From: Moraxellaceae bacterium
Lineage (GTDB): Bacteria > Pseudomonadota > Gammaproteobacteria > Pseudomonadales > Moraxellaceae
Direction of reading: 5' to 3'
DNA length: 64,000 bases
Assembly: GCA_004173455.1 (NCBI GenBank)
Contig: SECL01000001.1
Location: forward strand, 1-64,000
Shown here: in pieces, positions 1 through 64,000 of the stretch
How the letters are laid out: every line of letters begins with the position of its first letter
Numbering within the stretch: position 1 is the stretch's first letter
Translations under genes and position numbers: made by a program
Notes under the pieces: generated by a model
The model's database searches: none
The model's input: the letters and a program-made list of their open reading frames with translations, nothing else
What the model was told of the DNA's origin: nothing

Positions 1-93
1 TTATCATCGTCAAAACCAGTAAAAATCCACACAAGTTGTTCTTTACATTCTTTTAATGAATAACAGCTACTTCGTCAGTAACCGTAAATCAGA

Positions 94-127
94 GCGCGTA
101 TTCTATACTAAATTTGCACTCTGTCAA
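94..127 (-). promoter_or_regulatory. rRNA-type promoter, origin-distal copy
   Basis: On the minus strand TTGACA (122-127) and TAGAAT (100-105) are separated by 16 bp and followed by a GCGC-rich discriminator. This is a near-consensus sigma70 promoter. It points off the left edge of the window, and the downstream leader has no open frame, so an rRNA operon starting just outside the window is the likely target. The rRNA itself is not visible here. Confidence 0.7.
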
Positions 128-263
128 TCAGTTTTTAAATATTTTTTCGATTCTATCTACTCAAACTATTTAAACCATCATACTGACTGATTTGGTTTTG
201 ATTTCAGCTAACAGGTTGTTTATTAACAACTTATTGTTTGGCTTCATCATCGCCGTGGTGCGC

Positions 264-291
264 ATTATAGGAGGTTTAAAATCCTTTGCAA
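264..291 (-). promoter_or_regulatory. rRNA-type promoter, upstream copy
   Basis: Minus-strand TTGCAA (286-291), a 16-bp spacer and TATAAT (264-269) are followed by GCGCACCAC. The GC-rich discriminator right after the -10 is typical of stringently controlled rRNA promoters. With the second promoter about 165 bp downstream it forms a tandem P1/P2 arrangement. The stretch 1-483 holds no gene; apart from these promoters I see only AT-rich leader sequence. Confidence 0.7.
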
Positions 292-483
292 CCCTTATTT
301 TGAAATAATTGATTAGGCGTTTATGTTTTAATCATTTTTCTGATATATGTTTAAATTTTGATCTATATGCTGCTACTTTCAAGCTTTTTGCCGTAGCTAC
401 CTAAAAGCGGATATATGATCTTTAGCTTGTTAGAATGCGTTAAACATTCAACATAGATCAGAATGACTTTTCAACGTTTGACC

Positions 484-512
484 ATAAAAAAAGCGGCTTA
501 ATACAGCCGCTT
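484..512 (-). terminator. Rho-independent terminator of tyrS
   Basis: An 8-bp stem (491-498 with 505-512, AAGCGGCT/AGCCGCTT) has a 6-nt loop and is followed on the minus strand by a run of seven T. It lies directly after the tyrS stop codon. Confidence 0.85.
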
Positions 513-529
513 CCTGAAACTAAAGCCAA

Positions 530-1741
530 TTAGGCCATTACTTTGACCCGTGCAATGGCTTTTTTACCGGCTTGAATGATCACGTGGTCACCTTGCTTTA
601 GGGTAAAGCTGGCATCAACCACTTGCTGATCAACCTTGACGACGCCACGTCCCAAGGCATCCTTGGCTTGAGCACCGTTTTTAGTAAGGCCTGCTTTGGT
701 GAGCACACTGGTAATGAACAGTTGCTGGTGTCCTTCCAGAGCCAGTTCAACGTCATTGATGTCTTCAGGAATCTCACCATCAACAATACGATTACCCGCG
801 CTCTTGTGTGCATTGGCGGCGGCATCCACATCGTGGAAGCGTTCGACCAATTCCAGCGCAATGATACGTTTGATTTCCTGTGGATTGCGGCCTGCGGCCA
901 TTTCCTCTAGGTATTGTTTCACTTCGGCCATGGGTTTGAAACTAAGTAGTTCGAAGTAACGCTCTATCAGGCTATCCGGCATGGACAGAATTTTTTGGTA
1001 AATGGTGCCGGGAGTATCAAACACGCCAATATAGTTACCCAAGGATTTGGACATTTTTTGCACGCCATCCAGACCTTCTAAAATGGGCACGGTAATGCAC
1101 ACCTGTGCTTCCTGCTCATAGCGGCTTTGCAGGGTGCGTCCCATCAGTAGATTAAAAGTCTGGTCTGTGCCCCCCAGCTCCACATCGGCTTTAAGGGCAA
1201 CCGAATCATAACCCTGTATTAGTGGGTATAAAAATTCGTGGATGGCAATCGGTTGCTGGTTTTTAAATCGCTTGGAAAAGTCGTCGCGTTCCATCATGCG
1301 CGATACAGTTTGCTGGCTGGCGAGACGAATCAGGTCAGCCGCGCTCATACTGCCAAACCATTCACTGTTAAACACCACTTTGGTTTTGGCAGGATCCAGA
1401 ATTTTGAATACCTGTTCCTGATAGGTCTTGGCATTGGCCAGTACGTCTTCGCGAGTGAGCGGCGGACGCGTGGCACTTTTGCCGGTTGGGTCGCCAATCA
1501 TGCCCGTGTAGTCACCGATCAGGAAATATACTTCATGTCCCAGATCCTGAAAGGTTTTGAGTTTATTAATCAGCACGGTATGACCCAGATGCAAGTCGGG
1601 TGCCGTGGGGTCAAATCCAGCTTTAATCCGTAATGGACGGTTTTGTTTTAATTTTTTCAGCAAGTCTTCGCGGGAAATAATGTCGGCAGTGCCGCGCTCG
1701 ATCAGCTCAAGTTGTTGCTCAGCAGGTAAAAATGTTGTCAT
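530..1741 (-). CDS. tyrS: Tyrosine--tRNA ligase
   Basis: Charges tRNA-Tyr with tyrosine in the cytoplasm. The 403-residue protein has the class I signature as HLGH at residues 51-54, KMSKS at 229-233, and a C-terminal S4-type RNA-binding domain (about 335-403). This is the usual length and build for the bacterial TyrRS branch with a variant HIGH motif. The gene diverges from anmK with 73 bp between starts and ends in a strong terminator. The start gives the family-typical N-terminus; no anomaly seen. Confidence 0.97.
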
Positions 1742-1814
1742 GGCAAATCAAAAACAATAAAGTTGGCATTGCGCGATATACTAACTTTTTTTCAGGTGAA
1801 TTGCAGGCTTTGAT

Positions 1815-2939
1815 ATGACAGCAATGTATATAGGGATTATGTCGGGCACCAGCATGGACGGAATTGATCTGGTGGCTGCCTCATTTGATCCGCTGGTGCT
1901 GCATGCGACATTGACTGTTCCGTTTCCTGAAGAATTGCGTGATGAACTGATGGCGTTAAGCTCGCCTGGTGACAATGAAATTGAGCGCATGGGGCAAGCC
2001 GATGTGGCGTATGCCCGGCTCGTCGGACAGGCCGTGTGTCAACTGCTGCAAGATAATGGCCTTGATGCTGCGGGTATTGTGGCGATTGGTAGTCATGGCC
2101 AAACCATCCGGCATCGGCCACATTTGGGCTTTAGCCTGCAAATCGGTGATCCGAATTTAATTGCTGAAATTACCCAAATACCGGTGGTGTCTGACTTTCG
2201 CCGTCGTGATCTGGCAGCAGGTGGTCAGGGTGCGCCACTGGTGCCGGCCTTTCATCAGGCGCTATTTGGACACTCCAGTATTAATCGGATTATTTTGAAT
2301 CTGGGCGGGATGGCCAATATTAGTGTATTACCCGCCGAAAATCCGGCACATATTTATGGTTACGACACTGGCCCCGCCAATGTATTGATGGATGGCTGGT
2401 GCAAGCGGCATACGGGTCAACATTATGATCAGGATGGTGCTTGGGCTGCCAATGGCAACTCCATTGCTGCCTTAATGGAAATTATGCAACGGCATGACTA
2501 CTTTGGTAAAAAACCGCCAAAAAGTACCGGACGTGAAGATTTTAATATGGACTGGCTGGATAACCAGCTGGATGACTGGCGACATCAGGCCGATTATAAC
2601 CCTCATGATGATTCGCCGGAAAATATTCAGGCCACCTTGCTCAAACTGACCGTCCGTCCCATCAAAAAAGCCATTGCACGCTGTGGCTTGTTGGGCGGTG
2701 AACTGTATGTTTGTGGCGGCGGCGCGTATAACAAAACGCTGATGGAGCAACTACGCTGGAAACTGGGCAAGCATGACTGGACGGTTGAAAGCACAGAAGC
2801 ACTGGGGTTGTCACCTACGTGGGTTGAAGCCACTGCATTTGCCTGGCTGGCCAAACAACGCATGGAACACTGTCCGGGTAACTTGCCTGCGGTAACTGGT
2901 GCCAGTGGTTTACGGGTTTTAGGCACACTGACAAGCTAA
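1815..2939 (+). CDS. anmK: 1,6-anhydro-N-acetylmuramic acid kinase
   Basis: Phosphorylates and opens 1,6-anhydro-MurNAc released from the murein sacculus, giving MurNAc-6-phosphate for cell-wall recycling. The 374-residue protein opens with the diagnostic GIMSGTSMDGID (residues 7-18) and carries the family's GGMANIS, GYDTGPAN and CGGGAYN motifs. The length fits. AGG lies about 7 nt before the ATG; a second ATG three codons in (1824) is an alternative start. The gene sits beside mpl-type recycling genes only at a distance (mpl is at 24.5 kb). Confidence 0.96.
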   Translation: MTAMYIGIMSGTSMDGIDLVAASFDPLVLHATLTVPFPEELRDELMALSSPGDNEIERMGQADVAYARLVGQAVCQLLQDNGLDAAGIVAIGSHGQTIRHRPHLGFSLQIGDPNLIAEITQIPVVSDFRRRDLAAGGQGAPLVPAFHQALFGHSSINRIILNLGGMANISVLPAENPAHIYGYDTGPANVLMDGWCKRHTGQHYDQDGAWAANGNSIAALMEIMQRHDYFGKKPPKSTGREDFNMDWLDNQLDDWRHQADYNPHDDSPENIQATLLKLTVRPIKKAIARCGLLGGELYVCGGGAYNKTLMEQLRWKLGKHDWTVESTEALGLSPTWVEATAFAWLAKQRMEHCPGNLPAVTGASGLRVLGTLTS

Positions 2940-2962
2940 ATGAAAGGAAATAGACTAAATTT

Positions 2963-3229
2963 ATGTGGAAATGGTTAGTGCAACACATTGATATTAGCGA
3001 TGAATTACCCAATTTTTCTGCTTTTTACATGGGTCTGTCGGGCGTGGTAATGGGCATTGCCTTTGTGGGGCTTTATTTTCACTATGAACAACAAGATAAC
3101 CAGTTGCTGGGCATTGCTATTATCCTGACGCTACTGCTGTCATTGTATGAACGCTATGGGATGAACGCCCATAAAAGTGCCAACCTGACCCTACTGTCAG
3201 CAGTAATTTATAGCCTGCTGATGCGTTAG
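2963..3229 (+). CDS. Small hypothetical membrane protein
   Basis: Unrecognised 88-residue protein. A short polar N-terminus is followed by hydrophobic segments at about residues 24-42, 48-60 and 72-87, so two or three membrane passes are likely. It starts 23 bp after anmK on the same strand, with AAGGAAA in the gap, and is probably co-transcribed. No catalytic motif is visible. Its function cannot be inferred beyond an inner-membrane location. Confidence 0.7.
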   Translation: MWKWLVQHIDISDELPNFSAFYMGLSGVVMGIAFVGLYFHYEQQDNQLLGIAIILTLLLSLYERYGMNAHKSANLTLLSAVIYSLLMR

Positions 3230-3271
3230 GCAGGCTTATTCAACAGGTTTTTGCGCTTTCACCCTCTATGA

Positions 3272-4174
3272 TTATGCCGCAGCCAACGCAGCCGGTGACC
3301 GATTGAGATAGTCGAGTGCTTGTTGGGTATTGCCTTCATGGACTGGATGAAAACTGGGGGGCAACCAGCGCAAACTGGCTTTGAGCAAATAGCTAAAGCG
3401 TGGCACATGGTCGGTTTTGCGACCTACTTTTTCCATCTTCCATAACATTTGTAGCACATTATAACGTGCGTACTGCTGGGCATCGGCATCTTCACTGCAA
3501 ATCGCGCGCAAGCCGTCGACCCATACTTTCACCAATATCGGCAATACAATCGCCATCAATGCCTGCCGACTCAGGTAAAAACCAAACTCATGTTCAAATA
3601 CATGGGCAAACAGGTCAAAAGCCACACTTCGGTGTTCTACTTCTTCGGCCAGATGCCAGCGAAATAAATCAGCCATCACTGGATCAGCCTGATCCAGACT
3701 GCTATTGTCCAGCGACCACTGGCCTGCTACGCCGGTAAAATGTTCAATAGCGGCCACTACGCCCAAGCGCGTGAGTAACCACAATTTTTCGGTGGCTTTA
3801 AATTGTAGGGCTTTGAAGCCAGCCGGTGCTTCGCCCAGTAAAATTTCAAACAGGTAATGCATACGCTGATTATAAGCATCCACATTAATCTGATGGTTTT
3901 TAAAATACTGTAATGCATGCTGATGCGTACGCCCATGCAACGCTTCTTGCCGGATAAAACCCTGCACGTCTTGCTTGAGCTGCTCATCTTTAATATAAGG
4001 TAGCGCCTTGTTATATACTCGGCAAAACCAGAACTCGCCGGCAGGCAAGACCAGATGTGCCACATTTAAAAAATGCGTCGAAAAAGCATCATTGGGAATC
4101 CAGTGCTTGGGAACCTTCGAAAAATCAAACTGGACTTTACGGGCTTTAAGCTGATGATGGGCAAGGGCGGTCAT
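3272..4174 (-). CDS. Ferritin-like metal-dependent hydrolase (PF10118 family)
   Basis: This 300-residue protein resembles the predicted metal-dependent hydrolase family common in Acinetobacter and Pseudomonas. Putative di-metal ligands are visible in two helices: a RQEALHGRTHQH segment (about residues 90-101) and HLAEEVEHRS (about 174-183), with another conserved acidic residue near IEHFTG (138-143). The fold is expected to be a helical ferritin-like bundle. The physiological substrate is unknown. It is a single gene with its own terminator-like hairpin region upstream. Confidence 0.8.
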   Translation of the reverse strand: MTALAHHQLKARKVQFDFSKVPKHWIPNDAFSTHFLNVAHLVLPAGEFWFCRVYNKALPYIKDEQLKQDVQGFIRQEALHGRTHQHALQYFKNHQINVDAYNQRMHYLFEILLGEAPAGFKALQFKATEKLWLLTRLGVVAAIEHFTGVAGQWSLDNSSLDQADPVMADLFRWHLAEEVEHRSVAFDLFAHVFEHEFGFYLSRQALMAIVLPILVKVWVDGLRAICSEDADAQQYARYNVLQMLWKMEKVGRKTDHVPRFSYLLKASLRWLPPSFHPVHEGNTQQALDYLNRSPAALAAA

Positions 4175-4343
4175 GCGCTATGTCCTGCTGCAATAAGTAC
4201 TGTTTTTACTATAAAAACTGTAATACGAGCACACCAGTGCTATTGAGGACATTGACCAGCGGTATTGTCCTTTAATGATAAAATTCGGTTAAATGTCATA
4301 CTTAAATGCCATCATTAAAGACAATTCATCAAAGCACGTGTAT

Positions 4344-4374
4344 AAAAAAAGCGCCCGAAACTCGAACGCTTTTT
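4344..4374 (-). terminator. Terminator after erpA
   Basis: A complementary AAAAAAGCG...CGCTTTTTT pair encloses a 13-nt loop that itself contains GA/TC pairing. On the minus strand it follows the erpA stop by about 35 nt and ends in a T run. The A/T arms mean it could also work in the other direction. Confidence 0.65.
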
Positions 4375-4406
4375 TGAAGTCTTAAAATACTGTGGCAGCA
4401 GCTATA

Positions 4407-4742
4407 CTAAATGGAAAATGACGAACCGCAGCCGCAAGTGGTAGTGGCATTGGGGTTATTGATAATAAAGCGTGAACCTTCCAGCCCTTCCAGATAATCG
4501 ACTTCCGAACCAATCAGATACGGGTAGCTTAAGGAATCAACCAGCATGGCCACATCACCATTATCAAACCGGGCGTCGTCGTCGTTGGCGGCTTCAGCAA
4601 AGCTAAAGCCATAGGAAAACCCTGAGCAGCCACCGCCCGTTACATATACGCGCAGCATTAGGTCATCGCTGCCTTCCCCATCACGCAATTGACGAACCTT
4701 GTTCGCTGCACGATCTGTCATTACCAAAGCAGGAGCGTTCAT
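4407..4742 (-). CDS. erpA: Iron-sulfur cluster insertion protein ErpA
   Basis: A-type carrier that delivers [4Fe-4S] clusters to apo-enzymes. With the start at 4742 the protein has 111 residues. It carries the three cluster cysteines of the family: C39 in GGGCSGF and C103/C105 in the [10 protein letters not shown] tail. An in-frame ATG six codons upstream exists, but GGAG lies 6 nt before the 4742 ATG and the shorter form aligns with known ErpA starts. Monocistronic, followed by a terminator. Confidence 0.95.
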
Positions 4743-4802
4743 GCCTGTCTCCAAAAACATAAAATCAGGGCCAATACACTGGCGATATCAGGCTGCTACT
4801 GT

Positions 4803-4834
4803 AGCACAACCCAAGTTATAAATTGGGTTGCGCT
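4803..4834 (-). promoter_or_regulatory. Hairpin between AdeT-like gene and erpA
   Basis: A 12-bp inverted repeat (4803-4814 with 4823-4834, one G-U pair on the minus transcript) sits between the end of the AdeT-like gene (4874) and the erpA start (4742). No T run follows. It could be a weak terminator, an attenuator or an erpA leader structure. Confidence 0.4.
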
Positions 4835-4873
4835 GCTGCCTTTTCAAGCATTTTTGCAAACTGATAAACGATT

Positions 4874-5875
4874 TTACTCGTCTTTGAGCGCACATTCAAA
4901 GCTGGAAGGTTCAGCCTGACAACGCGCACGTTTCAGCAGTGACATCATTTTCTTGTTGTAAATTCCCTCTTTGGTCAAGGCAATACGCGACTCACGCATC
5001 AGTTTGATATAACCAATCTTGTCATTGGCCGGAATATCCATCCAATATTTGGCTGGTACTTCCTTTTCCAGTTTGCCAAGCATGCTAAAGGCACGTGGTA
5101 ACTGGCCAGCAATCCATTCACGTGATTTTTGGCCATAACCCGCTGGAAATTTGTCCTTACGGATAATCAGGTTGCCTGTCACCTGTAACAGTGGGAAACG
5201 AACAATTGCGCCCTTGGTGCCCAGGCCTTTATACAACTCCATCGGTTTGTAGGCCACAATGGGTGCGCCAATAATATCAACCTGACCATTATTGAACTTG
5301 CCGCCAAAGTTGGTCACATCGCTGGATACCGGCTGTGCGCCAATTTGCTGTACCATTTTGGCCTGTGCTTTGTCATAGTCCAGTACTGCGATTTTTTTAC
5401 CAGCCGCCTTGGCAATGGTATTTAAACTGCGGTCATTAACAAATAAATAGGCAGCACCGACTGGGATCACGCCAGCAACTTCATACTGCCCACTTACCAT
5501 GTCTGCTGCCAATTGAGGCTTGGCCAATAGCTGCATCACGCTGACAGCTACTTTTAAGTCCGGCAAGGCACCAATGGCATCGAGTGACCCAGTAAATGAA
5601 TTAAACTGACGGCCACGCATCCCGCTAATCGCAGCGCCATCACATTTACCTGCTTTAAAGTCTTCCGCGGCCACACGCTCATCGGTATAGGCTTTGAGTT
5701 CAATATCAGCGCCCCAGCTTTTACCCGCCAGTGCATAATCTTTCATCATGGCATACACATCACCCGCTGTGCCCACCAGATCAAAAACGCAAAAGGTTTG
5801 TTTGGCCTGAACCTGACTGGAAGCCATGGCAATCACACCCGCCATTAGTCCAAACTTTAATGCTTGTCGTTTCAT
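4874..5875 (-). CDS. AdeT-like periplasmic solute-binding protein, copy 1
   Basis: This 333-residue exported protein has a signal peptide (about 1-24, cleavage after VQA). The mature part has two-lobed solute-binding character, with CVFDLVGTAGD at the N-terminus, the YTDERVAAEDFKAGKCD block, and RARCQAEPSSFECALKDE at the end. This matches the Acinetobacter AdeT1/AdeT2 putative solute-binding family (PF19582). These proteins were once called RND-type aminoglycoside pumps, but the sequence shows no membrane pump. It is a tandem paralogue of the next gene. The ligand is unknown. Confidence 0.85.
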   Translation of the reverse strand: MKRQALKFGLMAGVIAMASSQVQAKQTFCVFDLVGTAGDVYAMMKDYALAGKSWGADIELKAYTDERVAAEDFKAGKCDGAAISGMRGRQFNSFTGSLDAIGALPDLKVAVSVMQLLAKPQLAADMVSGQYEVAGVIPVGAAYLFVNDRSLNTIAKAAGKKIAVLDYDKAQAKMVQQIGAQPVSSDVTNFGGKFNNGQVDIIGAPIVAYKPMELYKGLGTKGAIVRFPLLQVTGNLIIRKDKFPAGYGQKSREWIAGQLPRAFSMLGKLEKEVPAKYWMDIPANDKIGYIKLMRESRIALTKEGIYNKKMMSLLKRARCQAEPSSFECALKDE

Positions 5876-6032
5876 TGTTATATCCTCATTTCCTGTAGGG
5901 GTTGATACTGTTTGACTAAACAGCTGAACAGCCTTGTGATGTTGTGGCTTAACTAAGCTTAGATATAATCGTTTATGCGGTATTAAACAATCATCCGTGA
6001 ATAGTTTTTACTGTCAGCACGGCCAATAAAAA

Positions 6033-6050
6033 ACCCAGCCAAGGCTGGGT
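6033..6050 (-). terminator. Terminator between the two AdeT-like genes
   Basis: A perfect 8-bp stem ACCCAGCC/GGCTGGGT with a 2-nt loop is followed on the minus strand by six T. It lies after the copy 2 stop and before copy 1, so the two paralogues are probably mostly separate transcripts. Confidence 0.8.
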
Positions 6051-6127
6051 CTTTTCGTATTTCACTCGTTATTTCAGTAGGATCAATCGTATGATCCGTA
6101 AATAACCAAGCTTGGCATCAGCGAAAA

Positions 6128-7120
6128 TTATTCGTCTTTTAATGCACATTCAAAGCTAGATGGCTCAACCTGACAACGGGCACGTTTCAGCAAGCTCATC
6201 ATGCTCTTGTTGTATAAGCCTTCTTTAGTCAGGGCAATACGTGATTCGCGCATCAGTTTGACATAGCCAACCTTGTCATTGGCCGGAATATCCATCCAGT
6301 ACTTGGCAGGAATAGCCGCTTCAGTTTTGCTAATTAAAGACATCATGCGTGGTAACTGGGACGCAATCCAAGTACGTGATTTTTGGCCATAACCCGCTGG
6401 AAACTTGTCCTTACGGATAATTACGTTGCCTGTCACCTGCAACACAGGGAAACGGACAATCGCACCTTTGGAACCCAGACCTTTATGCAGCTCTAATGGC
6501 TTGAACGCCATGGCTGGTGCACCAATGATATCAACCTGACCATTGTTGAACTTGCTACCAAAGTTGGTGATATCGCTGGATACTGGCTGTGCGCCAATTT
6601 GCTGTACCATTTTGGCTTGAGCTTTGTCATAGTCCAGTACCGCAACTTTTTTACCAGCCGCTTTAGCAATAGTGTTAATGCTACGGTCATTGACCATCAG
6701 GTAAGCAGTACCCAATGGCACGACACCTGCAACTTCATAGTTGCCATTGACCATGTTGCTGGCCAGTTTTGGACTCGCCATAAGCTGCATCACGCTTTGG
6801 GCAACTTTGTTACTTGAAATGGCGCCAATCGCATCAATAGAACCAGTAAAGGTATTGAACTGACGACCACGCATACCGGTCAAGCTAACCGCATCACATT
6901 TACCCGCTTTAAAGTCTTCTGCGGCCACACGCTCGTCAGTGTAGGCTTTAAGCTGAACATTAGCGCCCCATTCTTTTGAGGCCAATGCATAGTCTTTCAT
7001 TAAGGTATAAGTGTCACCTGCCGTACCGAGCAAATCAAATACACAAACTGTTTGTGCCTGAGCAGTGTGAGAAAGGGTAAAAACAGAGGCGGCCGCCATG
7101 GCCAAAGCAATTTTTTTCAT
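6128..7120 (-). CDS. AdeT-like periplasmic solute-binding protein, copy 2
   Basis: This 330-residue paralogue of the neighbouring gene aligns with it over its whole length. It has a signal peptide ending at TAQA (about residue 22), the same CVFDLLGTAGDTY start, GQVDIIGAP and KYWMDIPANDK blocks, and a conserved C-terminus with two cysteines (RARCQVEPSSFECALKDE). Divergence is greatest in the signal peptide and around residues 100-125. It belongs to the AdeT1/AdeT2 family; a transport partner is not encoded nearby. TAGAAT on the minus strand (7191-7196) is a possible -10. Confidence 0.85.
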   Translation of the reverse strand: MKKIALAMAAASVFTLSHTAQAQTVCVFDLLGTAGDTYTLMKDYALASKEWGANVQLKAYTDERVAAEDFKAGKCDAVSLTGMRGRQFNTFTGSIDAIGAISSNKVAQSVMQLMASPKLASNMVNGNYEVAGVVPLGTAYLMVNDRSINTIAKAAGKKVAVLDYDKAQAKMVQQIGAQPVSSDITNFGSKFNNGQVDIIGAPAMAFKPLELHKGLGSKGAIVRFPVLQVTGNVIIRKDKFPAGYGQKSRTWIASQLPRMMSLISKTEAAIPAKYWMDIPANDKVGYVKLMRESRIALTKEGLYNKSMMSLLKRARCQVEPSSFECALKDE

Positions 7121-7445
7121 CTTTAACTTCCTAGCAGAGAATTTCAGCTATGATTGTAGGGTGAAATTGGACGTCATCCCAATTGATCATATTCTATCGA
7201 ACAATTGTGTGAAACAATAGAGTATTTGCTCCAATTTGCTCCACCATTTTTTGTTTTTTTACGTGTGGTTTATATTATTTGTTAACAGGCTGTTTGTTAA
7301 TTAAATTCTTACATTATTCATACTCGCTTCATAATGATAAATTCTTCGATTTTATATCTTAGCTCGCCTTCGATGTTTTAAACACTAATTCCAGACGGTA
7401 TTTATACTATAATTTGCCCTTTCATTAAATTGCTCCGGATGATCC
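7121..7445. other. Divergent intergenic region
   Basis: This is a 325-bp AT-rich gap between the AdeT-like gene and the ABC-F gene. It holds a TATAAT (7408-7413) 33 bp before the ABC-F start with no clear -35, a minus-strand TAGAAT (7191-7196), and a short tandem TTTGCTCCAA repeat near 7226-7244. No ORF or strong hairpin was found. Confidence 0.5.
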
Positions 7446-9443
7446 ATGATTCAGCTTCAAAACTTTGCTATTCGCCGTGGTGGTCGCCTGTTGTTTGAAA
7501 ATGCCACCATGCAATTGCATCATGGCTGGAAAATTGGTTTAACCGGGGTTAATGGTGCCGGCAAATCTACCCTGTTTGCGGCCTTATTGGGTTCGATACA
7601 CGGTGATATGGGTAGCATGACTCGTCCTTCGGGCTGGATTGTGGCGCACATGGCGCAGGAAGTCGAAAGTCAGGAAACCTCGGCGATTGATTTTGTACTA
7701 TCGGGCGATGAAGAATGGTGGGATATTCACCAAAAACTGGAGCACGAGGCCGAGCAACTGGACATTGATACGCTGACCCAGCTTTATGGTCGCTTTGATG
7801 AAATTCATGGCTACACAGCGCCGGCCAAAGCAGCGCAAATGATGGCAGGCCTAGGCTTTTTGGAAAATCAGATCAAGCTACCGGTATCCAGTTTTTCTGG
7901 CGGCTGGCGTATGCGCCTCAATCTGGCGCGCACCTTAATGAGCCGCTCTGACCTATTGCTGCTGGATGAGCCAACTAACCATTTGGACTTAGATGCCGTG
8001 CTGTGGCTGGAAGACTGGCTTAAAGCCTACGAAGGAACATTGGTGCTGATTTCACATGATCGTGATTTTCTGGATGCCATCGTTGACCATATTATTCATG
8101 TTGAAAATGCCCAGTTAACCCTGTACACCGGCAATTATTCGACTTTTGAGCAAACCCGCGCTGAACGTCTGTCGCAGCAGCAGCAGGCTTTTGAAAAACA
8201 AGAAGCCACCCGTGCCCACCTGCAAAAATATATTGACCGCTTCAAGGCACAAGCCACTAAAGCTCGGCAAGCCCAAAGCCGGATTAAACAGCTAGAACGC
8301 ATGCAAAAACTAGCACCTGCCCATGTGGACACACCATTTACCTTTAGTTTTCGCGAGCCGACCCGCATGAGCTCGCCGCTGTTGCGATTGGATGACGTGG
8401 CGGCGGGTTATGCCATACCGCCCATTTTAAATCACATTAATCTGCAAATTACCCCTGATAGCCGCATTGGTTTACTGGGGATGAATGGTGCAGGCAAGTC
8501 CACCTTAATCAAAACACTGGCAGGAACACTGGCGCCCTTAAGTGGTGAACGTGATGCCAGTGAATTGCTAAACTTGGGCTATTTTGCACAGCATCAAATG
8601 GATGCATTAGATGCCAATGCATCGCCCATGCTGCAACTGTCGCGCTTGGCTGGTCGACAAATTTCTGATGCCACCTTACGCGCTTTTCTGGGTAGCTTTG
8701 GCTTTAGCGGTGAGCGCATGGACACAGCCTGTGAAAGTTTTTCTGGCGGTGAGCGGGCACGGCTGGCATTGGCACTGATCGTTTGGCAAAAACCCAATGT
8801 ACTAATTCTGGATGAACCGACCAACCATCTGGATCTGGATATGCGCCATGCCCTAACCATGGCCTTGCAGGATTTTGAAGGTGCTGTGGTGCTGGTTTCG
8901 CATGAACGCCAATTGATTGCCAGTGTGTGTGATGAACTCATGCTGGTTCATAATGGCAAGTGCGAAGCGTTTGATGGTGATCTGGTAGATTATGCCAACT
9001 GGTTACGCCAAGCGCGCATTGATATGGAAAAACAGCAAAGGGCGTTAAATCAGAAAGCCAGTGCCCAAGCCAAGACAGAACCTGTAGCAATACCCATTGT
9101 TCAAGAAGTTATAAAACCTGTCAGTGTTCAACCTACAGTAGCAAGCGGATTAAGCAAAGAAGAGACGCGCAAGGAAACTGCGCGTCGTCGTGAAGCCACG
9201 CGTCCTTTACGTGATAAAATTGAAAAACATGAAAAGCAGCAGCAAAAATTCCAGTTGCGTCTGGCTGATATTGAAAATCAGTTGGGCGATGAATTATTGT
9301 ATTTACCTGAGCAAAAAGCGGCTTTGCTAAAACTGATGAATGAACAAACTGACCTTAAAGCCAACTTGCAGGATAGTGAAAATGAAACCCTTGAGCTGAT
9401 GTTGCAATTAGAAGATTTACAACAAGGCTTTGATCAGGTGTAA
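7446..9443 (+). CDS. yheS: ABC-F family ATPase, YheS type
   Basis: Cytoplasmic soluble twin-ATPase of the ABC-F translation-factor family, presumed to act on the ribosome. It has no membrane segment. There are two ATPase cassettes: Walker A GVNGAGKS (34-41) and GMNGAGKS (345-352), signatures SGGWRMRLNLA and SGGERARLALA, and two DEPTNHLDLD Walker B blocks. An inter-domain linker rich in Arg/Gln follows the first cassette, and a charged coiled coil ends the protein (about 545-660). The 665 residues and the overall sequence match E. coli YheS better than Uup. Confidence 0.92.
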   Translation: MIQLQNFAIRRGGRLLFENATMQLHHGWKIGLTGVNGAGKSTLFAALLGSIHGDMGSMTRPSGWIVAHMAQEVESQETSAIDFVLSGDEEWWDIHQKLEHEAEQLDIDTLTQLYGRFDEIHGYTAPAKAAQMMAGLGFLENQIKLPVSSFSGGWRMRLNLARTLMSRSDLLLLDEPTNHLDLDAVLWLEDWLKAYEGTLVLISHDRDFLDAIVDHIIHVENAQLTLYTGNYSTFEQTRAERLSQQQQAFEKQEATRAHLQKYIDRFKAQATKARQAQSRIKQLERMQKLAPAHVDTPFTFSFREPTRMSSPLLRLDDVAAGYAIPPILNHINLQITPDSRIGLLGMNGAGKSTLIKTLAGTLAPLSGERDASELLNLGYFAQHQMDALDANASPMLQLSRLAGRQISDATLRAFLGSFGFSGERMDTACESFSGGERARLALALIVWQKPNVLILDEPTNHLDLDMRHALTMALQDFEGAVVLVSHERQLIASVCDELMLVHNGKCEAFDGDLVDYANWLRQARIDMEKQQRALNQKASAQAKTEPVAIPIVQEVIKPVSVQPTVASGLSKEETRKETARRREATRPLRDKIEKHEKQQQKFQLRLADIENQLGDELLYLPEQKAALLKLMNEQTDLKANLQDSENETLELMLQLEDLQQGFDQV

Positions 9444-9485
9444 GGCATTGGTTGGCAGCAGAATATCTGACCTTAATGTGTAATA

Positions 9486-9501
9486 TGTTCCACGTGAAAC
9501 A
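9486..9501. promoter_or_regulatory. parS: parS-type site A
   Basis: TGTTCCACGTGAAACA fits the general bacterial parS consensus TGTTNCACGTGAAACA exactly. It lies in the intergenic gap between yheS and the CinA-like gene, about 7.5 kb from oriC. It is one of six such sites in the window and the expected target of chromosomal ParB. Confidence 0.85.
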
Positions 9502-9570
9502 TAAGCAAAATAAGGTCATGATCTATTGATCATCTCAGCACTGTTAAAGCACTTTGCTGAGTAAAGGCTA

Positions 9571-10071
9571 TTACTTGTTCGTACTTTGTTGATTCACGTA
9601 TTGCATGATCAACTGTGCAATTCGGTCGATTGCCTGCAACACAATCTCCTCTGGATCGCCCTGAAACACTTCGCGATGCGTGTAAACCTGCTCCCGAATA
9701 ATCATATGAAAAAACATGGTGCCTACCGGTTTTTGTGGCGTTTCGCTACCGCCCGATGAAGCCAAACCTGTCACACCCACTCGAATATCCGTATCAAAAA
9801 ACTGCTTTAGGTTCTGCGTAATGAGTTGGGTGACCTCAGCAGATTCGGGGCTAAACTGATCTATCAATGCTTTAGGAACCTTGAGCAAATTTTGTTTGAT
9901 GCAGGCGTCATAGCACACCAGACTGCCCAGCAGACATTGACCTGCCTGTTGAGTCAGTGAAAATTCTGCAGCCAAGCGGCCAGCAGTGGCACTTTCGACA
10001 AAAGCAATTTTTAATTTTTGCTCAACCAGTAACTGAGTGCACTGCTCGACCAGAACTGAAGGCATAGCCAT
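9571..10071 (-). CDS. CinA C-terminal family protein (PncC-like nicotinamide-nucleotide amidase)
   Basis: This 166-residue stand-alone CinA C-terminal domain lacks the N-terminal pyrophosphatase domain. Family members of this size deamidate NMN for NAD recycling. It keeps GVTGLASSGG, KPVGTMFFH and the GSLVCYDACIKQNLL block. The usual ESCTGG active-site motif reads ESATAG (26-31), a variant I associate with the Acinetobacter branch, so activity should be treated as probable rather than certain. It is convergent with yheS. Confidence 0.8.
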   Translation of the reverse strand: MAMPSVLVEQCTQLLVEQKLKIAFVESATAGRLAAEFSLTQQAGQCLLGSLVCYDACIKQNLLKVPKALIDQFSPESAEVTQLITQNLKQFFDTDIRVGVTGLASSGGSETPQKPVGTMFFHMIIREQVYTHREVFQGDPEEIVLQAIDRIAQLIMQYVNQQSTNK

Positions 10072-10215
10072 AGATTTCCTATACAGCTTTTATTTTCAAA
10101 AAATTAGCATGCTTAGTTTTTGACACCTGTTAGATTTTGGTTGAAGTTTATTATTCTGCGATACCTTTTTATGGTAATGCGTTAAACAAAAAGCAGTGTT
10201 GTAAAAGTTAGCCAT

Positions 10216-10244
10216 AAAAAAGCTGCAACCTGTGCAGCTTTTTT
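10216..10244. terminator. Bidirectional terminator after gyrB
   Basis: A 12-bp stem (10216-10227 with 10233-10244, AAAAAAGCTGCA/TGCAGCTTTTTT) has a 5-nt loop. It lies 21 bp beyond the gyrB stop, and the A/T arms allow use on both strands. Confidence 0.85.
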
Positions 10245-10264
10245 ATACGCTTTAACTCTAAGGA

Positions 10265-13925
<3,661 letters not shown>

Positions 13926-13949
13926 GGCAGATAACTGCAATAAACAGCA

Positions 13950-15116
13950 TTACACCCGCATTGGCATCACGACATACAGGCTGCTACTGGTGCTCGGATC
14001 CTGAACCAGTGCCGAGGCATTGGCTTCTGAAAGCGTGAGCTGCACCTGATCACTGCTAAGTACTCCAATCACATCTAGCAGATACTGGGCATTAAACGAC
14101 ATTTCCAGACTATCGCCTTCATAGGAAATGGCCATATCTTCAACCGCTTCATCCTGTTCTGGATTATTGGCACGTAATTGCAGTTCATTATTTTTAAAGA
14201 CCAAAAAGACGCCGCGTAATTTTTCATTACTTAAAATGGCCACCCGTTGCAGGGACTGACGGAACTGGTCATGATTAATCAAAACAATCTTGTTGCCATT
14301 GCGCGGCAGTACACGGCGATAATCTGGAAATTTACCATCAATCAGCTTGGTGCTAAAGCGCACCACAATATCATTGTTGGTATTATTGTCTTTTTCTTTA
14401 TCCTTAGCCGCCAGTGTAATACTGACATTCATTAACTCACGGCCAATAATCAGGGTTAATGGCTGATCATCCACAGTAAGCAGGCGCTGCAACTCCCCTA
14501 CTGCCTTGCGTGGCACAATCGCCTGCAAGGTTTGCTGACCCTCAAAAATGGCAGACGTTTCAGACAGCGCCAGACGGTGGCCATCGGTAGTTACTGCGCG
14601 TAATTGTCCTTCTGCGGCTTCAATCAGCGTGCCAGTCAAATAAAAACGCACATCCTGCACCGCCATGGCAAAGGCAGTTTTATCCAGCAGTTTTTTCAGT
14701 TCACTTTGCGCCACCTGAACCGATTCTCCGGCAACCACGCCATTGGTAGCCAGTAAAGGATAATCCTCTGCCGGTAATGTGCCTAATACAAAACGGCTAT
14801 TGCCAGATTTTAAAATGCAGCGCTGGTCATCAGTCACCTGCAAGTCAATCAGCGCAGCATTGGGCAGTGATTTACAGATATCAACCAGCTTGCGAGCCGG
14901 CACCGTGGTGTCCCCAGCTTGCAAACAAGCACCACTGGCCAATTGCGTGCTGGCCACCAGCTCTACTTCCAGATCAGAACCGGTTACAGTAAGTTGCTGC
15001 TCAGTCACTTGTAATTTAATATTGGACAAAATACTTAAGGTATGACGACGCTCGACCGCCCCAACCACATGAGATAAGACGTTTAATAACAAGTCTTTAC
15101 TGATTTTTAGGCGCAC
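13950..15116 (-). CDS. dnaN: DNA polymerase III subunit beta (sliding clamp)
   Basis: Ring-shaped processivity clamp of the replicase. The 388 residues are a little longer than the roughly 367 of E. coli. The extra length sits partly in an Asp/Asn/Lys-rich stretch (AAKDKEKDNNTNND, about residue 240). The N-terminus MRLKISKDLLLNVLSHV and the C-terminal YVVMPMRV are typical. The gene follows dnaA after 139 bp and precedes recF by a few bases. Confidence 0.97.
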   Translation of the reverse strand: MRLKISKDLLLNVLSHVVGAVERRHTLSILSNIKLQVTEQQLTVTGSDLEVELVASTQLASGACLQAGDTTVPARKLVDICKSLPNAALIDLQVTDDQRCILKSGNSRFVLGTLPAEDYPLLATNGVVAGESVQVAQSELKKLLDKTAFAMAVQDVRFYLTGTLIEAAEGQLRAVTTDGHRLALSETSAIFEGQQTLQAIVPRKAVGELQRLLTVDDQPLTLIIGRELMNVSITLAAKDKEKDNNTNNDIVVRFSTKLIDGKFPDYRRVLPRNGNKIVLINHDQFRQSLQRVAILSNEKLRGVFLVFKNNELQLRANNPEQDEAVEDMAISYEGDSLEMSFNAQYLLDVIGVLSSDQVQLTLSEANASALVQDPSTSSSLYVVMPMRV

Positions 15117-15255
15117 GCTGCAATCCTCTTGAGATGGTACACTTCAACACGGCATTATTATTAACGCATCACGATGGGATTTAATGCTGGTGTGAAATTA
15201 AAACAATAATGATTACAGTCGCAATCATAGAAAAAAATATGGCTTATTGTGCCAG

Positions 15256-16644
15256 TTAACTCTGCAATAAACGCAATAAATTTTGATAATCTTCGTTAAA
15301 CGCAGGATCAGATTGACACAACTCTCTTACCTTGTCACAGGCATGCATTACCGTGCTGTGATCACGGCCACCAAAGGCGTCACCGATATCTGGAAAACTG
15401 TCACTGGTGAGTTCACGCGCCAGCCCCATGGCAATCTGGCGCGGCCGTGCGTAAATCCGCGTGCGCTTGGGGCCAATCAACTCTTTTAAGGGAATACGGA
15501 AAAATTCACTCACCACGCGCTGGATGTTGTCAATACTCATGGTACGGGCACGAATAGCCAGCACATCCTTTAAGGATTCGCGCACCACGTCTAGATCAAT
15601 GGTTGTGCCCTTAAAACGCGAAATGGCTACCACCTTGTTGAGTGCCCCTTCCAGCTCACGCACATTGGCCACCACTTGCTGGGCAATAAACAAAGCACAA
15701 TTACGCGGCAGTTCAATCCCATTGCTTTCGGCTTTTTTGAGTAAAATTTCAATACGGGTTTCCAGATCTGGCGGTTCAACCCCTACCGACAACCCCCATG
15801 AAAAACGCGACACCAAACGCGGATCCAGCTCAGTGAGTTCTTTGGGATAACGATCTGAGGTCAAAATAATCTGTTTGGATTCATCCAGTAATGCATTGAA
15901 AGTATGGAAAAATTCAACAAGACTTGCCTTTCCTGTAAGCAAATGAATGTCATCAACCAACAACAAATCCAGCGAACGACAATTTTGCTTAAACTCATCA
16001 ATTTTGCCACGCTGCAAAGCACTAACAAAGTCCTGTACAAAATTTTCCGAGGTCATGTAAATCACTCGGGCATTGGGCTTGGCCTGCAATAAAGCATTAC
16101 CCACGGCATGCATCAGGTGAGTTTTACCCAGACCGGTCGGTCCATACAAAAACAACGGATTGTGCTGCGACTCGCCCAACTGGGTGAGTACCCGACGACA
16201 GGTTTCTGCTGCCATCTGGTTGGAACGGCCTTCCACAAATAAGGCAAAGGTAAATTGTGGATTAAGTTGACGTTTTTTCTGGGCTGGCAGATTTTTTGCC
16301 GGATCGGCCTCAACCACAGTAGCTTTACGCTCCCGCCCTGCTCCATGGACTGGTTCTACTGCCGTCGCAGGACTCACTGTTTGAGCAGCTTGCGAAATAA
16401 TTTCTCCAGGCCGTGAATCAACCTGAATATGCACCTCAGAAATACGGCCATTACTGGCTTTATTCACCAAATGGCGAATCTGATCCAGATGATGTTCCTG
16501 AATATAACGTGTCCAGTAATGATTTGGCGCAAGCAACACCAGTGCGTTGTCACGTTCCTCAGCATGAAGCGGACGAATCCACATCGTGAATACATTATCC
16601 GACAACTCATGCCGCAGTGTATTCAGACATTCTGCCCAGATCAT
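15256..16644 (-). CDS. dnaA: Chromosomal replication initiator protein DnaA
   Basis: AAA+ initiator that binds DnaA boxes and opens oriC. The 462-residue protein has an N-terminal interaction domain (1-80), a variable linker (about 80-125), an AAA+ core with GPTGLGKT (168-175) and LLLVDDIHLL, and a C-terminal helix-turn-helix with the DnaA signature GGRDHSTVMHACDKV. It reads away from the origin, which lies directly upstream (16.65-17.48 kb), so its promoter sits among the DnaA boxes and autoregulation is likely. Confidence 0.97.
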   Translation of the reverse strand: MIWAECLNTLRHELSDNVFTMWIRPLHAEERDNALVLLAPNHYWTRYIQEHHLDQIRHLVNKASNGRISEVHIQVDSRPGEIISQAAQTVSPATAVEPVHGAGRERKATVVEADPAKNLPAQKKRQLNPQFTFALFVEGRSNQMAAETCRRVLTQLGESQHNPLFLYGPTGLGKTHLMHAVGNALLQAKPNARVIYMTSENFVQDFVSALQRGKIDEFKQNCRSLDLLLVDDIHLLTGKASLVEFFHTFNALLDESKQIILTSDRYPKELTELDPRLVSRFSWGLSVGVEPPDLETRIEILLKKAESNGIELPRNCALFIAQQVVANVRELEGALNKVVAISRFKGTTIDLDVVRESLKDVLAIRARTMSIDNIQRVVSEFFRIPLKELIGPKRTRIYARPRQIAMGLARELTSDSFPDIGDAFGGRDHSTVMHACDKVRELCQSDPAFNEDYQNLLRLLQS

Positions 16645-17479
16645 GACACCCCCATAGAAACGATAAACAATAAAAAAAATAAATTAACGATCAACAGCAC
16701 TAATTAAATACGGCATATCTCATGCACATCCGGGATTTTATAAGGTCGCACTTCCTAGTGAGGGCAGCATTCTAACCAACTTATCAACATCTGTCATGAC
16801 ACCCTCCTTATGCGTGATGCTTTCTTGAACATTAAATTCATTTTTTACGAATTTAAATTTAAAACTACCTGTGGAAAACTTATTGGATAAAGATGTGGAT
16901 AAAAGCATACCCAAAGTTATCCACAATTCATACACAAATCTTCACTATTTTTATCCACATGATAAGTTATTATTTTAATTAATAAATATGGTGATTTCCA
17001 CAGAAAAACAGCTCCCTAATAATAATAACTAAGAATTTTAGAAATTTAAATTTATATTACGGTGCTGTATTTGTGGGGATAACTCAGATCACTTAAATAA
17101 TTTTGAAATGAATTTAAATTTAAAAAATTAGGATGAAGCCGCCACAGGGTAATGACTATTTGATAAAAATATTATCAGATTGTGGATAAGTTTCAAGAAT
17201 AAGTTTATTATTTTAATCATGCTATTGTATTTTAAGTGATTTATTTTACAACTATGCTTGTGAATAATTTTGTGGATAACCCTTAAAGTCATTTTCAATA
17301 GGTATTTATTTAAAAAATAAACATTAAAATCAATTTGTTATTTAATAGATGGAAGTTATCATCATTATTCGGTTTTGCTGGTTAGCACAAAAAAATAGCC
17401 ATAAACAAGGGCTTTTGTTTGACACAGCCGACAGAGGTCAATAAAATCGCGTTCTTTTTGTCAGCTTTGAGTTTTCATC
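16645..17479. other. oriC: Chromosomal replication origin region (oriC)
   Basis: This is an 835-bp AT-rich gap between divergent dnaA and rpmH. Perfect DnaA boxes (TTATCCACA) occur at 16917-16925 and 16951-16959 (+) and at 16894-16902, 17181-17189 and 17271-17279 (-). Variants occur at 16870-16878 (TTTTCCACA, -), 16994-17002 (ATTTCCACA, +), 17259-17267 (TTATTCACA, -) and 16781-16789. AT-only runs such as 16849-16863 and 17110-17125 (GAATTTAAATTTAAA) are candidates for the unwinding element. A short minus-strand ORF in the gap looks spurious. Confidence 0.93.
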
Positions 17480-17614
17480 ATGAAACGTACTTTCCAACCC
17501 AGCATGATTAAGCGTAAACGTGTTCACGGTTTCCGTGCCCGTATGGCCACCAAGAATGGTCGTCAAGTTCTGGCGCGGCGTCGTGCTAAAGGCCGTCATC
17601 GTTTAACTGTATAA
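17480..17614 (+). CDS. rpmH: 50S ribosomal protein L34
   Basis: A 44-residue, strongly basic ribosomal protein that starts [14 protein letters not shown] and ends [12 protein letters not shown], an essentially canonical L34. It is the first gene of the rpmH-rnpA-yidD-yidC-mnmE group leaving oriC. It is too short for many ORF callers, but the sequence is unmistakable. Confidence 0.97.
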
Positions 17615-17652
17615 ACTGTTTAACGTGCAAAGACGCGTGCGCGTCGGATAAC

Positions 17653-18057
17653 ATGACATCGTTTGCATTTGAACGTGAATGCAGGTTGTTGACGGCCGCC
17701 GATTTTAAGGCGGTGTTTGACCATGCCATGTATAAAGTCCATCAATCTGGTTTTTTGGTATTGGCGATCAAGCGCGATGCTGAATCTTCTCAAAGCCGTA
17801 TCGGCATTGTGGTGGCCAAACGAAAAATCAAGCGCGCACATGAGCGCAACCGTTTTAAGCGGTTGACCCGAGAAAGTTTCCGGCTGCACCAGCACCAGCT
17901 ACCTGCACTTGATATTGTGGTGATGGCAAAGCAAGGTGCCGATCACATGCATAACCCGCAATTGCATCAGGAATTGCAAAATGCCTGGGGCATGTTGCAT
18001 CAACGGGTTAAAAAACAGCAGCTGATCCAGCAGCCTATTTCTCCTCTCGTCACGTAA
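17653..18057 (+). CDS. rnpA: Ribonuclease P protein component
   Basis: Protein cofactor of RNase P, which matures the 5' end of tRNAs. It has 134 residues with a basic core. The RNR-type motif region [23 protein letters not shown] (about 56-78) contacts the RNA subunit, and [15 protein letters not shown] at the N-terminus is typical. It starts 38 bp after rpmH and ends 11 bp before yidD, in the conserved operon order. Confidence 0.95.
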
Positions 18058-18068
18058 AGGGCAAGCCA

Positions 18069-18365
18069 ATGGCTGGTTTTTTACGCTGGTTGATTCGATG
18101 TTATCAAATGGCCATCAGTCCATTGCTTGGACCCCGATGCCGCTATATTCCTACCTGTTCCCAGTATGCCCTTGAGGCGGTTGCCCTGCATGGGGCTGGC
18201 CATGGCAGCTGGCTGGCTTTTAGGCGGGTATGTCGTTGTCATCCATGGGGCGGGCAGGGTTATGATCCGGTGCCACCGATCCGGCAAGCGGTACGCCCAT
18301 TTAGATCGTTTCAGCCACTTGATGCACAGCAGGCAAAACTTGGTATTCCTTTTCGGCAATGCTAG
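18069..18365 (+). CDS. yidD: Membrane protein insertion efficiency factor YidD
   Basis: A small 98-residue membrane-associated factor that helps YidC-dependent insertion. The diagnostic [20 protein letters not shown] stretch (residues 12-31) is followed by [17 protein letters not shown] (about 53-69), together holding the conserved cysteines. The amphipathic N-terminus fits inner-face membrane attachment. It sits between rnpA and yidC as in most gammaproteobacteria. Confidence 0.95.
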
Positions 18366-18401
18366 GCGTTTCAGATCGCTTTATTTATTGGGGTAAGCAT
18401 T

Positions 18402-20102
18402 ATGCAACAGTGGGGCAGAATTGCAATTCTGGCAGCCATGTTTGTGACGGCGTATTTAATTATTTTGGCATGGCAAAAAGACTATGGTCCCAATGCTCAG
18501 GTCAGCCAGCCACCAGCAGCCATTGCACCAAAAGCCGTATCAACAGCGGATGTGCCCAGTACAGCGCGTGCCGCAACCGCAACTGATGTTCCGTCGACTG
18601 CGTCAGCCACTGCCGCTAATCCTGTAGCGACCAATCCTGCGGCCACCAGTAACCTGATTGAGGTCACGACTGACGTTTATCGCTTGTGGATTAATCCAAA
18701 AGGCGGTGATGTAGTACGTGCTGAATTACTCCAGCATGACTTGAACAAAAATCAGGATAATAAACCGTTTGTCATGCTGGAAAATGATGCCAATCGTGTT
18801 TATATCGCCCAGTCGGGTTTGATTGGTACCAATGGCCCAGATGCCAATGCCAGTGGTCGACCCAACTTTGAAACTGAGAGTAAGCAGTACAGCATGGCCG
18901 CTGGCCAGCAAGTGCTGACTGTGCCATTGGTCTATCAGGCCGCCAATGGGGTCGAAATTATTAAGAATTTCACCTTAAAGGCAGGTGAATATCCGATTGA
19001 GGTCAGTTACCGGATTATTAACCGCGGTAGCCAGCCATGGCAGGGTCAGATGTTTGGCCAGATCAAGCGTGACAATAGTGCCGATCCTAGCAAGAGCCAT
19101 CAGGGTATTTTCCAGTTAGGAACTTATCTGGGCGGTGCTTGGGGTACGCCGGATGAGCATTATAACAAGCTCAAGTTTAATGATTTTCAGAGCGATGGTT
19201 TAAGCCCGCAGGCTAAAGGCGGCTGGGTCGGTGTGGTTCAGCATTATTTTGTGACCGCTTGGATTCCAGATCCCAAATACAATGCCACTTTAGAATCACG
19301 CCGAGTGGGTGATGATAATGTGATTGGCTTCCGTACGCCGCTGATTAATGTGCCAGCTGGCAAACAAATGGATGTCAGTGCCACGCTGTATACCGGTCCT
19401 AAGGTACAGTCCAAGCTAAAAGACCTAGCGCCCGGTCTGAACCAGACTGTAGATTACGGCTGGTTGTGGCCGATTGCTCAGGTGTTGTTTGTAGGGCTGA
19501 AATTCTTCCATAGTATTGTGGGGAATTGGGGCTGGGCGATTATTCTGTTGACCTGTGCCGTGAAGTTGGTGCTATTTCCGCTCTCGGCCAAAAGTTATCG
19601 CTCCATGGCCAAAATGCGCTTGATTGCACCAGAAATGCAGCGTTTGAAAGAAGAACATGGCGAAGACCGTATGAAGTTTTCGCAGGAAATGATGGCGCTG
19701 TACAAAAAAGAGCAGGTTAACCCATTATCGGGCTGCCTGCCTTTGTTGCTGCAAATGCCAATTTTCCTGTCGCTGTACTGGGTCTTAATGGAAAGCGTGG
19801 AGCTGCGTCATGCGCCATGGCTGGGCTGGATTCAGGATTTGTCTGCTATGGATCCGTTGTTCATTTTGCCGCTGATCATGGGTGTCACCATGTATGTGCA
19901 GCAAATGCTCAACCCGCAGCCGACTGATCCGATGCAGGCCAAGGTATTTAAGCTGATGCCGATTATCTTTACCGTGTTCCTGCTGTTTTTCCCGTCAGGA
20001 CTGGTGCTGTACTGGATTTGCAATAACCTGCTGACTATTTTGCAGCAGTGGATTATTAACCGCTCGATTGCTAAGGAAGCAGCGGCCAGAACAGTTAGCT
20101 AA
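18402..20102 (+). CDS. yidC: Membrane protein insertase YidC
   Basis: Inner-membrane insertase working alone or with SecYEG. The 566 residues have an N-terminal membrane anchor (about 7-22), an Ala/Thr/Pro-rich linker (about 30-85), a large periplasmic domain (about 88-345), and the conserved insertase core with five membrane segments (about 350-550), including PLSGCLPLLLQMPIFLSLYW. It starts 36 bp after yidD and ends in a strong terminator. Confidence 0.97.
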   Translation: MQQWGRIAILAAMFVTAYLIILAWQKDYGPNAQVSQPPAAIAPKAVSTADVPSTARAATATDVPSTASATAANPVATNPAATSNLIEVTTDVYRLWINPKGGDVVRAELLQHDLNKNQDNKPFVMLENDANRVYIAQSGLIGTNGPDANASGRPNFETESKQYSMAAGQQVLTVPLVYQAANGVEIIKNFTLKAGEYPIEVSYRIINRGSQPWQGQMFGQIKRDNSADPSKSHQGIFQLGTYLGGAWGTPDEHYNKLKFNDFQSDGLSPQAKGGWVGVVQHYFVTAWIPDPKYNATLESRRVGDDNVIGFRTPLINVPAGKQMDVSATLYTGPKVQSKLKDLAPGLNQTVDYGWLWPIAQVLFVGLKFFHSIVGNWGWAIILLTCAVKLVLFPLSAKSYRSMAKMRLIAPEMQRLKEEHGEDRMKFSQEMMALYKKEQVNPLSGCLPLLLQMPIFLSLYWVLMESVELRHAPWLGWIQDLSAMDPLFILPLIMGVTMYVQQMLNPQPTDPMQAKVFKLMPIIFTVFLLFFPSGLVLYWICNNLLTILQQWIINRSIAKEAAARTVS

Positions 20103-20130
20103 TTAGCAGCGCATTATCGTCATGTGTTTT

Positions 20131-20170
20131 AAAAAAACCGCCTGAAGTGCTACGCTGGGGCGGTTTTTTT
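20131..20170 (+). terminator. Terminator after yidC
   Basis: A 12-bp stem AAAAAAACCGCC/GGCGGTTTTTTT (20131-20142 with 20159-20170) encloses a 16-nt loop. It separates yidC from mnmE, so mnmE probably has its own promoter or depends on read-through. Confidence 0.85.
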
Positions 20171-20255
20171 ATGCGTGTTGTGATACGTGTTGCTTAGTGC
20201 GCATGATTTAGTATTTTGTTTCTCTATCTTTTTAACTATTTCTTGAGATGCCATC

Positions 20256-21608
20256 ATGAGCTTGACCCCGACCATTACTGCGATTGCCACGCCTCAGGGA
20301 CGTGGTGGTGTGGGCGTTATTCGCCTGTCTGGTGCTAAGGCGCTGGCCATTGCAGAGGCGCTAACGGCTAAGCCACTGCCTGCACCACGCATGGCAGGTT
20401 TTCGCCAGTTTAAGGATGCACACGGGGAAATCATTGATGAAGGGTTGATCCTGTGTTTTCCAGCACCGTACTCGTTTACGGGTGAAGATGTGGTGGAAGT
20501 GCAGGGTCATGGCGGAGTGGTGGTGCAAAATGCGTTACTGGCGCGTCTGTTGAGCTTGGGTGCTGTCGCGGCCAAAGCCGGTGAGTTTTCCTTGCGGGCG
20601 TTTGAAAATGGCAAAATGGATCTGGTGCAGGCCGAAGCCATTAGTGACCTGATTGATGCCAGTAGCGAGGCAGCGGCACGTTCGGCGGTTCGTTCGTTGC
20701 AAGGTGCGTTTTCGCTGCGGGTAAATGAGGTGCTGGAGCAACTGATTCATTTGCGCCTACATGTGGAAGCTGCTATTGATTTTCCCGAAGAAGAAATTGA
20801 TTTTCTGGCCGATGGGCGTATTTTAAATTTGCTGGAGCAGGTACAACAGGCCGTGACCCAAGTGCAAAAATCCGCAAAACAAGGCCAATTGCTGCGTGAA
20901 GGCTTACAAGTGGTGATTGCAGGCAAACCGAATGCCGGTAAGTCCAGTTTGCTGAATGCACTGGCTGGGGTGGATCGGGCGATTGTGACCGATATTGCAG
21001 GGACTACCCGTGATGTATTGCACGAAAAAATAACCCTAAATGGCTTGCCCATAACACTTACTGACACGGCTGGCCTGCGTGAAACTGGAGACATTGTCGA
21101 GCAGGAAGGCATCAAGCGGGCATATAAGGAAATTGAGCAGGCTGACCTATTGCTGCTAGTGTATGACCTGACCACTGATGATGATCCATTGGCGCTGGCT
21201 GATGGGTTTTTTCACCAGCGTGATCCCAAACGGCTGCTATTAATTGCCAATAAAGCTGATTTGGCCAAACAAAAACCGCATCAGGACGAATGGAACGGCT
21301 TTAAGCGGATTGTATTGTCTGCACGGCGTTTAGATGGACTTAATACGCTCATAGCGGCGATTAGCGCCCATGCAGGCTATCAGCCCGAGGAATCTACCTT
21401 TATTGCCCGAACGCGGCATCTGGACGCAATGGTGCGTTGTCAGCAGTATCTAGCCGATGCAAGGATACAATTGGTTGAGTTTCATGCGGGTGAGTTGATG
21501 GCAGAAGCTTTGCGTCTGGCACAAGCTGCCTTGAGCGAGATTACGGGTGAATTCAGTGCAGATGATTTGCTGGGCAAGATTTTTGGTAGTTTTTGTATTG
21601 GAAAGTAA
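20256..21608 (+). CDS. mnmE: tRNA modification GTPase MnmE
   Basis: With MnmG it installs the 5-carboxymethylaminomethyl group at U34 of certain tRNAs. The 450-residue protein has an N-terminal folate-binding domain (about 1-118), a helical domain, and an inserted G domain with GKPNAGKS (223-230), DIAGTTRD, DTAGLRET and NKAD. It ends with the catalytic CIGK. It is complete and ordinary; mnmG is not adjacent. Confidence 0.97.
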   Translation: MSLTPTITAIATPQGRGGVGVIRLSGAKALAIAEALTAKPLPAPRMAGFRQFKDAHGEIIDEGLILCFPAPYSFTGEDVVEVQGHGGVVVQNALLARLLSLGAVAAKAGEFSLRAFENGKMDLVQAEAISDLIDASSEAAARSAVRSLQGAFSLRVNEVLEQLIHLRLHVEAAIDFPEEEIDFLADGRILNLLEQVQQAVTQVQKSAKQGQLLREGLQVVIAGKPNAGKSSLLNALAGVDRAIVTDIAGTTRDVLHEKITLNGLPITLTDTAGLRETGDIVEQEGIKRAYKEIEQADLLLLVYDLTTDDDPLALADGFFHQRDPKRLLLIANKADLAKQKPHQDEWNGFKRIVLSARRLDGLNTLIAAISAHAGYQPEESTFIARTRHLDAMVRCQQYLADARIQLVEFHAGELMAEALRLAQAALSEITGEFSADDLLGKIFGSFCIGK

Positions 21609-21640
21609 AATTATAACAATCGAATCAATAGCAAAAACAA

Positions 21641-21672
21641 CACTGCTGGCTTAACAACTTAAGCCAGCAGTG
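21641..21672. terminator. Hairpin between convergent mnmE and DUF4142 gene
   Basis: A perfect 14-bp inverted repeat (21641-21654 with 21659-21672) has a 4-nt loop. On the minus strand it is followed by a T-rich stretch (TTGTTTTT). It is placed between two convergent stop codons, as expected of a shared terminator. Confidence 0.75.
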
Positions 21673-21689
21673 AATGTATCTAAATTTAG

Positions 21690-22247
21690 TTATTTGATCG
21701 AATCGCTGATTTGTTCAGCCAGTTGCAAGTGCATGGCCACAGCCGCGCGGGTCATGGTGAGATGGTTACGCAAATCAGGATGTTGAGCATTAGGAATTAG
21801 CTTCTTATCAATGGTTTCTAGCACCATTTTATGCACTTTAACCTGATTTTCCATATAGGTTTCATCAAAGTCTTTGGCATCAGCCTTATTCAATTTCATC
21901 ACGATTTCGTCACTGTCTTTTTGCAGTTTCATGCTCAGGTGATTGGCTTGGGGCGTCATATTGGCGCTGGCTAACAGTGCTTGGCCTTTTTGGTCATTAT
22001 CCGTGTGTTCATTGACCATACGCTGGGCAAAGTTTCTGACATCAGTACGCTGGGCTTTTTGCAATGCAATTTGTCCCTGAGAAATCTCACCCATATTGGC
22101 AGTGTGCAGCACCGACAAAATCTGTGCATCACTCATCTTGGCTTTCATCATGTGCATGCCATCACCATCATGCATGTCCTTCATGCTTTGACAGCCAGTC
22201 ATGGCAACCAATACACCCAGTAATGCGCCAGTCGCAATAATTTTCAT
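21690..22247 (-). CDS. DUF4142 family lipoprotein
   Basis: A 185-residue predicted lipoprotein with lipobox MTGC (Cys19) after a short hydrophobic signal. A Met/His/Asp-rich stretch follows (about 23-36), then a helical DUF4142-type domain with repeated acidic and basic helices. DUF4142 proteins are ferritin-like helical bundles of unknown role. The Met/His stretch after the lipid anchor might bind metal, which is inference only. AGGAAAG lies before the start. Confidence 0.8.
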   Translation of the reverse strand: MKIIATGALLGVLVAMTGCQSMKDMHDGDGMHMMKAKMSDAQILSVLHTANMGEISQGQIALQKAQRTDVRNFAQRMVNEHTDNDQKGQALLASANMTPQANHLSMKLQKDSDEIVMKLNKADAKDFDETYMENQVKVHKMVLETIDKKLIPNAQHPDLRNHLTMTRAAVAMHLQLAEQISDSIK

Positions 22248-22449
22248 AATCTTTCCTCAATTTGAGATATACATGTGTCAAAGCTCAAGACTAGAGCATG
22301 AAAATAAATGCTTTGTAATATTTTAACTCGGTTTTTAAAGATGTTAGGTGAAAAACTTGGCGCGAATGTAGCGTTATATAAAAATCTTTGCTTTGATTAA
22401 CATTCCATTAAATTAACGTAACGTATTAATCTTATAGTAAGTATCTCAA

Positions 22450-22567
22450 CAGGGGGATACTCAACCAGCCCCCTTGTAAGCCTGATTTTAAGGGATTTAG
22501 CCCTAGCGGTGAAGTGTGCAAGCATTACTCACACGGTATTAATCACTTAAATTCAGGCTGGTACAAG
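22450..22567. ncRNA. Structured intergenic element of unknown class
   Basis: A 118-bp element in the 355-bp gap between the DUF4142 gene and the YeaQ-type gene. A long outer helix pairs 22473-22492 with 22546-22567, with one mismatch and a two-base bulge. It encloses hairpins 22491-22504 (AGGG/CCCT) and 22514-22534 (GTGTG/CACAC). A further GGGGG/CCCCC hairpin (22452-22456 with 22469-22473) competes with the outer helix. The strand and class are unknown; it resembles a cloverleaf-like RNA or a repeat element. Confidence 0.45.
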
Positions 22568-22602
22568 AATTATTAAACAGAGCGAGTTATAATTCACAGC
22601 AA

Positions 22603-22863
22603 TCAAACCCGATGGCGACTGCGCATAATCAGGTTATAGATAAACAAGACGATCACCGCGCCTACCACAGACATAATAAATCCGGCTGCTTCGCCATCGG
22701 CATACCAGCCTAACCAGCGTCCCAGATAAGTGGCAACCAGCGCACCAATTACCCCCAGTACGGTAGTCACAATAAATCCGGCCTTGTCATTTCCCGGATG
22801 AATCGCGCGAGCAATCAGACCTGCAAAAAAACCGATAATAATGGCACCAATGAGTGAAAACAT
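22603..22863 (-). CDS. GlsB/YeaQ/YmgE family stress-response membrane protein
   Basis: A small 86-residue transglycosylase-associated family protein with three hydrophobic segments and Gly-rich helices (GAIIIGFFAGLIAR, GVIGALVATYLG, VVGAVIVLFIYNLI). Members are induced by general stress; the molecular role is unknown. AAGGAG lies 7 nt before the 22863 ATG. An ATG seven codons further upstream lacks such a site and was not used. Confidence 0.88.
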   Translation of the reverse strand: MFSLIGAIIIGFFAGLIARAIHPGNDKAGFIVTTVLGVIGALVATYLGRWLGWYADGEAAGFIMSVVGAVIVLFIYNLIMRSRHRV

Positions 22864-22999
22864 ACTTTTCTCCTTAATCTTCAATGTAGCGGTTAGTTAA
22901 GAAATAACACGCTATAAAAAACACTCAAAAGGGCTTTAGTAGGCTTTGGGTGAGGGATTGTAGTTATTGTTACTGCTGGATTTTTTAAATAATGGCCAT

Positions 23000-23047
23000 A
23001 AAAAAACCTTGCAGGAAATTTACTGGCGAGCAAACTCTCTACAAGGT
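23000..23047 (-). terminator. Probable terminator after NCS2 permease
   Basis: ACCTTG/CAAGGT arms (23042-23047 with 23006-23011 on the minus transcript) surround a 30-nt loop and are followed by seven T. The long loop makes it less certain than the others. It lies about 25 nt past the permease stop. Confidence 0.55.
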
Positions 23048-23071
23048 CTAAAAATAGGTGAGTGACGGTTA

Positions 23072-24418
23072 TTAGATCGCCCAGCCGCCCAAATAAAAAG
23101 CCGCCAGAATAATCGCAATCATCACCGTGCCAATATTCAGCTTGCGCCATTCTCCGGCAAACAGGCGGCCAATCACCAGCGCACTAAAACCCAGCATGAT
23201 GCCAGTCACAATGTTGCAGGTGAGCACAATAAACACCGCACAAATCAGCCCAGACATGGCGCCAACAAAATCGGCAAAATTAATTTTGCTGACGTTGCTC
23301 AGCATCAGCAGACCCACATACATGAGCGCAGGGGCTGTAGCATATTCCGGCACCAAATAAGCCAGTGGGGATAAAAATAAAATCAGCAGAAAAAGTATTC
23401 CCACCACAATGGCAGTGAGGCCGGTTTTGCCGCCTGCCGCAGTGCCGGCAGCAGATTCAATATACACCGCAGCGGGAGCAGTTCCCAGTAAACCAGAGGC
23501 AATGCTACTGACCGAATCAGACGTGAGCGCACGCTTGCCATTGATGATTTGGCCGTCCTGATCAATTAAGTTGGCTTGCCCTGCCACCGCCCGAATCGTA
23601 CCCGTGGCATCAAAAATGGCCGTCATGACCAGTGCAAATACCGTGGGTAGTATTTTTGGATCCAGTGCGCCTACAACATCCAGACTAAACAGCAGGGAGT
23701 GCCCGCTACTGTCGGTTAGGCTGGGCATGGCAAACACCCCATGAAAACTGACTTTTGGATCAAACACCAAGCCTAAAATGGAAATGGCAATGATCACCAG
23801 TAAAATTGCGCCCGGTACTTTAAGGCGCTCAAGACCAATAGTCACGGCCAATCCCAGCAGCGACATCAACACCGGAAACGAGGTGAGTTGCCCCAGACTA
23901 ATCGGCAAACCCTCACTGGGATTTTTAATAATCAGGCCCACGCCACTGGCGGCAATTAAAAACAGGAATAATCCAATCCCCACGCCAATACCATGCGCAA
24001 TATCCATCGGCAGGTTTTTTAAAATCCAGGTGCGAATACCCGTCACTGAAATCAGGGTAAACAAAATACCCATTAAAAACACAGCACCCAGCGCCACAGG
24101 GATACTGACCTGCTGACCCAGCACCAGACTAAATGCAGTAAAGGCAGTAAGTGAAATGGCACAACCAATCGCCATGGGAACATTGGCCCAAAAACCAATC
24201 AGCAAAGAGCCAAAACCAGCCACCAGACAGGTGGCCACAAATACCAGCTCGGGTGGAAAACCGGCTTTGGCCAGCATGCCGGGCACCACAATGACCGAAT
24301 ACACCATGGCCAAAAAGGTGGTCAGGCCAGCAATAATCTCCTGCCGGACATTGCTGCCGCGTGCGCTGATGCCAAAATAGCCATCAAGCCCGCGTGAATT
24401 AGAGTGAGGGGCAGTCAT
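23072..24418 (-). CDS. NCS2 family purine permease (AzgA-like)
   Basis: Inner-membrane nucleobase:cation symporter of the COG2252 branch, which transports adenine, guanine or hypoxanthine in characterised members. It has about 448 residues with some 12-14 hydrophobic segments and the conserved [20 protein letters not shown] at the N-terminus. The ATG at 24418 (MTAPHS) is preferred over an ATG ten codons upstream because family members begin there. The substrate cannot be settled from the sequence. It is not next to the pur genes. Confidence 0.88.
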
Positions 24419-24514
24419 AAATTTTCTCATCAAGCATCTGTGCGGCATTTTCGCACAAAACTGCCCCCGGATTGAATATTGCTGCGCTGGGTTTTTTTAC
24501 AGGCTTATCAGGGG

Positions 24515-25900
24515 TTATTTTGCTTTTAGCGCGGCAATAATTTTCTGATGCAAACCCCCAAAGCCGCCATTGGACATGATCACAATGGCATCACCAGACT
24601 GGGCTTGTTGCTGAACCCGGCCAATAATCTGCTCAAGTTGTTGCACAATGGTCGCGGAATTGGGTGAGGCCGCAATCACCGGCGATAAATCCCAGTCCAG
24701 TCCTTCCGGCTGATACCAGATCACTTCATCGGCCATGCGGGCAGAATACGCCAGATTGTCCTTGTGGCTGCCCATGCGCATGGTGTTGGAACGTGGCTCA
24801 ATAATCGCCCATAGTTTGCGCTGGCCAATTTTCTTGCGCGCGCCATCCAGTGTGGTTTCAATGGCGGTGGGATGATGGGCAAAGTCGTCATACACCTCAA
24901 TGCCATCAATGGTGCCCAATAACTCCATGCGGCGTTTGATACCTGCAAAGTTTGACAGGGCATCACAGGCTTGCTGTGGGCTAACCCCCACATGATAAGC
25001 CGCTGCAATCGCGGCCAAACCATTGGATACATTATGCTGGCCGCTCATGCCCCAATTGACTGTGCCGGTTTCTTTGCCTTGATACATCACCTGAAACTGG
25101 CTACCGTCGGCACTGAGTAATTCAGCCTGCCAATCGGCGCTATGTTGTCCAATCGCAGTGCGCTGTACCGGCGTCCAGCAGCCCATGTCCAGCACTTCAT
25201 CAATATGACGCTCAGTGATGGGGGCAATAATCTGGCCGTCACTTGGGATGGTGCGCACCAAATGATGAAACTGCTTTTGAATAGCCGCCAGATCATCAAA
25301 AATATCGGCATGATCAAATTCAAGATTATTTAAAATGGCCGTGCGCGGCTGGTAATGCACAAACTTGGAACGCTTGTCAAAAAATGCGGAATCATATTCA
25401 TCAGCTTCCACCACAAAGTAGTTTTTTTCTTGTTCTGGTTGCAAGCGACCACCCAGACGCGCACTGTGACTAAAACACAACGGCACACCGCCAATCAAAA
25501 AGCCCGGGTTTAAACCGGCCTGATCCAGAATCCACGCCAGCATGGTGGTGGTTGTGGTTTTGCCATGGGTTCCGGCCACGGCCAGCACATGGCGGCCACG
25601 CAGCACATAATCGGACAAAAATTGCGGGCCCGAGGTGTAGGGCAGGCCAGCATTCAGCATGTATTCTACGGCTTCGATCCCGCGCTTCATCGCATTACCG
25701 ACAATCACCAGATCAGGGTGCGGCTGCAAATGACTGGCCGCATAGCCCTGCATCAGTTCAATGCCAGCGGCTTCCAGCTGGGTAGACATGGGCGGGTAAA
25801 CATTCTGGTCTGAACCGGTGACCGTATGACCCAGTTCACGCGCCAGCAGCGCCAGTGAACCCATAAACGTGCCACAAATCCCCAAAATATGCAGATGCAT
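24515..25900 (-). CDS. mpl: UDP-N-acetylmuramate:L-alanyl-gamma-D-glutamyl-meso-diaminopimelate ligase
   Basis: Mur-ligase relative that reattaches recycled murein tripeptide to UDP-MurNAc, feeding it back into cell-wall synthesis. The 461 residues include the nucleotide-binding ILGICGTFMG at 5-14, the ATP-binding GTHGKTTTT (110-118), EADEYDSAFFDKRSKF, and DDFAHHPTAI, all characteristic of Mpl rather than MurC. It functionally complements anmK in the same window. Confidence 0.95.
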   Translation of the reverse strand: MHLHILGICGTFMGSLALLARELGHTVTGSDQNVYPPMSTQLEAAGIELMQGYAASHLQPHPDLVIVGNAMKRGIEAVEYMLNAGLPYTSGPQFLSDYVLRGRHVLAVAGTHGKTTTTTMLAWILDQAGLNPGFLIGGVPLCFSHSARLGGRLQPEQEKNYFVVEADEYDSAFFDKRSKFVHYQPRTAILNNLEFDHADIFDDLAAIQKQFHHLVRTIPSDGQIIAPITERHIDEVLDMGCWTPVQRTAIGQHSADWQAELLSADGSQFQVMYQGKETGTVNWGMSGQHNVSNGLAAIAAAYHVGVSPQQACDALSNFAGIKRRMELLGTIDGIEVYDDFAHHPTAIETTLDGARKKIGQRKLWAIIEPRSNTMRMGSHKDNLAYSARMADEVIWYQPEGLDWDLSPVIAASPNSATIVQQLEQIIGRVQQQAQSGDAIVIMSNGGFGGLHQKIIAALKAK

Positions 25901-26084
25901 TGCTTGTTTTCTCCATGCCAGAACCAGTGCGCGCAGGCGAGTTATTAAAAAAGTGGCCTGCTAAAAATTGCCAAGAACGATAGCAAGGCTCAGGCGAAAA
26001 AGATACTGTTAGCCCATGTCTTTTAGCACGGGCGTTTCAGGCCTGTAATGCCCTGCAGCCTGTATAGCCCATGGTGAGAAATTT

Positions 26085-26441
26085 ATGTCATCCCTCTGGT
26101 TTCCGCTGTGTTTGCTGGTGATGTCCAACTGCTTTATGACACTGGCGTGGTATGGTCACCTCAAGTTTTTGCATCATGCGCCATTGTGGCAAGCCATCCT
26201 GTGTGGCTGGCTGATTGCCTTGGTGGAATATGCCTTTATGGTACCGGCCAACCGGTTTTTAAGTGAGCAGGGCTGGAGCCTTGGCCAAATGAAAATCACC
26301 CAGGAAGTGATTACCCTGCTGGTGTTTGTGCCGTTTATGCTGTGGCTGTTCAAGCAGCCATTTAAGTTGGATTATATCTGGGCGGGTTTGTGCCTGCTGG
26401 GAGCGGTATTTTTTGTATTTAGAAGTCAACTGGCTCATTAA
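26085..26441 (+). CDS. DMT-superfamily small membrane protein (DUF486)
   Basis: A 118-residue inner-membrane protein with four hydrophobic segments, resembling the DUF486/DMTL family. CFMTLAWYGHLKF at the N-terminus and WLIALVEYAFMVPANR in the middle are typical. Its substrate is unknown. It is a single gene whose 184-bp upstream gap from mpl contains no clear promoter. Confidence 0.85.
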   Translation: MSSLWFPLCLLVMSNCFMTLAWYGHLKFLHHAPLWQAILCGWLIALVEYAFMVPANRFLSEQGWSLGQMKITQEVITLLVFVPFMLWLFKQPFKLDYIWAGLCLLGAVFFVFRSQLAH

Positions 26442-26460
26442 AAATAACCAAGCAATCTAT

Positions 26461-26497
26461 AAAAAAATAGCGCGTAAACCCTAAGATTAACGCGCTA
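26461..26497 (-). terminator. Terminator after the EF-hand gene
   Basis: TAGCGCG/CGCGCTA arms (26468-26474 and 26491-26497) have a 16-nt loop and are followed on the minus strand by seven T. It lies about 65 nt beyond the EF-hand gene stop and may also serve the convergent DUF486 gene. Confidence 0.7.
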
Positions 26498-26560
26498 ATG
26501 ACATAAGCTAATTTAGCTAGGCCGATTTGATTTAAGTTGGTTTAACTCAGAAAGCCTGCA

Positions 26561-26965
26561 TTATACCGCTGGCTTGGGCATGTCACGGTGTCCCTTGTGA
26601 TGATGCTTGAAGCTTGCGCGTTTGGCTTGCGCGGTTTTCAGTTCATCCATGCTCAAGCTGCCGTCTTTGTTGGCATCCAGACGGGCAAAGCGATTTTTTT
26701 CCATCTCTTGCTTGCGGGCTTCCCACGCGGCTTTTTGCAGTGTATTAAATTTGGCAAATTCAGTCGCAGACAGTTTGCCGTCCTTGTTGCTATCCGCTTG
26801 CTGGAACAGGGCAGTCTGTTGCGCCTGCATTTTGGCCATGCGTTCGCTACGCTGTTGTGCTTTATCAACATTCGCGGGTGTAGTCGTAGAGGTTGCTGCA
26901 AAGGCAGAAACTGCAACACCACAGCCTAAAATCGCAACCGATAATGTTTTTGAGAAAGTATTCAT
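26561..26965 (-). CDS. Exported EF-hand protein
   Basis: A 134-residue secreted or periplasmic protein with a signal peptide ending near AFA (residue 23) and two canonical EF-hand loops, DSNKDGKLSATE (58-69) and DANKDGSLSMDE (97-108). Calcium binding is expected. The His/Lys-rich tail (KHHHKGHRD) could bind other metals. AGGA lies 6 nt before the 26965 ATG, so the longer upstream start is not needed. Its role is unknown. Confidence 0.85.
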   Translation of the reverse strand: MNTFSKTLSVAILGCGVAVSAFAATSTTTPANVDKAQQRSERMAKMQAQQTALFQQADSNKDGKLSATEFAKFNTLQKAAWEARKQEMEKNRFARLDANKDGSLSMDELKTAQAKRASFKHHHKGHRDMPKPAV

Positions 26966-27360
26966 AGTCAATCCTGTGAGTGTAATCAATGGGTCAGCAT
27001 CTACCTAAACACGCTTGATCCTGACGATGAAGCCATCATAGCTGTTAAGCCGTGCTACAGTTTGCACAAATCGTGTAGAAATGCCCTGATTGTCAGTCAG
27101 GCTGCAATGCTTGTGTAATGGTTTGAAATACAGAGCATTATTTGAGTGTATAAACTTATTTTTATCCTTGATGTGGATCATTTTGCCTCACTTATGAAGC
27201 AATCTGGCAGTATCGTCGCCTGAATGGACCCATAAGCTGCTTAATGTGCAGACATTTTATTCATTCCTGCTGAAAACACGATAATTTTCTTGGCTGTTGA
27301 TGCTTTTTCAGGCAAAATATGCGGTCTTTTTTTTAACAAACGCTCTGGATAGCCGTGCTT
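26966..27360. other. Divergent intergenic region before purE
   Basis: A 395-bp gap between the EF-hand gene and purE that must carry promoters for both. No convincing -35/-10 pair, operator palindrome or RNA structure stands out. A TTGATG followed by AT-rich sequence near 27297 is the only weak candidate for purE. Confidence 0.4.
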
Positions 27361-27879
27361 ATGAACTCGTCCGTTAACCCTGCCAACCCACCGCTGGTTG
27401 GAATTATCATGGGCTCTCAGTCTGACTGGGCGACGCTTGAACACACTGCCAACATGCTGACCCAGCTCAATGTGCCGTTTGAAGCCGAAGTGGTATCCGC
27501 GCACCGTACCCCGGACCGTTTGTTTGACTATGCCGAAACAGCGCGCGCGCGTGGCATTCAGGTGATTATTGCCGGTGCAGGGGGTGCTGCGCATTTGCCG
27601 GGCATGTGTGCGGCCAAAACCGACCTGCCGGTGCTGGGTGTACCCGTACAGTCATCCATTTTAAATGGGGTGGATTCGCTGTTGTCGATTGTGCAAATGC
27701 CAGCGGGTATTGCGGTAGGAACACTGGCGATTGGCAAGGCAGGCGCCACGAATGCTGCGATTTTGGCCGCGCAAATTCTGGGCTTAAACAACCTGGCCAT
27801 TGCCGAAGCGGTGCAGCAGTTTAGACTGGCTCAAACTGAAAAAGTCAGCAGCAACAACATTCCCGGTCAAAGTAATTAA
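27361..27879 (+). CDS. purE: 5-(carboxyamino)imidazole ribonucleotide mutase
   Basis: Converts N5-CAIR to CAIR in purine biosynthesis. It has 172 residues, with [15 protein letters not shown] near the start, [13 protein letters not shown], and [11 protein letters not shown] forming the family active site. ATG 27361 is chosen over an in-frame GTG two codons upstream. It ends 11 bp before purK, so the two form an operon and work in sequence (PurK makes the substrate of PurE). Confidence 0.96.
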
Positions 27880-27890
27880 GGACGGGCAGC

Positions 27891-29066
27891 ATGGCACCTA
27901 ACGACAATTTGAAAGTGAACTCGGCTATGGTTAACACTGTTGGCATTTTTGGTGGTGGACAGCTTGGCCGGATGCTGGCACAGGCCGCCTTGCCGCTGGG
28001 TTTGCGATGTACTTTTTATGAGGCTGGCAGCGACTGTCCATCCGCTGCGCTGGGTCAGGTGATTGACAATACTCAGACTAATGCACTGCACGCTTTTATA
28101 CAAAGTGCTGATGTGTTTAGCCTTGAGTTTGAAAACACGCCACTGGCCGATGCCGATGCACTCAGCCAGCACAAAACCCTGCATCCGCCACGACAGGCAC
28201 TGGCCATAGCGCAACATCGCCTGTCGGAAAAAGCCCTGTTTGACCAGCTGGATATTCCGGTGGCGCCGTATTCAGCCGTGCATAGTTTGCATGATTTACA
28301 GCAAGCAGCCGAGCAGCAAGGTTTGCCGCTGGTAATCAAAACCGCAACCGGTGGCTATGACGGCAAGGGACAGTTTGTCATTCGTGAAACCGCGCACATT
28401 GAGCAGGCATGGCATGAGCTGGGTCAAGCTGCGCCATTGATTGCCGAAAGTTTTGTGCGCTTTGATCGTGAAGTGTCGATTATTGCCGTGCGGGGGCAAG
28501 ATGGTGAAATTCGCACCTGGCCACTGGCTGAAAATCATCATCATCAGGGCATTTTGTCGCACTCCATTGTGCCTGCGCCCCACAGTCAAGATTTGCAGCC
28601 GATAGCCACGGATTATATTACCCGGCTGCTCAATCACTTAAATTATGTCGGTGTGCTGACGCTGGAGCTGTTTGTCACTGAGCAGGGTTTGCTGGCCAAT
28701 GAAATGGCGCCACGGGTGCATAATTCCGGGCACTGGAGCATTGAAGGCGCAGTGTGTTCACAGTTTGAAAACCACATGCGTGCGGTGGCTGGTTTGCCGC
28801 TGGGTTCTACCGAGCTGGTTAAGCCTACCGTCATGGTCAATATCATTGGCCAGCATCCTAAAACGTCTGATATTCTGGCGCTGGATGGCGCACATTTACA
28901 CCTGTATGGTAAAACCGAGCGGACTGGCCGCAAGCTGGGGCATATTACCCTGATGCCGGTAGACAGCAGCCAGTTAAACCATTTATGTCAGCAACTTGCC
29001 ACGCTGTTGCCGCAACCCTTGGCCTTAACACCGGATATGGCCATTCCAGTGACTGATCAGGGTTAA
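27891..29066 (+). CDS. purK: 5-(carboxyamino)imidazole ribonucleotide synthase
   Basis: ATP-grasp enzyme that carboxylates AIR with bicarbonate. The 391 residues have GIFGGGQLGRMLAQAA near residues 18-33, the ATP-grasp core VIKTATGGYDGKGQ, and NEMAPRVHNSGHWS. AAGGA lies 8 nt before the ATG; a second in-frame ATG at codon 13 gives a start closer to other PurK proteins and is the main alternative. It is followed by a strong terminator about 125 nt downstream. Confidence 0.95.
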   Translation: MAPNDNLKVNSAMVNTVGIFGGGQLGRMLAQAALPLGLRCTFYEAGSDCPSAALGQVIDNTQTNALHAFIQSADVFSLEFENTPLADADALSQHKTLHPPRQALAIAQHRLSEKALFDQLDIPVAPYSAVHSLHDLQQAAEQQGLPLVIKTATGGYDGKGQFVIRETAHIEQAWHELGQAAPLIAESFVRFDREVSIIAVRGQDGEIRTWPLAENHHHQGILSHSIVPAPHSQDLQPIATDYITRLLNHLNYVGVLTLELFVTEQGLLANEMAPRVHNSGHWSIEGAVCSQFENHMRAVAGLPLGSTELVKPTVMVNIIGQHPKTSDILALDGAHLHLYGKTERTGRKLGHITLMPVDSSQLNHLCQQLATLLPQPLALTPDMAIPVTDQG

Positions 29067-29128
29067 AAAATAGAAAGTTGTCAGACAATTTTTTGGGTTT
29101 TTGATTCGTACCATTTTATAATGGCAAG

Positions 29129-29218
29129 GTGAACGGCTAATTTAGTTTGTTACACCCTTTCGATGGGGTACATCGACCAAACCCTCTTTCAAAGGTGGCT
29201 CCTGCCACCTTTTTTTTG
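29129..29218 (+). ncRNA. Candidate small RNA downstream of purK
   Basis: TTGGGT (29093-29098), an 18-bp spacer and TATAAT (29117-29122) precede about 90 nt without an ORF. The stretch contains a small ACCC/GGGT hairpin (29153-29168) and ends in a strong terminator. The arrangement fits a free-standing sRNA. The alternative is that this is simply the purK 3' untranslated region. No known sRNA family was recognised. Confidence 0.45.
29191..29218 (+). terminator. Strong Rho-independent terminator
   Basis: A 9-bp stem AAAGGTGGC/GCCACCTTT has a 4-nt loop (29191-29212) and a T run to 29218. It ends the purEK transcript and any sRNA starting near 29129. Confidence 0.9.
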
Positions 29219-29264
29219 CCTGAAATTTGCCAAGGCAAGCATTGGATCTTTGCTTATAAACCTT

Positions 29265-29660
29265 TTAAGGCCGTTCCGCATATTGTGGCAAGCCATCGCA
29301 AATCACATCCCATTCGGCTTTGGAGGCTGTGAACACATGCAGGCTGGGGCCATGCCGTAAGGGCGTATCCAGTGTGCCCAAGCGCAAGCGATAATGGGCT
29401 GGATCAGTGTCGCGCTTGCTATAAATGGGCGCACCACACTCGCCACAAAATACCCGCTTTACGCCGGCACTTGATGAAAATTCCTTTAAGCTGGTTTCGC
29501 CTTTTAGCAACTGAAAATCTGCACGTTTGATGGATGCATTTACTGCATAGGCGCTACCATTGGCTTTGCGGCAACGCTGGCAATGGTAAATCCCCACCTC
29601 ACTAATGTCGCCATGAATCTGATACGCCACCGCACCACACAAGCAGGTTCCTCAATGCAT
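29265..29660 (-). pseudogene. GFA family zinc-binding protein, native start interrupted by TGA
   Basis: Glutathione-dependent formaldehyde-activating (GFA/CENP-V) fold protein. Zinc ligands are visible as YHCQRCRKANGS and VFCGECGAPIYS. The natural start appears to be ATG 29658-29660, with GAGG 5 nt upstream, but the reading is M-H-stop-GTCLCGAVAY because codon 3 is TGA (29652-29654). Family members keep G-x-C-L-C at exactly this point. Without read-through, only a TTG start at 29642 remains, which loses the first cysteine of CLC. The rest (125 codons) is intact, so the lesion is recent or is a sequencing error. Confidence 0.7.
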
Positions 29661-29702
29661 GATTACCTCGTTTCATTATGACTTATCTAATGATGATAAT
29701 CG

Positions 29703-29711
29703 TTATCCACA
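29703..29711 (+). promoter_or_regulatory. DnaA box at the palindrome locus
   Basis: A perfect TTATCCACA lies in the gene-free gap between the GFA gene and the transglycosylase. A second perfect box on the minus strand is at 29800-29808, and a TTATTCACA variant is at 30098-30106 (-). Confidence 0.7.
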
Positions 29712-29739
29712 ATTTCAAGTGATATGTTCCATAATTTTA

Positions 29740-30087
29740 TTTGAATTTAAAAGTTCTTATTTTTAAATTCAAACCCTGAAAATACTAAAATCACCATGCT
29801 GTGGATAAGTGTTGGCAGCTAAAAACGACAGTTAAAATGAATTCAAAGTTTTAAATTTAAACTTTGAATTCATTTTTAAGCAATCGAAACGACGTGACAA
29901 TCAAAAAATATGCGCTTAGCCAAAAACTATGAATTTAAAAACGGGATTTTTAAATTCATAACTGGCACATTCCAGCGCATTATTTTAAATTTAAAAGTAA
30001 GTAGAATGAATTTAAACTTTTGAATTCAAATTTTATGAATAGGTTAAAAGATTTGAATTTAAAAGTTAGTTTAAATTCAAATCTTTT
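29740..30087. repeat. Array of AT-rich inverted repeats (GAATTTAAA family)
   Basis: Four long inverted repeats occur in 350 bp: 29740-29752/29761-29773 (13-bp arms, perfect), 29834-29850/29860-29876 (17-bp arms, perfect), 29928-29941/29947-29960 (14-bp arms, perfect) and 30046-30063/30070-30087 (18-bp arms, perfect). All are built from GAATTTAAA or its close relative GAATTCAAA. Short palindromes at 29982-29995 and 30019-30030 lie between them. No T run follows consistently and no gene is present in 29661-30341. Related GAATTTAAATTTAAA words occur in oriC (16849-16863, 17110-17124). Confidence 0.8.
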
Positions 30088-30341
30088 ATTTTGAATTTGT
30101 GAATAAGGTTCTTGCATCAATTTGACCAGCGTGCGCACCGCAGTCTGTTTTAAGCCTATTTCAATCAAAATTGTGTTTAAGCGATTTTCATGATTAAAAA
30201 GGCAAGATAATGAAAAAGACTACATATTAAAACCAAGCGGATTTTTGCCCTGATTACGTGCCATGTTAAGGTAGTAAAAATCCAGTAAGTCATGGCATTT
30301 TTATGCATGTGGCTTACTCAATCACGCTTTAAGGTAAAACA

Positions 30342-31742
30342 ATGAAACGTAGTGGCATGACCAAAAATTTTCCCCTATTGGCATTGGCTGGCTTACTGGC
30401 TGTTCCGGTCAGTAGTTTTGCTGTTGAAGTCCAGAGTGCTGATGACCAGTTTCTGGGCTGTTTGAGTAATTTACGTGGTGACGCCATTGCCGCTGGGGTG
30501 TCCGGTCAGGCCTTTGATCAGTACACCGCCAATCTTGATCCGGATATGAGTGTGATCGACAAGCTGAATTACCAGCCCGAATTTAGCACGCCAATCTGGG
30601 ATTATTTGTCTGGTCTGGTGGATCAGGAGCGGGTGGATCTGGGGAAAACCAAACTACAGCAAAATCGTGAGGTGTTAAACCGCATTGCAGCGCAATACGG
30701 CGTAGAACCTGCCGCAGTGGTAGCCGTCTGGGGCGTAGAAAGCAATTTTGGTGATATTTCCGGTAAATACTCACTGGTACAGGCTTTGGGCACCTTAAGC
30801 TGTTATGGCCGCCGCCAGGGTTATTTTCGCACCGAGCTGTATGCGGCCTTACGCATCTTGCAGGCTAGCGATATTGCCGAAAACAAATTAAAAGGATCTT
30901 GGGCCGGGGCGTTTGGCCACACCCAGTTTATGCCGTCGACCTTTGAGCGACTGGCCGTAGATTTTGATGGTGATGGCCGCCGCGATATTGTCGATAGTGT
31001 GCCGGATGCACTGGCCTCGACGGCTAATTTTCTCAAGAAATCCGGCTGGCAAACGGGTTTGCCATGGGGCTTTGAAGTGCGCTTGCCGGAAAGCACCAGT
31101 ACCGAGGGCGAAGGGCGTCGTAGCAAACGCCCACTGGCCACTTGGCAGCAACGTGGCCTGACCCGTGTAGATGGTTCACCGCTGGTGCAGGGTAATTTAA
31201 CGGCTTCCAGTATGGCGGGCTTACTGGCACCAGCCGGGGCAGATGGCCCGGTATTTCTGGTGTTTAAAAATTTTGATGCGTTTTATAGTTATAACGCGGC
31301 GGAGAGCTATGCAATGGCAATTGCCCATTTGTCAGACCGGCTCAAAGGCGCTGGCCCGTTTGTTAGTGCCTGGCCCACCGATGATCCGGGAACGTCAAGG
31401 GCTGAACGCCGCGAAATCCAGCAGTATTTGCTGGCCAAAGGCTATGATATTGGTGAGCCGGATGGCCTGATTGGGGACAAATCGCGGCAAGCAATTCGAC
31501 AGGAACAGACCCGCTTGGGCTTGCCCCAAACCGGTAGGGGAGGGCAAAAAATATTGCAGGCTTTACGCCGTGATGCTGGCCAGCCAAGCATCTCTACAAA
31601 TGGTCAGAACACAGCGGTCAATCAACCATTAAATGCGCCTGTTATGCCTGAAGCGTCGTTAAGTACCACAGACAATGGCACATTAAAAATTGAAACCACC
31701 ATTCGCGCAATGCCAAAAAATATGCAAGACGAACCCTTTTAA
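30342..31742 (+). CDS. Lytic murein transglycosylase, MltB type
   Basis: Cleaves the MurNAc-GlcNAc bond of peptidoglycan with formation of 1,6-anhydro-MurNAc. The 466-residue protein has a signal peptide (about 1-27, ending SFA), a catalytic domain with Glu133 in GVESNFG and GAFGHTQFMPSTF, and a C-terminal peptidoglycan-binding domain (about 353-410, EIQQYLLAKGYDIGEPDGLIG). No lipobox cysteine is seen, so it is probably periplasmic rather than a lipoprotein. Its products feed AnmK and Mpl. The gene-free palindrome locus lies just upstream. Confidence 0.92.
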   Translation: MKRSGMTKNFPLLALAGLLAVPVSSFAVEVQSADDQFLGCLSNLRGDAIAAGVSGQAFDQYTANLDPDMSVIDKLNYQPEFSTPIWDYLSGLVDQERVDLGKTKLQQNREVLNRIAAQYGVEPAAVVAVWGVESNFGDISGKYSLVQALGTLSCYGRRQGYFRTELYAALRILQASDIAENKLKGSWAGAFGHTQFMPSTFERLAVDFDGDGRRDIVDSVPDALASTANFLKKSGWQTGLPWGFEVRLPESTSTEGEGRRSKRPLATWQQRGLTRVDGSPLVQGNLTASSMAGLLAPAGADGPVFLVFKNFDAFYSYNAAESYAMAIAHLSDRLKGAGPFVSAWPTDDPGTSRAERREIQQYLLAKGYDIGEPDGLIGDKSRQAIRQEQTRLGLPQTGRGGQKILQALRRDAGQPSISTNGQNTAVNQPLNAPVMPEASLSTTDNGTLKIETTIRAMPKNMQDEPF

Positions 31743-31883
31743 GGCATAGTTTTTAATGCATGGTTTTTAAGGCATAGTTTCGCAGTGATTCAATAAGCTG
31801 CCAAATGATCAAAAATTGATGATAAAGATCCGTTATTGACTGGGGTTAAACAAGTCTATGCGCTGCGACAAATAGATAGGATA

Positions 31884-31909
31884 AGTAATGTTCCACGTGG
31901 AACATTACT
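31884..31909. promoter_or_regulatory. parS: parS-type site D with extended palindrome
   Basis: The core TGTTCCACGTGGAACA is at 31889-31904. The symmetry extends to a perfect 26-bp palindrome over the interval given, the longest of the six sites. It is intergenic, 105 bp before the DUF815 gene. Confidence 0.88.
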
Positions 31910-32013
31910 CATAGGATTAAGCAAATTTTGAAAGTTTGATGGATTAATTCCCAATATTATTGTTGATTCATGCAGTCGGCTTCGGCAGTAAGTAAATAGA
32001 AATAAAGCTGGCT

Positions 32014-32982
32014 ATGCAGATGGACGAGGATTTTATGAACGAAGATTTTATAAGTGATGATGTAACCGTAACCCCGCAACAACTGGCACAATCCATAGAT
32101 CGGTTGACCGAAAAATTAAACCAACTCACGCAAGTGTTTACCCAATTCAATACTTCAATGCTGCCGGATACGCGGGTACTCGACAGTGCCATTGCTTTTC
32201 GCTGGGAAAAAACTGAAGGCTTATTGCAGGCATCTGGTTTTATTGCTTTGCCACAACCGCAACTGATTGGCTTTGATGCACTATGCAATATTGATTTGCA
32301 GAAGAATAAAATTCGGCAAAACACCGCCCAGTTTGTAAAGGGTTATTTTGCCAATAATGTATTGTTAACCGGCGCGCGCGGCACTGGAAAATCCTCACTC
32401 ATTAAAGCCTGCTTAAATGAGTTTCACGCTTTGGGCTTGCGCGTTATTGAAGTCGAAAAAAAGTTTTTAAATGACTTACCGCGTATTGTGGCAGCTATTA
32501 ATCAGCGGCCAGAAAAATTTATTATTTTTTGCGATGATTTGTCATTTGAGGAAGGCGATACCAGTTATGCAGGCTTAAAAACCGTGTTGGATGGTTCGCT
32601 GGCAGGGCCGTCCAACAATGTACTCATTTATGCTACCTCGAATCGTAAGCATTTAATGGTGGAAAAAAACCGCGATAATCTGGAATATCATCAAAGTGCT
32701 GATGGCGAAATTCATCCCGGTGACAGCATTGAAGAAAAAGTATCACTAGCGGATCGGTTTGGTTTGCACGTGACGTTTTATAGTTTTAACCAGCAAGAAT
32801 ATTTAAACCTGATTCACTCATGGCTAAACCGCTTTGGCTGGACGGATGACGATATTCAGGCTCAGGAAAAACTGGCCTTACAATGGGCCACGCAAAAAGG
32901 TAATCGCTCAGGCCGGGTGGCCATGCAGTTTGCCAAGCACGTGGCAGGGCAGCGTCTACTACAGCAAGCTCAGACTGAATAA
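32014..32982 (+). CDS. DUF815 family P-loop ATPase
   Basis: A 322-residue AAA-type ATPase of the DUF815 family, whose function is unknown. Walker A GARGTGKS is at 120-127, the Walker B-like FIIFCDDLSFE near 170-180, and a sensor-type YATSNRKHL near 208-216. The N-terminal 60 residues are helical and acidic. A second in-frame ATG at codon 8 is possible. The gene is bracketed by two parS-type sites (31889 and 33022) and is not part of an obvious operon. Confidence 0.85.
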   Translation: MQMDEDFMNEDFISDDVTVTPQQLAQSIDRLTEKLNQLTQVFTQFNTSMLPDTRVLDSAIAFRWEKTEGLLQASGFIALPQPQLIGFDALCNIDLQKNKIRQNTAQFVKGYFANNVLLTGARGTGKSSLIKACLNEFHALGLRVIEVEKKFLNDLPRIVAAINQRPEKFIIFCDDLSFEEGDTSYAGLKTVLDGSLAGPSNNVLIYATSNRKHLMVEKNRDNLEYHQSADGEIHPGDSIEEKVSLADRFGLHVTFYSFNQQEYLNLIHSWLNRFGWTDDDIQAQEKLALQWATQKGNRSGRVAMQFAKHVAGQRLLQQAQTE

Positions 32983-33021
32983 GTGGATAGGTGGTTAACC
33001 CATAAACCATGTGGATGTGAA

Positions 33022-33037
33022 TGTTCCACGTGGAACC
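33022..33037. promoter_or_regulatory. parS: parS-type site E
   Basis: TGTTCCACGTGGAACC differs from the perfect palindrome at the last base only. It is intergenic, 40 bp after the DUF815 gene stop and about 1.1 kb from site D. Confidence 0.8.
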
Positions 33038-33095
33038 TCAAATAAATGGCTTACTCAGCGTTGATACATAGCTGTTTATTTCTTGTGGCGAACCG

Positions 33096-34010
33096 CTATT
33101 GATTCTGGGCGGACAGTAAGGTTTTATCCGCCACGGTTAAATGAAAATTTTCGACATTTTGTTGCTGGAGTACAGGATACATGAGCGCGTAGGGATCATT
33201 ATTGTGCTTAAGGCCAAGCGCGTGACCCAGTTCGTGCGCTATGGTCAGGCGCAGGTCGGCAGGGGTGCTGAACTCATAAATGTTGATCTCGCGGCCATCA
33301 TAAACTCCCTTTTCAAACTCACGCGGTACAAAGCGCGCCTGATAGCGGTTCACTGCCTGATTATAGTGATCCGCCATCTGGTTCAGGCTGTTGGCTACCT
33401 GGTTTAAGGCGCTGACCTGTTCATTGTAGTGGTCAATGGTGCGGCTGATGTCCTGTCGTTCGGCATCCAGTAGACGCTGCTGTTGCGCCAGTTGCTGGCG
33501 ATTAAATGCATCCAGATTGCCCAAGGTATTCCAGTCCTGCACAGTGCGGTTATAGCTGGCCAGCCGTTCCTTAAAAGCCCTTTCACGCAAATCCAGTTGC
33601 TGACGTTGCTGATGAAGTTGCATCTGGCGTTGCTGGTATTCACCATTGTTGCTTTGCTGGCTGGACAGTTGTTGCTGGAGTTGCTGCTGCTGGGCATGAC
33701 GCAGGTTGCTTTCAAGCTGGCGCTCATCAAAGCGTAAATTAATGCTTAAGAACGCCGCAGGATCATACACAAACAAATCCTGTCCCGTGCCCTGATGCCA
33801 GATTTCAGCAGCTTGTCTGGCTAACTCAGTTATGTCGGATTTTGGCAAGTTAAATTGCGGATCAACTTCACCAATGCGGTAATGCACGCGGGTATCAAAC
33901 GGGTGGGCAAGCTGCTGGCCAAGACTGGTATGGCGGCGCTGGGATTGTCCAGCCTGATAACCATAAACCAGTACCACCACCACCAGTAATACAGGCAACC
34001 AAGAACGCAT
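33096..34010 (-). CDS. Matrixin-like zinc metalloprotease with Gln-rich coiled coil
   Basis: A 304-residue exported or membrane-anchored protease (hydrophobic segment 5-18). The metzincin zinc site HELGHALGLKH is at 259-269, with a Met-turn ALMYP at 275-279. Between the N-terminal part and the catalytic C-terminus lies a long Gln-rich coiled coil (about 100-235). The splitting of the peptidase fold by such a coiled coil is unusual. The substrate is unknown; periplasmic location is inferred from the N-terminus. Confidence 0.8.
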   Translation of the reverse strand: MRSWLPVLLVVVVLVYGYQAGQSQRRHTSLGQQLAHPFDTRVHYRIGEVDPQFNLPKSDITELARQAAEIWHQGTGQDLFVYDPAAFLSINLRFDERQLESNLRHAQQQQLQQQLSSQQSNNGEYQQRQMQLHQQRQQLDLRERAFKERLASYNRTVQDWNTLGNLDAFNRQQLAQQQRLLDAERQDISRTIDHYNEQVSALNQVANSLNQMADHYNQAVNRYQARFVPREFEKGVYDGREINIYEFSTPADLRLTIAHELGHALGLKHNNDPYALMYPVLQQQNVENFHLTVADKTLLSAQNQ

Positions 34011-34132
34011 AGCGATTAAAAATTATAAGAAAATGTCATAGCGCTGAGTATAAAGCGGGCAGTGAACAGATTAAAGCTAAACCCCAGCCCAACACCGGAT
34101 CAAAATACAGCATTAAAAAAGCAGTCATAAAA

Positions 34133-34153
34133 AACCGCTCATTACGAGCGGTT
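34133..34153 (-). terminator. Terminator after LprI-like gene
   Basis: An 8-bp stem AACCGCTC/GAGCGGTT has a 5-nt loop, with a T run on the minus strand. It lies about 40 nt past the LprI-like stop codon. Confidence 0.8.
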
Positions 34154-34191
34154 TGACTACAACATAGAGTTACATCAGATTTGCTTAATCA

Positions 34192-34587
34192 TCAATTATC
34201 CAGCTTGCTGGTCATGCAACCTACCGTATTGCATTCACGCAGGCGGTCATTGAGCCAGTTGGTGCGGCTGGTGGTTTGATCCAGCAGGCAGGCGCTGTCA
34301 ATTACTTCACCCATATCCACGCTGTTCATGGTGCATTCGGCATCGCGTGCTTTAATCCAGCGGATCTGGGCACTGCGTAAGGTTCTTTTCTGAGTAGTGT
34401 TGAGCTTGTTGCGCAGTTGCTTATAGGTGCTGTTGAGTTCTTTATCCGCTTTTTGATACACCAGATTGTTGCAGTGAATGGCATCCAGACTATTGCGGGT
34501 ATGGTCGCAGTTATCGGCTTGTGCGATAAGGCACACTGAGGACAGGCTAAGTCCCAGTAATATTTTTTTCATGATTGCTGGCATCAT
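34192..34587 (-). CDS. LprI/DUF1311-like periplasmic protein
   Basis: A 131-residue exported protein with a signal peptide ending near AQA and a cysteine-rich helical domain (Cys at the mature N-terminus, CNN, AEC, SAC, REC, GCM) of the DUF1311/LprI type. Some family members inhibit lysozyme. The WIKARDAEC motif is characteristic. AAGGA precedes two adjacent ATGs (34587 and 34584), so the exact start is uncertain by one codon. Confidence 0.82.
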   Translation of the reverse strand: MMPAIMKKILLGLSLSSVCLIAQADNCDHTRNSLDAIHCNNLVYQKADKELNSTYKQLRNKLNTTQKRTLRSAQIRWIKARDAECTMNSVDMGEVIDSACLLDQTTSRTNWLNDRLRECNTVGCMTSKLDN

Positions 34588-34780
34588 TGTTGTCCTTAAA
34601 GGTTGTTGTGAAAATATTGATTAATCAAAGTCATTATTGGGGCTAATTATTCATGACTGATCTTTGGAATTTTAAGGGGCATTTATTTAAATATCAGTGA
34701 TCATTTGTTAACTGCATTTGCGCTGCAACCAGAACCAGCGAGGCAAGCAGGTCTATTACCTTAAAATCTACTGCCATAAA

Positions 34781-34812
34781 AAACCGCGCCTATTTTTCAA
34801 CAGGCGCGGTTT
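34781..34812 (-). terminator. Terminator after dnaK
   Basis: An 11-bp stem AAACCGCGCCT/AGGCGCGGTTT (34781-34791 with 34802-34812) has a 10-nt loop, followed on the minus strand by T residues. It lies about 30 nt beyond the dnaK stop. Confidence 0.85.
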
Positions 34813-34843
34813 TTATTTTTTACCTTAAATGTCAGGCGACCAA

Positions 34844-36799
34844 TTATTTCTTGTCGTCTTTCACTTCGGTAAACTCGGCATCAACTACACCGTCGTCGCT
34901 AGGTTGCTGCTGCTGTCCGCCCGCGTCCTGACCAAAGCTGTTTGGATCAAAACCCTGCGCACCGGCATCGCCGCCCTGTGGCTGATTCTGTTCATAGACA
35001 CGCTGCATTAACGGCAGGGAAGCCGCAGACAATGCTTCGATTTTGGCCTTGATGGCATCAACTTCATTTTCCTTGGTGGCTTGCTCTAACTCGGTAATCG
35101 CCGCATCAATTGAGGCTTTTTCTTCGTCAGTGGCTTTGTCACCCAAGTCCTTGATAGCTTTTTGCGTGCTGTGAATCAGACCATCTGCTTCGTTACGCGC
35201 TTTGGCCAAGTCCTCGAATTTTTTATCTTCTTCGGCGTTGGCTTCTGCATCACGAATCATTTGCTCAATTTCAGCATCAGACAAACCGGAGTTGGCTTTG
35301 ATCTGGATGGATTGCGCTTTACCGGTGCCTTTGTCTTTGGCAGACACGTTTAAGATGCCATCCGCGTTGATGTCAAAGGTCACTTCAATTTGTGGCATGC
35401 CACGTGGGGCAGGTGGAATGTCAGTTAAGTCAAAACGACCCAGCGATTTGTTTTGCGCAGCCATTTTGCGCTCGCCCTGAAACACTTGAATGGTTACCGC
35501 AGGCTGGTTGTCATCGGCCGTTGAGAAAACCTGTGATTTCTTGGTCGGAATCATGCTGTTTTTTTCAATGATTGGTGTCAATACACCGCCCATGGTTTCA
35601 ATGCCCAGTGTTAACGGGGTCACGTCCAATAGCAGTACGTCTTTTTTGTCACCGCCCAGCACCGCACCCTGAATTGCTGCACCCACGGCAACCGCTTCAT
35701 CTGGGTTCACGTCTTTACGTGGCTCTTTACCAAAGAATTCCTGCACTTTGGCCTGTACCAGTGGCATACGGGTCTGACCACCGACCAAAATCACATCCTG
35801 AATATCCGAGGCAGACAAGCCAGCATCTTTAAGTGCAATTTTGCAGGGTTCCATGGTGCGCGCAACCAGATCACCGACCAAACCTTCCAGTTTGCTACGG
35901 GTAATGCTAATCACCAAATGCTTAGGACCAGTAGAGTCAGCCGTAATGTACGGCAGGTTGACTTCGGTAGAGGTAGCAGAGGACAGCTCAATTTTGGCTT
36001 TCTCTGCCGCTTCTTTTAGGCGTTGCAGTGCCAATGGATCGGTTTTTAAGTTAACGCCTTCTTGTTTCTTGAATTCTTCAACCAAGAAGTCAATCAGTGC
36101 CAAGTCAAAGTCTTCACCGCCAAGGAAAGTATCACCATTGGTCGACAACACTTCAAACTGCTGTTCGCCATCGACATCCGCAATTTCAATAATGGACACG
36201 TCAAAGGTACCACCGCCAAGGTCATACACGGCAATTTTGCGGTCGCCTTCTTTTTTGTCCATACCAAAGGCAAGGGCAGCAGCAGTTGGCTCGTTAATAA
36301 TGCGCTTAACGTCTAAGCCCGCAATTTTACCGGCATCTTTGGTGGCCTGACGCTGTGCATCATTAAAGTAAGCAGGAACGGTAATCACTGCTTCAGTCAC
36401 GGTTTCGCCTAAGTAGTCTTCGGCGGTTTTTTTCATTTTTTTCAGGATTTCAGCAGAAACCTGTTGTGGCGCCAGTTTTTTGTCGTTGACGTTAACCCAC
36501 GCATCGCCATTGTCCGCTTGTACAATTTTGTACGGCACCATGCCAATGTCTTTTTGCACCACGTCATCTTGGTAACGACGGCCAATCAAACGCTTGATCG
36601 CAAACAGGGTATTTTTTGGGTTGGTCACGGCTTGACGCTTGGCGCTCTGGCCAACCAGTACTTCACCATCTTTATAGGCAATAATCGACGGCGTGGTACG
36701 CGCGCCTTCGGCGTTTTCAATGACTTTTACTTTGTCGCCTTCTAGTACAGCAACACAGGAATTGGTAGTACCTAAATCAATGCCAATAATTTTGGCCAT
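34844..36799 (-). CDS. dnaK: Chaperone DnaK (Hsp70)
   Basis: ATP-driven chaperone. The 651 residues start [21 protein letters not shown]. The ATPase domain has [11 protein letters not shown] and [10 protein letters not shown], the substrate-binding domain starts near 390, and the tail is Gln/Gly-rich with the conserved [10 protein letters not shown] end that binds DnaJ-type partners. It is preceded by GAGGAG and, 45-75 nt upstream, a sigma32-like promoter. It follows grpE; dnaJ is not in the window. Confidence 0.98.
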
Positions 36800-36844
36800 G
36801 TGTATTTCTCCTCAAGATTTTGCAGTAGTGGCTGCTTGTTACTC

Positions 36845-36873
36845 AATATCGGTGTGAATTGAGTAATTTCAAG
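36845..36873 (-). promoter_or_regulatory. Candidate heat-shock (sigma32) promoter of dnaK
   Basis: Minus-strand CTTGAA (36868-36873), a 15-bp spacer and CCGATATT (36845-36852) resemble the sigma32 pattern CTTGAA/CCCCATnT. It lies in the 180-bp gap between grpE and dnaK, 46 bp before the dnaK start. Confidence 0.55.
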
Positions 36874-36979
36874 CACCTTGTGCAAAAAAAATTTAAAATA
36901 AATCGCAAATCAACATCAAAAACAACAGCATAAAATAGGGGTTAAAGCAGCAGCTTATACACAGCCACTGTGCTGGCCG

Positions 36980-37570
36980 TTATTGACCAACAGTCACCAT
37001 GGCTGGACGCAACAGGCGACCTGACAGGCTATAGCCCTTTTGCAGCACATTGGCCACTTGACCCGCTGGGGTATTGGGATCAATGCCCACCGCCTGATGA
37101 TGCTCGGCATCGAACGGTTGTCCGGCGGGATCAACCACCGTAATGCCGTGCTTTTCCAGCGCGCCCAGCAGAGATTTATGCGTCAGGCGTACCCCTTCGA
37201 TCACTGGCTGATTGACTAAATGGTCATCGGTTCCGGCGGCAGCAATGGCACGCTCAAGATTGTCGACGATATCCAGCAGGCTACCGGCAAATTTTTCCAA
37301 GGCATATTTCTTGGCGTTGTCAGTTTCGCGCTCGACCCGTTTCTGGAAGTTATACATGTCGGCATTGGCACGTGCCTTGATATCGACCATTTCAGCTTCT
37401 AGTTCGGCAATGCGTGAGTGCAGGTCGTCAGGGTTTGAGTCGTTGTTTTTATTATGCTCAGGCGCACCGGAAGGTACAAAGTCACTGTCGTTATTGACGG
37501 TATCCTGTGGGTTGATCGGCTCATTGTTGTTGGTGCCGTTTTCGGGCGTGGAATTGTCTTGGCTAGACAT
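36980..37570 (-). CDS. grpE: Nucleotide exchange factor GrpE
   Basis: Releases ADP from DnaK. With the start at 37570 it has 196 residues: a disordered acidic Asn/Pro-rich N-terminus (about 1-45), a long coiled coil (about 50-110, AELEAEMVDIKARANADMYN onward) and a compact C-terminal beta domain ending RPAMVTVGQ. GGAGG lies 6 nt before this ATG, so an ATG ten codons upstream is rejected. Confidence 0.95.
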   Translation of the reverse strand: MSSQDNSTPENGTNNNEPINPQDTVNNDSDFVPSGAPEHNKNNDSNPDDLHSRIAELEAEMVDIKARANADMYNFQKRVERETDNAKKYALEKFAGSLLDIVDNLERAIAAAGTDDHLVNQPVIEGVRLTHKSLLGALEKHGITVVDPAGQPFDAEHHQAVGIDPNTPAGQVANVLQKGYSLSGRLLRPAMVTVGQ

Positions 37571-37667
37571 GGCTGACCTCCGTTTAAAAAATTGAAACAT
37601 GTACAGTCCTTCGACCTTGCGGCGATGTTTTAACGTTGCTGTACGCTTAACTAAAACCTGTTGCTTG

Positions 37668-37695
37668 AGTGAGGGTAATCGGCCTGAAATTCAAG
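37668..37695 (-). promoter_or_regulatory. Candidate heat-shock (sigma32) promoter of grpE
   Basis: Minus-strand CTTGAA (37690-37695), a 14-bp spacer and CCCTCACT (37668-37675) resemble the sigma32 consensus CTTGAA/CCCCATnT. It lies about 98 bp upstream of the grpE start. Confidence 0.6.
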
Positions 37696-37825
37696 AAACT
37701 AATCCTATTTTTTTGGTGAGTCTGTTGGTTTTTAAACCAGCAATGTTCCAAATATGCAACAAACTGTTGATAAAAATGATCCTGACATTTAAAACCCAGT
37801 CGCTACAATGAAGCACGACTAACAA

Positions 37826-38458
37826 ATGAGACCAATGAAAATGCAAAACTTAATGATGCAAAAACTAAAAATGTTGTCCCAGCACACTGTACAAGGCACG
37901 GTACTAGCTACTGCCCTGATTATGGCAAGTGGCATCAGCATGGCGGCCACCACCGAGTACCAGATTGATTCCAAACACACCGCCACGCTGTTTAGCTGGA
38001 GTCATTTTGGTTTTTCCAATCCAACTGCCAATTTTAATGATGTACAAGGCACCATTACCGTGGATGACAAGCATCCGGAAAAATCCAGCGTGATGGTCAC
38101 TATTCCGGTCAAAAGCGTGGACAGCCATGTTGAGGCGCTGGACAAGGAGTTTTTAACTGACGCGTGGTTTAACGAAGGCAAGTATCCCAATATCACCTTT
38201 AAAAGTACCAAGGTTCAAACCAAGGACAAAAAACATTTCAAGATTACGGGTGATTTAACCGTTAAAGGCGTGACCAAGCCTGTAGTGCTGGACGCCACCT
38301 TAAATGGCATGGGCGAGCATCCGATGGCCAAAAAACAGGCGGTTGGTTTTAATGCCACCACCAGCTTTAAGCGTTCGGACTTTGGCATTGCGCAGTATGT
38401 GCCCGCAGTGAGTGATGAAATCAAGGTGAACATTACGACCGAAGCACTGGCCAAATAA
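37826..38458 (+). CDS. YceI family periplasmic protein
   Basis: A 210-residue exported lipocalin-like protein. YceI folds bind isoprenoid-type lipids. It has a signal peptide to about residue 40 (SMA), YQIDSKHTATLFSWSHFGFS at the mature start, and the family motifs FLTDAWFNEGKYPNITFKS and GDLTVKGVTKPV. The start is ambiguous: several ATGs lie within 11 codons (37826, 37835) and none has a clear ribosome binding site. It diverges from grpE. Confidence 0.9.
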   Translation: MRPMKMQNLMMQKLKMLSQHTVQGTVLATALIMASGISMAATTEYQIDSKHTATLFSWSHFGFSNPTANFNDVQGTITVDDKHPEKSSVMVTIPVKSVDSHVEALDKEFLTDAWFNEGKYPNITFKSTKVQTKDKKHFKITGDLTVKGVTKPVVLDATLNGMGEHPMAKKQAVGFNATTSFKRSDFGIAQYVPAVSDEIKVNITTEALAK

Positions 38459-38519
38459 CAGGCTGCGGCAAACGACTTAAATTAATTTTTTCAGTTTTAA
38501 TCTTTTGGTAGGAACCATC

Positions 38520-39119
38520 ATGGCCAATCCATTTTTAGACAGCATTGCAAATCGGCGTTCGATTTATCACATTGGCAAAAATGTAAGTTTATCAGCGCAG
38601 CAAATCAGTGAGCTGATTCAAACTGCCGTTGAACAAAGCCCGTCCTCCTTTAACTCACAAAGCTCGCGTGCGGTGATCCTGTTTGGTCAGGCCAATGCCG
38701 ATTTGTGGGAAATTGTGCGGGAAACCCTGCGTAAGATGGTGCCGGAAGCCGCCTTTGAAGCCACCAGCAACAAGATTTCCTCGTTTGCAGCAGGTGTAGG
38801 AACAGTGCTGTTTTATGAAGATCAGGACATTATCAAAAATCTACAGGAACAGTTTGCCCTGTATGCTGATAACTTTCCGGTATGGTCTGAACATTCAACC
38901 GGTATTGCTCAGTTTGCAGTGTGGTCAGCTTTGGCCAATGAAAACATTGGTGCCAGCCTGCAACACTACAACCCGATTATTGATGCAGACGTGGCGGCTC
39001 GTTTTGGTGTTCCAGCCAGCTGGAAGTTGCGTGCACAAATGCCATTTGGTTCGATTGAATCACCCGCCGGTGACAAGAATTACATGCAGCGTGATGAGCG
39101 CTTCAAGATTATTAACTAA
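38520..39119 (+). CDS. Nitroreductase family protein
   Basis: FMN-dependent oxidoreductase of about 199 residues. It is closest in type to the short nitroreductase branch with SIANRRSIY at the N-terminus, SSFNSQSSRAVIL and FPVWSEHSTGIAQFAVWSAL. The substrate cannot be told. The ATG at 38520 has AGGA 6 nt upstream; a TTG five codons earlier is not needed. It ends before a shared terminator. Confidence 0.88.
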   Translation: MANPFLDSIANRRSIYHIGKNVSLSAQQISELIQTAVEQSPSSFNSQSSRAVILFGQANADLWEIVRETLRKMVPEAAFEATSNKISSFAAGVGTVLFYEDQDIIKNLQEQFALYADNFPVWSEHSTGIAQFAVWSALANENIGASLQHYNPIIDADVAARFGVPASWKLRAQMPFGSIESPAGDKNYMQRDERFKIIN

Positions 39120-39174
39120 GTGCTTTTCACTCAGGCTGTTTAAGTCAGTACGGCTAAGTTAATTAGCTAAAATA

Positions 39175-39211
39175 AAAACGTCCCTGATGGCTAATTGATC
39201 AGGGACGTTTT
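39175..39211. terminator. Bidirectional terminator
   Basis: A perfect 14-bp stem AAAACGTCCCTGAT/ATCAGGGACGTTTT (39175-39188 with 39198-39211) has a 9-nt loop, between the convergent nitroreductase and esterase genes. Confidence 0.88.
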
Positions 39212-39233
39212 TGTGTTTAAAAACCGCAAAACC

Positions 39234-40961
39234 TTACTGGTGCGCAGGACTGGCGGGTAGCATTTTAGGCAATTCCAGATAACCGCTGATGTTGGCCTCG
39301 GCATGCGCTGTGCTGCTGCGGCCAAAATAGCGGCTACGGCTGCTAATCACCAGACCCAGTATTTCACCTTGTTTCAATTTGGCATTGACTGCCGGTAAAT
39401 CAATGCCTTTGGCCGGATCATCAATCGGTACCTGTAACTGGCTGAGCATTTGATTGCGATAGCGCAGTTTTTGCAGGTTGATGGGTAGCACTTGCTCATT
39501 GAGGATTTGATAGCTGCCTTTGCCCGGTGTCCAGCGTGCCAGAGACACAAACAGGGTGGGGGAGCTTTGGGCAATTGCTGGATCAGATGTATCAATATTC
39601 AGATGCAAACGCGGAATCCCAGTAAGCCATTGATCCTGAGACAGGCGTGTCAATGGCAGCAATAACGGACGCTGGCCGCCAAGTTTTGGCTGATTCCAGT
39701 TGGCTGGTAAATGCTGGGGCGTCAATAAATGCCGCAAGCGGTCAGTAGTTTTAAACAGCCACTCGTAACCACCGCCGGCATTGATGTGCAAGTCAGGCAG
39801 CGGATAGTTCACTTGAGGCTGTAATCCATCAAGGCTTTGTACCGGACTATGGTCAATGCAAACGTGCGGAATTGACTTCGCCTGTAGCGGCTGATCCTTC
39901 AGTTTGGCATCAAACCAATCGGCAATCATGGTTTGAATATTCAGCGTTTTGCCCTGACAAACCATGTTTTTACCAATGTACCACGCGGGTAGCTCAAGCC
40001 CCGGAGAATGCTGTACACCGGGTTGCAGATGGCCGCCATCGACGCCCAGCAAGCGCACATCGTGGCCAGCATGTTTTAAGCATTGATAGGCTGAAATGCC
40101 TTCATTAAATGGAAACAACACATCCCGAAAGCCCTGAATGATCAGTGCATCGGCTTGTGGGGGCTGATCCGTATCACAAAACCAGCGTGCCTGATGGGTT
40201 TTTAAGAACTGATAGGATGACGCAGAAATAGCGCCATTCTTGGTGTCCTGATAGGCCATTTTCAGTGCCGGATCAAACTTGTTCCAGTTCCACCAGTCAC
40301 CTACTACATTGAGTAAATCCAGCCAGCCGCTTTTGGGCACGCCATTGGGCGCAAGGCTATATTCCAAATTGTACCAGGTGGTGACTGGCACAATGGCCGC
40401 AATACGCTTGTCCTGTGCCGAGGCAATATACTGAACGGCGCCGCCATAGGATTCGCCAATCATACCCACGCGTGCGCCATGTTCATTGCGCGCCAGTTGC
40501 GGCAGGTGTTGTTCAGCCCAGTCAATCATGCGACTGACATCCCGACCTTCAAACTGCGGATCGGTCAGGCGAATTTTGCCACCTGTGCCATCCAGACCGC
40601 CATGCCCACGCTGATCAAAACTAATCACCCAGTAGCCGCGTTTCCATGCGGCTTCGGCACCTTGTCCGGTGGGCATAATGCTGCCATACAGGCTTAAATA
40701 CGGCCGCTTCATGCGCGACAGGCCAAAGCCATGCGTGTGAATGATTAGCGGTGCCGTTTGTCCGCGTGCAAGTTTTGGCTGATACACGGTAAACGACAGG
40801 GTAATACCATCATCGGTGGTCATGCGCATTTGATAATGGCTTTGCTTGAGGCTTCCTTGAACCGTTATTGGCAAGGGAGGCTGAAGCTGGCGTGTGGCAC
40901 AGCCACTTAAGGTCAGCAGCAGGCTTAAACCCAGCAGGTTGAGCAAGGTGCGGAATGCCAT
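39234..40961 (-). CDS. S15-type alpha/beta hydrolase lipoprotein
   Basis: A serine hydrolase of about 575 residues from the X-Pro dipeptidyl-peptidase/CocE-like group. The nucleophile is in GESYGG, a HTHGFG oxyanion region lies upstream, and a C-terminal jelly-roll-like domain (about 340-575) completes the fold. The N-terminus LLLTLSGC is a lipobox, so the protein is predicted to be lipid-anchored. AAGGA lies 5 nt before ATG 40961, so the longer reading to 41000 is rejected. Esterase or peptidase activity cannot be told apart. Confidence 0.8.
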   Translation of the reverse strand: MAFRTLLNLLGLSLLLTLSGCATRQLQPPLPITVQGSLKQSHYQMRMTTDDGITLSFTVYQPKLARGQTAPLIIHTHGFGLSRMKRPYLSLYGSIMPTGQGAEAAWKRGYWVISFDQRGHGGLDGTGGKIRLTDPQFEGRDVSRMIDWAEQHLPQLARNEHGARVGMIGESYGGAVQYIASAQDKRIAAIVPVTTWYNLEYSLAPNGVPKSGWLDLLNVVGDWWNWNKFDPALKMAYQDTKNGAISASSYQFLKTHQARWFCDTDQPPQADALIIQGFRDVLFPFNEGISAYQCLKHAGHDVRLLGVDGGHLQPGVQHSPGLELPAWYIGKNMVCQGKTLNIQTMIADWFDAKLKDQPLQAKSIPHVCIDHSPVQSLDGLQPQVNYPLPDLHINAGGGYEWLFKTTDRLRHLLTPQHLPANWNQPKLGGQRPLLLPLTRLSQDQWLTGIPRLHLNIDTSDPAIAQSSPTLFVSLARWTPGKGSYQILNEQVLPINLQKLRYRNQMLSQLQVPIDDPAKGIDLPAVNAKLKQGEILGLVISSRSRYFGRSSTAHAEANISGYLELPKMLPASPAHQ

Positions 40962-41037
40962 AAAATTCCTTTTTATAGCAGCCATGCTTAGAAGAAACAT
41001 GGCGTTGAAGAGTCAAAATAGAAAATAAACGACAGCA

Positions 41038-41901
41038 TTATTTTGCGTTGATAGTGGTGCCCATGGCTTGTCCCATGGTCACCTGACTGCCGGCTTCAAA
41101 CGGTGCCAGCCAGTTAATTTTACTGTTTTCAAACAGCACAATGGCGGTAGAACCCAAGTAAAAACGACCCAGCTCAGCACCTTTTTCAAGCGATAAATCA
41201 TGCGTGCGATGTTCCAGCTTGCCGGATGGCTTGATTTTGCCGGTGGCCACACATTCGATGCCTGCCACAATCATGGCACCCACCAGCACCACGGCCATAC
41301 GACCCACGCTGGTGTCAAACAAGCACACCAAACGCTCGTTACGGGCAAACAATGCAGGCACATTTTCAGCAGTGACCGTATTAACAGAAAACAGCTCACC
41401 CGGCACATAAATCGTATCGGTTAAGCGTCCGGCAAATGGCATATGCACGCGGTGGTAATCTTTGGGCGACAAATACACGGTGGCAAATTCGCCACCCACA
41501 AAATGTTGCGCCAGCGCTGTGTCACCAATCAGTTGATTGAGGGAAAAACTTTGTCCCTTGGCCTGAAAAATTTCATCGCCTTCAATTTTGCCCAGTTGTG
41601 AAATCGCGCCATCGGCAGGCGATACAATGCTGATCGGGGAAGCATCAATAGGCCGCGTACCGGCTTTAAGCGCACGGGTAAAAAATTCATTAAACGAGCC
41701 AAATTGCTTGAGCTGCTGGATTTCGGCCAGACTCATATCAATTTGATAACGGTCATGAAACAGCTTAATAAATGCATGTTTGACCAAGGGGTTTTTACTG
41801 GCAGCCAATGCACCGACCAAGCGGCTCAACCCATGTTGCGGTGCCAAATGTTGAAAACGAATAAATGCCTTGTCTTTAAAACCTTGCTTTTGCGATGTCA
41901 T
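41038..41901 (-). CDS. psd: Phosphatidylserine decarboxylase proenzyme
   Basis: Makes phosphatidylethanolamine at the inner membrane. The 287-residue proenzyme carries the self-cleavage motif LGST (249-252), which yields the pyruvoyl group on Ser251. The [18 protein letters not shown] segment and the [10 protein letters not shown] histidine motif are intact. Length and order are normal. The gene runs in the same direction as the rhodanese gene upstream. Confidence 0.95.
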
Positions 41902-41980
41902 ATCTGTTGTGCCGTATGCTGTTTTGCCATGTGCTGGCCTGTCGGGTTTTGAATGAGAACAGTGTGATCCAAATACTGGA

Positions 41981-42826
41981 TCAACAGGGCTGCTCTCCTG
42001 TCACAATCGGGGTATCGGATTGATTGCCCCACTCACTCCATGCGCCATCATACGCGCGAACCTCCAGATTGAATAGCCGCGCCACCACATAGGCCAGGCC
42101 GGAACGATGATGGCTTTGACAATACACAATCAGCGGCTTGTCAAAATCCAGACCGCGTGCCGCCAGCAAATGATGAATCATGGGCAAGGGTTTGAGGCGC
42201 AAATGATCGTTTCGGTCAAACAGGCTATCCCACGCTAAATGAATCGCAGCAGGCAAATGGCCACCGCGCCGCGCTGCCAATCGTGCGCCTGTATATTCTT
42301 CAAAACTGCGACAATCCCAAATGCTATGGCTACTGGGCTGCTCGCGCACAATGGTTTTAAGCGGTTCAAGCGTAATGCGATTGTCTAGGTTTAAACTAAC
42401 GGCTGCTGCGTTTAATGCTGGTAACACGACAGGCTCACTACTCACCGGCAAGCCTTTGGCCAGCCAGTCATGAATACCGCCGTTAAGCAAGCTGACCTTG
42501 GTAAAACCCATCACATGCAGCGTCCAGATCAGCCGCCCCGCCCAGCCGCCGCCTTCATCATCGTATACCACCACCTGATGTTGCGGGGTAATGCTTAGGC
42601 GTTGTAGCAGTTGCTGCAATTGTTCAAGCTCTGGCAACAAACCAGATGCATAGCCTTCTTGTCGTACCAGTGCTGCCGCAGGCAACGACACCGCATTGGG
42701 CACATGCATCTGTGCGTAAACCTGTGGCCGCCCCAGATCCACCAGCCGCAATAAGGGATGATCCAGCACCGGCAACAATTGTTCGGCATCCACAAGCAAA
42801 GGAAGATCCAGAGGGGATAATGACAT
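41981..42826 (-). CDS. Two-domain sulfurtransferase (rhodanese)
   Basis: A 281-residue protein with tandem rhodanese domains, resembling thiosulfate/3-mercaptopyruvate sulfurtransferases. The catalytic cysteine is Cys236 in the loop CQSHHRSG; the first domain lacks a cysteine at that place, as usual. The loop does not match the classical CRKGVT or CGSGVTA signatures, so the donor is uncertain. It starts upstream of psd on the same strand with a 79-bp gap. Confidence 0.85.
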
Positions 42827-43018
42827 GGTAATGGGGTCGCAAAGCTGGCCAGAGCCTTAATTTACAAGATGTACGCCTAAACTGCCAGCCAGCATTTTTG
42901 CTATTTTTAGCGGTCAAAGCCGCAGGGTTGTTTTAAATTTTCCGCATTGTGCATACCGTGTGATTGCAGGTGGGGCACGCTTTGTCTCACAATAGCCAAA
43001 ACAACACAGGACATTTTT

Positions 43019-43459
43019 ATGCGTGCACTGATTCAGCGGGTTAAATCTGCCAAAGTCGAAGTAAACCAACAAGTGGTTGGAGAAATTGAAAACGGTTTAC
43101 TGGTGCTTATTGGGATTGGTAAAAATGACAGCGTACAAAGCGTCGAAAGAATGGTCAAAAAACTACTGGCTTATCGTGTGTTTGACGACGACACTGGCCG
43201 CATGGGTCTGAGCTTAAAAGAAGTGGGCGGCGGTTTATTGTTGGTCTCACAATTTACCCTGATGGCCGACACCAAAAAAGGCTTACGACCAGATTTTGAC
43301 GCAGCCATGCCCTTAGTTAAGGCCAAAGTAGTATTTGCACAATTGGTTGAGCAGGCCAAAACGGTATATGACAATGTACAAACGGGTGAATTTGGTGCGG
43401 ATATGCAGGTGAGCCTGATTAATGATGGCCCCGTGACGTTTATGTTTGACGTCGATTAA
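43019..43459 (+). CDS. dtd: D-aminoacyl-tRNA deacylase
   Basis: Removes D-amino acids and glycine wrongly attached to tRNA. It has 146 residues from MRALIQRVKSAKVEV, with the active-site motifs SQFTL and NDGPVTFMFD. An in-frame ATG 24 codons upstream gives an unrelated, Cys-rich extension and is rejected. It begins a short run of rightward genes with the EamA transporter. Confidence 0.95.
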   Translation: MRALIQRVKSAKVEVNQQVVGEIENGLLVLIGIGKNDSVQSVERMVKKLLAYRVFDDDTGRMGLSLKEVGGGLLLVSQFTLMADTKKGLRPDFDAAMPLVKAKVVFAQLVEQAKTVYDNVQTGEFGADMQVSLINDGPVTFMFDVD

Positions 43460-43506
43460 AACGAATACACCAATCTCAACGCGCTAGCGACTTTTAAGGC
43501 ATTTTA

Positions 43507-44397
43507 ATGATTTGGATTTTATTTACTGTCATGGCTGCGTTGATGCAAGCATGGCGCAATGCCTTTCAAAAGCAGCTTAGCAGTAGTGTAGATGCTTACG
43601 GGGTAACACTGGCGCGATTTATTTGTGCCTCGCCCTTAGCGGTAATTTACCTAGGTTTGCTGTATCACTTTGAGCCTATTGCCCAAGCCATGTCCGTCAG
43701 CAGTTTTGGGGCTATATTTTGGTTAGATATTGGCATTGTGGCAATAAGCCAGATTGCCGCCACCGTGCTGATGGTTAAGTTATTTCAACAAAAAAACTAT
43801 GCCATTGGGGTAGGGCTGGCCAAAAGTGAAGCGATTCTGGCGGCGATTATTGGCGTGACGGTGCTGGGCGTACATTTATCGCTACTGGGCTGGTTGGGTG
43901 TACTCATTGGCGCGGTGGCGGTATTTTTACTGAGTGGTGCGCGTTCTATGGCCACATTATCTTGGCCAACCTTATGGACAGGTCTTGGTAGTGGTTTGTG
44001 CTTTGCGATTGCATCCTTAATGGTACGGCAGGCCAGTTTACAACTTACGGATTTACCCTTTTTGCATCGTGCTGCGTGGGTATTGCTGAGCGTAATTAGC
44101 TTGCAAACAGTGTTGCTACTGGTTTGGCTAGGCTTAAAACGACCGCACACTTTAAAAGCCATGTGGCAGCGTAAAGGTTTAACACTGCAAGTGAGTGTTG
44201 CCAGCTTTTTAGGTTCACTGGGCTGGTTTAGTGCCATGAGTTTGCAGTCGGTGCCGCTGGTCAAAACGCTGGGGCAAATTGAAGTGTTATTTACCTTAAT
44301 GATTTCATTATATTTCTTTAAGGAAAAACTGGTGAAAACGGACCATGCCGGATTATGGCTGGTCATGCTGGGTGCGGTATTAGTGATTTGGGCTTGA
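43507..44397 (+). CDS. EamA/DMT family transporter
   Basis: A 296-residue inner-membrane permease with ten hydrophobic segments in two repeats, typical of the drug/metabolite transporter superfamily. Substrate and direction cannot be inferred. It lies 47 bp after dtd. Confidence 0.85.
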   Translation: MIWILFTVMAALMQAWRNAFQKQLSSSVDAYGVTLARFICASPLAVIYLGLLYHFEPIAQAMSVSSFGAIFWLDIGIVAISQIAATVLMVKLFQQKNYAIGVGLAKSEAILAAIIGVTVLGVHLSLLGWLGVLIGAVAVFLLSGARSMATLSWPTLWTGLGSGLCFAIASLMVRQASLQLTDLPFLHRAAWVLLSVISLQTVLLLVWLGLKRPHTLKAMWQRKGLTLQVSVASFLGSLGWFSAMSLQSVPLVKTLGQIEVLFTLMISLYFFKEKLVKTDHAGLWLVMLGAVLVIWA

Positions 44398-44427
44398 TAA
44401 ATTATAATTTAAAAATAGAGTATTATT

Positions 44428-44871
44428 ATGCAATCAAGTAGAAGAAATGGTGGATTAACCCATATTCGCTACGACCATTTATGCAGGGCAAGGGTACTAC
44501 ATGTTTGCTGCCCTAAGTGTGGTGCGTTAGCAAACGCTAAAAAAAATTCAGAGCTTGAATATCAGAATGTTTTAGTCAGTGATTTATCTAAATCATGGAA
44601 CTTAAAAGATTGGGAAGTGCGTTGTACAAATTGTCCTAAGGCGTTAGAAAATCTAGATTTTATGCAACTTCCACCTTTATTTTTCGAAAGTGATATTTTA
44701 GAAATCTGGGCATGGAATAAAGAGCATCTTGCAGCAATAATAGACTACTTACAAAATAATTTACCAAAAGATCATCCATATACTTGGTTGATGACTTACA
44801 TTCCTAAAAGCTGGAAAAAACATAAAAATAAGGCAATTAAAACAATGAGGGAGATGCTGGTTGATGGGTAA
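44428..44871 (+). CDS. Hypothetical protein with possible zinc ribbon
   Basis: Unrecognised 147-residue protein. Two cysteine pairs, CCPKC (about 27-31) and CTNC (about 66-69), suggest a zinc ribbon. The rest is helical with a Lys-rich C-terminus (PKSWKKHKNKAIKTMREM). The coding sequence is visibly richer in A/T and uses more AAA/AAT/TTA codons than its neighbours, hinting at recent acquisition. No mobile-element gene is adjacent. Confidence 0.7.
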   Translation: MQSSRRNGGLTHIRYDHLCRARVLHVCCPKCGALANAKKNSELEYQNVLVSDLSKSWNLKDWEVRCTNCPKALENLDFMQLPPLFFESDILEIWAWNKEHLAAIIDYLQNNLPKDHPYTWLMTYIPKSWKKHKNKAIKTMREMLVDG

Positions 44872-45011
44872 TAGATTACAACGGTAGACTAAATTCTATG
44901 ATTTATCCATCTACAAGGATGGTTTTCACATAACCCTTACTGAACCTTAAAGCCAAAACAGGATAAAAATAATCAGGAAATAAAAGATGAAAACTCAGGA
45001 TGTCTTAATTG

Positions 45012-45425
45012 ATGTTTCATGACACAGAAACTTTTGTTATTCAAGCGGTGAGCTGGTTACGCCTCATGGTAGAAAGCGTCGGCGCGCTAATTATTGCCTT
45101 TGGTATTTTTGCGGCACTTTATGGATTTTTAAAGGCTTTTATTGGCCGCCATCCTGATGGTTTTACCCCGGTTCGACTCATCTTCGCGCGTTATCTGGCA
45201 TTAGGCTTAGAATTTCAACTGGCTGCCGATATTTTATCAACTGCGGTATCACCCAGTTGGGAACAAATTGGCAAGCTGGCGGCCATTGCCATTATTCGGA
45301 CGGGTTTAAATTTCTTTTTGATGAAGGAAATGCAGGAAGAGCGGATTATTAAACCCAAAGACAAGCCAGAAAATACTAATAAAATTATTGACGAAACAAA
45401 GGCTGATGAACCATCAGCGCCTTAA
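45012..45425 (+). CDS. DUF1622 family membrane protein
   Basis: A 137-residue inner-membrane protein with three hydrophobic segments, the conserved FARYLALGLEFQLAADILSTAVSP stretch (about 60-82), and a Lys/Glu/Pro-rich tail. It is a DUF1622 member of unknown function. Its last 41 bp overlap the 3' end of the convergent bioF gene. Confidence 0.85.
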   Translation: MFHDTETFVIQAVSWLRLMVESVGALIIAFGIFAALYGFLKAFIGRHPDGFTPVRLIFARYLALGLEFQLAADILSTAVSPSWEQIGKLAAIAIIRTGLNFFLMKEMQEERIIKPKDKPENTNKIIDETKADEPSAP

Positions 45426-46551
45426 TGAGCTGTTCGACCATCTCATCACTATGCGCCGCACTTAAAGTAATTCTCAAGCGTGATGTTCCACGTGGAACAG
45501 TAGGTGGCCGAATAGCACTCACCAATAAACCTTGCTCAAGCAGTTTTTTTGACAAGGCCAACGCATTCTCGGCGCTACCCACAATAATTGGCTGAATAGC
45601 CGACTGGCTCGGCAAAAGCTGCCAGCCTTGCTCAGTTAACGCAGTGCGCAAACGATCAATATGCTGTTGTAATTTGACTTGTCGCCATGGCTCTTGCTCA
45701 ATCACATCCAGCGCGGCCAAGGTGCTGGCAGCAATTAAAGGAGGGGTGGCGGTAGTAAAAATAAACGTGCGCGCGCGGCTTGTTAAATAATTAATTAAAA
45801 GTTCGGAGCCTGCCACAAATGCGCCAAATGTCCCAATTGCCTTGCCAAGTGTCGCCATATAAATATCAACGCGTGGCAGTGGCGAGTTAGAAAAATGCCG
45901 CAATCCAAAGCCATGCGCATCGTCAATCATTAGGGCAGCCTGATGTTGTTCGGCAGTTTTTATCAGATCATGTAATGGTACTTCGCTGCCATCCATACTA
46001 AAGATTTGATCGGTCACAATCAGCTTTTGTGTGGTGGAATCCTGACGCAGCCATTCATTAAGCTGCCCAACATCCAAGTGCGGATAGCGCCTTAATTTAG
46101 CACCTGCCAGACGCGCACCATCAAGTAAAGAGGCGTGGTTTAAACGATCCTGATAAACAATGCCATCTCTACTGTCGGATAAATGTCCCATCAGCGCATC
46201 AATCACACCCAGATTAGCCATGTAACCAGTCGAAAACAACATGGCTTTGGGGTAGCCAGTCACCTGTGCAAGACGCTGTTCTAACTGCTCATGAATGGCT
46301 TGATGGCCGGTAACCAGATGCGCGGCACCTGCACCAATCCCATGAATTTTAAGGTAATCAATAGCAGCATCTTTTAAGGCAGAATGGCCAGCCAGCCCCA
46401 GATAGTCATTACTGGAAAAATTAATCAGCGTTTGGCCGTTCCGTTGAATCAGCGGCGTGACGCCTTGATCAATAGGATGCGTATGACGATCCAGAAACTG
46501 AGCTTGCAGCTCGGCATATTTTTGCGCAAGCTGAAACTGCGCTAGGCTCAT
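45385..46551 (-). CDS. bioF: 8-amino-7-oxononanoate synthase
   Basis: PLP enzyme that condenses pimeloyl-ACP (or CoA) with alanine in biotin synthesis. The 388 residues include NFSSNDYLGLAGH, DDAHGFG, and the PLP lysine in TLGKAIGTFGAF. It lies 21 bp downstream of bioB and is co-transcribed. A parS-type palindrome lies inside it (45484-45499), and its 3' end overlaps DUF1622. bioA, bioC and bioD are not in the window. Confidence 0.96.
   Translation of the reverse strand: MSLAQFQLAQKYAELQAQFLDRHTHPIDQGVTPLIQRNGQTLINFSSNDYLGLAGHSALKDAAIDYLKIHGIGAGAAHLVTGHQAIHEQLEQRLAQVTGYPKAMLFSTGYMANLGVIDALMGHLSDSRDGIVYQDRLNHASLLDGARLAGAKLRRYPHLDVGQLNEWLRQDSTTQKLIVTDQIFSMDGSEVPLHDLIKTAEQHQAALMIDDAHGFGLRHFSNSPLPRVDIYMATLGKAIGTFGAFVAGSELLINYLTSRARTFIFTTATPPLIAASTLAALDVIEQEPWRQVKLQQHIDRLRTALTEQGWQLLPSQSAIQPIIVGSAENALALSKKLLEQGLLVSAIRPPTVPRGTSRLRITLSAAHSDEMVEQLIKALMVHQPLFRQ
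45484..45499. promoter_or_regulatory. parS: parS-type site F, inside bioF
   Basis: A perfect TGTTCCACGTGGAACA palindrome is read in bioF as TVPRGT rather than MFHVE. It is the farthest site from oriC, about 28.5 kb away. Confidence 0.85.
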
Positions 46552-46572
46552 GGGATTGACACCAGACGAATT

Positions 46573-47559
46573 TTAAACGGCCATGGCATTGACAGCCGTG
46601 GCTTTGACATCCACTTTGACTTTTTCTTTAGTTAAACCTAATTGCTCAAACAGGATTGCATCACGGCTTTCACCAGCATTGGGCGTGGTGAGCAGTTGTT
46701 CGCCCGAAAAAAACGAGTTAGCACCTGCCATAAAGCACAGTGCTTGTTCAGCATCGGTCAGGCTTTCGCGTCCTGCCGATAAACGAATATAACTGGTGGG
46801 CATTAAAATCCGTGCTACGGCAATGGTGCGCACCCATTCAATCACCGATACTTTAGGCGCATCTTGCAACGGCGTGCCAGCAATCGGCACCAACATATTA
46901 ATCGGCACAGATTCAGGGTGAATCGGCTGCGTGGCCAATTCATGCAATAAGCTCACACGGTCATTGCGCGATTCACCCAAGCCCAAGATACCACCGCTAC
47001 AGACTTTCATGCCGCTACTGCGCACATGATCCAGAGTTTGCAAGCGGTCGTCAAAGGTACGCGTGGTGATCACATTGTTGTAGTGCTCACGCGAGGTGTC
47101 CAGATTATGGTTGTAGTAATCAAGGCCAGCATCGGCCAAACGCTCGGCCTGCGATGAATCAAGCATACCTAAAGTCATGCAGGTTTCTAAGCCCATTGCT
47201 TTAACTTCACGCACTAGTTCCAGCACATAGGGCATATCGCGTTCATGTGGGTTGCGCCATGCAGCGCCCATGCAAAAACGGGATGAGCCGCTATCTTTTG
47301 CTGCACGTGCTGCGGTTAAAACCTCGGCCAGTTGCAGTTTTTTTTGTGGGGTAAGCGGTGTCTCGTAACTGTTAGATTGCGAACAATAACCACAATCTTC
47401 AGGGCAAGCCCCTGTTTTAATCGACAACAGGGTACTGACCTGAATGGTATTTGGCTCGAAATGCTGGCGATGAATGGTGTGTGCCTGAAACAGTAAATCA
47501 TTAAACGGTTGGTCAAACAATTCACTAATTTCAGTGCGGTTCCAGTCATTGCGTAGCAT
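46573..47559 (-). CDS. bioB: Biotin synthase
   Basis: Radical SAM enzyme that inserts sulfur into dethiobiotin. It has 328 residues. The radical SAM cluster cysteines are in [13 protein letters not shown] (Cys52, 56, 59), and [12 protein letters not shown] and [11 protein letters not shown] follow in normal order. It heads the bioB-bioF pair, six bases after an SCP2-type gene that is likely in the same transcript. Confidence 0.97.
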
Positions 47560-47565
47560 AAGTCG

Positions 47566-48054
47566 TTATCCTTTTAAGGCAGCCGTTTTTTCGCTGATAA
47601 AGCGCTGGGCTAACTTGATTTTTTTCAGCACAGGTTTTGGAATCTTGGGCGCAATCAGCTTGGCGGCTTGGTTAAACCACATCAGCAAAGAAAAGTCGCC
47701 TTCCATTTGTATTTTGCCAGACTGCATGCCCGTCATAAAGACCGTTGGATCACCTTTTAGCAAGGTTTGAACCGCGAACAGGCTGTCTTCAAAACGCAAG
47801 GTGAAGTCCGGTTTGGCTGCTGTACCCGCTGCCATTTTGACGTGTTCATCTGCAATAATAAAATGGCGAGAAATACCATTTTTGCTTTCGAGCTGTAAAG
47901 TGAAGTTGCGGCCGTGTAGCAGCTCAATGAATTTGGGGCTGGTTTTGGACAATTGTTGCATGCGCAAACCCAAGGCAACCAGTAGCAGGTCAAATGGATC
48001 GGTGCTCACATTAATCAGCGGCAGTTTAATAACAGGAATGGATGATAGGTTCAT
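47566..48054 (-). CDS. SCP2 sterol-carrier domain protein
   Basis: A 162-residue single-domain protein resembling the SCP2 fold, which binds lipids or quinones. The segment GRNFTLQLESKNGISRHF through AAKPDFTLRFEDSLFAVQTLLKGDP (about 48-110) fits. It ends six bases before bioB, implying one transcript; a link between lipid binding and the fatty-acid origin of biotin is inference only. Confidence 0.78.
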   Translation of the reverse strand: MNLSSIPVIKLPLINVSTDPFDLLLVALGLRMQQLSKTSPKFIELLHGRNFTLQLESKNGISRHFIIADEHVKMAAGTAAKPDFTLRFEDSLFAVQTLLKGDPTVFMTGMQSGKIQMEGDFSLLMWFNQAAKLIAPKIPKPVLKKIKLAQRFISEKTAALKG

Positions 48055-48345
48055 GATTTAACTCTGGGTATTTAATAAATTCTGGCAAATAGCTGATAAT
48101 TACTGTGGCTTGCATGCTAGCGCCTGTGGCTAGCCTTTGCAATCCATGGAACAGTCAAGTTTCAGATCAGCAGGATGCTGTATCATGCTATTAACCCAAC
48201 CGGCAGGCTAGATCATAAGTTTTTCATTTATGTTGTTTTTTTTAAGCAGGTTGTTTTAATAATCCATCGGGTCAGGCTTGGTTACTGACCACTTATAGCA
48301 CAAACCAACTGGGGCAAGTACCCCAGTCTGGCATGGGGTGCAGGC

Positions 48346-48678
48346 TTAGTGGCCTGACAGTGAACCCAAATCTTCCTCATACACTGGAGTGTGCTCAATG
48401 CAGCGTTGCTGGCCAGTCACGGGCTGTTGTTCATTGGTTGCAGCAAGCCAGGTGGCCAGTAGCGCCAGTGCCGCGCCCACGCCGGTCATATAGCCCTGAA
48501 AATCGGTAAAACTAAACAGGTACTGACTAGCAGCCCGGATAATTTCAAGGAAACACCAGAACAGCATTCCTGCCAGCATAAAGCCCAGCCAGCGGCGGTA
48601 AGGAGAAAAGAATATGATGATCATGCCCAAGGCAACCAGACCACCACCAATCATTGTGCTCATTTCACCATTTAACAT
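48346..48678 (-). CDS. Small hypothetical membrane protein
   Basis: Unrecognised 110-residue protein with three hydrophobic segments (about 10-25, 30-50 and 60-80) and a polar tail. GGAGG lies 7 nt before the 48678 ATG, so the 32-codon upstream extension, which lacks a site and has unrelated composition, is rejected. A 7-bp hairpin (48308-48327, ACTGGGG/CCCCAGT) follows the stop and may slow transcription. Confidence 0.7.
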   Translation of the reverse strand: MLNGEMSTMIGGGLVALGMIIIFFSPYRRWLGFMLAGMLFWCFLEIIRAASQYLFSFTDFQGYMTGVGAALALLATWLAATNEQQPVTGQQRCIEHTPVYEEDLGSLSGH

Positions 48679-49348
48679 GATGAACCCTCCTGTACGGGTG
48701 TGCGGGACACCGTCATCTAAATTGTTGCACTGTTTTGCAGACACAGGGCGCATTGCCCTTACACAGTCTTTCAACCCCCATGTTGTGCCGCCACAATGCG
48801 TTTTCAGGTTTTGTTTATTGTTAAGTCGCTTTCATGTCGTCAGCAGCTATTTCATCAACTCACCTTTTATGACGTGGCAGGTTTTCCAGTGACTCATGAG
48901 GAGTAAAAACCAGCATGAGGCGTAAAGGCTACAAGGCTAAATCAAACCAATGCCGGATAAAACCAGAACCGGACAAAACCAAAAAGCCGCGTCATGGCGC
49001 TATTATGCGCAACCAGACCAAATTGAAAATAGGCTAAAATGCTTGTAGCGTCACGGAATGACGCGTAGGCTGAATGTAATTACATTTTTGAAAGTGGAAA
49101 AGGGTAAAAAAGCACTTATGTAACTGGATTTGGCTGTCATTACATCGGATGACCGATCAAAAATGCCCTGAAAATTTTTTTTATCGCCATGTGGTGTATT
49201 TGATTATTTTATTAGCAATGAGAGACTTAGAGAAAACCGTACGATGGGCTTTTTGAATATGTAACCGTTCTGAAACCAATAAAAATCATGTATAAAAATT
49301 AATCAGTTTCAGAACGTAAAAAGCTTATCTTCTTTGTAGATGAAAGGT
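48679..49348. other. Gap between the small membrane gene and serB
   Basis: A 670-bp gap containing several unexplained pieces: a 40-codon basic ORF (48915-49037), a GCGTCA/TGACGC hairpin near 49047-49063, a 12-bp palindrome ATGTAATTACAT (49075-49086) and an 11-bp inverted repeat CGTTCTGAAAC/GTTTCAGAACG spaced 29 nt (49266-49316). No known gene or RNA family was recognised. Confidence 0.5.
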
Positions 49349-50563
49349 TTACAAATCTTTGTCGCGTACCCCAAGCAGGTACAAAATACCGTCCAGCCCG
49401 ACGCTAGAGATGGCTTGACGGGCATTTTCACGTACCAGTGGTTTGGCGCGGAACGCAACCCCTAATCCCGCAATCGACAACATGGGTAGATCATTGGCAC
49501 CATCACCCACGGCAATCACCTGTTGCAAGCTAATGCCGTGTTTCTCAGCCAGTTCACGCAGTAATTCAGCCTTGCGGTTGCCATCCACCACCTGTCCAAT
49601 CACTTTACCGGTGACTAGTCCATCCACCACGTCGAGCTGGTTGGCGTATACTTCGTCAATGCCCAGTTTTTGCTGTAGCATTTCGGCAAAATACTGAAAA
49701 CCACCCGATAGTATGGCGGTGCGGTAACCGAGTGCTTTTAACGTGGAAATCAGCCGTTCGGTGCCTTCAGTGATGGTCAGGCGCTGGGCAATTTTTTCCA
49801 GCACCTGCGTGTCCAGTCCTTTGAGTAATGCCACGCGTGCAGCAAAACTTTGTTTAAAGTCCAGCTCACCGGACATGGCACGTTCGGTAATCGCGGCAAC
49901 TTGTTCACCAACGCCTGCTTCAATGGCCAGTTCGTCAATCACTTCCTGCTCAATCAAGGTCGAGTCCATGTCAAAGCAAACCAGGCGGCGATTACGGCGG
50001 TAGGCGTTGTCTTCCTGCACGGCAATGTCAATCGACAAATTAGTACTCAGTTTTAGGCAATCGGCACGCAACGCTTGCGCATCGAGCAACTGGCCACTTA
50101 AGCCAAACTCCACACACGCCTTGCGGTGCTGGTCATTATCCTGCTCATCCATGCCTAAGCGACCCGATAGGCGGGTTACGGTTTCAATATTAAAGCCATG
50201 CTGTGAAATAATCCGGCTGACAGCCTGCAAATGTGCTGCGGTCAGTTCGCGCGACAACACGGTTACAATATATTTGGTTCTGCCACCTTCTTTAACCCAA
50301 TGCTGATATTCCTCAAAACTGATCGGTTTGAAGTACAGGGTCAGGCCAATCTCATGCGCCAGCAGCAGCATATCTTTCATGGCCAGTGCGGCCTGAGTCG
50401 GTTGATCGCTGGCCACCACAATGCCCAAAGTGAGCTGGTTATGGATCACCGCCTGTCCGACATCCAAAATATCCAGACAATGGGTGGTCAACACCTGCAT
50501 CATTCGGTTAAATTGGTTGGGCTGATCGGGGCCTAAAAAAGAGATAAGAATTATTTCACGCAT
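49349..50563 (-). CDS. serB: Phosphoserine phosphatase
   Basis: Last step of serine biosynthesis. The 404 residues have an N-terminal ACT-type regulatory region (about 1-170) and a HAD phosphatase with the nucleophile in FDMDST (Asp198, Asp200), LSGGFQYF, and GDGANDLPML. The long form with ACT domains is typical of Pseudomonadales. It diverges from the AhpA/YtjB-like gene, an old conserved pairing. Confidence 0.96.
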   Translation of the reverse strand: MREIILISFLGPDQPNQFNRMMQVLTTHCLDILDVGQAVIHNQLTLGIVVASDQPTQAALAMKDMLLLAHEIGLTLYFKPISFEEYQHWVKEGGRTKYIVTVLSRELTAAHLQAVSRIISQHGFNIETVTRLSGRLGMDEQDNDQHRKACVEFGLSGQLLDAQALRADCLKLSTNLSIDIAVQEDNAYRRNRRLVCFDMDSTLIEQEVIDELAIEAGVGEQVAAITERAMSGELDFKQSFAARVALLKGLDTQVLEKIAQRLTITEGTERLISTLKALGYRTAILSGGFQYFAEMLQQKLGIDEVYANQLDVVDGLVTGKVIGQVVDGNRKAELLRELAEKHGISLQQVIAVGDGANDLPMLSIAGLGVAFRAKPLVRENARQAISSVGLDGILYLLGVRDKDL

Positions 50564-50650
50564 TAATCGTCTCAGGCTTGAGAAGCAAGTCGTGTAGAAT
50601 CATAATCTATTTGTCATCTATTTGCCTGTCTACCCATTAGGAACTTTCAC

Positions 50651-51979
50651 TTGAACGCGCCTCGCCAAGGGCTGTATGCCAGCCTGCTGATTATTAGTTT
50701 TGCCGTGCATGTCATCCTGATGGTGCATACAACCAACCACCAGCTTGGTCATACACGCGCCATTCAGGGGGAGCTGATGACCCGTCAGCTAGCTGATGAC
50801 AGTCTGGCCATGCTGGCACCCGTAGACACGGTCTCGCTGGCGTTAATGGCCAACCGCTATACCGGACGCCCAGATGTGGCTTCCTTAAAAATTATGGCGG
50901 CGGATGGCCGGGTATTGACCAGCAGCGGCAATGCACCGACCCGTTCTGGACAAGTGTTTAACAAAAAAGTCATGTTGGATCAAAAACCGATTGGGCAAAT
51001 AGAACTGACCCTGATCCAGCCCAGTATTGGCGAGATGATCCGTACCCAGTGGCTGCCGCTGTTGCTGTCATTATTGACGCATATCATATTGTGGCTGTTG
51101 TATCGGGTAGCGGCACGGCCGACCCGGCGTGAATATCTGGCAACGCTGGCGCGTGAGCAGCAATTGCAAGAACAGCTACTTGCGCTCAAGCTGCACGCCG
51201 AACAAACCCAGAAAAATGCCGTGATTGCGCGTGCCATGGCCAATCCTGCCGAAATTCCAAAACCGGCACAGGGCAACAATGGCAACCCGTCCAGCACCGA
51301 TGCGGCGGATAGCGCCCTGATCCTGCGCATTGGTTTTGTTGATCCCAAGCAGTTACTGGGCACCTTAAGCCCCGGTCTGGCGCGACCTTACTTTAGTTTA
51401 TGCCAGACTTTGCTCGAACAAGCCATTCAGCAAAATCGCCAGCATTTTGAGGCATTGGAAACCAAAGCCCAAGGTGGCCAGCCCGTGGAATGCAAAATTG
51501 TCCAGCCGTTTGGCGAAAGTGGCGCAATGATCAGTGCGCCAAGCAGTAACCCACAAAGTGCCCTGTTTTTGGCACAACTGGGGCAGCTATTTAATTTGCT
51601 GACCGATGTGGTCTACCGCCGTCACCGTGAGATCAAGCGGTTTGCTCTGCATACCCGTACTGCACTGGCCGAACCACAGCATAACCAGCCGGCACAAGCT
51701 CTGGCGCAAAGCCTGATTCATCAGGTCGAGGCCAATCAGTTGGCGGTGCATTTAACCGATGATCAGGTGTTAAACCTGCAACAGTATTTTCAGTTGTCGG
51801 CGTTTGATAGCCCGACTGATGCGCAAACCCGCGAAGCCCTGCTGGTAACGGCCATGAATGTGGATGGGGCGCGGTTTGTCAGTAAGGCACGCGAGCGTAT
51901 TCTGGCCGGTGATAAGCCTGCCAATGCACGCGTATCTGGCCAACAGCAAGCGGATACAGCAGAAGATGGTGAAGAGTAG
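50651..51979 (+). CDS. AhpA/YtjB-like membrane protein
   Basis: A 442-residue protein with an N-terminal membrane segment (about 8-25), a periplasmic stretch with a SLKIMAADGRVLTSSG motif, a second membrane segment (about 136-152), and a large cytoplasmic domain. It resembles the SMP_2/YtjB group, which is commonly divergent from serB as here. Its function is unknown. The best start is TTG 50651, with AGGA 8 nt upstream; no ATG fits well. Confidence 0.75.
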   Translation: MNAPRQGLYASLLIISFAVHVILMVHTTNHQLGHTRAIQGELMTRQLADDSLAMLAPVDTVSLALMANRYTGRPDVASLKIMAADGRVLTSSGNAPTRSGQVFNKKVMLDQKPIGQIELTLIQPSIGEMIRTQWLPLLLSLLTHIILWLLYRVAARPTRREYLATLAREQQLQEQLLALKLHAEQTQKNAVIARAMANPAEIPKPAQGNNGNPSSTDAADSALILRIGFVDPKQLLGTLSPGLARPYFSLCQTLLEQAIQQNRQHFEALETKAQGGQPVECKIVQPFGESGAMISAPSSNPQSALFLAQLGQLFNLLTDVVYRRHREIKRFALHTRTALAEPQHNQPAQALAQSLIHQVEANQLAVHLTDDQVLNLQQYFQLSAFDSPTDAQTREALLVTAMNVDGARFVSKARERILAGDKPANARVSGQQQADTAEDGEE

Positions 51980-52018
51980 CGTTTAAAAATACAGGCTATC
52001 ATTAGCACTTAATTGACT

Positions 52019-52053
52019 AAAAGCCAGTTCTTTATACAGGACTGGCTTTTTTT
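52019..52053 (+). terminator. Terminator after the YtjB-like gene
   Basis: A 10-bp stem AAAAGCCAGT/ACTGGCTTTT (52019-52028 with 52041-52050) has a 12-nt loop and a following T run. It lies about 40 nt past the stop codon. Confidence 0.85.
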
Positions 52054-52113
52054 ATGCCTCATGCTGGGACAGGCCAGATTATATAATACTGATAAACAAC
52101 CCAGAATTAGGCG

Positions 52114-52680
52114 TTATTTAAAGAAAAACACCCCAATGCCAATCAGCAGGAAAACCAGCGCAGCAATGCGGTGAATCAAGGTAATGGGCAGGCGCCCGGC
52201 CAAGCGATCACCAATAAACACAGCGGGCGTATTGGCAATCATCATGCCCAGCGTAGTGCCGGCCAGCACCATGAACAGGTGATCAAAGCGGGCAGCCAGT
52301 GCCACCGTGGCAATCTGGGTCTTGTCGCCAATTTCAGCCAGAAAAAACAGCACAAAGGTCGCACCAAATACCCCAAAACGCTGCCAGCGGCTAATACTGT
52401 CTTCTTCATTGTCCAGCGTGTCGGGAATTAGCATCCAGCCCGCCATGGCAATAAAGGAAATTCCCAGAATCCAGCGCAGCACATCGGTATTTAAAAAATC
52501 GGCAAGCCAGACACCCAACGCCGCCGCCAGTGCATGGTTAAACAGGGTGGCCAGTAAAATGGCAATCAGGATAGGCAGCGGCTGGCGATAGCGGGCTGCC
52601 AGCAATAAGGCAAGTAACTGGGTTTTATCACCCATTTCTGCAAGAGCCACAAGGCCGGTTGAAATCAGAAAAGCATCCAT
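52114..52680 (-). CDS. TMEM165/GDT1 family manganese exporter (MntX-like)
   Basis: A 188-residue inner-membrane cation exporter with six hydrophobic segments and the two family signatures EMGDKTQLL (about 15-23) and EIGDKTQIA (about 115-123). Bacterial members export Mn2+. The ATG 52680 gives MDAFLISTGLVALAEMGDK, the family-typical start; an in-frame GTG seven codons upstream is rejected. A strongly structured leader precedes it. Confidence 0.9.
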   Translation of the reverse strand: MDAFLISTGLVALAEMGDKTQLLALLLAARYRQPLPILIAILLATLFNHALAAALGVWLADFLNTDVLRWILGISFIAMAGWMLIPDTLDNEEDSISRWQRFGVFGATFVLFFLAEIGDKTQIATVALAARFDHLFMVLAGTTLGMMIANTPAVFIGDRLAGRLPITLIHRIAALVFLLIGIGVFFFK

Positions 52681-52691
52681 GATTAGATTCC

Positions 52692-52870
52692 GGGCTGGCA
52701 CATTAAACCAGTGATTTTATCTTTTGCCAGCCCAAAAACGCCGCACCAGCCCGCAATACTGAGGCCAGTGTGAGACAAAGATAAAATCAAAGGTCTTGCC
52801 AGTCCTGTAGAGTGATGGCGCCTATGCTAAGCACAAGATCACTCCAGTGACAGGATTACAGCCGCCATGC
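52692..52870 (-). promoter_or_regulatory. Structured leader of the Mn exporter gene, possible Mn2+ riboswitch
   Basis: The minus-strand transcript runs through a TCCTGT/ACAGGA and GAGTGAT/ATCACTC helix (about 52855-52803), then GGCAAGACC (52800-52792). A 12-bp complementary pair follows (52777-52788 with 52713-52724). A 9-bp hairpin GGGCTGGCA/TGCCAGCCC (52725-52733 with 52692-52700) ends next to GGAA, 12 nt before the start codon. GGCAAGACC recalls the 3' side of yybP-ykoY aptamers, which control such exporters. The usual GGGGAGUAG on the 5' side was not found, so the class is unproven. Confidence 0.5.
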
Positions 52871-53311
52871 CCTGTTAAGTAAAAACCAGTCTATAAAACC
52901 TGAATTAAAACAATCCAGTTTGGCAAAGTCTGGTTAAGCAAGTATGTTGACGACTGCCAGTGCAAGCATTTGCATGACTTACACTGCGGCTACTCCCCAA
53001 TGATGATGCATTATAAAACAAATTCAAACGTTTAAACAATTGAGCTGACCAACCTGACTGAACGCTGGGATCAACAAGCCATCAATACCCTTAATAGTTT
53101 TAAAAATGAATATCTGATATCAGCGGATTTTACCGTGCGACCGTCCTGAAAACCTGTCATTTTGCGCACGGCTTTAACAGGAAAATAAGAATATGTCGAC
53201 TAAAGTTGGGCAAAATGGCTAAAAAATCGGTAGAATAGCCCGCTAAACATTTTTTTAATCCAGTGCATGCTGTAATCATGCGTTGGGCAGTTTTTTATCA
53301 GGGTAAATTTC

Positions 53312-54418
53312 ATGCAGCTCAACAGCGTTGAAGAGCTAATTGCCGACATCCGTGCCGGTCGTATGGTCATTCTTATGGATGACGAAGACCGCGAGAATGA
53401 AGGTGACCTTATCATGGCAGCCAGCCATGTGCGCCCGGAAGACATTAATTTCATGATTACGCATGCGCGTGGTCTAGTGTGTCTGACCTTAAGCAAGGAA
53501 CGCTGTCAGCAGTTGGATTTACCACTGATGGTGGAGCGCAATGGGGCGCAACATGGCACCAATTTCACCTTGTCGATTGAAGCGGCCGAAGGGATTTCAA
53601 CTGGTATTTCAGCAGCCGAGCGGGCGCGTACGGTTCAGGCGGCCGTAGCGCCACTGGCCAAGCCCACTGATATTGTGCAGCCGGGTCATATTTTTCCGCT
53701 CATGGCGCAACCGGGTGGTGTGTTACATCGTGCAGGTCATACCGAAGCCGGTTGTGATTTGTCACGATTGGCCGGTCTTGAACCTGCTTCGGTGATTTGT
53801 GAAATTATTAATGAAGATGGCGAAATGGCGCGCCGTCCTGACCTTGAAGTGTTTGCCCAAAAACATGGCATCAAGATTGGCACCATTGCTGACCTGATTC
53901 ATTACCGCATGACCAATGAGCAAACCATTGAGTGTCTGGATGAGCAGCAACTGGATACCGAATATGGCGCATTTCGCCTGCGTCGCTATCGTGAGTTGGG
54001 TAGCCCCGACATTCATGTCGCATTGATTAAAGGTAACCCGGCTGAGGGCGTGAGCACGGTGCGGGTTCATGGTTTTAATCCGGTACGTGATTTGTTGCAT
54101 GTGCAGCAGGATACGCCCGTGTGGCAGCTTGACAGCATTTTAAAGACCATTGCGGCCAGTGAGCGCGGTGTACTGGTATGGATTGGCCAGCCGGTATTCG
54201 AAGATCTAGGCGCCGCACTTGCCAATGTGACCAAGCAGGATAACAACCCTTCCTCCAAGGCATTATCACAGCAATACCGTACTATTGGGGTAGGGGCACA
54301 GATTTTACGTGATGTGGGGGTGCAGCAGATGCGTTTGCTCAGTTCGCCGCTACGCTTTAATGCCCTGTCTGGTTTTGATCTGGAAGTGGTGGAATACCTA
54401 AGTCCTGAACAGCGATAA
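53312..54418 (+). CDS. ribB: 3,4-dihydroxy-2-butanone 4-phosphate synthase with degenerate GTP cyclohydrolase II domain (RibBX type)
   Basis: Makes the four-carbon unit of riboflavin. The N-terminal DHBP synthase (1-200) is intact: [21 protein letters not shown] and [10 protein letters not shown]. The C-terminal region (about 205-368) follows the GTP cyclohydrolase II fold, but where active enzymes have VRVHSEC..CDCG the sequence reads [13 protein letters not shown] and the zinc cysteines are gone. This RibBX layout is known from other gammaproteobacteria; a separate active RibA is expected elsewhere. No FMN riboswitch is visible upstream. Confidence 0.93.
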
Positions 54419-54602
54419 GTGAAGCACTGCTTCACCGCTGTGCAAGGTGAGGGCTATGCCTGAGCAAAGAGGGTAAAGCGGACGCTACGCCTTGCGGCAT
54501 ATATGCCTGATCCGCCCGCGCGCAAGACGATACTGCTCTAGGTGCATCAGGCAGCAATCGGTTTATCACCCATTGACATTATTAACTGGTTATTGATTAT
54601 TT
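54419..54602 (+). other. Structured spacer between ribBX and ribH
   Basis: A 184-bp GC-richer stretch with a GTGAAGCA/TTCAC hairpin right after the ribBX stop (54419-54435), a GGCATATATGCC palindrome (about 54497-54508) enclosed by GCGGA/TCCGC, and a TGCCTGAT/ATCAGGCA pair. A TTGACA (54573-54578) with GATTAT 16 bp later could start ribH transcription. It does not match an FMN riboswitch. Confidence 0.45.
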
Positions 54603-54614
54603 TTGAGGTTAGAC

Positions 54615-55085
54615 ATGAGCATTCGTACCGTTGAAGGTCAGTTGAATCAAGGCAGTGAAGACCGCTATGCTATTTTAGTGGGTCGTTTTAACAGCTTTGT
54701 GGTCGAGCATTTGCTGGACGGCGCTGTGGATAGCTTGAAGCGTCATGGTGTCAACGAATCTAATATTACTGTCGTTCGTGCGCCCGGTGCCTGGGAGTTA
54801 CCTGTAGTGGCCAAAAAACTGGCTGCCAGTGGCCAGTATGATGCCATTATCGCACTGGGTGCGGTGATTCGTGGCAGCACGCCGCATTTTGATTTTGTGG
54901 CCGGTGAATGTGCCAAGGGGCTGGGTGTGGTAGGTCTGGAATACAGCCTGCCGGTGATTAACGGGGTGTTGACCACCGATAGCATTGAGCAAGCCATTGA
55001 GCGCTCTGGTACCAAAGCTGGTAACAAGGGTAGTGAAGCGGCAGTGACTGCCATTGAAATGGTCAACCTGCTCAAGGCGATTTAA
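54615..55085 (+). CDS. ribH: 6,7-dimethyl-8-ribityllumazine synthase
   Basis: Condenses the RibB product with the pyrimidine intermediate, the penultimate step of riboflavin synthesis; it forms large capsids. It has 156 residues with [14 protein letters not shown], the GALPE-type PGAWELP, and [17 protein letters not shown] at the active site. GAGG lies 6 nt before the ATG; a TTG four codons upstream is rejected. It is close to nusB (4 bp), forming ribH-nusB as in many proteobacteria. Confidence 0.96.
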
Positions 55086-55089
55086 TACG

Positions 55090-55548
55090 ATGAACGAGCA
55101 GCAAGGCGGGTTTAAATATCCAACCACATTTGCAGCCAAACGCAAGGCTCGCCGCTTTGCGCTACAGGGCTTATACGAATGGCAAATGACCGGCAATCCA
55201 GTGCATGACATTGAAGCGCGTACTCGTGCCGAAAATGCCATGCATAAGGTTGATATCAGCTATTATCACCAGTTACTCACCCAAGTGATTCAGCATGTTG
55301 CCGCACTGGATGAACTGATTAAACCATTGATTGATCGTGATCTGGATGCACTGGACGGCGTGGAACTAGCCACCTTGCGTCTGGGCACCTTTGAGTTGCG
55401 TGACCGGCTTGAAGTACCTTATCGCGTCGTGATTGATGAAGCGATTGAACTGGCCAAGCATTTTGGTGCTACTGATAGTCATAAGTATGTCAATGGTGTA
55501 CTGGATCGGCTGGCGCAGCAGTTACGAGCTGCTGAGAAAAACCAGTAG
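55090..55548 (+). CDS. nusB: Transcription antitermination factor NusB
   Basis: Binds boxA RNA with NusE to prevent early termination on rRNA operons. It has 152 residues starting [11 protein letters not shown]. The helical core from [16 protein letters not shown] to [13 protein letters not shown] is standard. The reading frame is open 12 codons further upstream inside ribH, but the ATG at 55090 matches the family. Confidence 0.94.
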
Positions 55549-55599
55549 AAAAATCAGTAAAGGAAAGCCTGATTTTGAGGCATGATTTTGAGGCAGGAT

Positions 55600-55956
55600 A
55601 TGGGAAAACTTTCTCTTGAACCGTTAAGCAAAATTGACGGCTTTGTTGCAGCGGCCATGGTGGATTGCAGTAGCGGTTTAACCTTGTCAACGCTGGGTGG
55701 CGGGATTGACCTTGAGCTGGCAGCTGCCGGAAATACCGAGGTGGTCATGGCCAAGCGCAAGGTGGCTGAAACATTGATGCTGGATGACCAGATTGAAGAT
55801 ATTCTGATTAGCCTGAGCAAGCAGTATCACCTGATCCGGCCATTAGAGCGTAATCAGCAACTGTTTTTGTATTTGGTGCTGGATCGCGCCAGATCCAATC
55901 TGGCCATGGCACGCCATGAGTTGCGTAATTTTGAAAGGGATCTTGAGTTCTCCTAA
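55600..55956 (+). CDS. Roadblock/LC7-like hypothetical protein
   Basis: A 118-residue protein whose sequence fits a roadblock-type alpha/beta fold: a first strand VAAAMVDCSSGLTLSTLGG, a helix around NTEVVMAKRKVAETL, and a second strand LFLYLVLDRARSNLAMARHELR. Roadblock proteins often regulate small GTPases; no GTPase gene adjoins it. The start is chosen at 55600 because GAGG lies 6 nt before that ATG; the ATG at 55582 has its GAGG only one base away. The match is remote, so the assignment is moderate. Confidence 0.65.
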   Translation: MGKLSLEPLSKIDGFVAAAMVDCSSGLTLSTLGGGIDLELAAAGNTEVVMAKRKVAETLMLDDQIEDILISLSKQYHLIRPLERNQQLFLYLVLDRARSNLAMARHELRNFERDLEFS

Positions 55957-55969
55957 GCATTTTGAGCCA

Positions 55970-56000
55970 AACCGTCAGCTGTGCCTTGGCGGTTTTTTTT
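55970..56000 (+). terminator. Terminator after the rib/nusB group
   Basis: A 7-bp stem AACCGTC/GGCGGTT (55970-55976 with 55988-55994, one G-U) has an 11-nt loop and a long T run to 56000. It ends the ribBX-ribH-nusB-roadblock group. Confidence 0.78.
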
Positions 56001-56066
56001 ATGTAAAAATAATTGAACACCAGCAGCTCATGCATCGCGGTTGCTGTTGTAACTTCTGACCTGCCC

Positions 56067-57017
56067 ATGAATGAATTTGCCTTAATCCAGCAGTATTTTA
56101 AGCAAGCCACTTTCGCTGCGCACACTGACCCGAATAATCCGGCAAATAGTCTGGAGCTGGGCATTGGCGATGATGCGGCGATTATTCAACCGCCTGCTGG
56201 TCAGCAGTTAGTCATTACCAGTGATACTCTGGTGGCAGGGCGACATTTTCCTTTAGATACCCCAGCGCATGCCATTGGCTGGAAAGCCGCAGCGGTGAAT
56301 CTGTCCGATATTGCTGCGATGGGTGCGCGCCCGTATGCGGTGTTAATGGCCATTAGCCTGCCTGAAGTTAATCCAGACTGGCTGGCGCAATTTAGCCATG
56401 GTTTTTTTGATTGTTGTGCGCCTGAAAACGTGCAACTGATTGGCGGTGATACCACTAAAAGCAGCGTATTAAGTATTACAGTGACAGCCTTGGGTTGGGT
56501 GGAACAGGGTAAGGCCATTCGCCGCGATGATGCACAAGTCGATGATCTGATTGTGGTATCGAATAACTTGGGTGATGCGGCTTATGCCTTAAAAAATCCA
56601 AACAGTGATTTACAGCATAGGTTGGATTATCCACAACCACAAAACAAACTGGGCATGGCCTTGGCTGGTTACGCAAGCAGTATGCTGGATGTATCGGATG
56701 GACTGGCGCAGGACTTAGGTCATATTTTAACGGCCAGTGGGGTGGGGGCAACCTTGCATCTGGAAACCCTGCCATTGTCAGCTACTTTACAGCAATTACC
56801 GCCGCCACAGGCATGGCAACTCGCGCTTAGCGGTGGTGATGACTACGAACTTTGTTTTAGCATTGCGCCCGATCGTTTTAAGCAGTTTTGCCAGCAGTAT
56901 GCCGGACAGTTTGTATTACAGGTGATTGGACAAATTACTGCGGATACCGGCCTGTGCTTATTGTACCAGCAGCAACCTTATATAATGAATTTGCAAGGAT
57001 ATCAGCACTTTGACTAA
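56067..57017 (+). CDS. thiL: Thiamine-monophosphate kinase
   Basis: Makes thiamine diphosphate from thiamine monophosphate. It has about 316 residues with LGIGDDAAII near residue 30, VNLSDIAAMGARP, GGDTTKS and SMLDVSDGLAQDL, the ATP-binding motifs of the AIR-synthase-like fold. The ATG at 56067 (MNEFALIQQYF) is chosen; an 18-codon upstream extension has no family support. Its stop overlaps the pgpA start by 8 bp. Confidence 0.94.
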   Translation: MNEFALIQQYFKQATFAAHTDPNNPANSLELGIGDDAAIIQPPAGQQLVITSDTLVAGRHFPLDTPAHAIGWKAAAVNLSDIAAMGARPYAVLMAISLPEVNPDWLAQFSHGFFDCCAPENVQLIGGDTTKSSVLSITVTALGWVEQGKAIRRDDAQVDDLIVVSNNLGDAAYALKNPNSDLQHRLDYPQPQNKLGMALAGYASSMLDVSDGLAQDLGHILTASGVGATLHLETLPLSATLQQLPPPQAWQLALSGGDDYELCFSIAPDRFKQFCQQYAGQFVLQVIGQITADTGLCLLYQQQPYIMNLQGYQHFD

Positions 57018-57543
57018 GCAGCCCACGCAGAAAATAACCGTTAATTTTCGCACGCTTTCGGTATGGGACAAGCTGGTATACAGTCTGGGTGTGGGGCTGG
57101 GTTCTGGCCTGTTTCCCAAGGCACCCGGCACCATGGGATCATTGGCCGTATTGTTGCTGGTGCCTTTATGGTTATGGCTGGGTATCACAGCAACTTTCAT
57201 CGTCATTGTGGTGATGTCGGTGCTGGGCGTGTGGATTTGTGACCGGACGGCGGAGATTATGCAGGTGCATGATGATGCGCGGATTGTCTGGGATGAGTTT
57301 GCCGGACAAAGTATCGTTTTGCTGCCGCTCATGTGGTTTGACCAGATGAACTGGCTGGGCATCCTGCTGGCTTTTGGCCTGTTTCGCCTGTTTGATATCT
57401 GGAAACCCTGGCCAATTGGTTATGCAGATCGCCAGTTAAAAGGCGGTTTTGGCATTATGATGGATGATATTTTGGCCGGAATCATTGCCGCTGCGGTATT
57501 ATATGCCGGATTAATCATGACCATGGGTTATGTGGGAATTTAA
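57010..57543 (+). CDS. pgpA: Phosphatidylglycerophosphatase A
   Basis: Dephosphorylates phosphatidylglycerol phosphate in the inner membrane. It has 177 residues, with FPKAPGTMGS, VWDEFAGQ and FGIMMDDILAG, plus three or four membrane segments. It uses a TTG start overlapping the thiL stop, with AAGGA about 10 nt upstream, consistent with coupling. thiL-pgpA adjacency is common in proteobacteria. Confidence 0.93.
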   Translation: MTKQPTQKITVNFRTLSVWDKLVYSLGVGLGSGLFPKAPGTMGSLAVLLLVPLWLWLGITATFIVIVVMSVLGVWICDRTAEIMQVHDDARIVWDEFAGQSIVLLPLMWFDQMNWLGILLAFGLFRLFDIWKPWPIGYADRQLKGGFGIMMDDILAGIIAAAVLYAGLIMTMGYVGI

Positions 57544-57579
57544 AATTTTGCAACTAAAAGATTTAGGGCTTCAACAACA

Positions 57580-58941
57580 ATGACATTATCAGTAATTATT
57601 TTGGCAGCAGGTAAAGGCACGCGCATGAATTCGCGTTTGCCAAAAGTATTGCAGCCATTGGCTGGGCAACCATTGCTTGCGCATGTATTTAAACAAGCCA
57701 ATACCCTTAACGCTGAACGTGTGATTGGCGTGATTGGTCATGGCAGTGCGTACGTCAAACAGCAATTTGCCGATCAAGCCGTGACGTGGATTGAGCAAAC
57801 AGAACAGTTAGGCACAGGGCATGCGGTACAAGTCACGCTGCCTGCATTGCCAACCAGCGGTCAAAGCTTGATTTTATATGGCGATGTGCCGCTTATTCGC
57901 GCACAAACCTTACAGCAATTACAAGCTGCTGCGACTGGCGGCATTGCCATGATGACCTTAACAGTGGCAGATCCCACAGGTTATGGCCGCATTGTGCGTC
58001 AAGACGACAAAATCCAGCGTATTGTTGAGCATAAAGATGCCAGCGAACAGCAACGCCAAATTACAGAAATCAACACCGGTATTTACTGTGTCGATAATGC
58101 CTGCCTGCATCGTTGGTTGCCTAATTTAAGCAATAACAACGCACAAGGCGAATACTACCTCACTGATATTGTAGAAATGGCCGTGGCTGATGGACTGAAC
58201 ATTGGTAGTGTACAGCCGGAATATGAGTTTGAAGTAGAAGGGGTGAATGACCGCCTGCAATTAGCTACCTTAGAGCGTCGTTATCAAGCCTATCAAGCGG
58301 AACAATTGCTCAAGGCTGGCGTGACCCTCACTGATCCAGCCCGCTTTGATTTGCGCGGTACATTAACCACTGGCCAAGATGTACGGATTGATGTCAATGT
58401 GATCATTGAAGGCGACTGTCATTTGGGTGATGGGGTGCAGATTGGGGCAGGCTGTATGCTCAACAATGTCCGCATTGGCGCAGATACAGTGATTTTACCC
58501 TACAGTATTTTAGACGGTGCTGTAGTGGGTGCGAATGCCCATATTGGCCCGTTTGCGCGCTTGCGTCCGGGGGCTGAGCTGGCCGATCAGGTGCATGTGG
58601 GCAACTTTGTGGAAGTCAAGAATTCACAGTTAGGTCAGGGCAGCAAGGCCAATCATCTGACCTATATCGGCGATGCGATCATTGGCAGTGGCAGCAACAT
58701 TGGTGCAGGCACCATTACCTGCAATTATGATGGCGTCAACAAACACAAAACCATTATTGGTGACAAGGCATTTATTGGTTCCAATTCATCACTGGTTGCG
58801 CCGCTCCACATTGGCCATGGTGCTACGGTTGGGGCGGGTTCTGTGGTGACCAAAGATGTGCCTGATACCACGCTGGCAGTGGCACGCGGACAGCAACGCA
58901 ACGTCGAAAATTATCAGCGTCCTATTAAAAACCCGAATTAA
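57580..58941 (+). CDS. glmU: Bifunctional UDP-N-acetylglucosamine pyrophosphorylase / glucosamine-1-phosphate N-acetyltransferase
   Basis: Makes UDP-GlcNAc for peptidoglycan and lipid A. The 453 residues have a Rossmann-like uridyltransferase domain (1-228) with LAAGKGTRM (8-16), and a left-handed beta-helix acetyltransferase domain (about 250-445) with repeated hexapeptides and [19 protein letters not shown]. It is followed by glmS after 15 bp, so the two steps are co-expressed. Confidence 0.97.
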
Positions 58942-58956
58942 GAAAAGGTAAAAATT

Positions 58957-60795
58957 ATGTGTGGTATCGTTGGCGGAATTGCAGAGCGTCATCTGGCGGC
59001 TGTATTGATCGAAGGCTTAAAAAAGCTGGAATACCGTGGCTATGATTCTGCGGGAGTAGCCTTGCTAGAAAACGGGCAGATTGCACGTGCGCGCGAAGCC
59101 GGCAAGGTAGCCCTGCTGGAAGCCAGTGTAAAAGCATCCCAGATTGATGGCAGCATTGGGATTGCGCATACACGCTGGGCCACGCATGGCAAACCCACGC
59201 AAGACAATGCCCATCCGCATATGTCTGGTGATGTGGCGGTGGTGCATAACGGCATTATTGAAAACTATCAGGAACTTAAAACCGAGCTACAACAGGCTGG
59301 TTATGTATTTTTGTCACAAACCGATAGCGAAGTGGTGGCGCATCTGGTGCATCAGGCACTCCAGCAGCAAAATAACCTGCTCAAGGCGGTTGAGGCGATT
59401 GTGCCGCGTCTGCATGGTGCCTATGCGCTGGGTATTATTGATGCCAACCATCCCGGTGAACTGATTGCCGTGCGTCAGGGGTCGCCGCTGGTATTGGGGC
59501 TGGGGATTGGCGAGAACTTTATTGGTTCCGACCAGTTGGCATTGTTGCCCGTTACCAACCGGTTTATTTATCTGGAAGAAGGCGACATTGTGCGCCTGAC
59601 CCGTAGCGATATTGAAATTTACCATCAAGGCGAGCGAGTAAGCCGTGCCGTAAATGAGCTGGATATTAGCGTGAGCAGCAGCGACAAGGGCGGCTTTAAG
59701 CACTATATGCTCAAGGAAATTTATGAGCAGCCCGATGCCATTCAGCATACCTTGTCGGTAGGACTGGATCATCACCTGCTCAAAGATGATTTTTTAAGTA
59801 GTGGCAATGAGGTTCTACCTGCCGTTCAGCATGTGCAAATCATTGCCTGTGGTACCAGTTACCATGCCGGCATGGTGGCCAAATACTGGTGCGAACAACT
59901 GATTGGCCTGTCCTGTCAGGTGGAAATTGCCAGTGAATTCCGCTATCGCAATCCCGTGGTACTCAACAACACCCTGTTTATTTATATTTCCCAGTCCGGT
60001 GAAACGGCAGATACACTGGCGGCGTTGCGCGATATTAACAAGCGTGCTGCGGCTGCCCAGAAAAATATTGTGTCGCTGGCCTTGTGTAATGTGGCTACCT
60101 CTTCCTTGGTACGTGAAACCGACATGCATTTGCTGACCCAAGCCGGGCCGGAAATTGGCGTGGCCTCGACCAAAGCCTTTACCACCCAATTGGCAGCGCT
60201 GATGCTGCTGGTGTTAAAGCTGGGCAAAATTAATGGCACGCTGGATGCAGCTCAGGAACAGGAACTGGTTGAAGCCTTGTGGCAAACGCCCAAGATCATT
60301 AATCAGTGTCTGGCGCTGGATAAAGATATTGAGGCCATGTCGCGCCAGTTTATGGAAAAACGCCATACGCTGTTTTTAGGTCGTGGTACGCAATACCCGA
60401 TTGCATTGGAAGGCGCCCTTAAGCTCAAAGAAATTTCCTACATTCATGCGGAAGGCTACGCGGCGGGTGAATTAAAACACGGTCCGCTGGCACTGGTCGA
60501 TAACGATATGCCGGTGGTGGTGCTGGCCGCCAATGACTTTATGCTGGACAAGCTCAAATCCAACATGCAGGAAGTGCAGGCGCGCGGTGGCGAGCTGTTT
60601 GTATTTGCCGATGAGCACAGCGGTATTGCCAATAGTGACCGTCAGCATGTGGTGTATATTCCAACCGCCAATGCGTGGATTGCACCGATTGTGTATAGCG
60701 TGCCGGTACAATTGCTGTCGTATCATGTGGCGGTATTACGTGGCACCGATGTAGACCAGCCGCGTAATCTTGCCAAGAGTGTGACGGTCGAGTAA
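58957..60795 (+). CDS. glmS: Glutamine--fructose-6-phosphate aminotransferase (isomerizing)
   Basis: First committed step of amino-sugar synthesis. The 612 residues start MCGIVGG (nucleophile Cys2). There is an N-terminal glutaminase domain (about 1-240), then two SIS sugar-isomerase domains with CGTSYHAG and ISQSGETADTL, and the end DQPRNLAKSVTVE. It is in an operon with glmU. No glmS ribozyme or regulatory hairpin was seen in the 15-bp gap. Confidence 0.97.
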   Translation: MCGIVGGIAERHLAAVLIEGLKKLEYRGYDSAGVALLENGQIARAREAGKVALLEASVKASQIDGSIGIAHTRWATHGKPTQDNAHPHMSGDVAVVHNGIIENYQELKTELQQAGYVFLSQTDSEVVAHLVHQALQQQNNLLKAVEAIVPRLHGAYALGIIDANHPGELIAVRQGSPLVLGLGIGENFIGSDQLALLPVTNRFIYLEEGDIVRLTRSDIEIYHQGERVSRAVNELDISVSSSDKGGFKHYMLKEIYEQPDAIQHTLSVGLDHHLLKDDFLSSGNEVLPAVQHVQIIACGTSYHAGMVAKYWCEQLIGLSCQVEIASEFRYRNPVVLNNTLFIYISQSGETADTLAALRDINKRAAAAQKNIVSLALCNVATSSLVRETDMHLLTQAGPEIGVASTKAFTTQLAALMLLVLKLGKINGTLDAAQEQELVEALWQTPKIINQCLALDKDIEAMSRQFMEKRHTLFLGRGTQYPIALEGALKLKEISYIHAEGYAAGELKHGPLALVDNDMPVVVLAANDFMLDKLKSNMQEVQARGGELFVFADEHSGIANSDRQHVVYIPTANAWIAPIVYSVPVQLLSYHVAVLRGTDVDQPRNLAKSVTVE

Positions 60796-60820
60796 AACCC
60801 CCTAAAGCGGATAAAACCGT

Positions 60821-62272
60821 ATGCACCTGCACTGGTTTCGCAGCGACCTGCGTATTCATGACAATACTTCACTGGACGCTGCTGCCAGTCAGGAATCAGT
60901 GCTTGCGCTGTACATTCTAACGCCTAAACAATGGCAACAGCATGATGATGCACCCTGTAAAGTGGACTTTTGGCGGCGACAACTGATTGAATTGTCGCAA
61001 CAATTAGATCGCTTAAATATCCCGCTACTAATCCGTCACTGTGACACATGGCAGCAAGTCCCCGATTTGCTATTAGAGCTGTGTCAGCAGTACCAGATTA
61101 CGCAGGTTCATTGCAATGCCGAATATGGCGTTAATGAACGCAAACGTGATGCCGCTACCCAGCACTTGTTGCAGCAATACCACATTGGGTTTAAGCATTA
61201 TCTGGATCAATTGCTGTTTGAACCGGGCAGTATTACCAGCAAAAGTGGTGGTTACTTTAAGGTGTTTGGCCAGTTTAAGCGGGTGTGCCAGCAACGCCTG
61301 TATGATCAGATTCCAGCCATACTGCCAGCGCCGAAAGCGCAAGCCAAACTGTTTATTGCAGCAGATCCGATTGCGGCGACTTTGGCTGATTTTACGTTAA
61401 CGGGTGCTTTTGCCAAGCTAGATCAATCCAGCATCGATTCAATAGCCGCACAGTGGCCAGTGGGCGAAACACAGGCCATGCAGGTCTTGGATGATTTTTG
61501 TGCTGATCCGATATTGGATTATGAGCACGCGCGTGATATGCCTGCGCTGGCGGGTGTCAGCCAAATATCACCTTATATTAATGCAGGGATTGTATCGGTT
61601 CGGCAGTGTTTGCAGGCCGCGATTGATGCAGCCGATGGTGAGTTATTTGGTGCCAATGAAGGCATCAATACTTGGATTACCCAACTACTATGGCGTGAGT
61701 TTTACCAGCATATTTTGGTAGGCTTTCCGCAGGTGAGCCAGCACCAACCGTTTAAAGCACACACCAAAAAATTGCCATGGCGCAATGCCCCTGACGATTT
61801 AGCGTGCTGGCAGCAAGGACAAACTGGCTTTCCGATTATTGATGCGGCCATGCGACAACTGCAACAAACCGGCTGGATGCACAATCGCCTGCGCATGATA
61901 GTGGCGATGTTTTTAAGCAAAAATTTGCTGATTGACTGGCGCTTGGGCGAGCAGTGGTTTATGCAGCATTTAATTGACGGTGACTTGGCGGCCAACAATG
62001 GTGGCTGGCAATGGAGTGCCTCAACGGGGACAGACAGCGTGCCGTATTTCCGTATTTTTAATCCCATTACCCAGTCACAAAAAATTGATCCAGAAGGCAC
62101 ATTTATCCGGCATTGGCTGCCAGCGCTGGCACATTTGGACAATAAATCCATTCATGCCCCACATTTATCACGTAATGTACAGGCCAGCGCGCTGGATTAT
62201 CCGTTGCCTATAGTCGATCTCAAACAGAGCCGTGAGCGCGCCCTACAGGCATTTTCCGGACTAAAGGCTTAA
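60821..62272 (+). CDS. phrB: Deoxyribodipyrimidine photolyase
   Basis: Light-driven repair of cyclobutane pyrimidine dimers. The 483 residues have an N-terminal antenna-binding domain (about 1-135) starting MHLHWFRSDLRIHDN, and a C-terminal FAD domain with LPWRNAPDDLACWQQG, GFPIIDAAMRQLQQTGWMHNRLRM and WQWSASTGTDSVPYFRIFNP, matching CPD class I photolyases. It lies 25 bp after glmS and may share its transcript. Confidence 0.94.
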   Translation: MHLHWFRSDLRIHDNTSLDAAASQESVLALYILTPKQWQQHDDAPCKVDFWRRQLIELSQQLDRLNIPLLIRHCDTWQQVPDLLLELCQQYQITQVHCNAEYGVNERKRDAATQHLLQQYHIGFKHYLDQLLFEPGSITSKSGGYFKVFGQFKRVCQQRLYDQIPAILPAPKAQAKLFIAADPIAATLADFTLTGAFAKLDQSSIDSIAAQWPVGETQAMQVLDDFCADPILDYEHARDMPALAGVSQISPYINAGIVSVRQCLQAAIDAADGELFGANEGINTWITQLLWREFYQHILVGFPQVSQHQPFKAHTKKLPWRNAPDDLACWQQGQTGFPIIDAAMRQLQQTGWMHNRLRMIVAMFLSKNLLIDWRLGEQWFMQHLIDGDLAANNGGWQWSASTGTDSVPYFRIFNPITQSQKIDPEGTFIRHWLPALAHLDNKSIHAPHLSRNVQASALDYPLPIVDLKQSRERALQAFSGLKA

Positions 62273-62445
62273 TGTTTTTGCTGATTTAACAAAAAAATGC
62301 TGCAAAATGAAGGCAAGCACTTGGCAAGTCCAATAAACGCGCTAATCTATGCTCACATTCGGGTAATGAAAACTGCTGGCCAGTATGCTAAAAAGAGCAT
62401 GTCATGCACAGCAGGCACAATGATTGGTTTAATGATGGAATTTTT

Positions 62446-63198
62446 ATGAGTAAAGCGCTTCCCGTTGTTCTTGCAGCCGTCATTATTGGTGGTGCATTAA
62501 CCCCGATTTATCTGGCCAAGCACGCCACGCCCGGTCAGCACACCAAGTCTGGTCTATCCAGTGCGGCGACCAGTAATATTCAGAAAATCAGCTATGCCAT
62601 GGGCTACCAGATGGGTGGCCAAATCCCGCCTGAAGTGGACGACAGTCTGTTTGTCGATGGCATGCAGGACAGCAAGGCCAAAAAAAAGCCGCGCTTTACT
62701 GAGCAGGAAGTGGGTCAAGCCCTGGTTGCTTATCAGCAAGACCTGCAAAAACAGCAGCAGCAACAGCAGGTGCAACAACAACAACAGCAGCAACAGGCCA
62801 CTGCGCAAAGTAGCGCGCAGGCTGGTGATGCCTTTTTGACAGAAAATGCCAAAAAGCCGGGCGTGGTGACGACCGCCAGCGGCCTGCAATATCTGGTGAT
62901 CAAAGAAGGTACTGGCACCAAGCCAACTGCCTCTTCTGAAGTCAAGGTGGACTATGAAGGCAAGCTGGTTGATGGCAGCGTGTTTGACAGCTCCATCAAG
63001 CGTGGCGAGCCATTGACCTTTGGTTTAAGTCAGGTGATTCCGGGCTGGACAGAAGGCCTTCAATTGATGAAAGAAGGCGCGCATTATCGCTTCTTTATTC
63101 CGGCTAAGCTGGGCTATGGGGAAACGGGTGCGGGTGAAGCAATTCCGCCCAATAGTACGCTGATTTTTGATGTGACCCTAATTAAGGTTAATCCTTAA
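62446..63198 (+). CDS. FKBP-type peptidyl-prolyl isomerase with polyglutamine linker
   Basis: A 250-residue exported folding helper (FkpA/Mip type). It has an N-terminal signal or anchor (about 4-22), a short dimerisation region (SYAMGYQMGGQI), then a Gln tract (about residues 100-120, two runs of Q separated by V) and the C-terminal FKBP domain (about 140-250: VDYEGKLVDGSVFDSS, VIPGWTEGLQLM, IPPNSTLIFDVTLI). The ATG 62446 gives MSKALPVVL; the 14-codon upstream extension is rejected. It is a tandem paralogue of the next gene. Confidence 0.88.
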   Translation: MSKALPVVLAAVIIGGALTPIYLAKHATPGQHTKSGLSSAATSNIQKISYAMGYQMGGQIPPEVDDSLFVDGMQDSKAKKKPRFTEQEVGQALVAYQQDLQKQQQQQQVQQQQQQQQATAQSSAQAGDAFLTENAKKPGVVTTASGLQYLVIKEGTGTKPTASSEVKVDYEGKLVDGSVFDSSIKRGEPLTFGLSQVIPGWTEGLQLMKEGAHYRFFIPAKLGYGETGAGEAIPPNSTLIFDVTLIKVNP

Positions 63199-63407
63199 CG
63201 CTTGGGTAAAAAGACAGCGCCCTGCCTAATGAGTAGGCTGCTGTCCAGTTGTCAGATTGATCGTTTGAATCAGACTGATCGTTTGAGTCAAAGTGCTATT
63301 TGATTCAATGTGGGGTCTTTATCAATCCGCTGTGAGTCAGGCAGTAACACACCGCTACCACGGCTGGGTCAATGCCTTAGGTTAATAATAGTAATGGAAT
63401 TGAAGTC

Positions 63408-64000
63408 ATGAAAAAAATTGTTTTGGGACTAACCTGTGGTGTATTGAGCCTATATAGCGCGGCGTATGCAGCACCTGCTAAAAGCAGCACCAGCAATACC
63501 ACCAGCACGAGCAGCAGCATTAATGAAAAAAGCTCGGAGCTGCAAAAAGTTGGTTATAGCTTTGGTTATATTATGGGTAAAAGTAATACCGACGCGGTGA
63601 AGGATCTGGACGTCAATACTTTTATTCAGGGCTTCCGTGATGGCTATGCGGGCAAGCCTGCTGGCCTGAGCGAAGACCAGATGAAAGCTGCCTTGTTGAA
63701 CTACAAGCACAGTCAAGAAGCGCAGGACATGAAGGCTTTTGAGCAGCAAGGCAAGGTAAATGCCGAAGCAGGCGCCAAGTTTCTAGCCGACAATGCCAAA
63801 AAGCCCGGTATTACCACCACAGCCAGTGGCTTACAGTATGAAGTCCTCAAGCAAGGCAGCGGCAAACGCCCAACCGCCACGGACAAAGTGACCGTGCATT
63901 ATGAAGGCAAGCTAATCGACGGCACCGTATTTGATAGCTCGATTGATCGTGGTGAACCAGTCACCTTTCCATTGAATCAGGTGATTGCCGGCTGGACTGA
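63408..64000 (+). CDS. FKBP-type peptidyl-prolyl isomerase, truncated by window end
   Basis: The gene runs off the right edge, with about 197 codons visible. The signal peptide [21 protein letters not shown] is followed by a Ser/Thr/Asn linker, the Mip-type dimerisation region ([24 protein letters not shown]) and most of the FKBP domain ([28 protein letters not shown]). It lacks the polyglutamine run of its neighbour. No frameshift is seen in the visible part. Confidence 0.9.

Follow-up and report, generated by a model that had tools for sequence, protein, structure and literature searches.

The Dam/GATC-SeqA system of Escherichia coli combines an orphan adenine methylase with palindromic sites in oriC whose spacing follows the helix. 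CcrM/GANTC in Caulobacter, and the GATC-bearing RctB iterons of Vibrio chromosome 2, are further cases in which methylation is tied to replication control. Other elements of E. coli are built on DnaA boxes: datA has an IHF site between its boxes, and the DARS core consists of three closely spaced boxes. To our knowledge SeqA is absent from Acinetobacter and Alkanindiges. Dam is absent from Acinetobacter according to the available text of PMC10287943, and among the literature matches listed we found no description of how Acinetobacter limits initiation without it.

AamA is an orphan adenine methylase of A. baumannii ATCC 17978, for which the target TTTRAATTYAAA was proposed from SMRT sequencing of the wild type and an aamA mutant (Yang et al. 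2023, PMC10483419). In the available part of that study, methylated sites numbered 59 and 41 in two runs, with none in the mutant. Thirty-eight of the 59 and 37 of the 41 fell in two regions of dense methylation and highest signal, region 1 (29 and 28 sites) and region 2 at rnpA/dnaA (9 in each run), and these were interpreted in terms of promoter control; the main text, as available, nowhere uses the word oriC. Transcripts of rnpA, dnaA and pitA rose 1.5-2.4-fold without AamA. The mutant grew more slowly and formed filaments in one medium, as did the complemented strain, and complementation did not fully restore either the growth rate or the expression of rnpA, dnaA and pitA (PMC10483419). 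Similar motifs are reported from further A. baumannii strains (PMC10287943, in which AATT motifs are partly methylated, and PMC13227989); of the six motifs given in the available text on the Acinetobacter strain 65 methylome, none contains AATT (PMC5364224).

Here we describe an array of AamA-type sites in a stretch of 64,000 nucleotides from an Alkanindiges genome (GCA_004173455.1, contig SECL01000001.1, positions 1 to 64,000), referred to below as the window. By motif, enzyme and neighbouring genes the array belongs to the AamA methylation clusters, and methylation of its sites is predicted. Judged by analogy, its logic resembles that of Dam/SeqA and its layout that of datA or of a titration region near the origin, and it is a member of neither group.

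The likeness to Dam/SeqA lies in the orphan adenine methylase, the palindromic oriC sites and the helix-following spacing; the methylase is AamA, however, with a 12-bp target, and most of the sites lie in a satellite array outside oriC. The CcrM/GANTC and RctB/GATC systems differ from the AamA array in enzymes, motifs and lineage. Like datA, DARS1 and DARS2 of E. coli, the array is a gene-free locus that contains several DnaA boxes and stays at a broadly similar distance from oriC. Unlike datA, 14 of 15 arrays (that of the window included) have no exact IHF consensus WATCAANNNNTTR; unlike DARS, there is no three-box core, the boxes of the window starting at 29703 and 29800 with a variant at 30098. 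Methylase sites dominate, which is true of neither datA nor DARS, and an exact inverted pair of boxes 88-106 bp apart is present in 9 of 15 arrays, the four from Alkanindiges among them. The origin-near region of high DnaA-box density in E. coli also places boxes near oriC, where they suit titration, but is described in the available text as a broad rise in density (Nat Commun 2025, PMC12371093), whereas the array is a single compact element with methylation sites. Regions 1 and 2 of ATCC 17978 (PMC10483419) have the same 12-bp target, and their 29 and 9 sites equal the counts in the array and oriC of A. baumannii VB958; region 1 and the array are very probably one orthologous locus.

Composition and conservation of the array

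The array (Table 1) is flanked by a GFA-domain gene running leftward (29265-29642) and by mltB running rightward; in the gap between the two (29643-30341) an ORF scan of the window found no reading frame of at least 80 amino acids. The original prediction had rightly called this region gene-free; its further statement that the palindromes serve no flanking gene need not hold, since with this arrangement of neighbours promoters are possible. All four of the perfect inverted repeats that it described are present. Their arms measure 13 bp at 29740-29752/29761-29773, 18 bp within 29834-29876, 14 bp at 29928-29941/29947-29960 and 19 bp at 30045-30063/30070-30088, a range of 13-19 bp and not the 13-18 bp given. 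Every palindrome arm reduces to TTTRAATTYAAA, and it is this 12-bp palindrome, not the long arm, that is the conserved unit of the array. The window contains 10 copies of the word GAATTTAAA where 1.08 would be expected (array 7, oriC 2, elsewhere 1), and the words that had been noticed as common to the array and oriC do occur twice in oriC, starting at 16849 and 17110.

Table 1. Coordinates of the array, its sites and its surroundings in the window. Matches are to the 12 positions of TTTRAATTYAAA.
Feature	Position	Strand	Remarks
oriC	16645-17479		between dnaA (15256-16644, -) and rpmH; 7 DnaA boxes, 2 perfect AamA-type sites
AamA-type site TTTAAATTTAAA in oriC	16852-16863		
AamA-type site TTTAAATTTAAA in oriC	17113-17124		
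purK	27891-29066	+	second conserved neighbour of the array
Whole array	29700-30095		12 sites of at least 10/12, 7 of them perfect, and 2 conserved DnaA boxes
DnaA box TTATCCACA, left of inverted pair	29703-29711	+	invariant in 4/4 species
AamA-type site TTTGAATTTAAA	29740-29751		perfect
AamA-type site TTTAAATTCAAA	29762-29773		one outer T lost in G003
DnaA box TTATCCACA, right of inverted pair	29800-29808	-	97 bp on; invariant in 4/4 species
Weaker site AATGAATTCAAA	29836-29847		10/12
AamA-type site TTTAAATTTAAA	29850-29861		perfect
Weaker site TTTGAATTCATT	29863-29874		10/12
Site TATGAATTTAAA	29928-29939		11/12; equals motif VI of the A. baumannii methylome
Site TTTAAATTCATA	29949-29960		11/12; reverse complement is TATGAATTTAAA
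AamA-type site TTTAAATTTAAA	29984-29995		alignment gap in G003
Weaker site AATGAATTTAAA	30005-30016		10/12
AamA-type site TTTGAATTCAAA	30019-30030		perfect
AamA-type site TTTGAATTTAAA	30052-30063		TTTGAATTCAAA in 3 relatives
AamA-type site TTTAAATTCAAA	30070-30081		R/Y variants in 3 relatives
DnaA-box variant TTATTCACA	30098-30106	-	this genome only; probably not part of the array
mltB-type lytic transglycosylase gene	30342-31742	+	adjoins the array in Acinetobacter too

A BLAST-type search placed the 421-bp stretch at a single locus in its own genome and at a single locus in each of the three other Alkanindiges genomes. The array is thus present in 4 of 4 genomes of the genus, once in each, as expected of an element conserved among relatives and not of a generic repeat. 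In the four-species alignment, invariant columns make up 124 of 132 in the sites and 18 of 18 in the two DnaA boxes, and 100 of 212 in the rest; the sites starting at 29836, 29949, 30052 and 30070 are altered among the four species with RAATTY retained.

The spacing of neighbouring perfect sites piles up at 14, 20, 25, 30 and 36-37 bp. A spacing period of about 5.0-5.8 bp was matched by 0 of 2000 jittered sets for eight arrays and by 0 of 5000 for 25 dissimilar arrays, in tests that used partly homologous spacings, many of them inherited together; a 10.5-bp period was not significant (307 of 2000 jittered sets). Such a grid is suggestive of protein assembly along one face of the helix or both. 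The spacing patterns vary by clade and the dense cluster stays, which points to selection acting on the ensemble.

Relation to oriC

Cumulative GC skew, followed up to the array, has its minimum at 16-18 kb, at dnaA-rpmH. The dnaA-rpmH gap is therefore taken as oriC, and the array lies 12.8 kb off on the rpmH side. Exact parS sequences (TGTTNCACGTGNAACA) at window positions 9486, 10842, 13504, 31889 and 45484 flank oriC and the array, with a near-match at 33022.

Places matching TTTRAATTYAAA are concentrated at oriC and the array in all four Alkanindiges genomes, and elsewhere they are at or below the number for a reversed-pattern control. Genome-wide there are 15 in G000, the genome of the window (array 7, oriC 2, elsewhere 6; control 6), 13 in G001 (array 8, oriC 2, elsewhere 3; control 5), 14 in G002 (array 7, oriC 3, elsewhere 4; control 11) and 14 in G003 (array 6, oriC 2, elsewhere 6; control 8).

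The shorter RAATTY reached 1.2-6.0 times the number expected from composition in the oriC of 17 genomes that carry the methylase or a relative 49-57% identical to it (9 of them at p of at most 7/400), and 0-1.2 times in 5 genomes without the methylase. The excess in the four Alkanindiges oriCs was modest, 1.2-1.6-fold, and not significant; in G014 (genus g12), which has a 49% relative of the methylase, oriC holds 13 copies against 2.2 expected. In gammaBOriS, TAAATTTAAATTTA is the genus motif of Acinetobacter oriC and is annotated as a DnaA trio (available text of PMC7174414). This word contains the AamA core, and may be an AamA site rather than a DnaA trio.

The methylase and the A. baumannii methylome

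The genome of the window encodes an AamA ortholog (C2:71117-72418) that is 82.7% identical to the A. baumannii protein and belongs to the D12 family, with FAGSG and DPPY motifs that are intact in 18 of 18 orthologs examined; the same genome encodes a second D12 methylase (C69). The methylase gene lies between ribD and ribE. In A. baumannii VB31459 nrdR is upstream and holC downstream, both of which are among the named neighbours of methylase genes in the available text of PMC10483419. Orthologs are present in all four Alkanindiges genomes (97-100% identical to that of the window's genome) and in all 66 Acinetobacter genomes (77-85%); elsewhere in the family 13 genomes have weaker methylase relatives, five of them at 49-57%, and 116 have none.

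In A. baumannii VB958 (CP040042.1), 29 motif-A strand-sites lie between the lytic transglycosylase gene and purK, 20 kb from dnaA. These comprise 27 of the published subtypes and 2 of TTTGAATTCAAA; the oriC gap has 9 strand-sites and the remaining 39 kb examined has 4. The VB958 array has one exact DnaA box and also contains TATGAATTCAAA, which the available text of PMC10483419 gives for region 1 only. The counts of 29 and 9, together with TATGAATTCAAA in the array, point to region 1 being the array and region 2 being oriC, an assignment made from motif counts in another strain and thus a strong match rather than a proof.

DnaA boxes

Exact TTATCCACA boxes are strongly enriched: 15 arrays, 9,185 bp in all, contain 31, and 325,982 bp of flanking DNA contain 3. 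None occurs in 560 AT-rich windows of 500 bp taken, with overlap, from the flanks. At least one exact box lies within 150 bp of 43 of 45 arrays, the exceptions being G171 and G211. In the window, the two perfect boxes and the variant that had been noticed are where they were said to be, the variant in this genome only. The proposed link to oriC and DnaA is likewise upheld: the array is near oriC in two genera and rich in exact boxes, which makes a DnaA-titration or datA/DARS-like role a candidate.

DnaA boxes also cluster at other loci. In genera g5 and g12, 2-6 exact boxes are clustered approximately 3.7-4 kb from oriC (L070 4075-4179, L073 15863-15883, L072 4030-4143, L083 7051-7071); in G007 and G014 the cluster falls within a coding sequence with a Pfam match to MnmE, an origin-near satellite inside a gene. 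In three Acinetobacter genomes (G191, G077 and G205) perfect sites form a further small cluster, which includes two exact DnaA boxes and lies on the dnaA side, approximately 7 kb away from oriC (L028 6298-6458, L096 6868-7009, L091 7649-7783). G171 has 2 perfect sites and 3 exact DnaA boxes remote from oriC (L097 5585-5694, 1.69 Mb).

Distribution in the family

We take genus g15 of our set to be Acinetobacter, its array matching named A. baumannii records. Site pairs, defined as two sites within 30 bp anywhere in a genome, were found in 67 of 199 family genomes (4 of 4 Alkanindiges, 63 of 66 Acinetobacter and 0 of 129 other family members), against 2 for the control pattern, a count that cannot tell the array from oriC. 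A set of 51 genomes was therefore followed locus by locus: 4 Alkanindiges, 13 from the site-cluster listing and the rest via the position of dnaA or oriC; G060, G113 and G127, the last with a short contig, stand outside this set. The array was located in 45 of the 51, with 4-15 perfect sites in each, and all 45 arrays have purK and/or mltB within approximately 1.5 kb. Its distance from oriC ranges over 12.8-22 kb among the Alkanindiges genomes; of 40 measurable Acinetobacter genomes (G157 left out), 39 have it at 17-27 kb. The exception is G205, with 67 kb; there the array adjoins mltB, away from purK, so its place may partly follow gene order.

No array was found in the DNA searched of three methylase-carrying genomes: G042 (40 kb upstream of oriC), G141 (approximately 30 kb) and G099 (approximately 24 kb to the contig end; purK and mltB are present there, apart from each other). 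The array therefore seems dispensable, and would be at most an auxiliary control. In G110 and G153, among the 6 of 51 without a located array, the contigs stop approximately 20 kb and 7 kb upstream of oriC; in G125, purK, mltB and the array are all absent from the stretch examined at 9-29 kb, and its genome has 10 site pairs. Many sites in Acinetobacter fall outside the array and oriC: the 43 sites of G135 divide into 14 in the array, 4 in oriC, 4 clustered near 251 kb and 21 scattered, with 10 for the control. In the outgroup G013, purK alone is approximately 20 kb from oriC, with no array or exact DnaA boxes there, which suggests that the element originated in the common ancestor of Alkanindiges and Acinetobacter, in a gap that already lay near the origin.

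The neighbours of the array vary within Alkanindiges, with a GFA-domain gene on the left in G000 and, in G001, a gene of the RlaP family (RNA-repair nucleotidyltransferase type; L022 8292-9092) between the array and mltB. The only phage-collection matches to the array are CAKLQF020000029.1 and CAKLQH020000026.1, named Acinetobacter phage MD-2021a; both contigs bear purK and mltB together with the array and resemble bacterial chromosome. Plasmid matches number only 4, all of them A. baumannii records resembling mis-filed chromosomes. The PLSDB entries CP040042.1, NZ_CP064203.1, NZ_CP077849.1, NZ_CP104448.1 and CP035931.1 are "plasmids" of 0.5-4.1 Mb, apparently chromosomes or pieces of them; CP040042.1 has dnaA, dnaK and purK, and CP035931.1 has nrdR-ribD-methylase-holC.

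Alternative explanations

We consider the array to be probably an origin-linked, methylation-marked DnaA-control element, and weigh this against four other readings. Under the view published for A. baumannii, AamA sites tune the promoters of neighbours such as mltB, and the array would be a large regulatory region. It does abut mltB in Acinetobacter and has stayed with that gene, apart from purK, in G205; moreover, loss of aamA brought a 1.6-fold change in mltA expression, which was restored, and changes in other genes (PMC10483419, available text). We nevertheless think local regulation quite unlikely, because the RlaP-family gene intervenes in G001 and mltB is approximately 1 kb off in G002, because 7-14 perfect methyl sites together with DnaA boxes exceed an ordinary operator, and because the only other concentration of sites in Alkanindiges is oriC. 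The half-turn phasing of the sites and the position of the array inside the parS-marked origin domain would fit a chromosome-organising or anchoring site, at which a nucleoid or segregation protein holds the phased palindromes and AamA methylation modulates or follows its binding. This we rate as unlikely: the exact DnaA boxes and the sites shared with oriC are not explained by anchoring alone, this reading offers no candidate protein, and the sites are not canonical ParB sites. A parS/ParB centromere was rejected, since none of the five exact TGTTNCACGTGNAACA in the window lies within the array; so was a dispersed REP-like repeat, there being one array locus per Alkanindiges genome.

The long palindromes themselves had suggested a cruciform, and might equally form an RNA hairpin or terminator. 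In four arrays the arms are longer than a shuffle that keeps the sites would readily give, the null reaching the observed arm in 0 of 60 trials for G000, 2 of 60 for G002, 0 of 60 for G203 and 3 of 60 for G135; in the other 11 of 15 arrays, however, it does so in 9 to 60 of 60 trials. Arm pairing also decays in relatives, from 14/14 to 9/14 and from 19/19 to 15-16/19, as the 12-bp sites persist near consensus, and the long palindromes are on both grounds largely a by-product of adjacent palindromic sites. The array contains no terminator-like sites and no Rfam matches at gathering score. A structure built on the long arms is accordingly very improbable. A second origin module, which had also been proposed, would account for the DnaA boxes and AT-rich words common to the array and oriC. 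It is contradicted by the cumulative GC skew, which is lowest at 16-18 kb and not at 30 kb, with no GC-skew switch at the array, and a BLAST search of the array against its own genome gives no match to oriC; we see hardly any chance that the array is an origin. The earlier reading is thus partly supported, and it missed the identity of the repeated words as adenine-methylation sites of AamA.

Proposed function and significance

For the array as a DnaA-control element, we infer methylation of the sites in Alkanindiges, a protein that reads this methylation and an effect on initiation, and suggest that they may work together as follows. A replication fork would pass oriC and then the array. As the array has the sites of oriC and is copied soon after it, both would become hemimethylated in sequence, until AamA acts. 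A putative methylation-dependent TTTRAATTYAAA-binding protein would assemble on sites spaced on a grid of approximately half a helical turn and, together with DnaA on the embedded boxes, would hold back or titrate DnaA and so help to limit initiation. Titration or inactivation of DnaA at the boxes, gated by the methylation reader, appears the likeliest role. The slower growth, the filaments and the raised rnpA, dnaA and pitA transcripts of the aamA mutant, with growth and these transcripts incompletely restored by complementation, bear on this role indirectly.

A wider proposal is possible, though we hold it tentatively: that Acinetobacter and Alkanindiges have an independent epigenetic control of replication, composed of AamA, the putative TTTRAATTYAAA reader, oriC, and a phased satellite array with DnaA boxes which, copied just after initiation, would serve as a timer or as a sink for DnaA or the reader. 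Among the titles and abstract openings listed, we found no account of an origin-near array of AamA sites as an origin-linked element. New here are the findings that the array is conserved close to oriC, that it has DnaA boxes and that it occurs outside Acinetobacter.

Two published facts that had stood unconnected, the 12-bp target of AamA and the TAAATTTAAATTTA word of Acinetobacter oriC, are joined by this reading, and the published methylome is reinterpreted, most of its methylated sites lying in regions that match the array and oriC. It also names a cis-element to delete and a bait DNA for the reader, in a family in which Acinetobacter includes a major hospital pathogen. If the proposal is true, origin marking would be the main function of AamA, and the other effects reported for it would be indirect. 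The array and its DnaA boxes near oriC suggest a previously unrecognised epigenetic control over the time at which the chromosome is copied.
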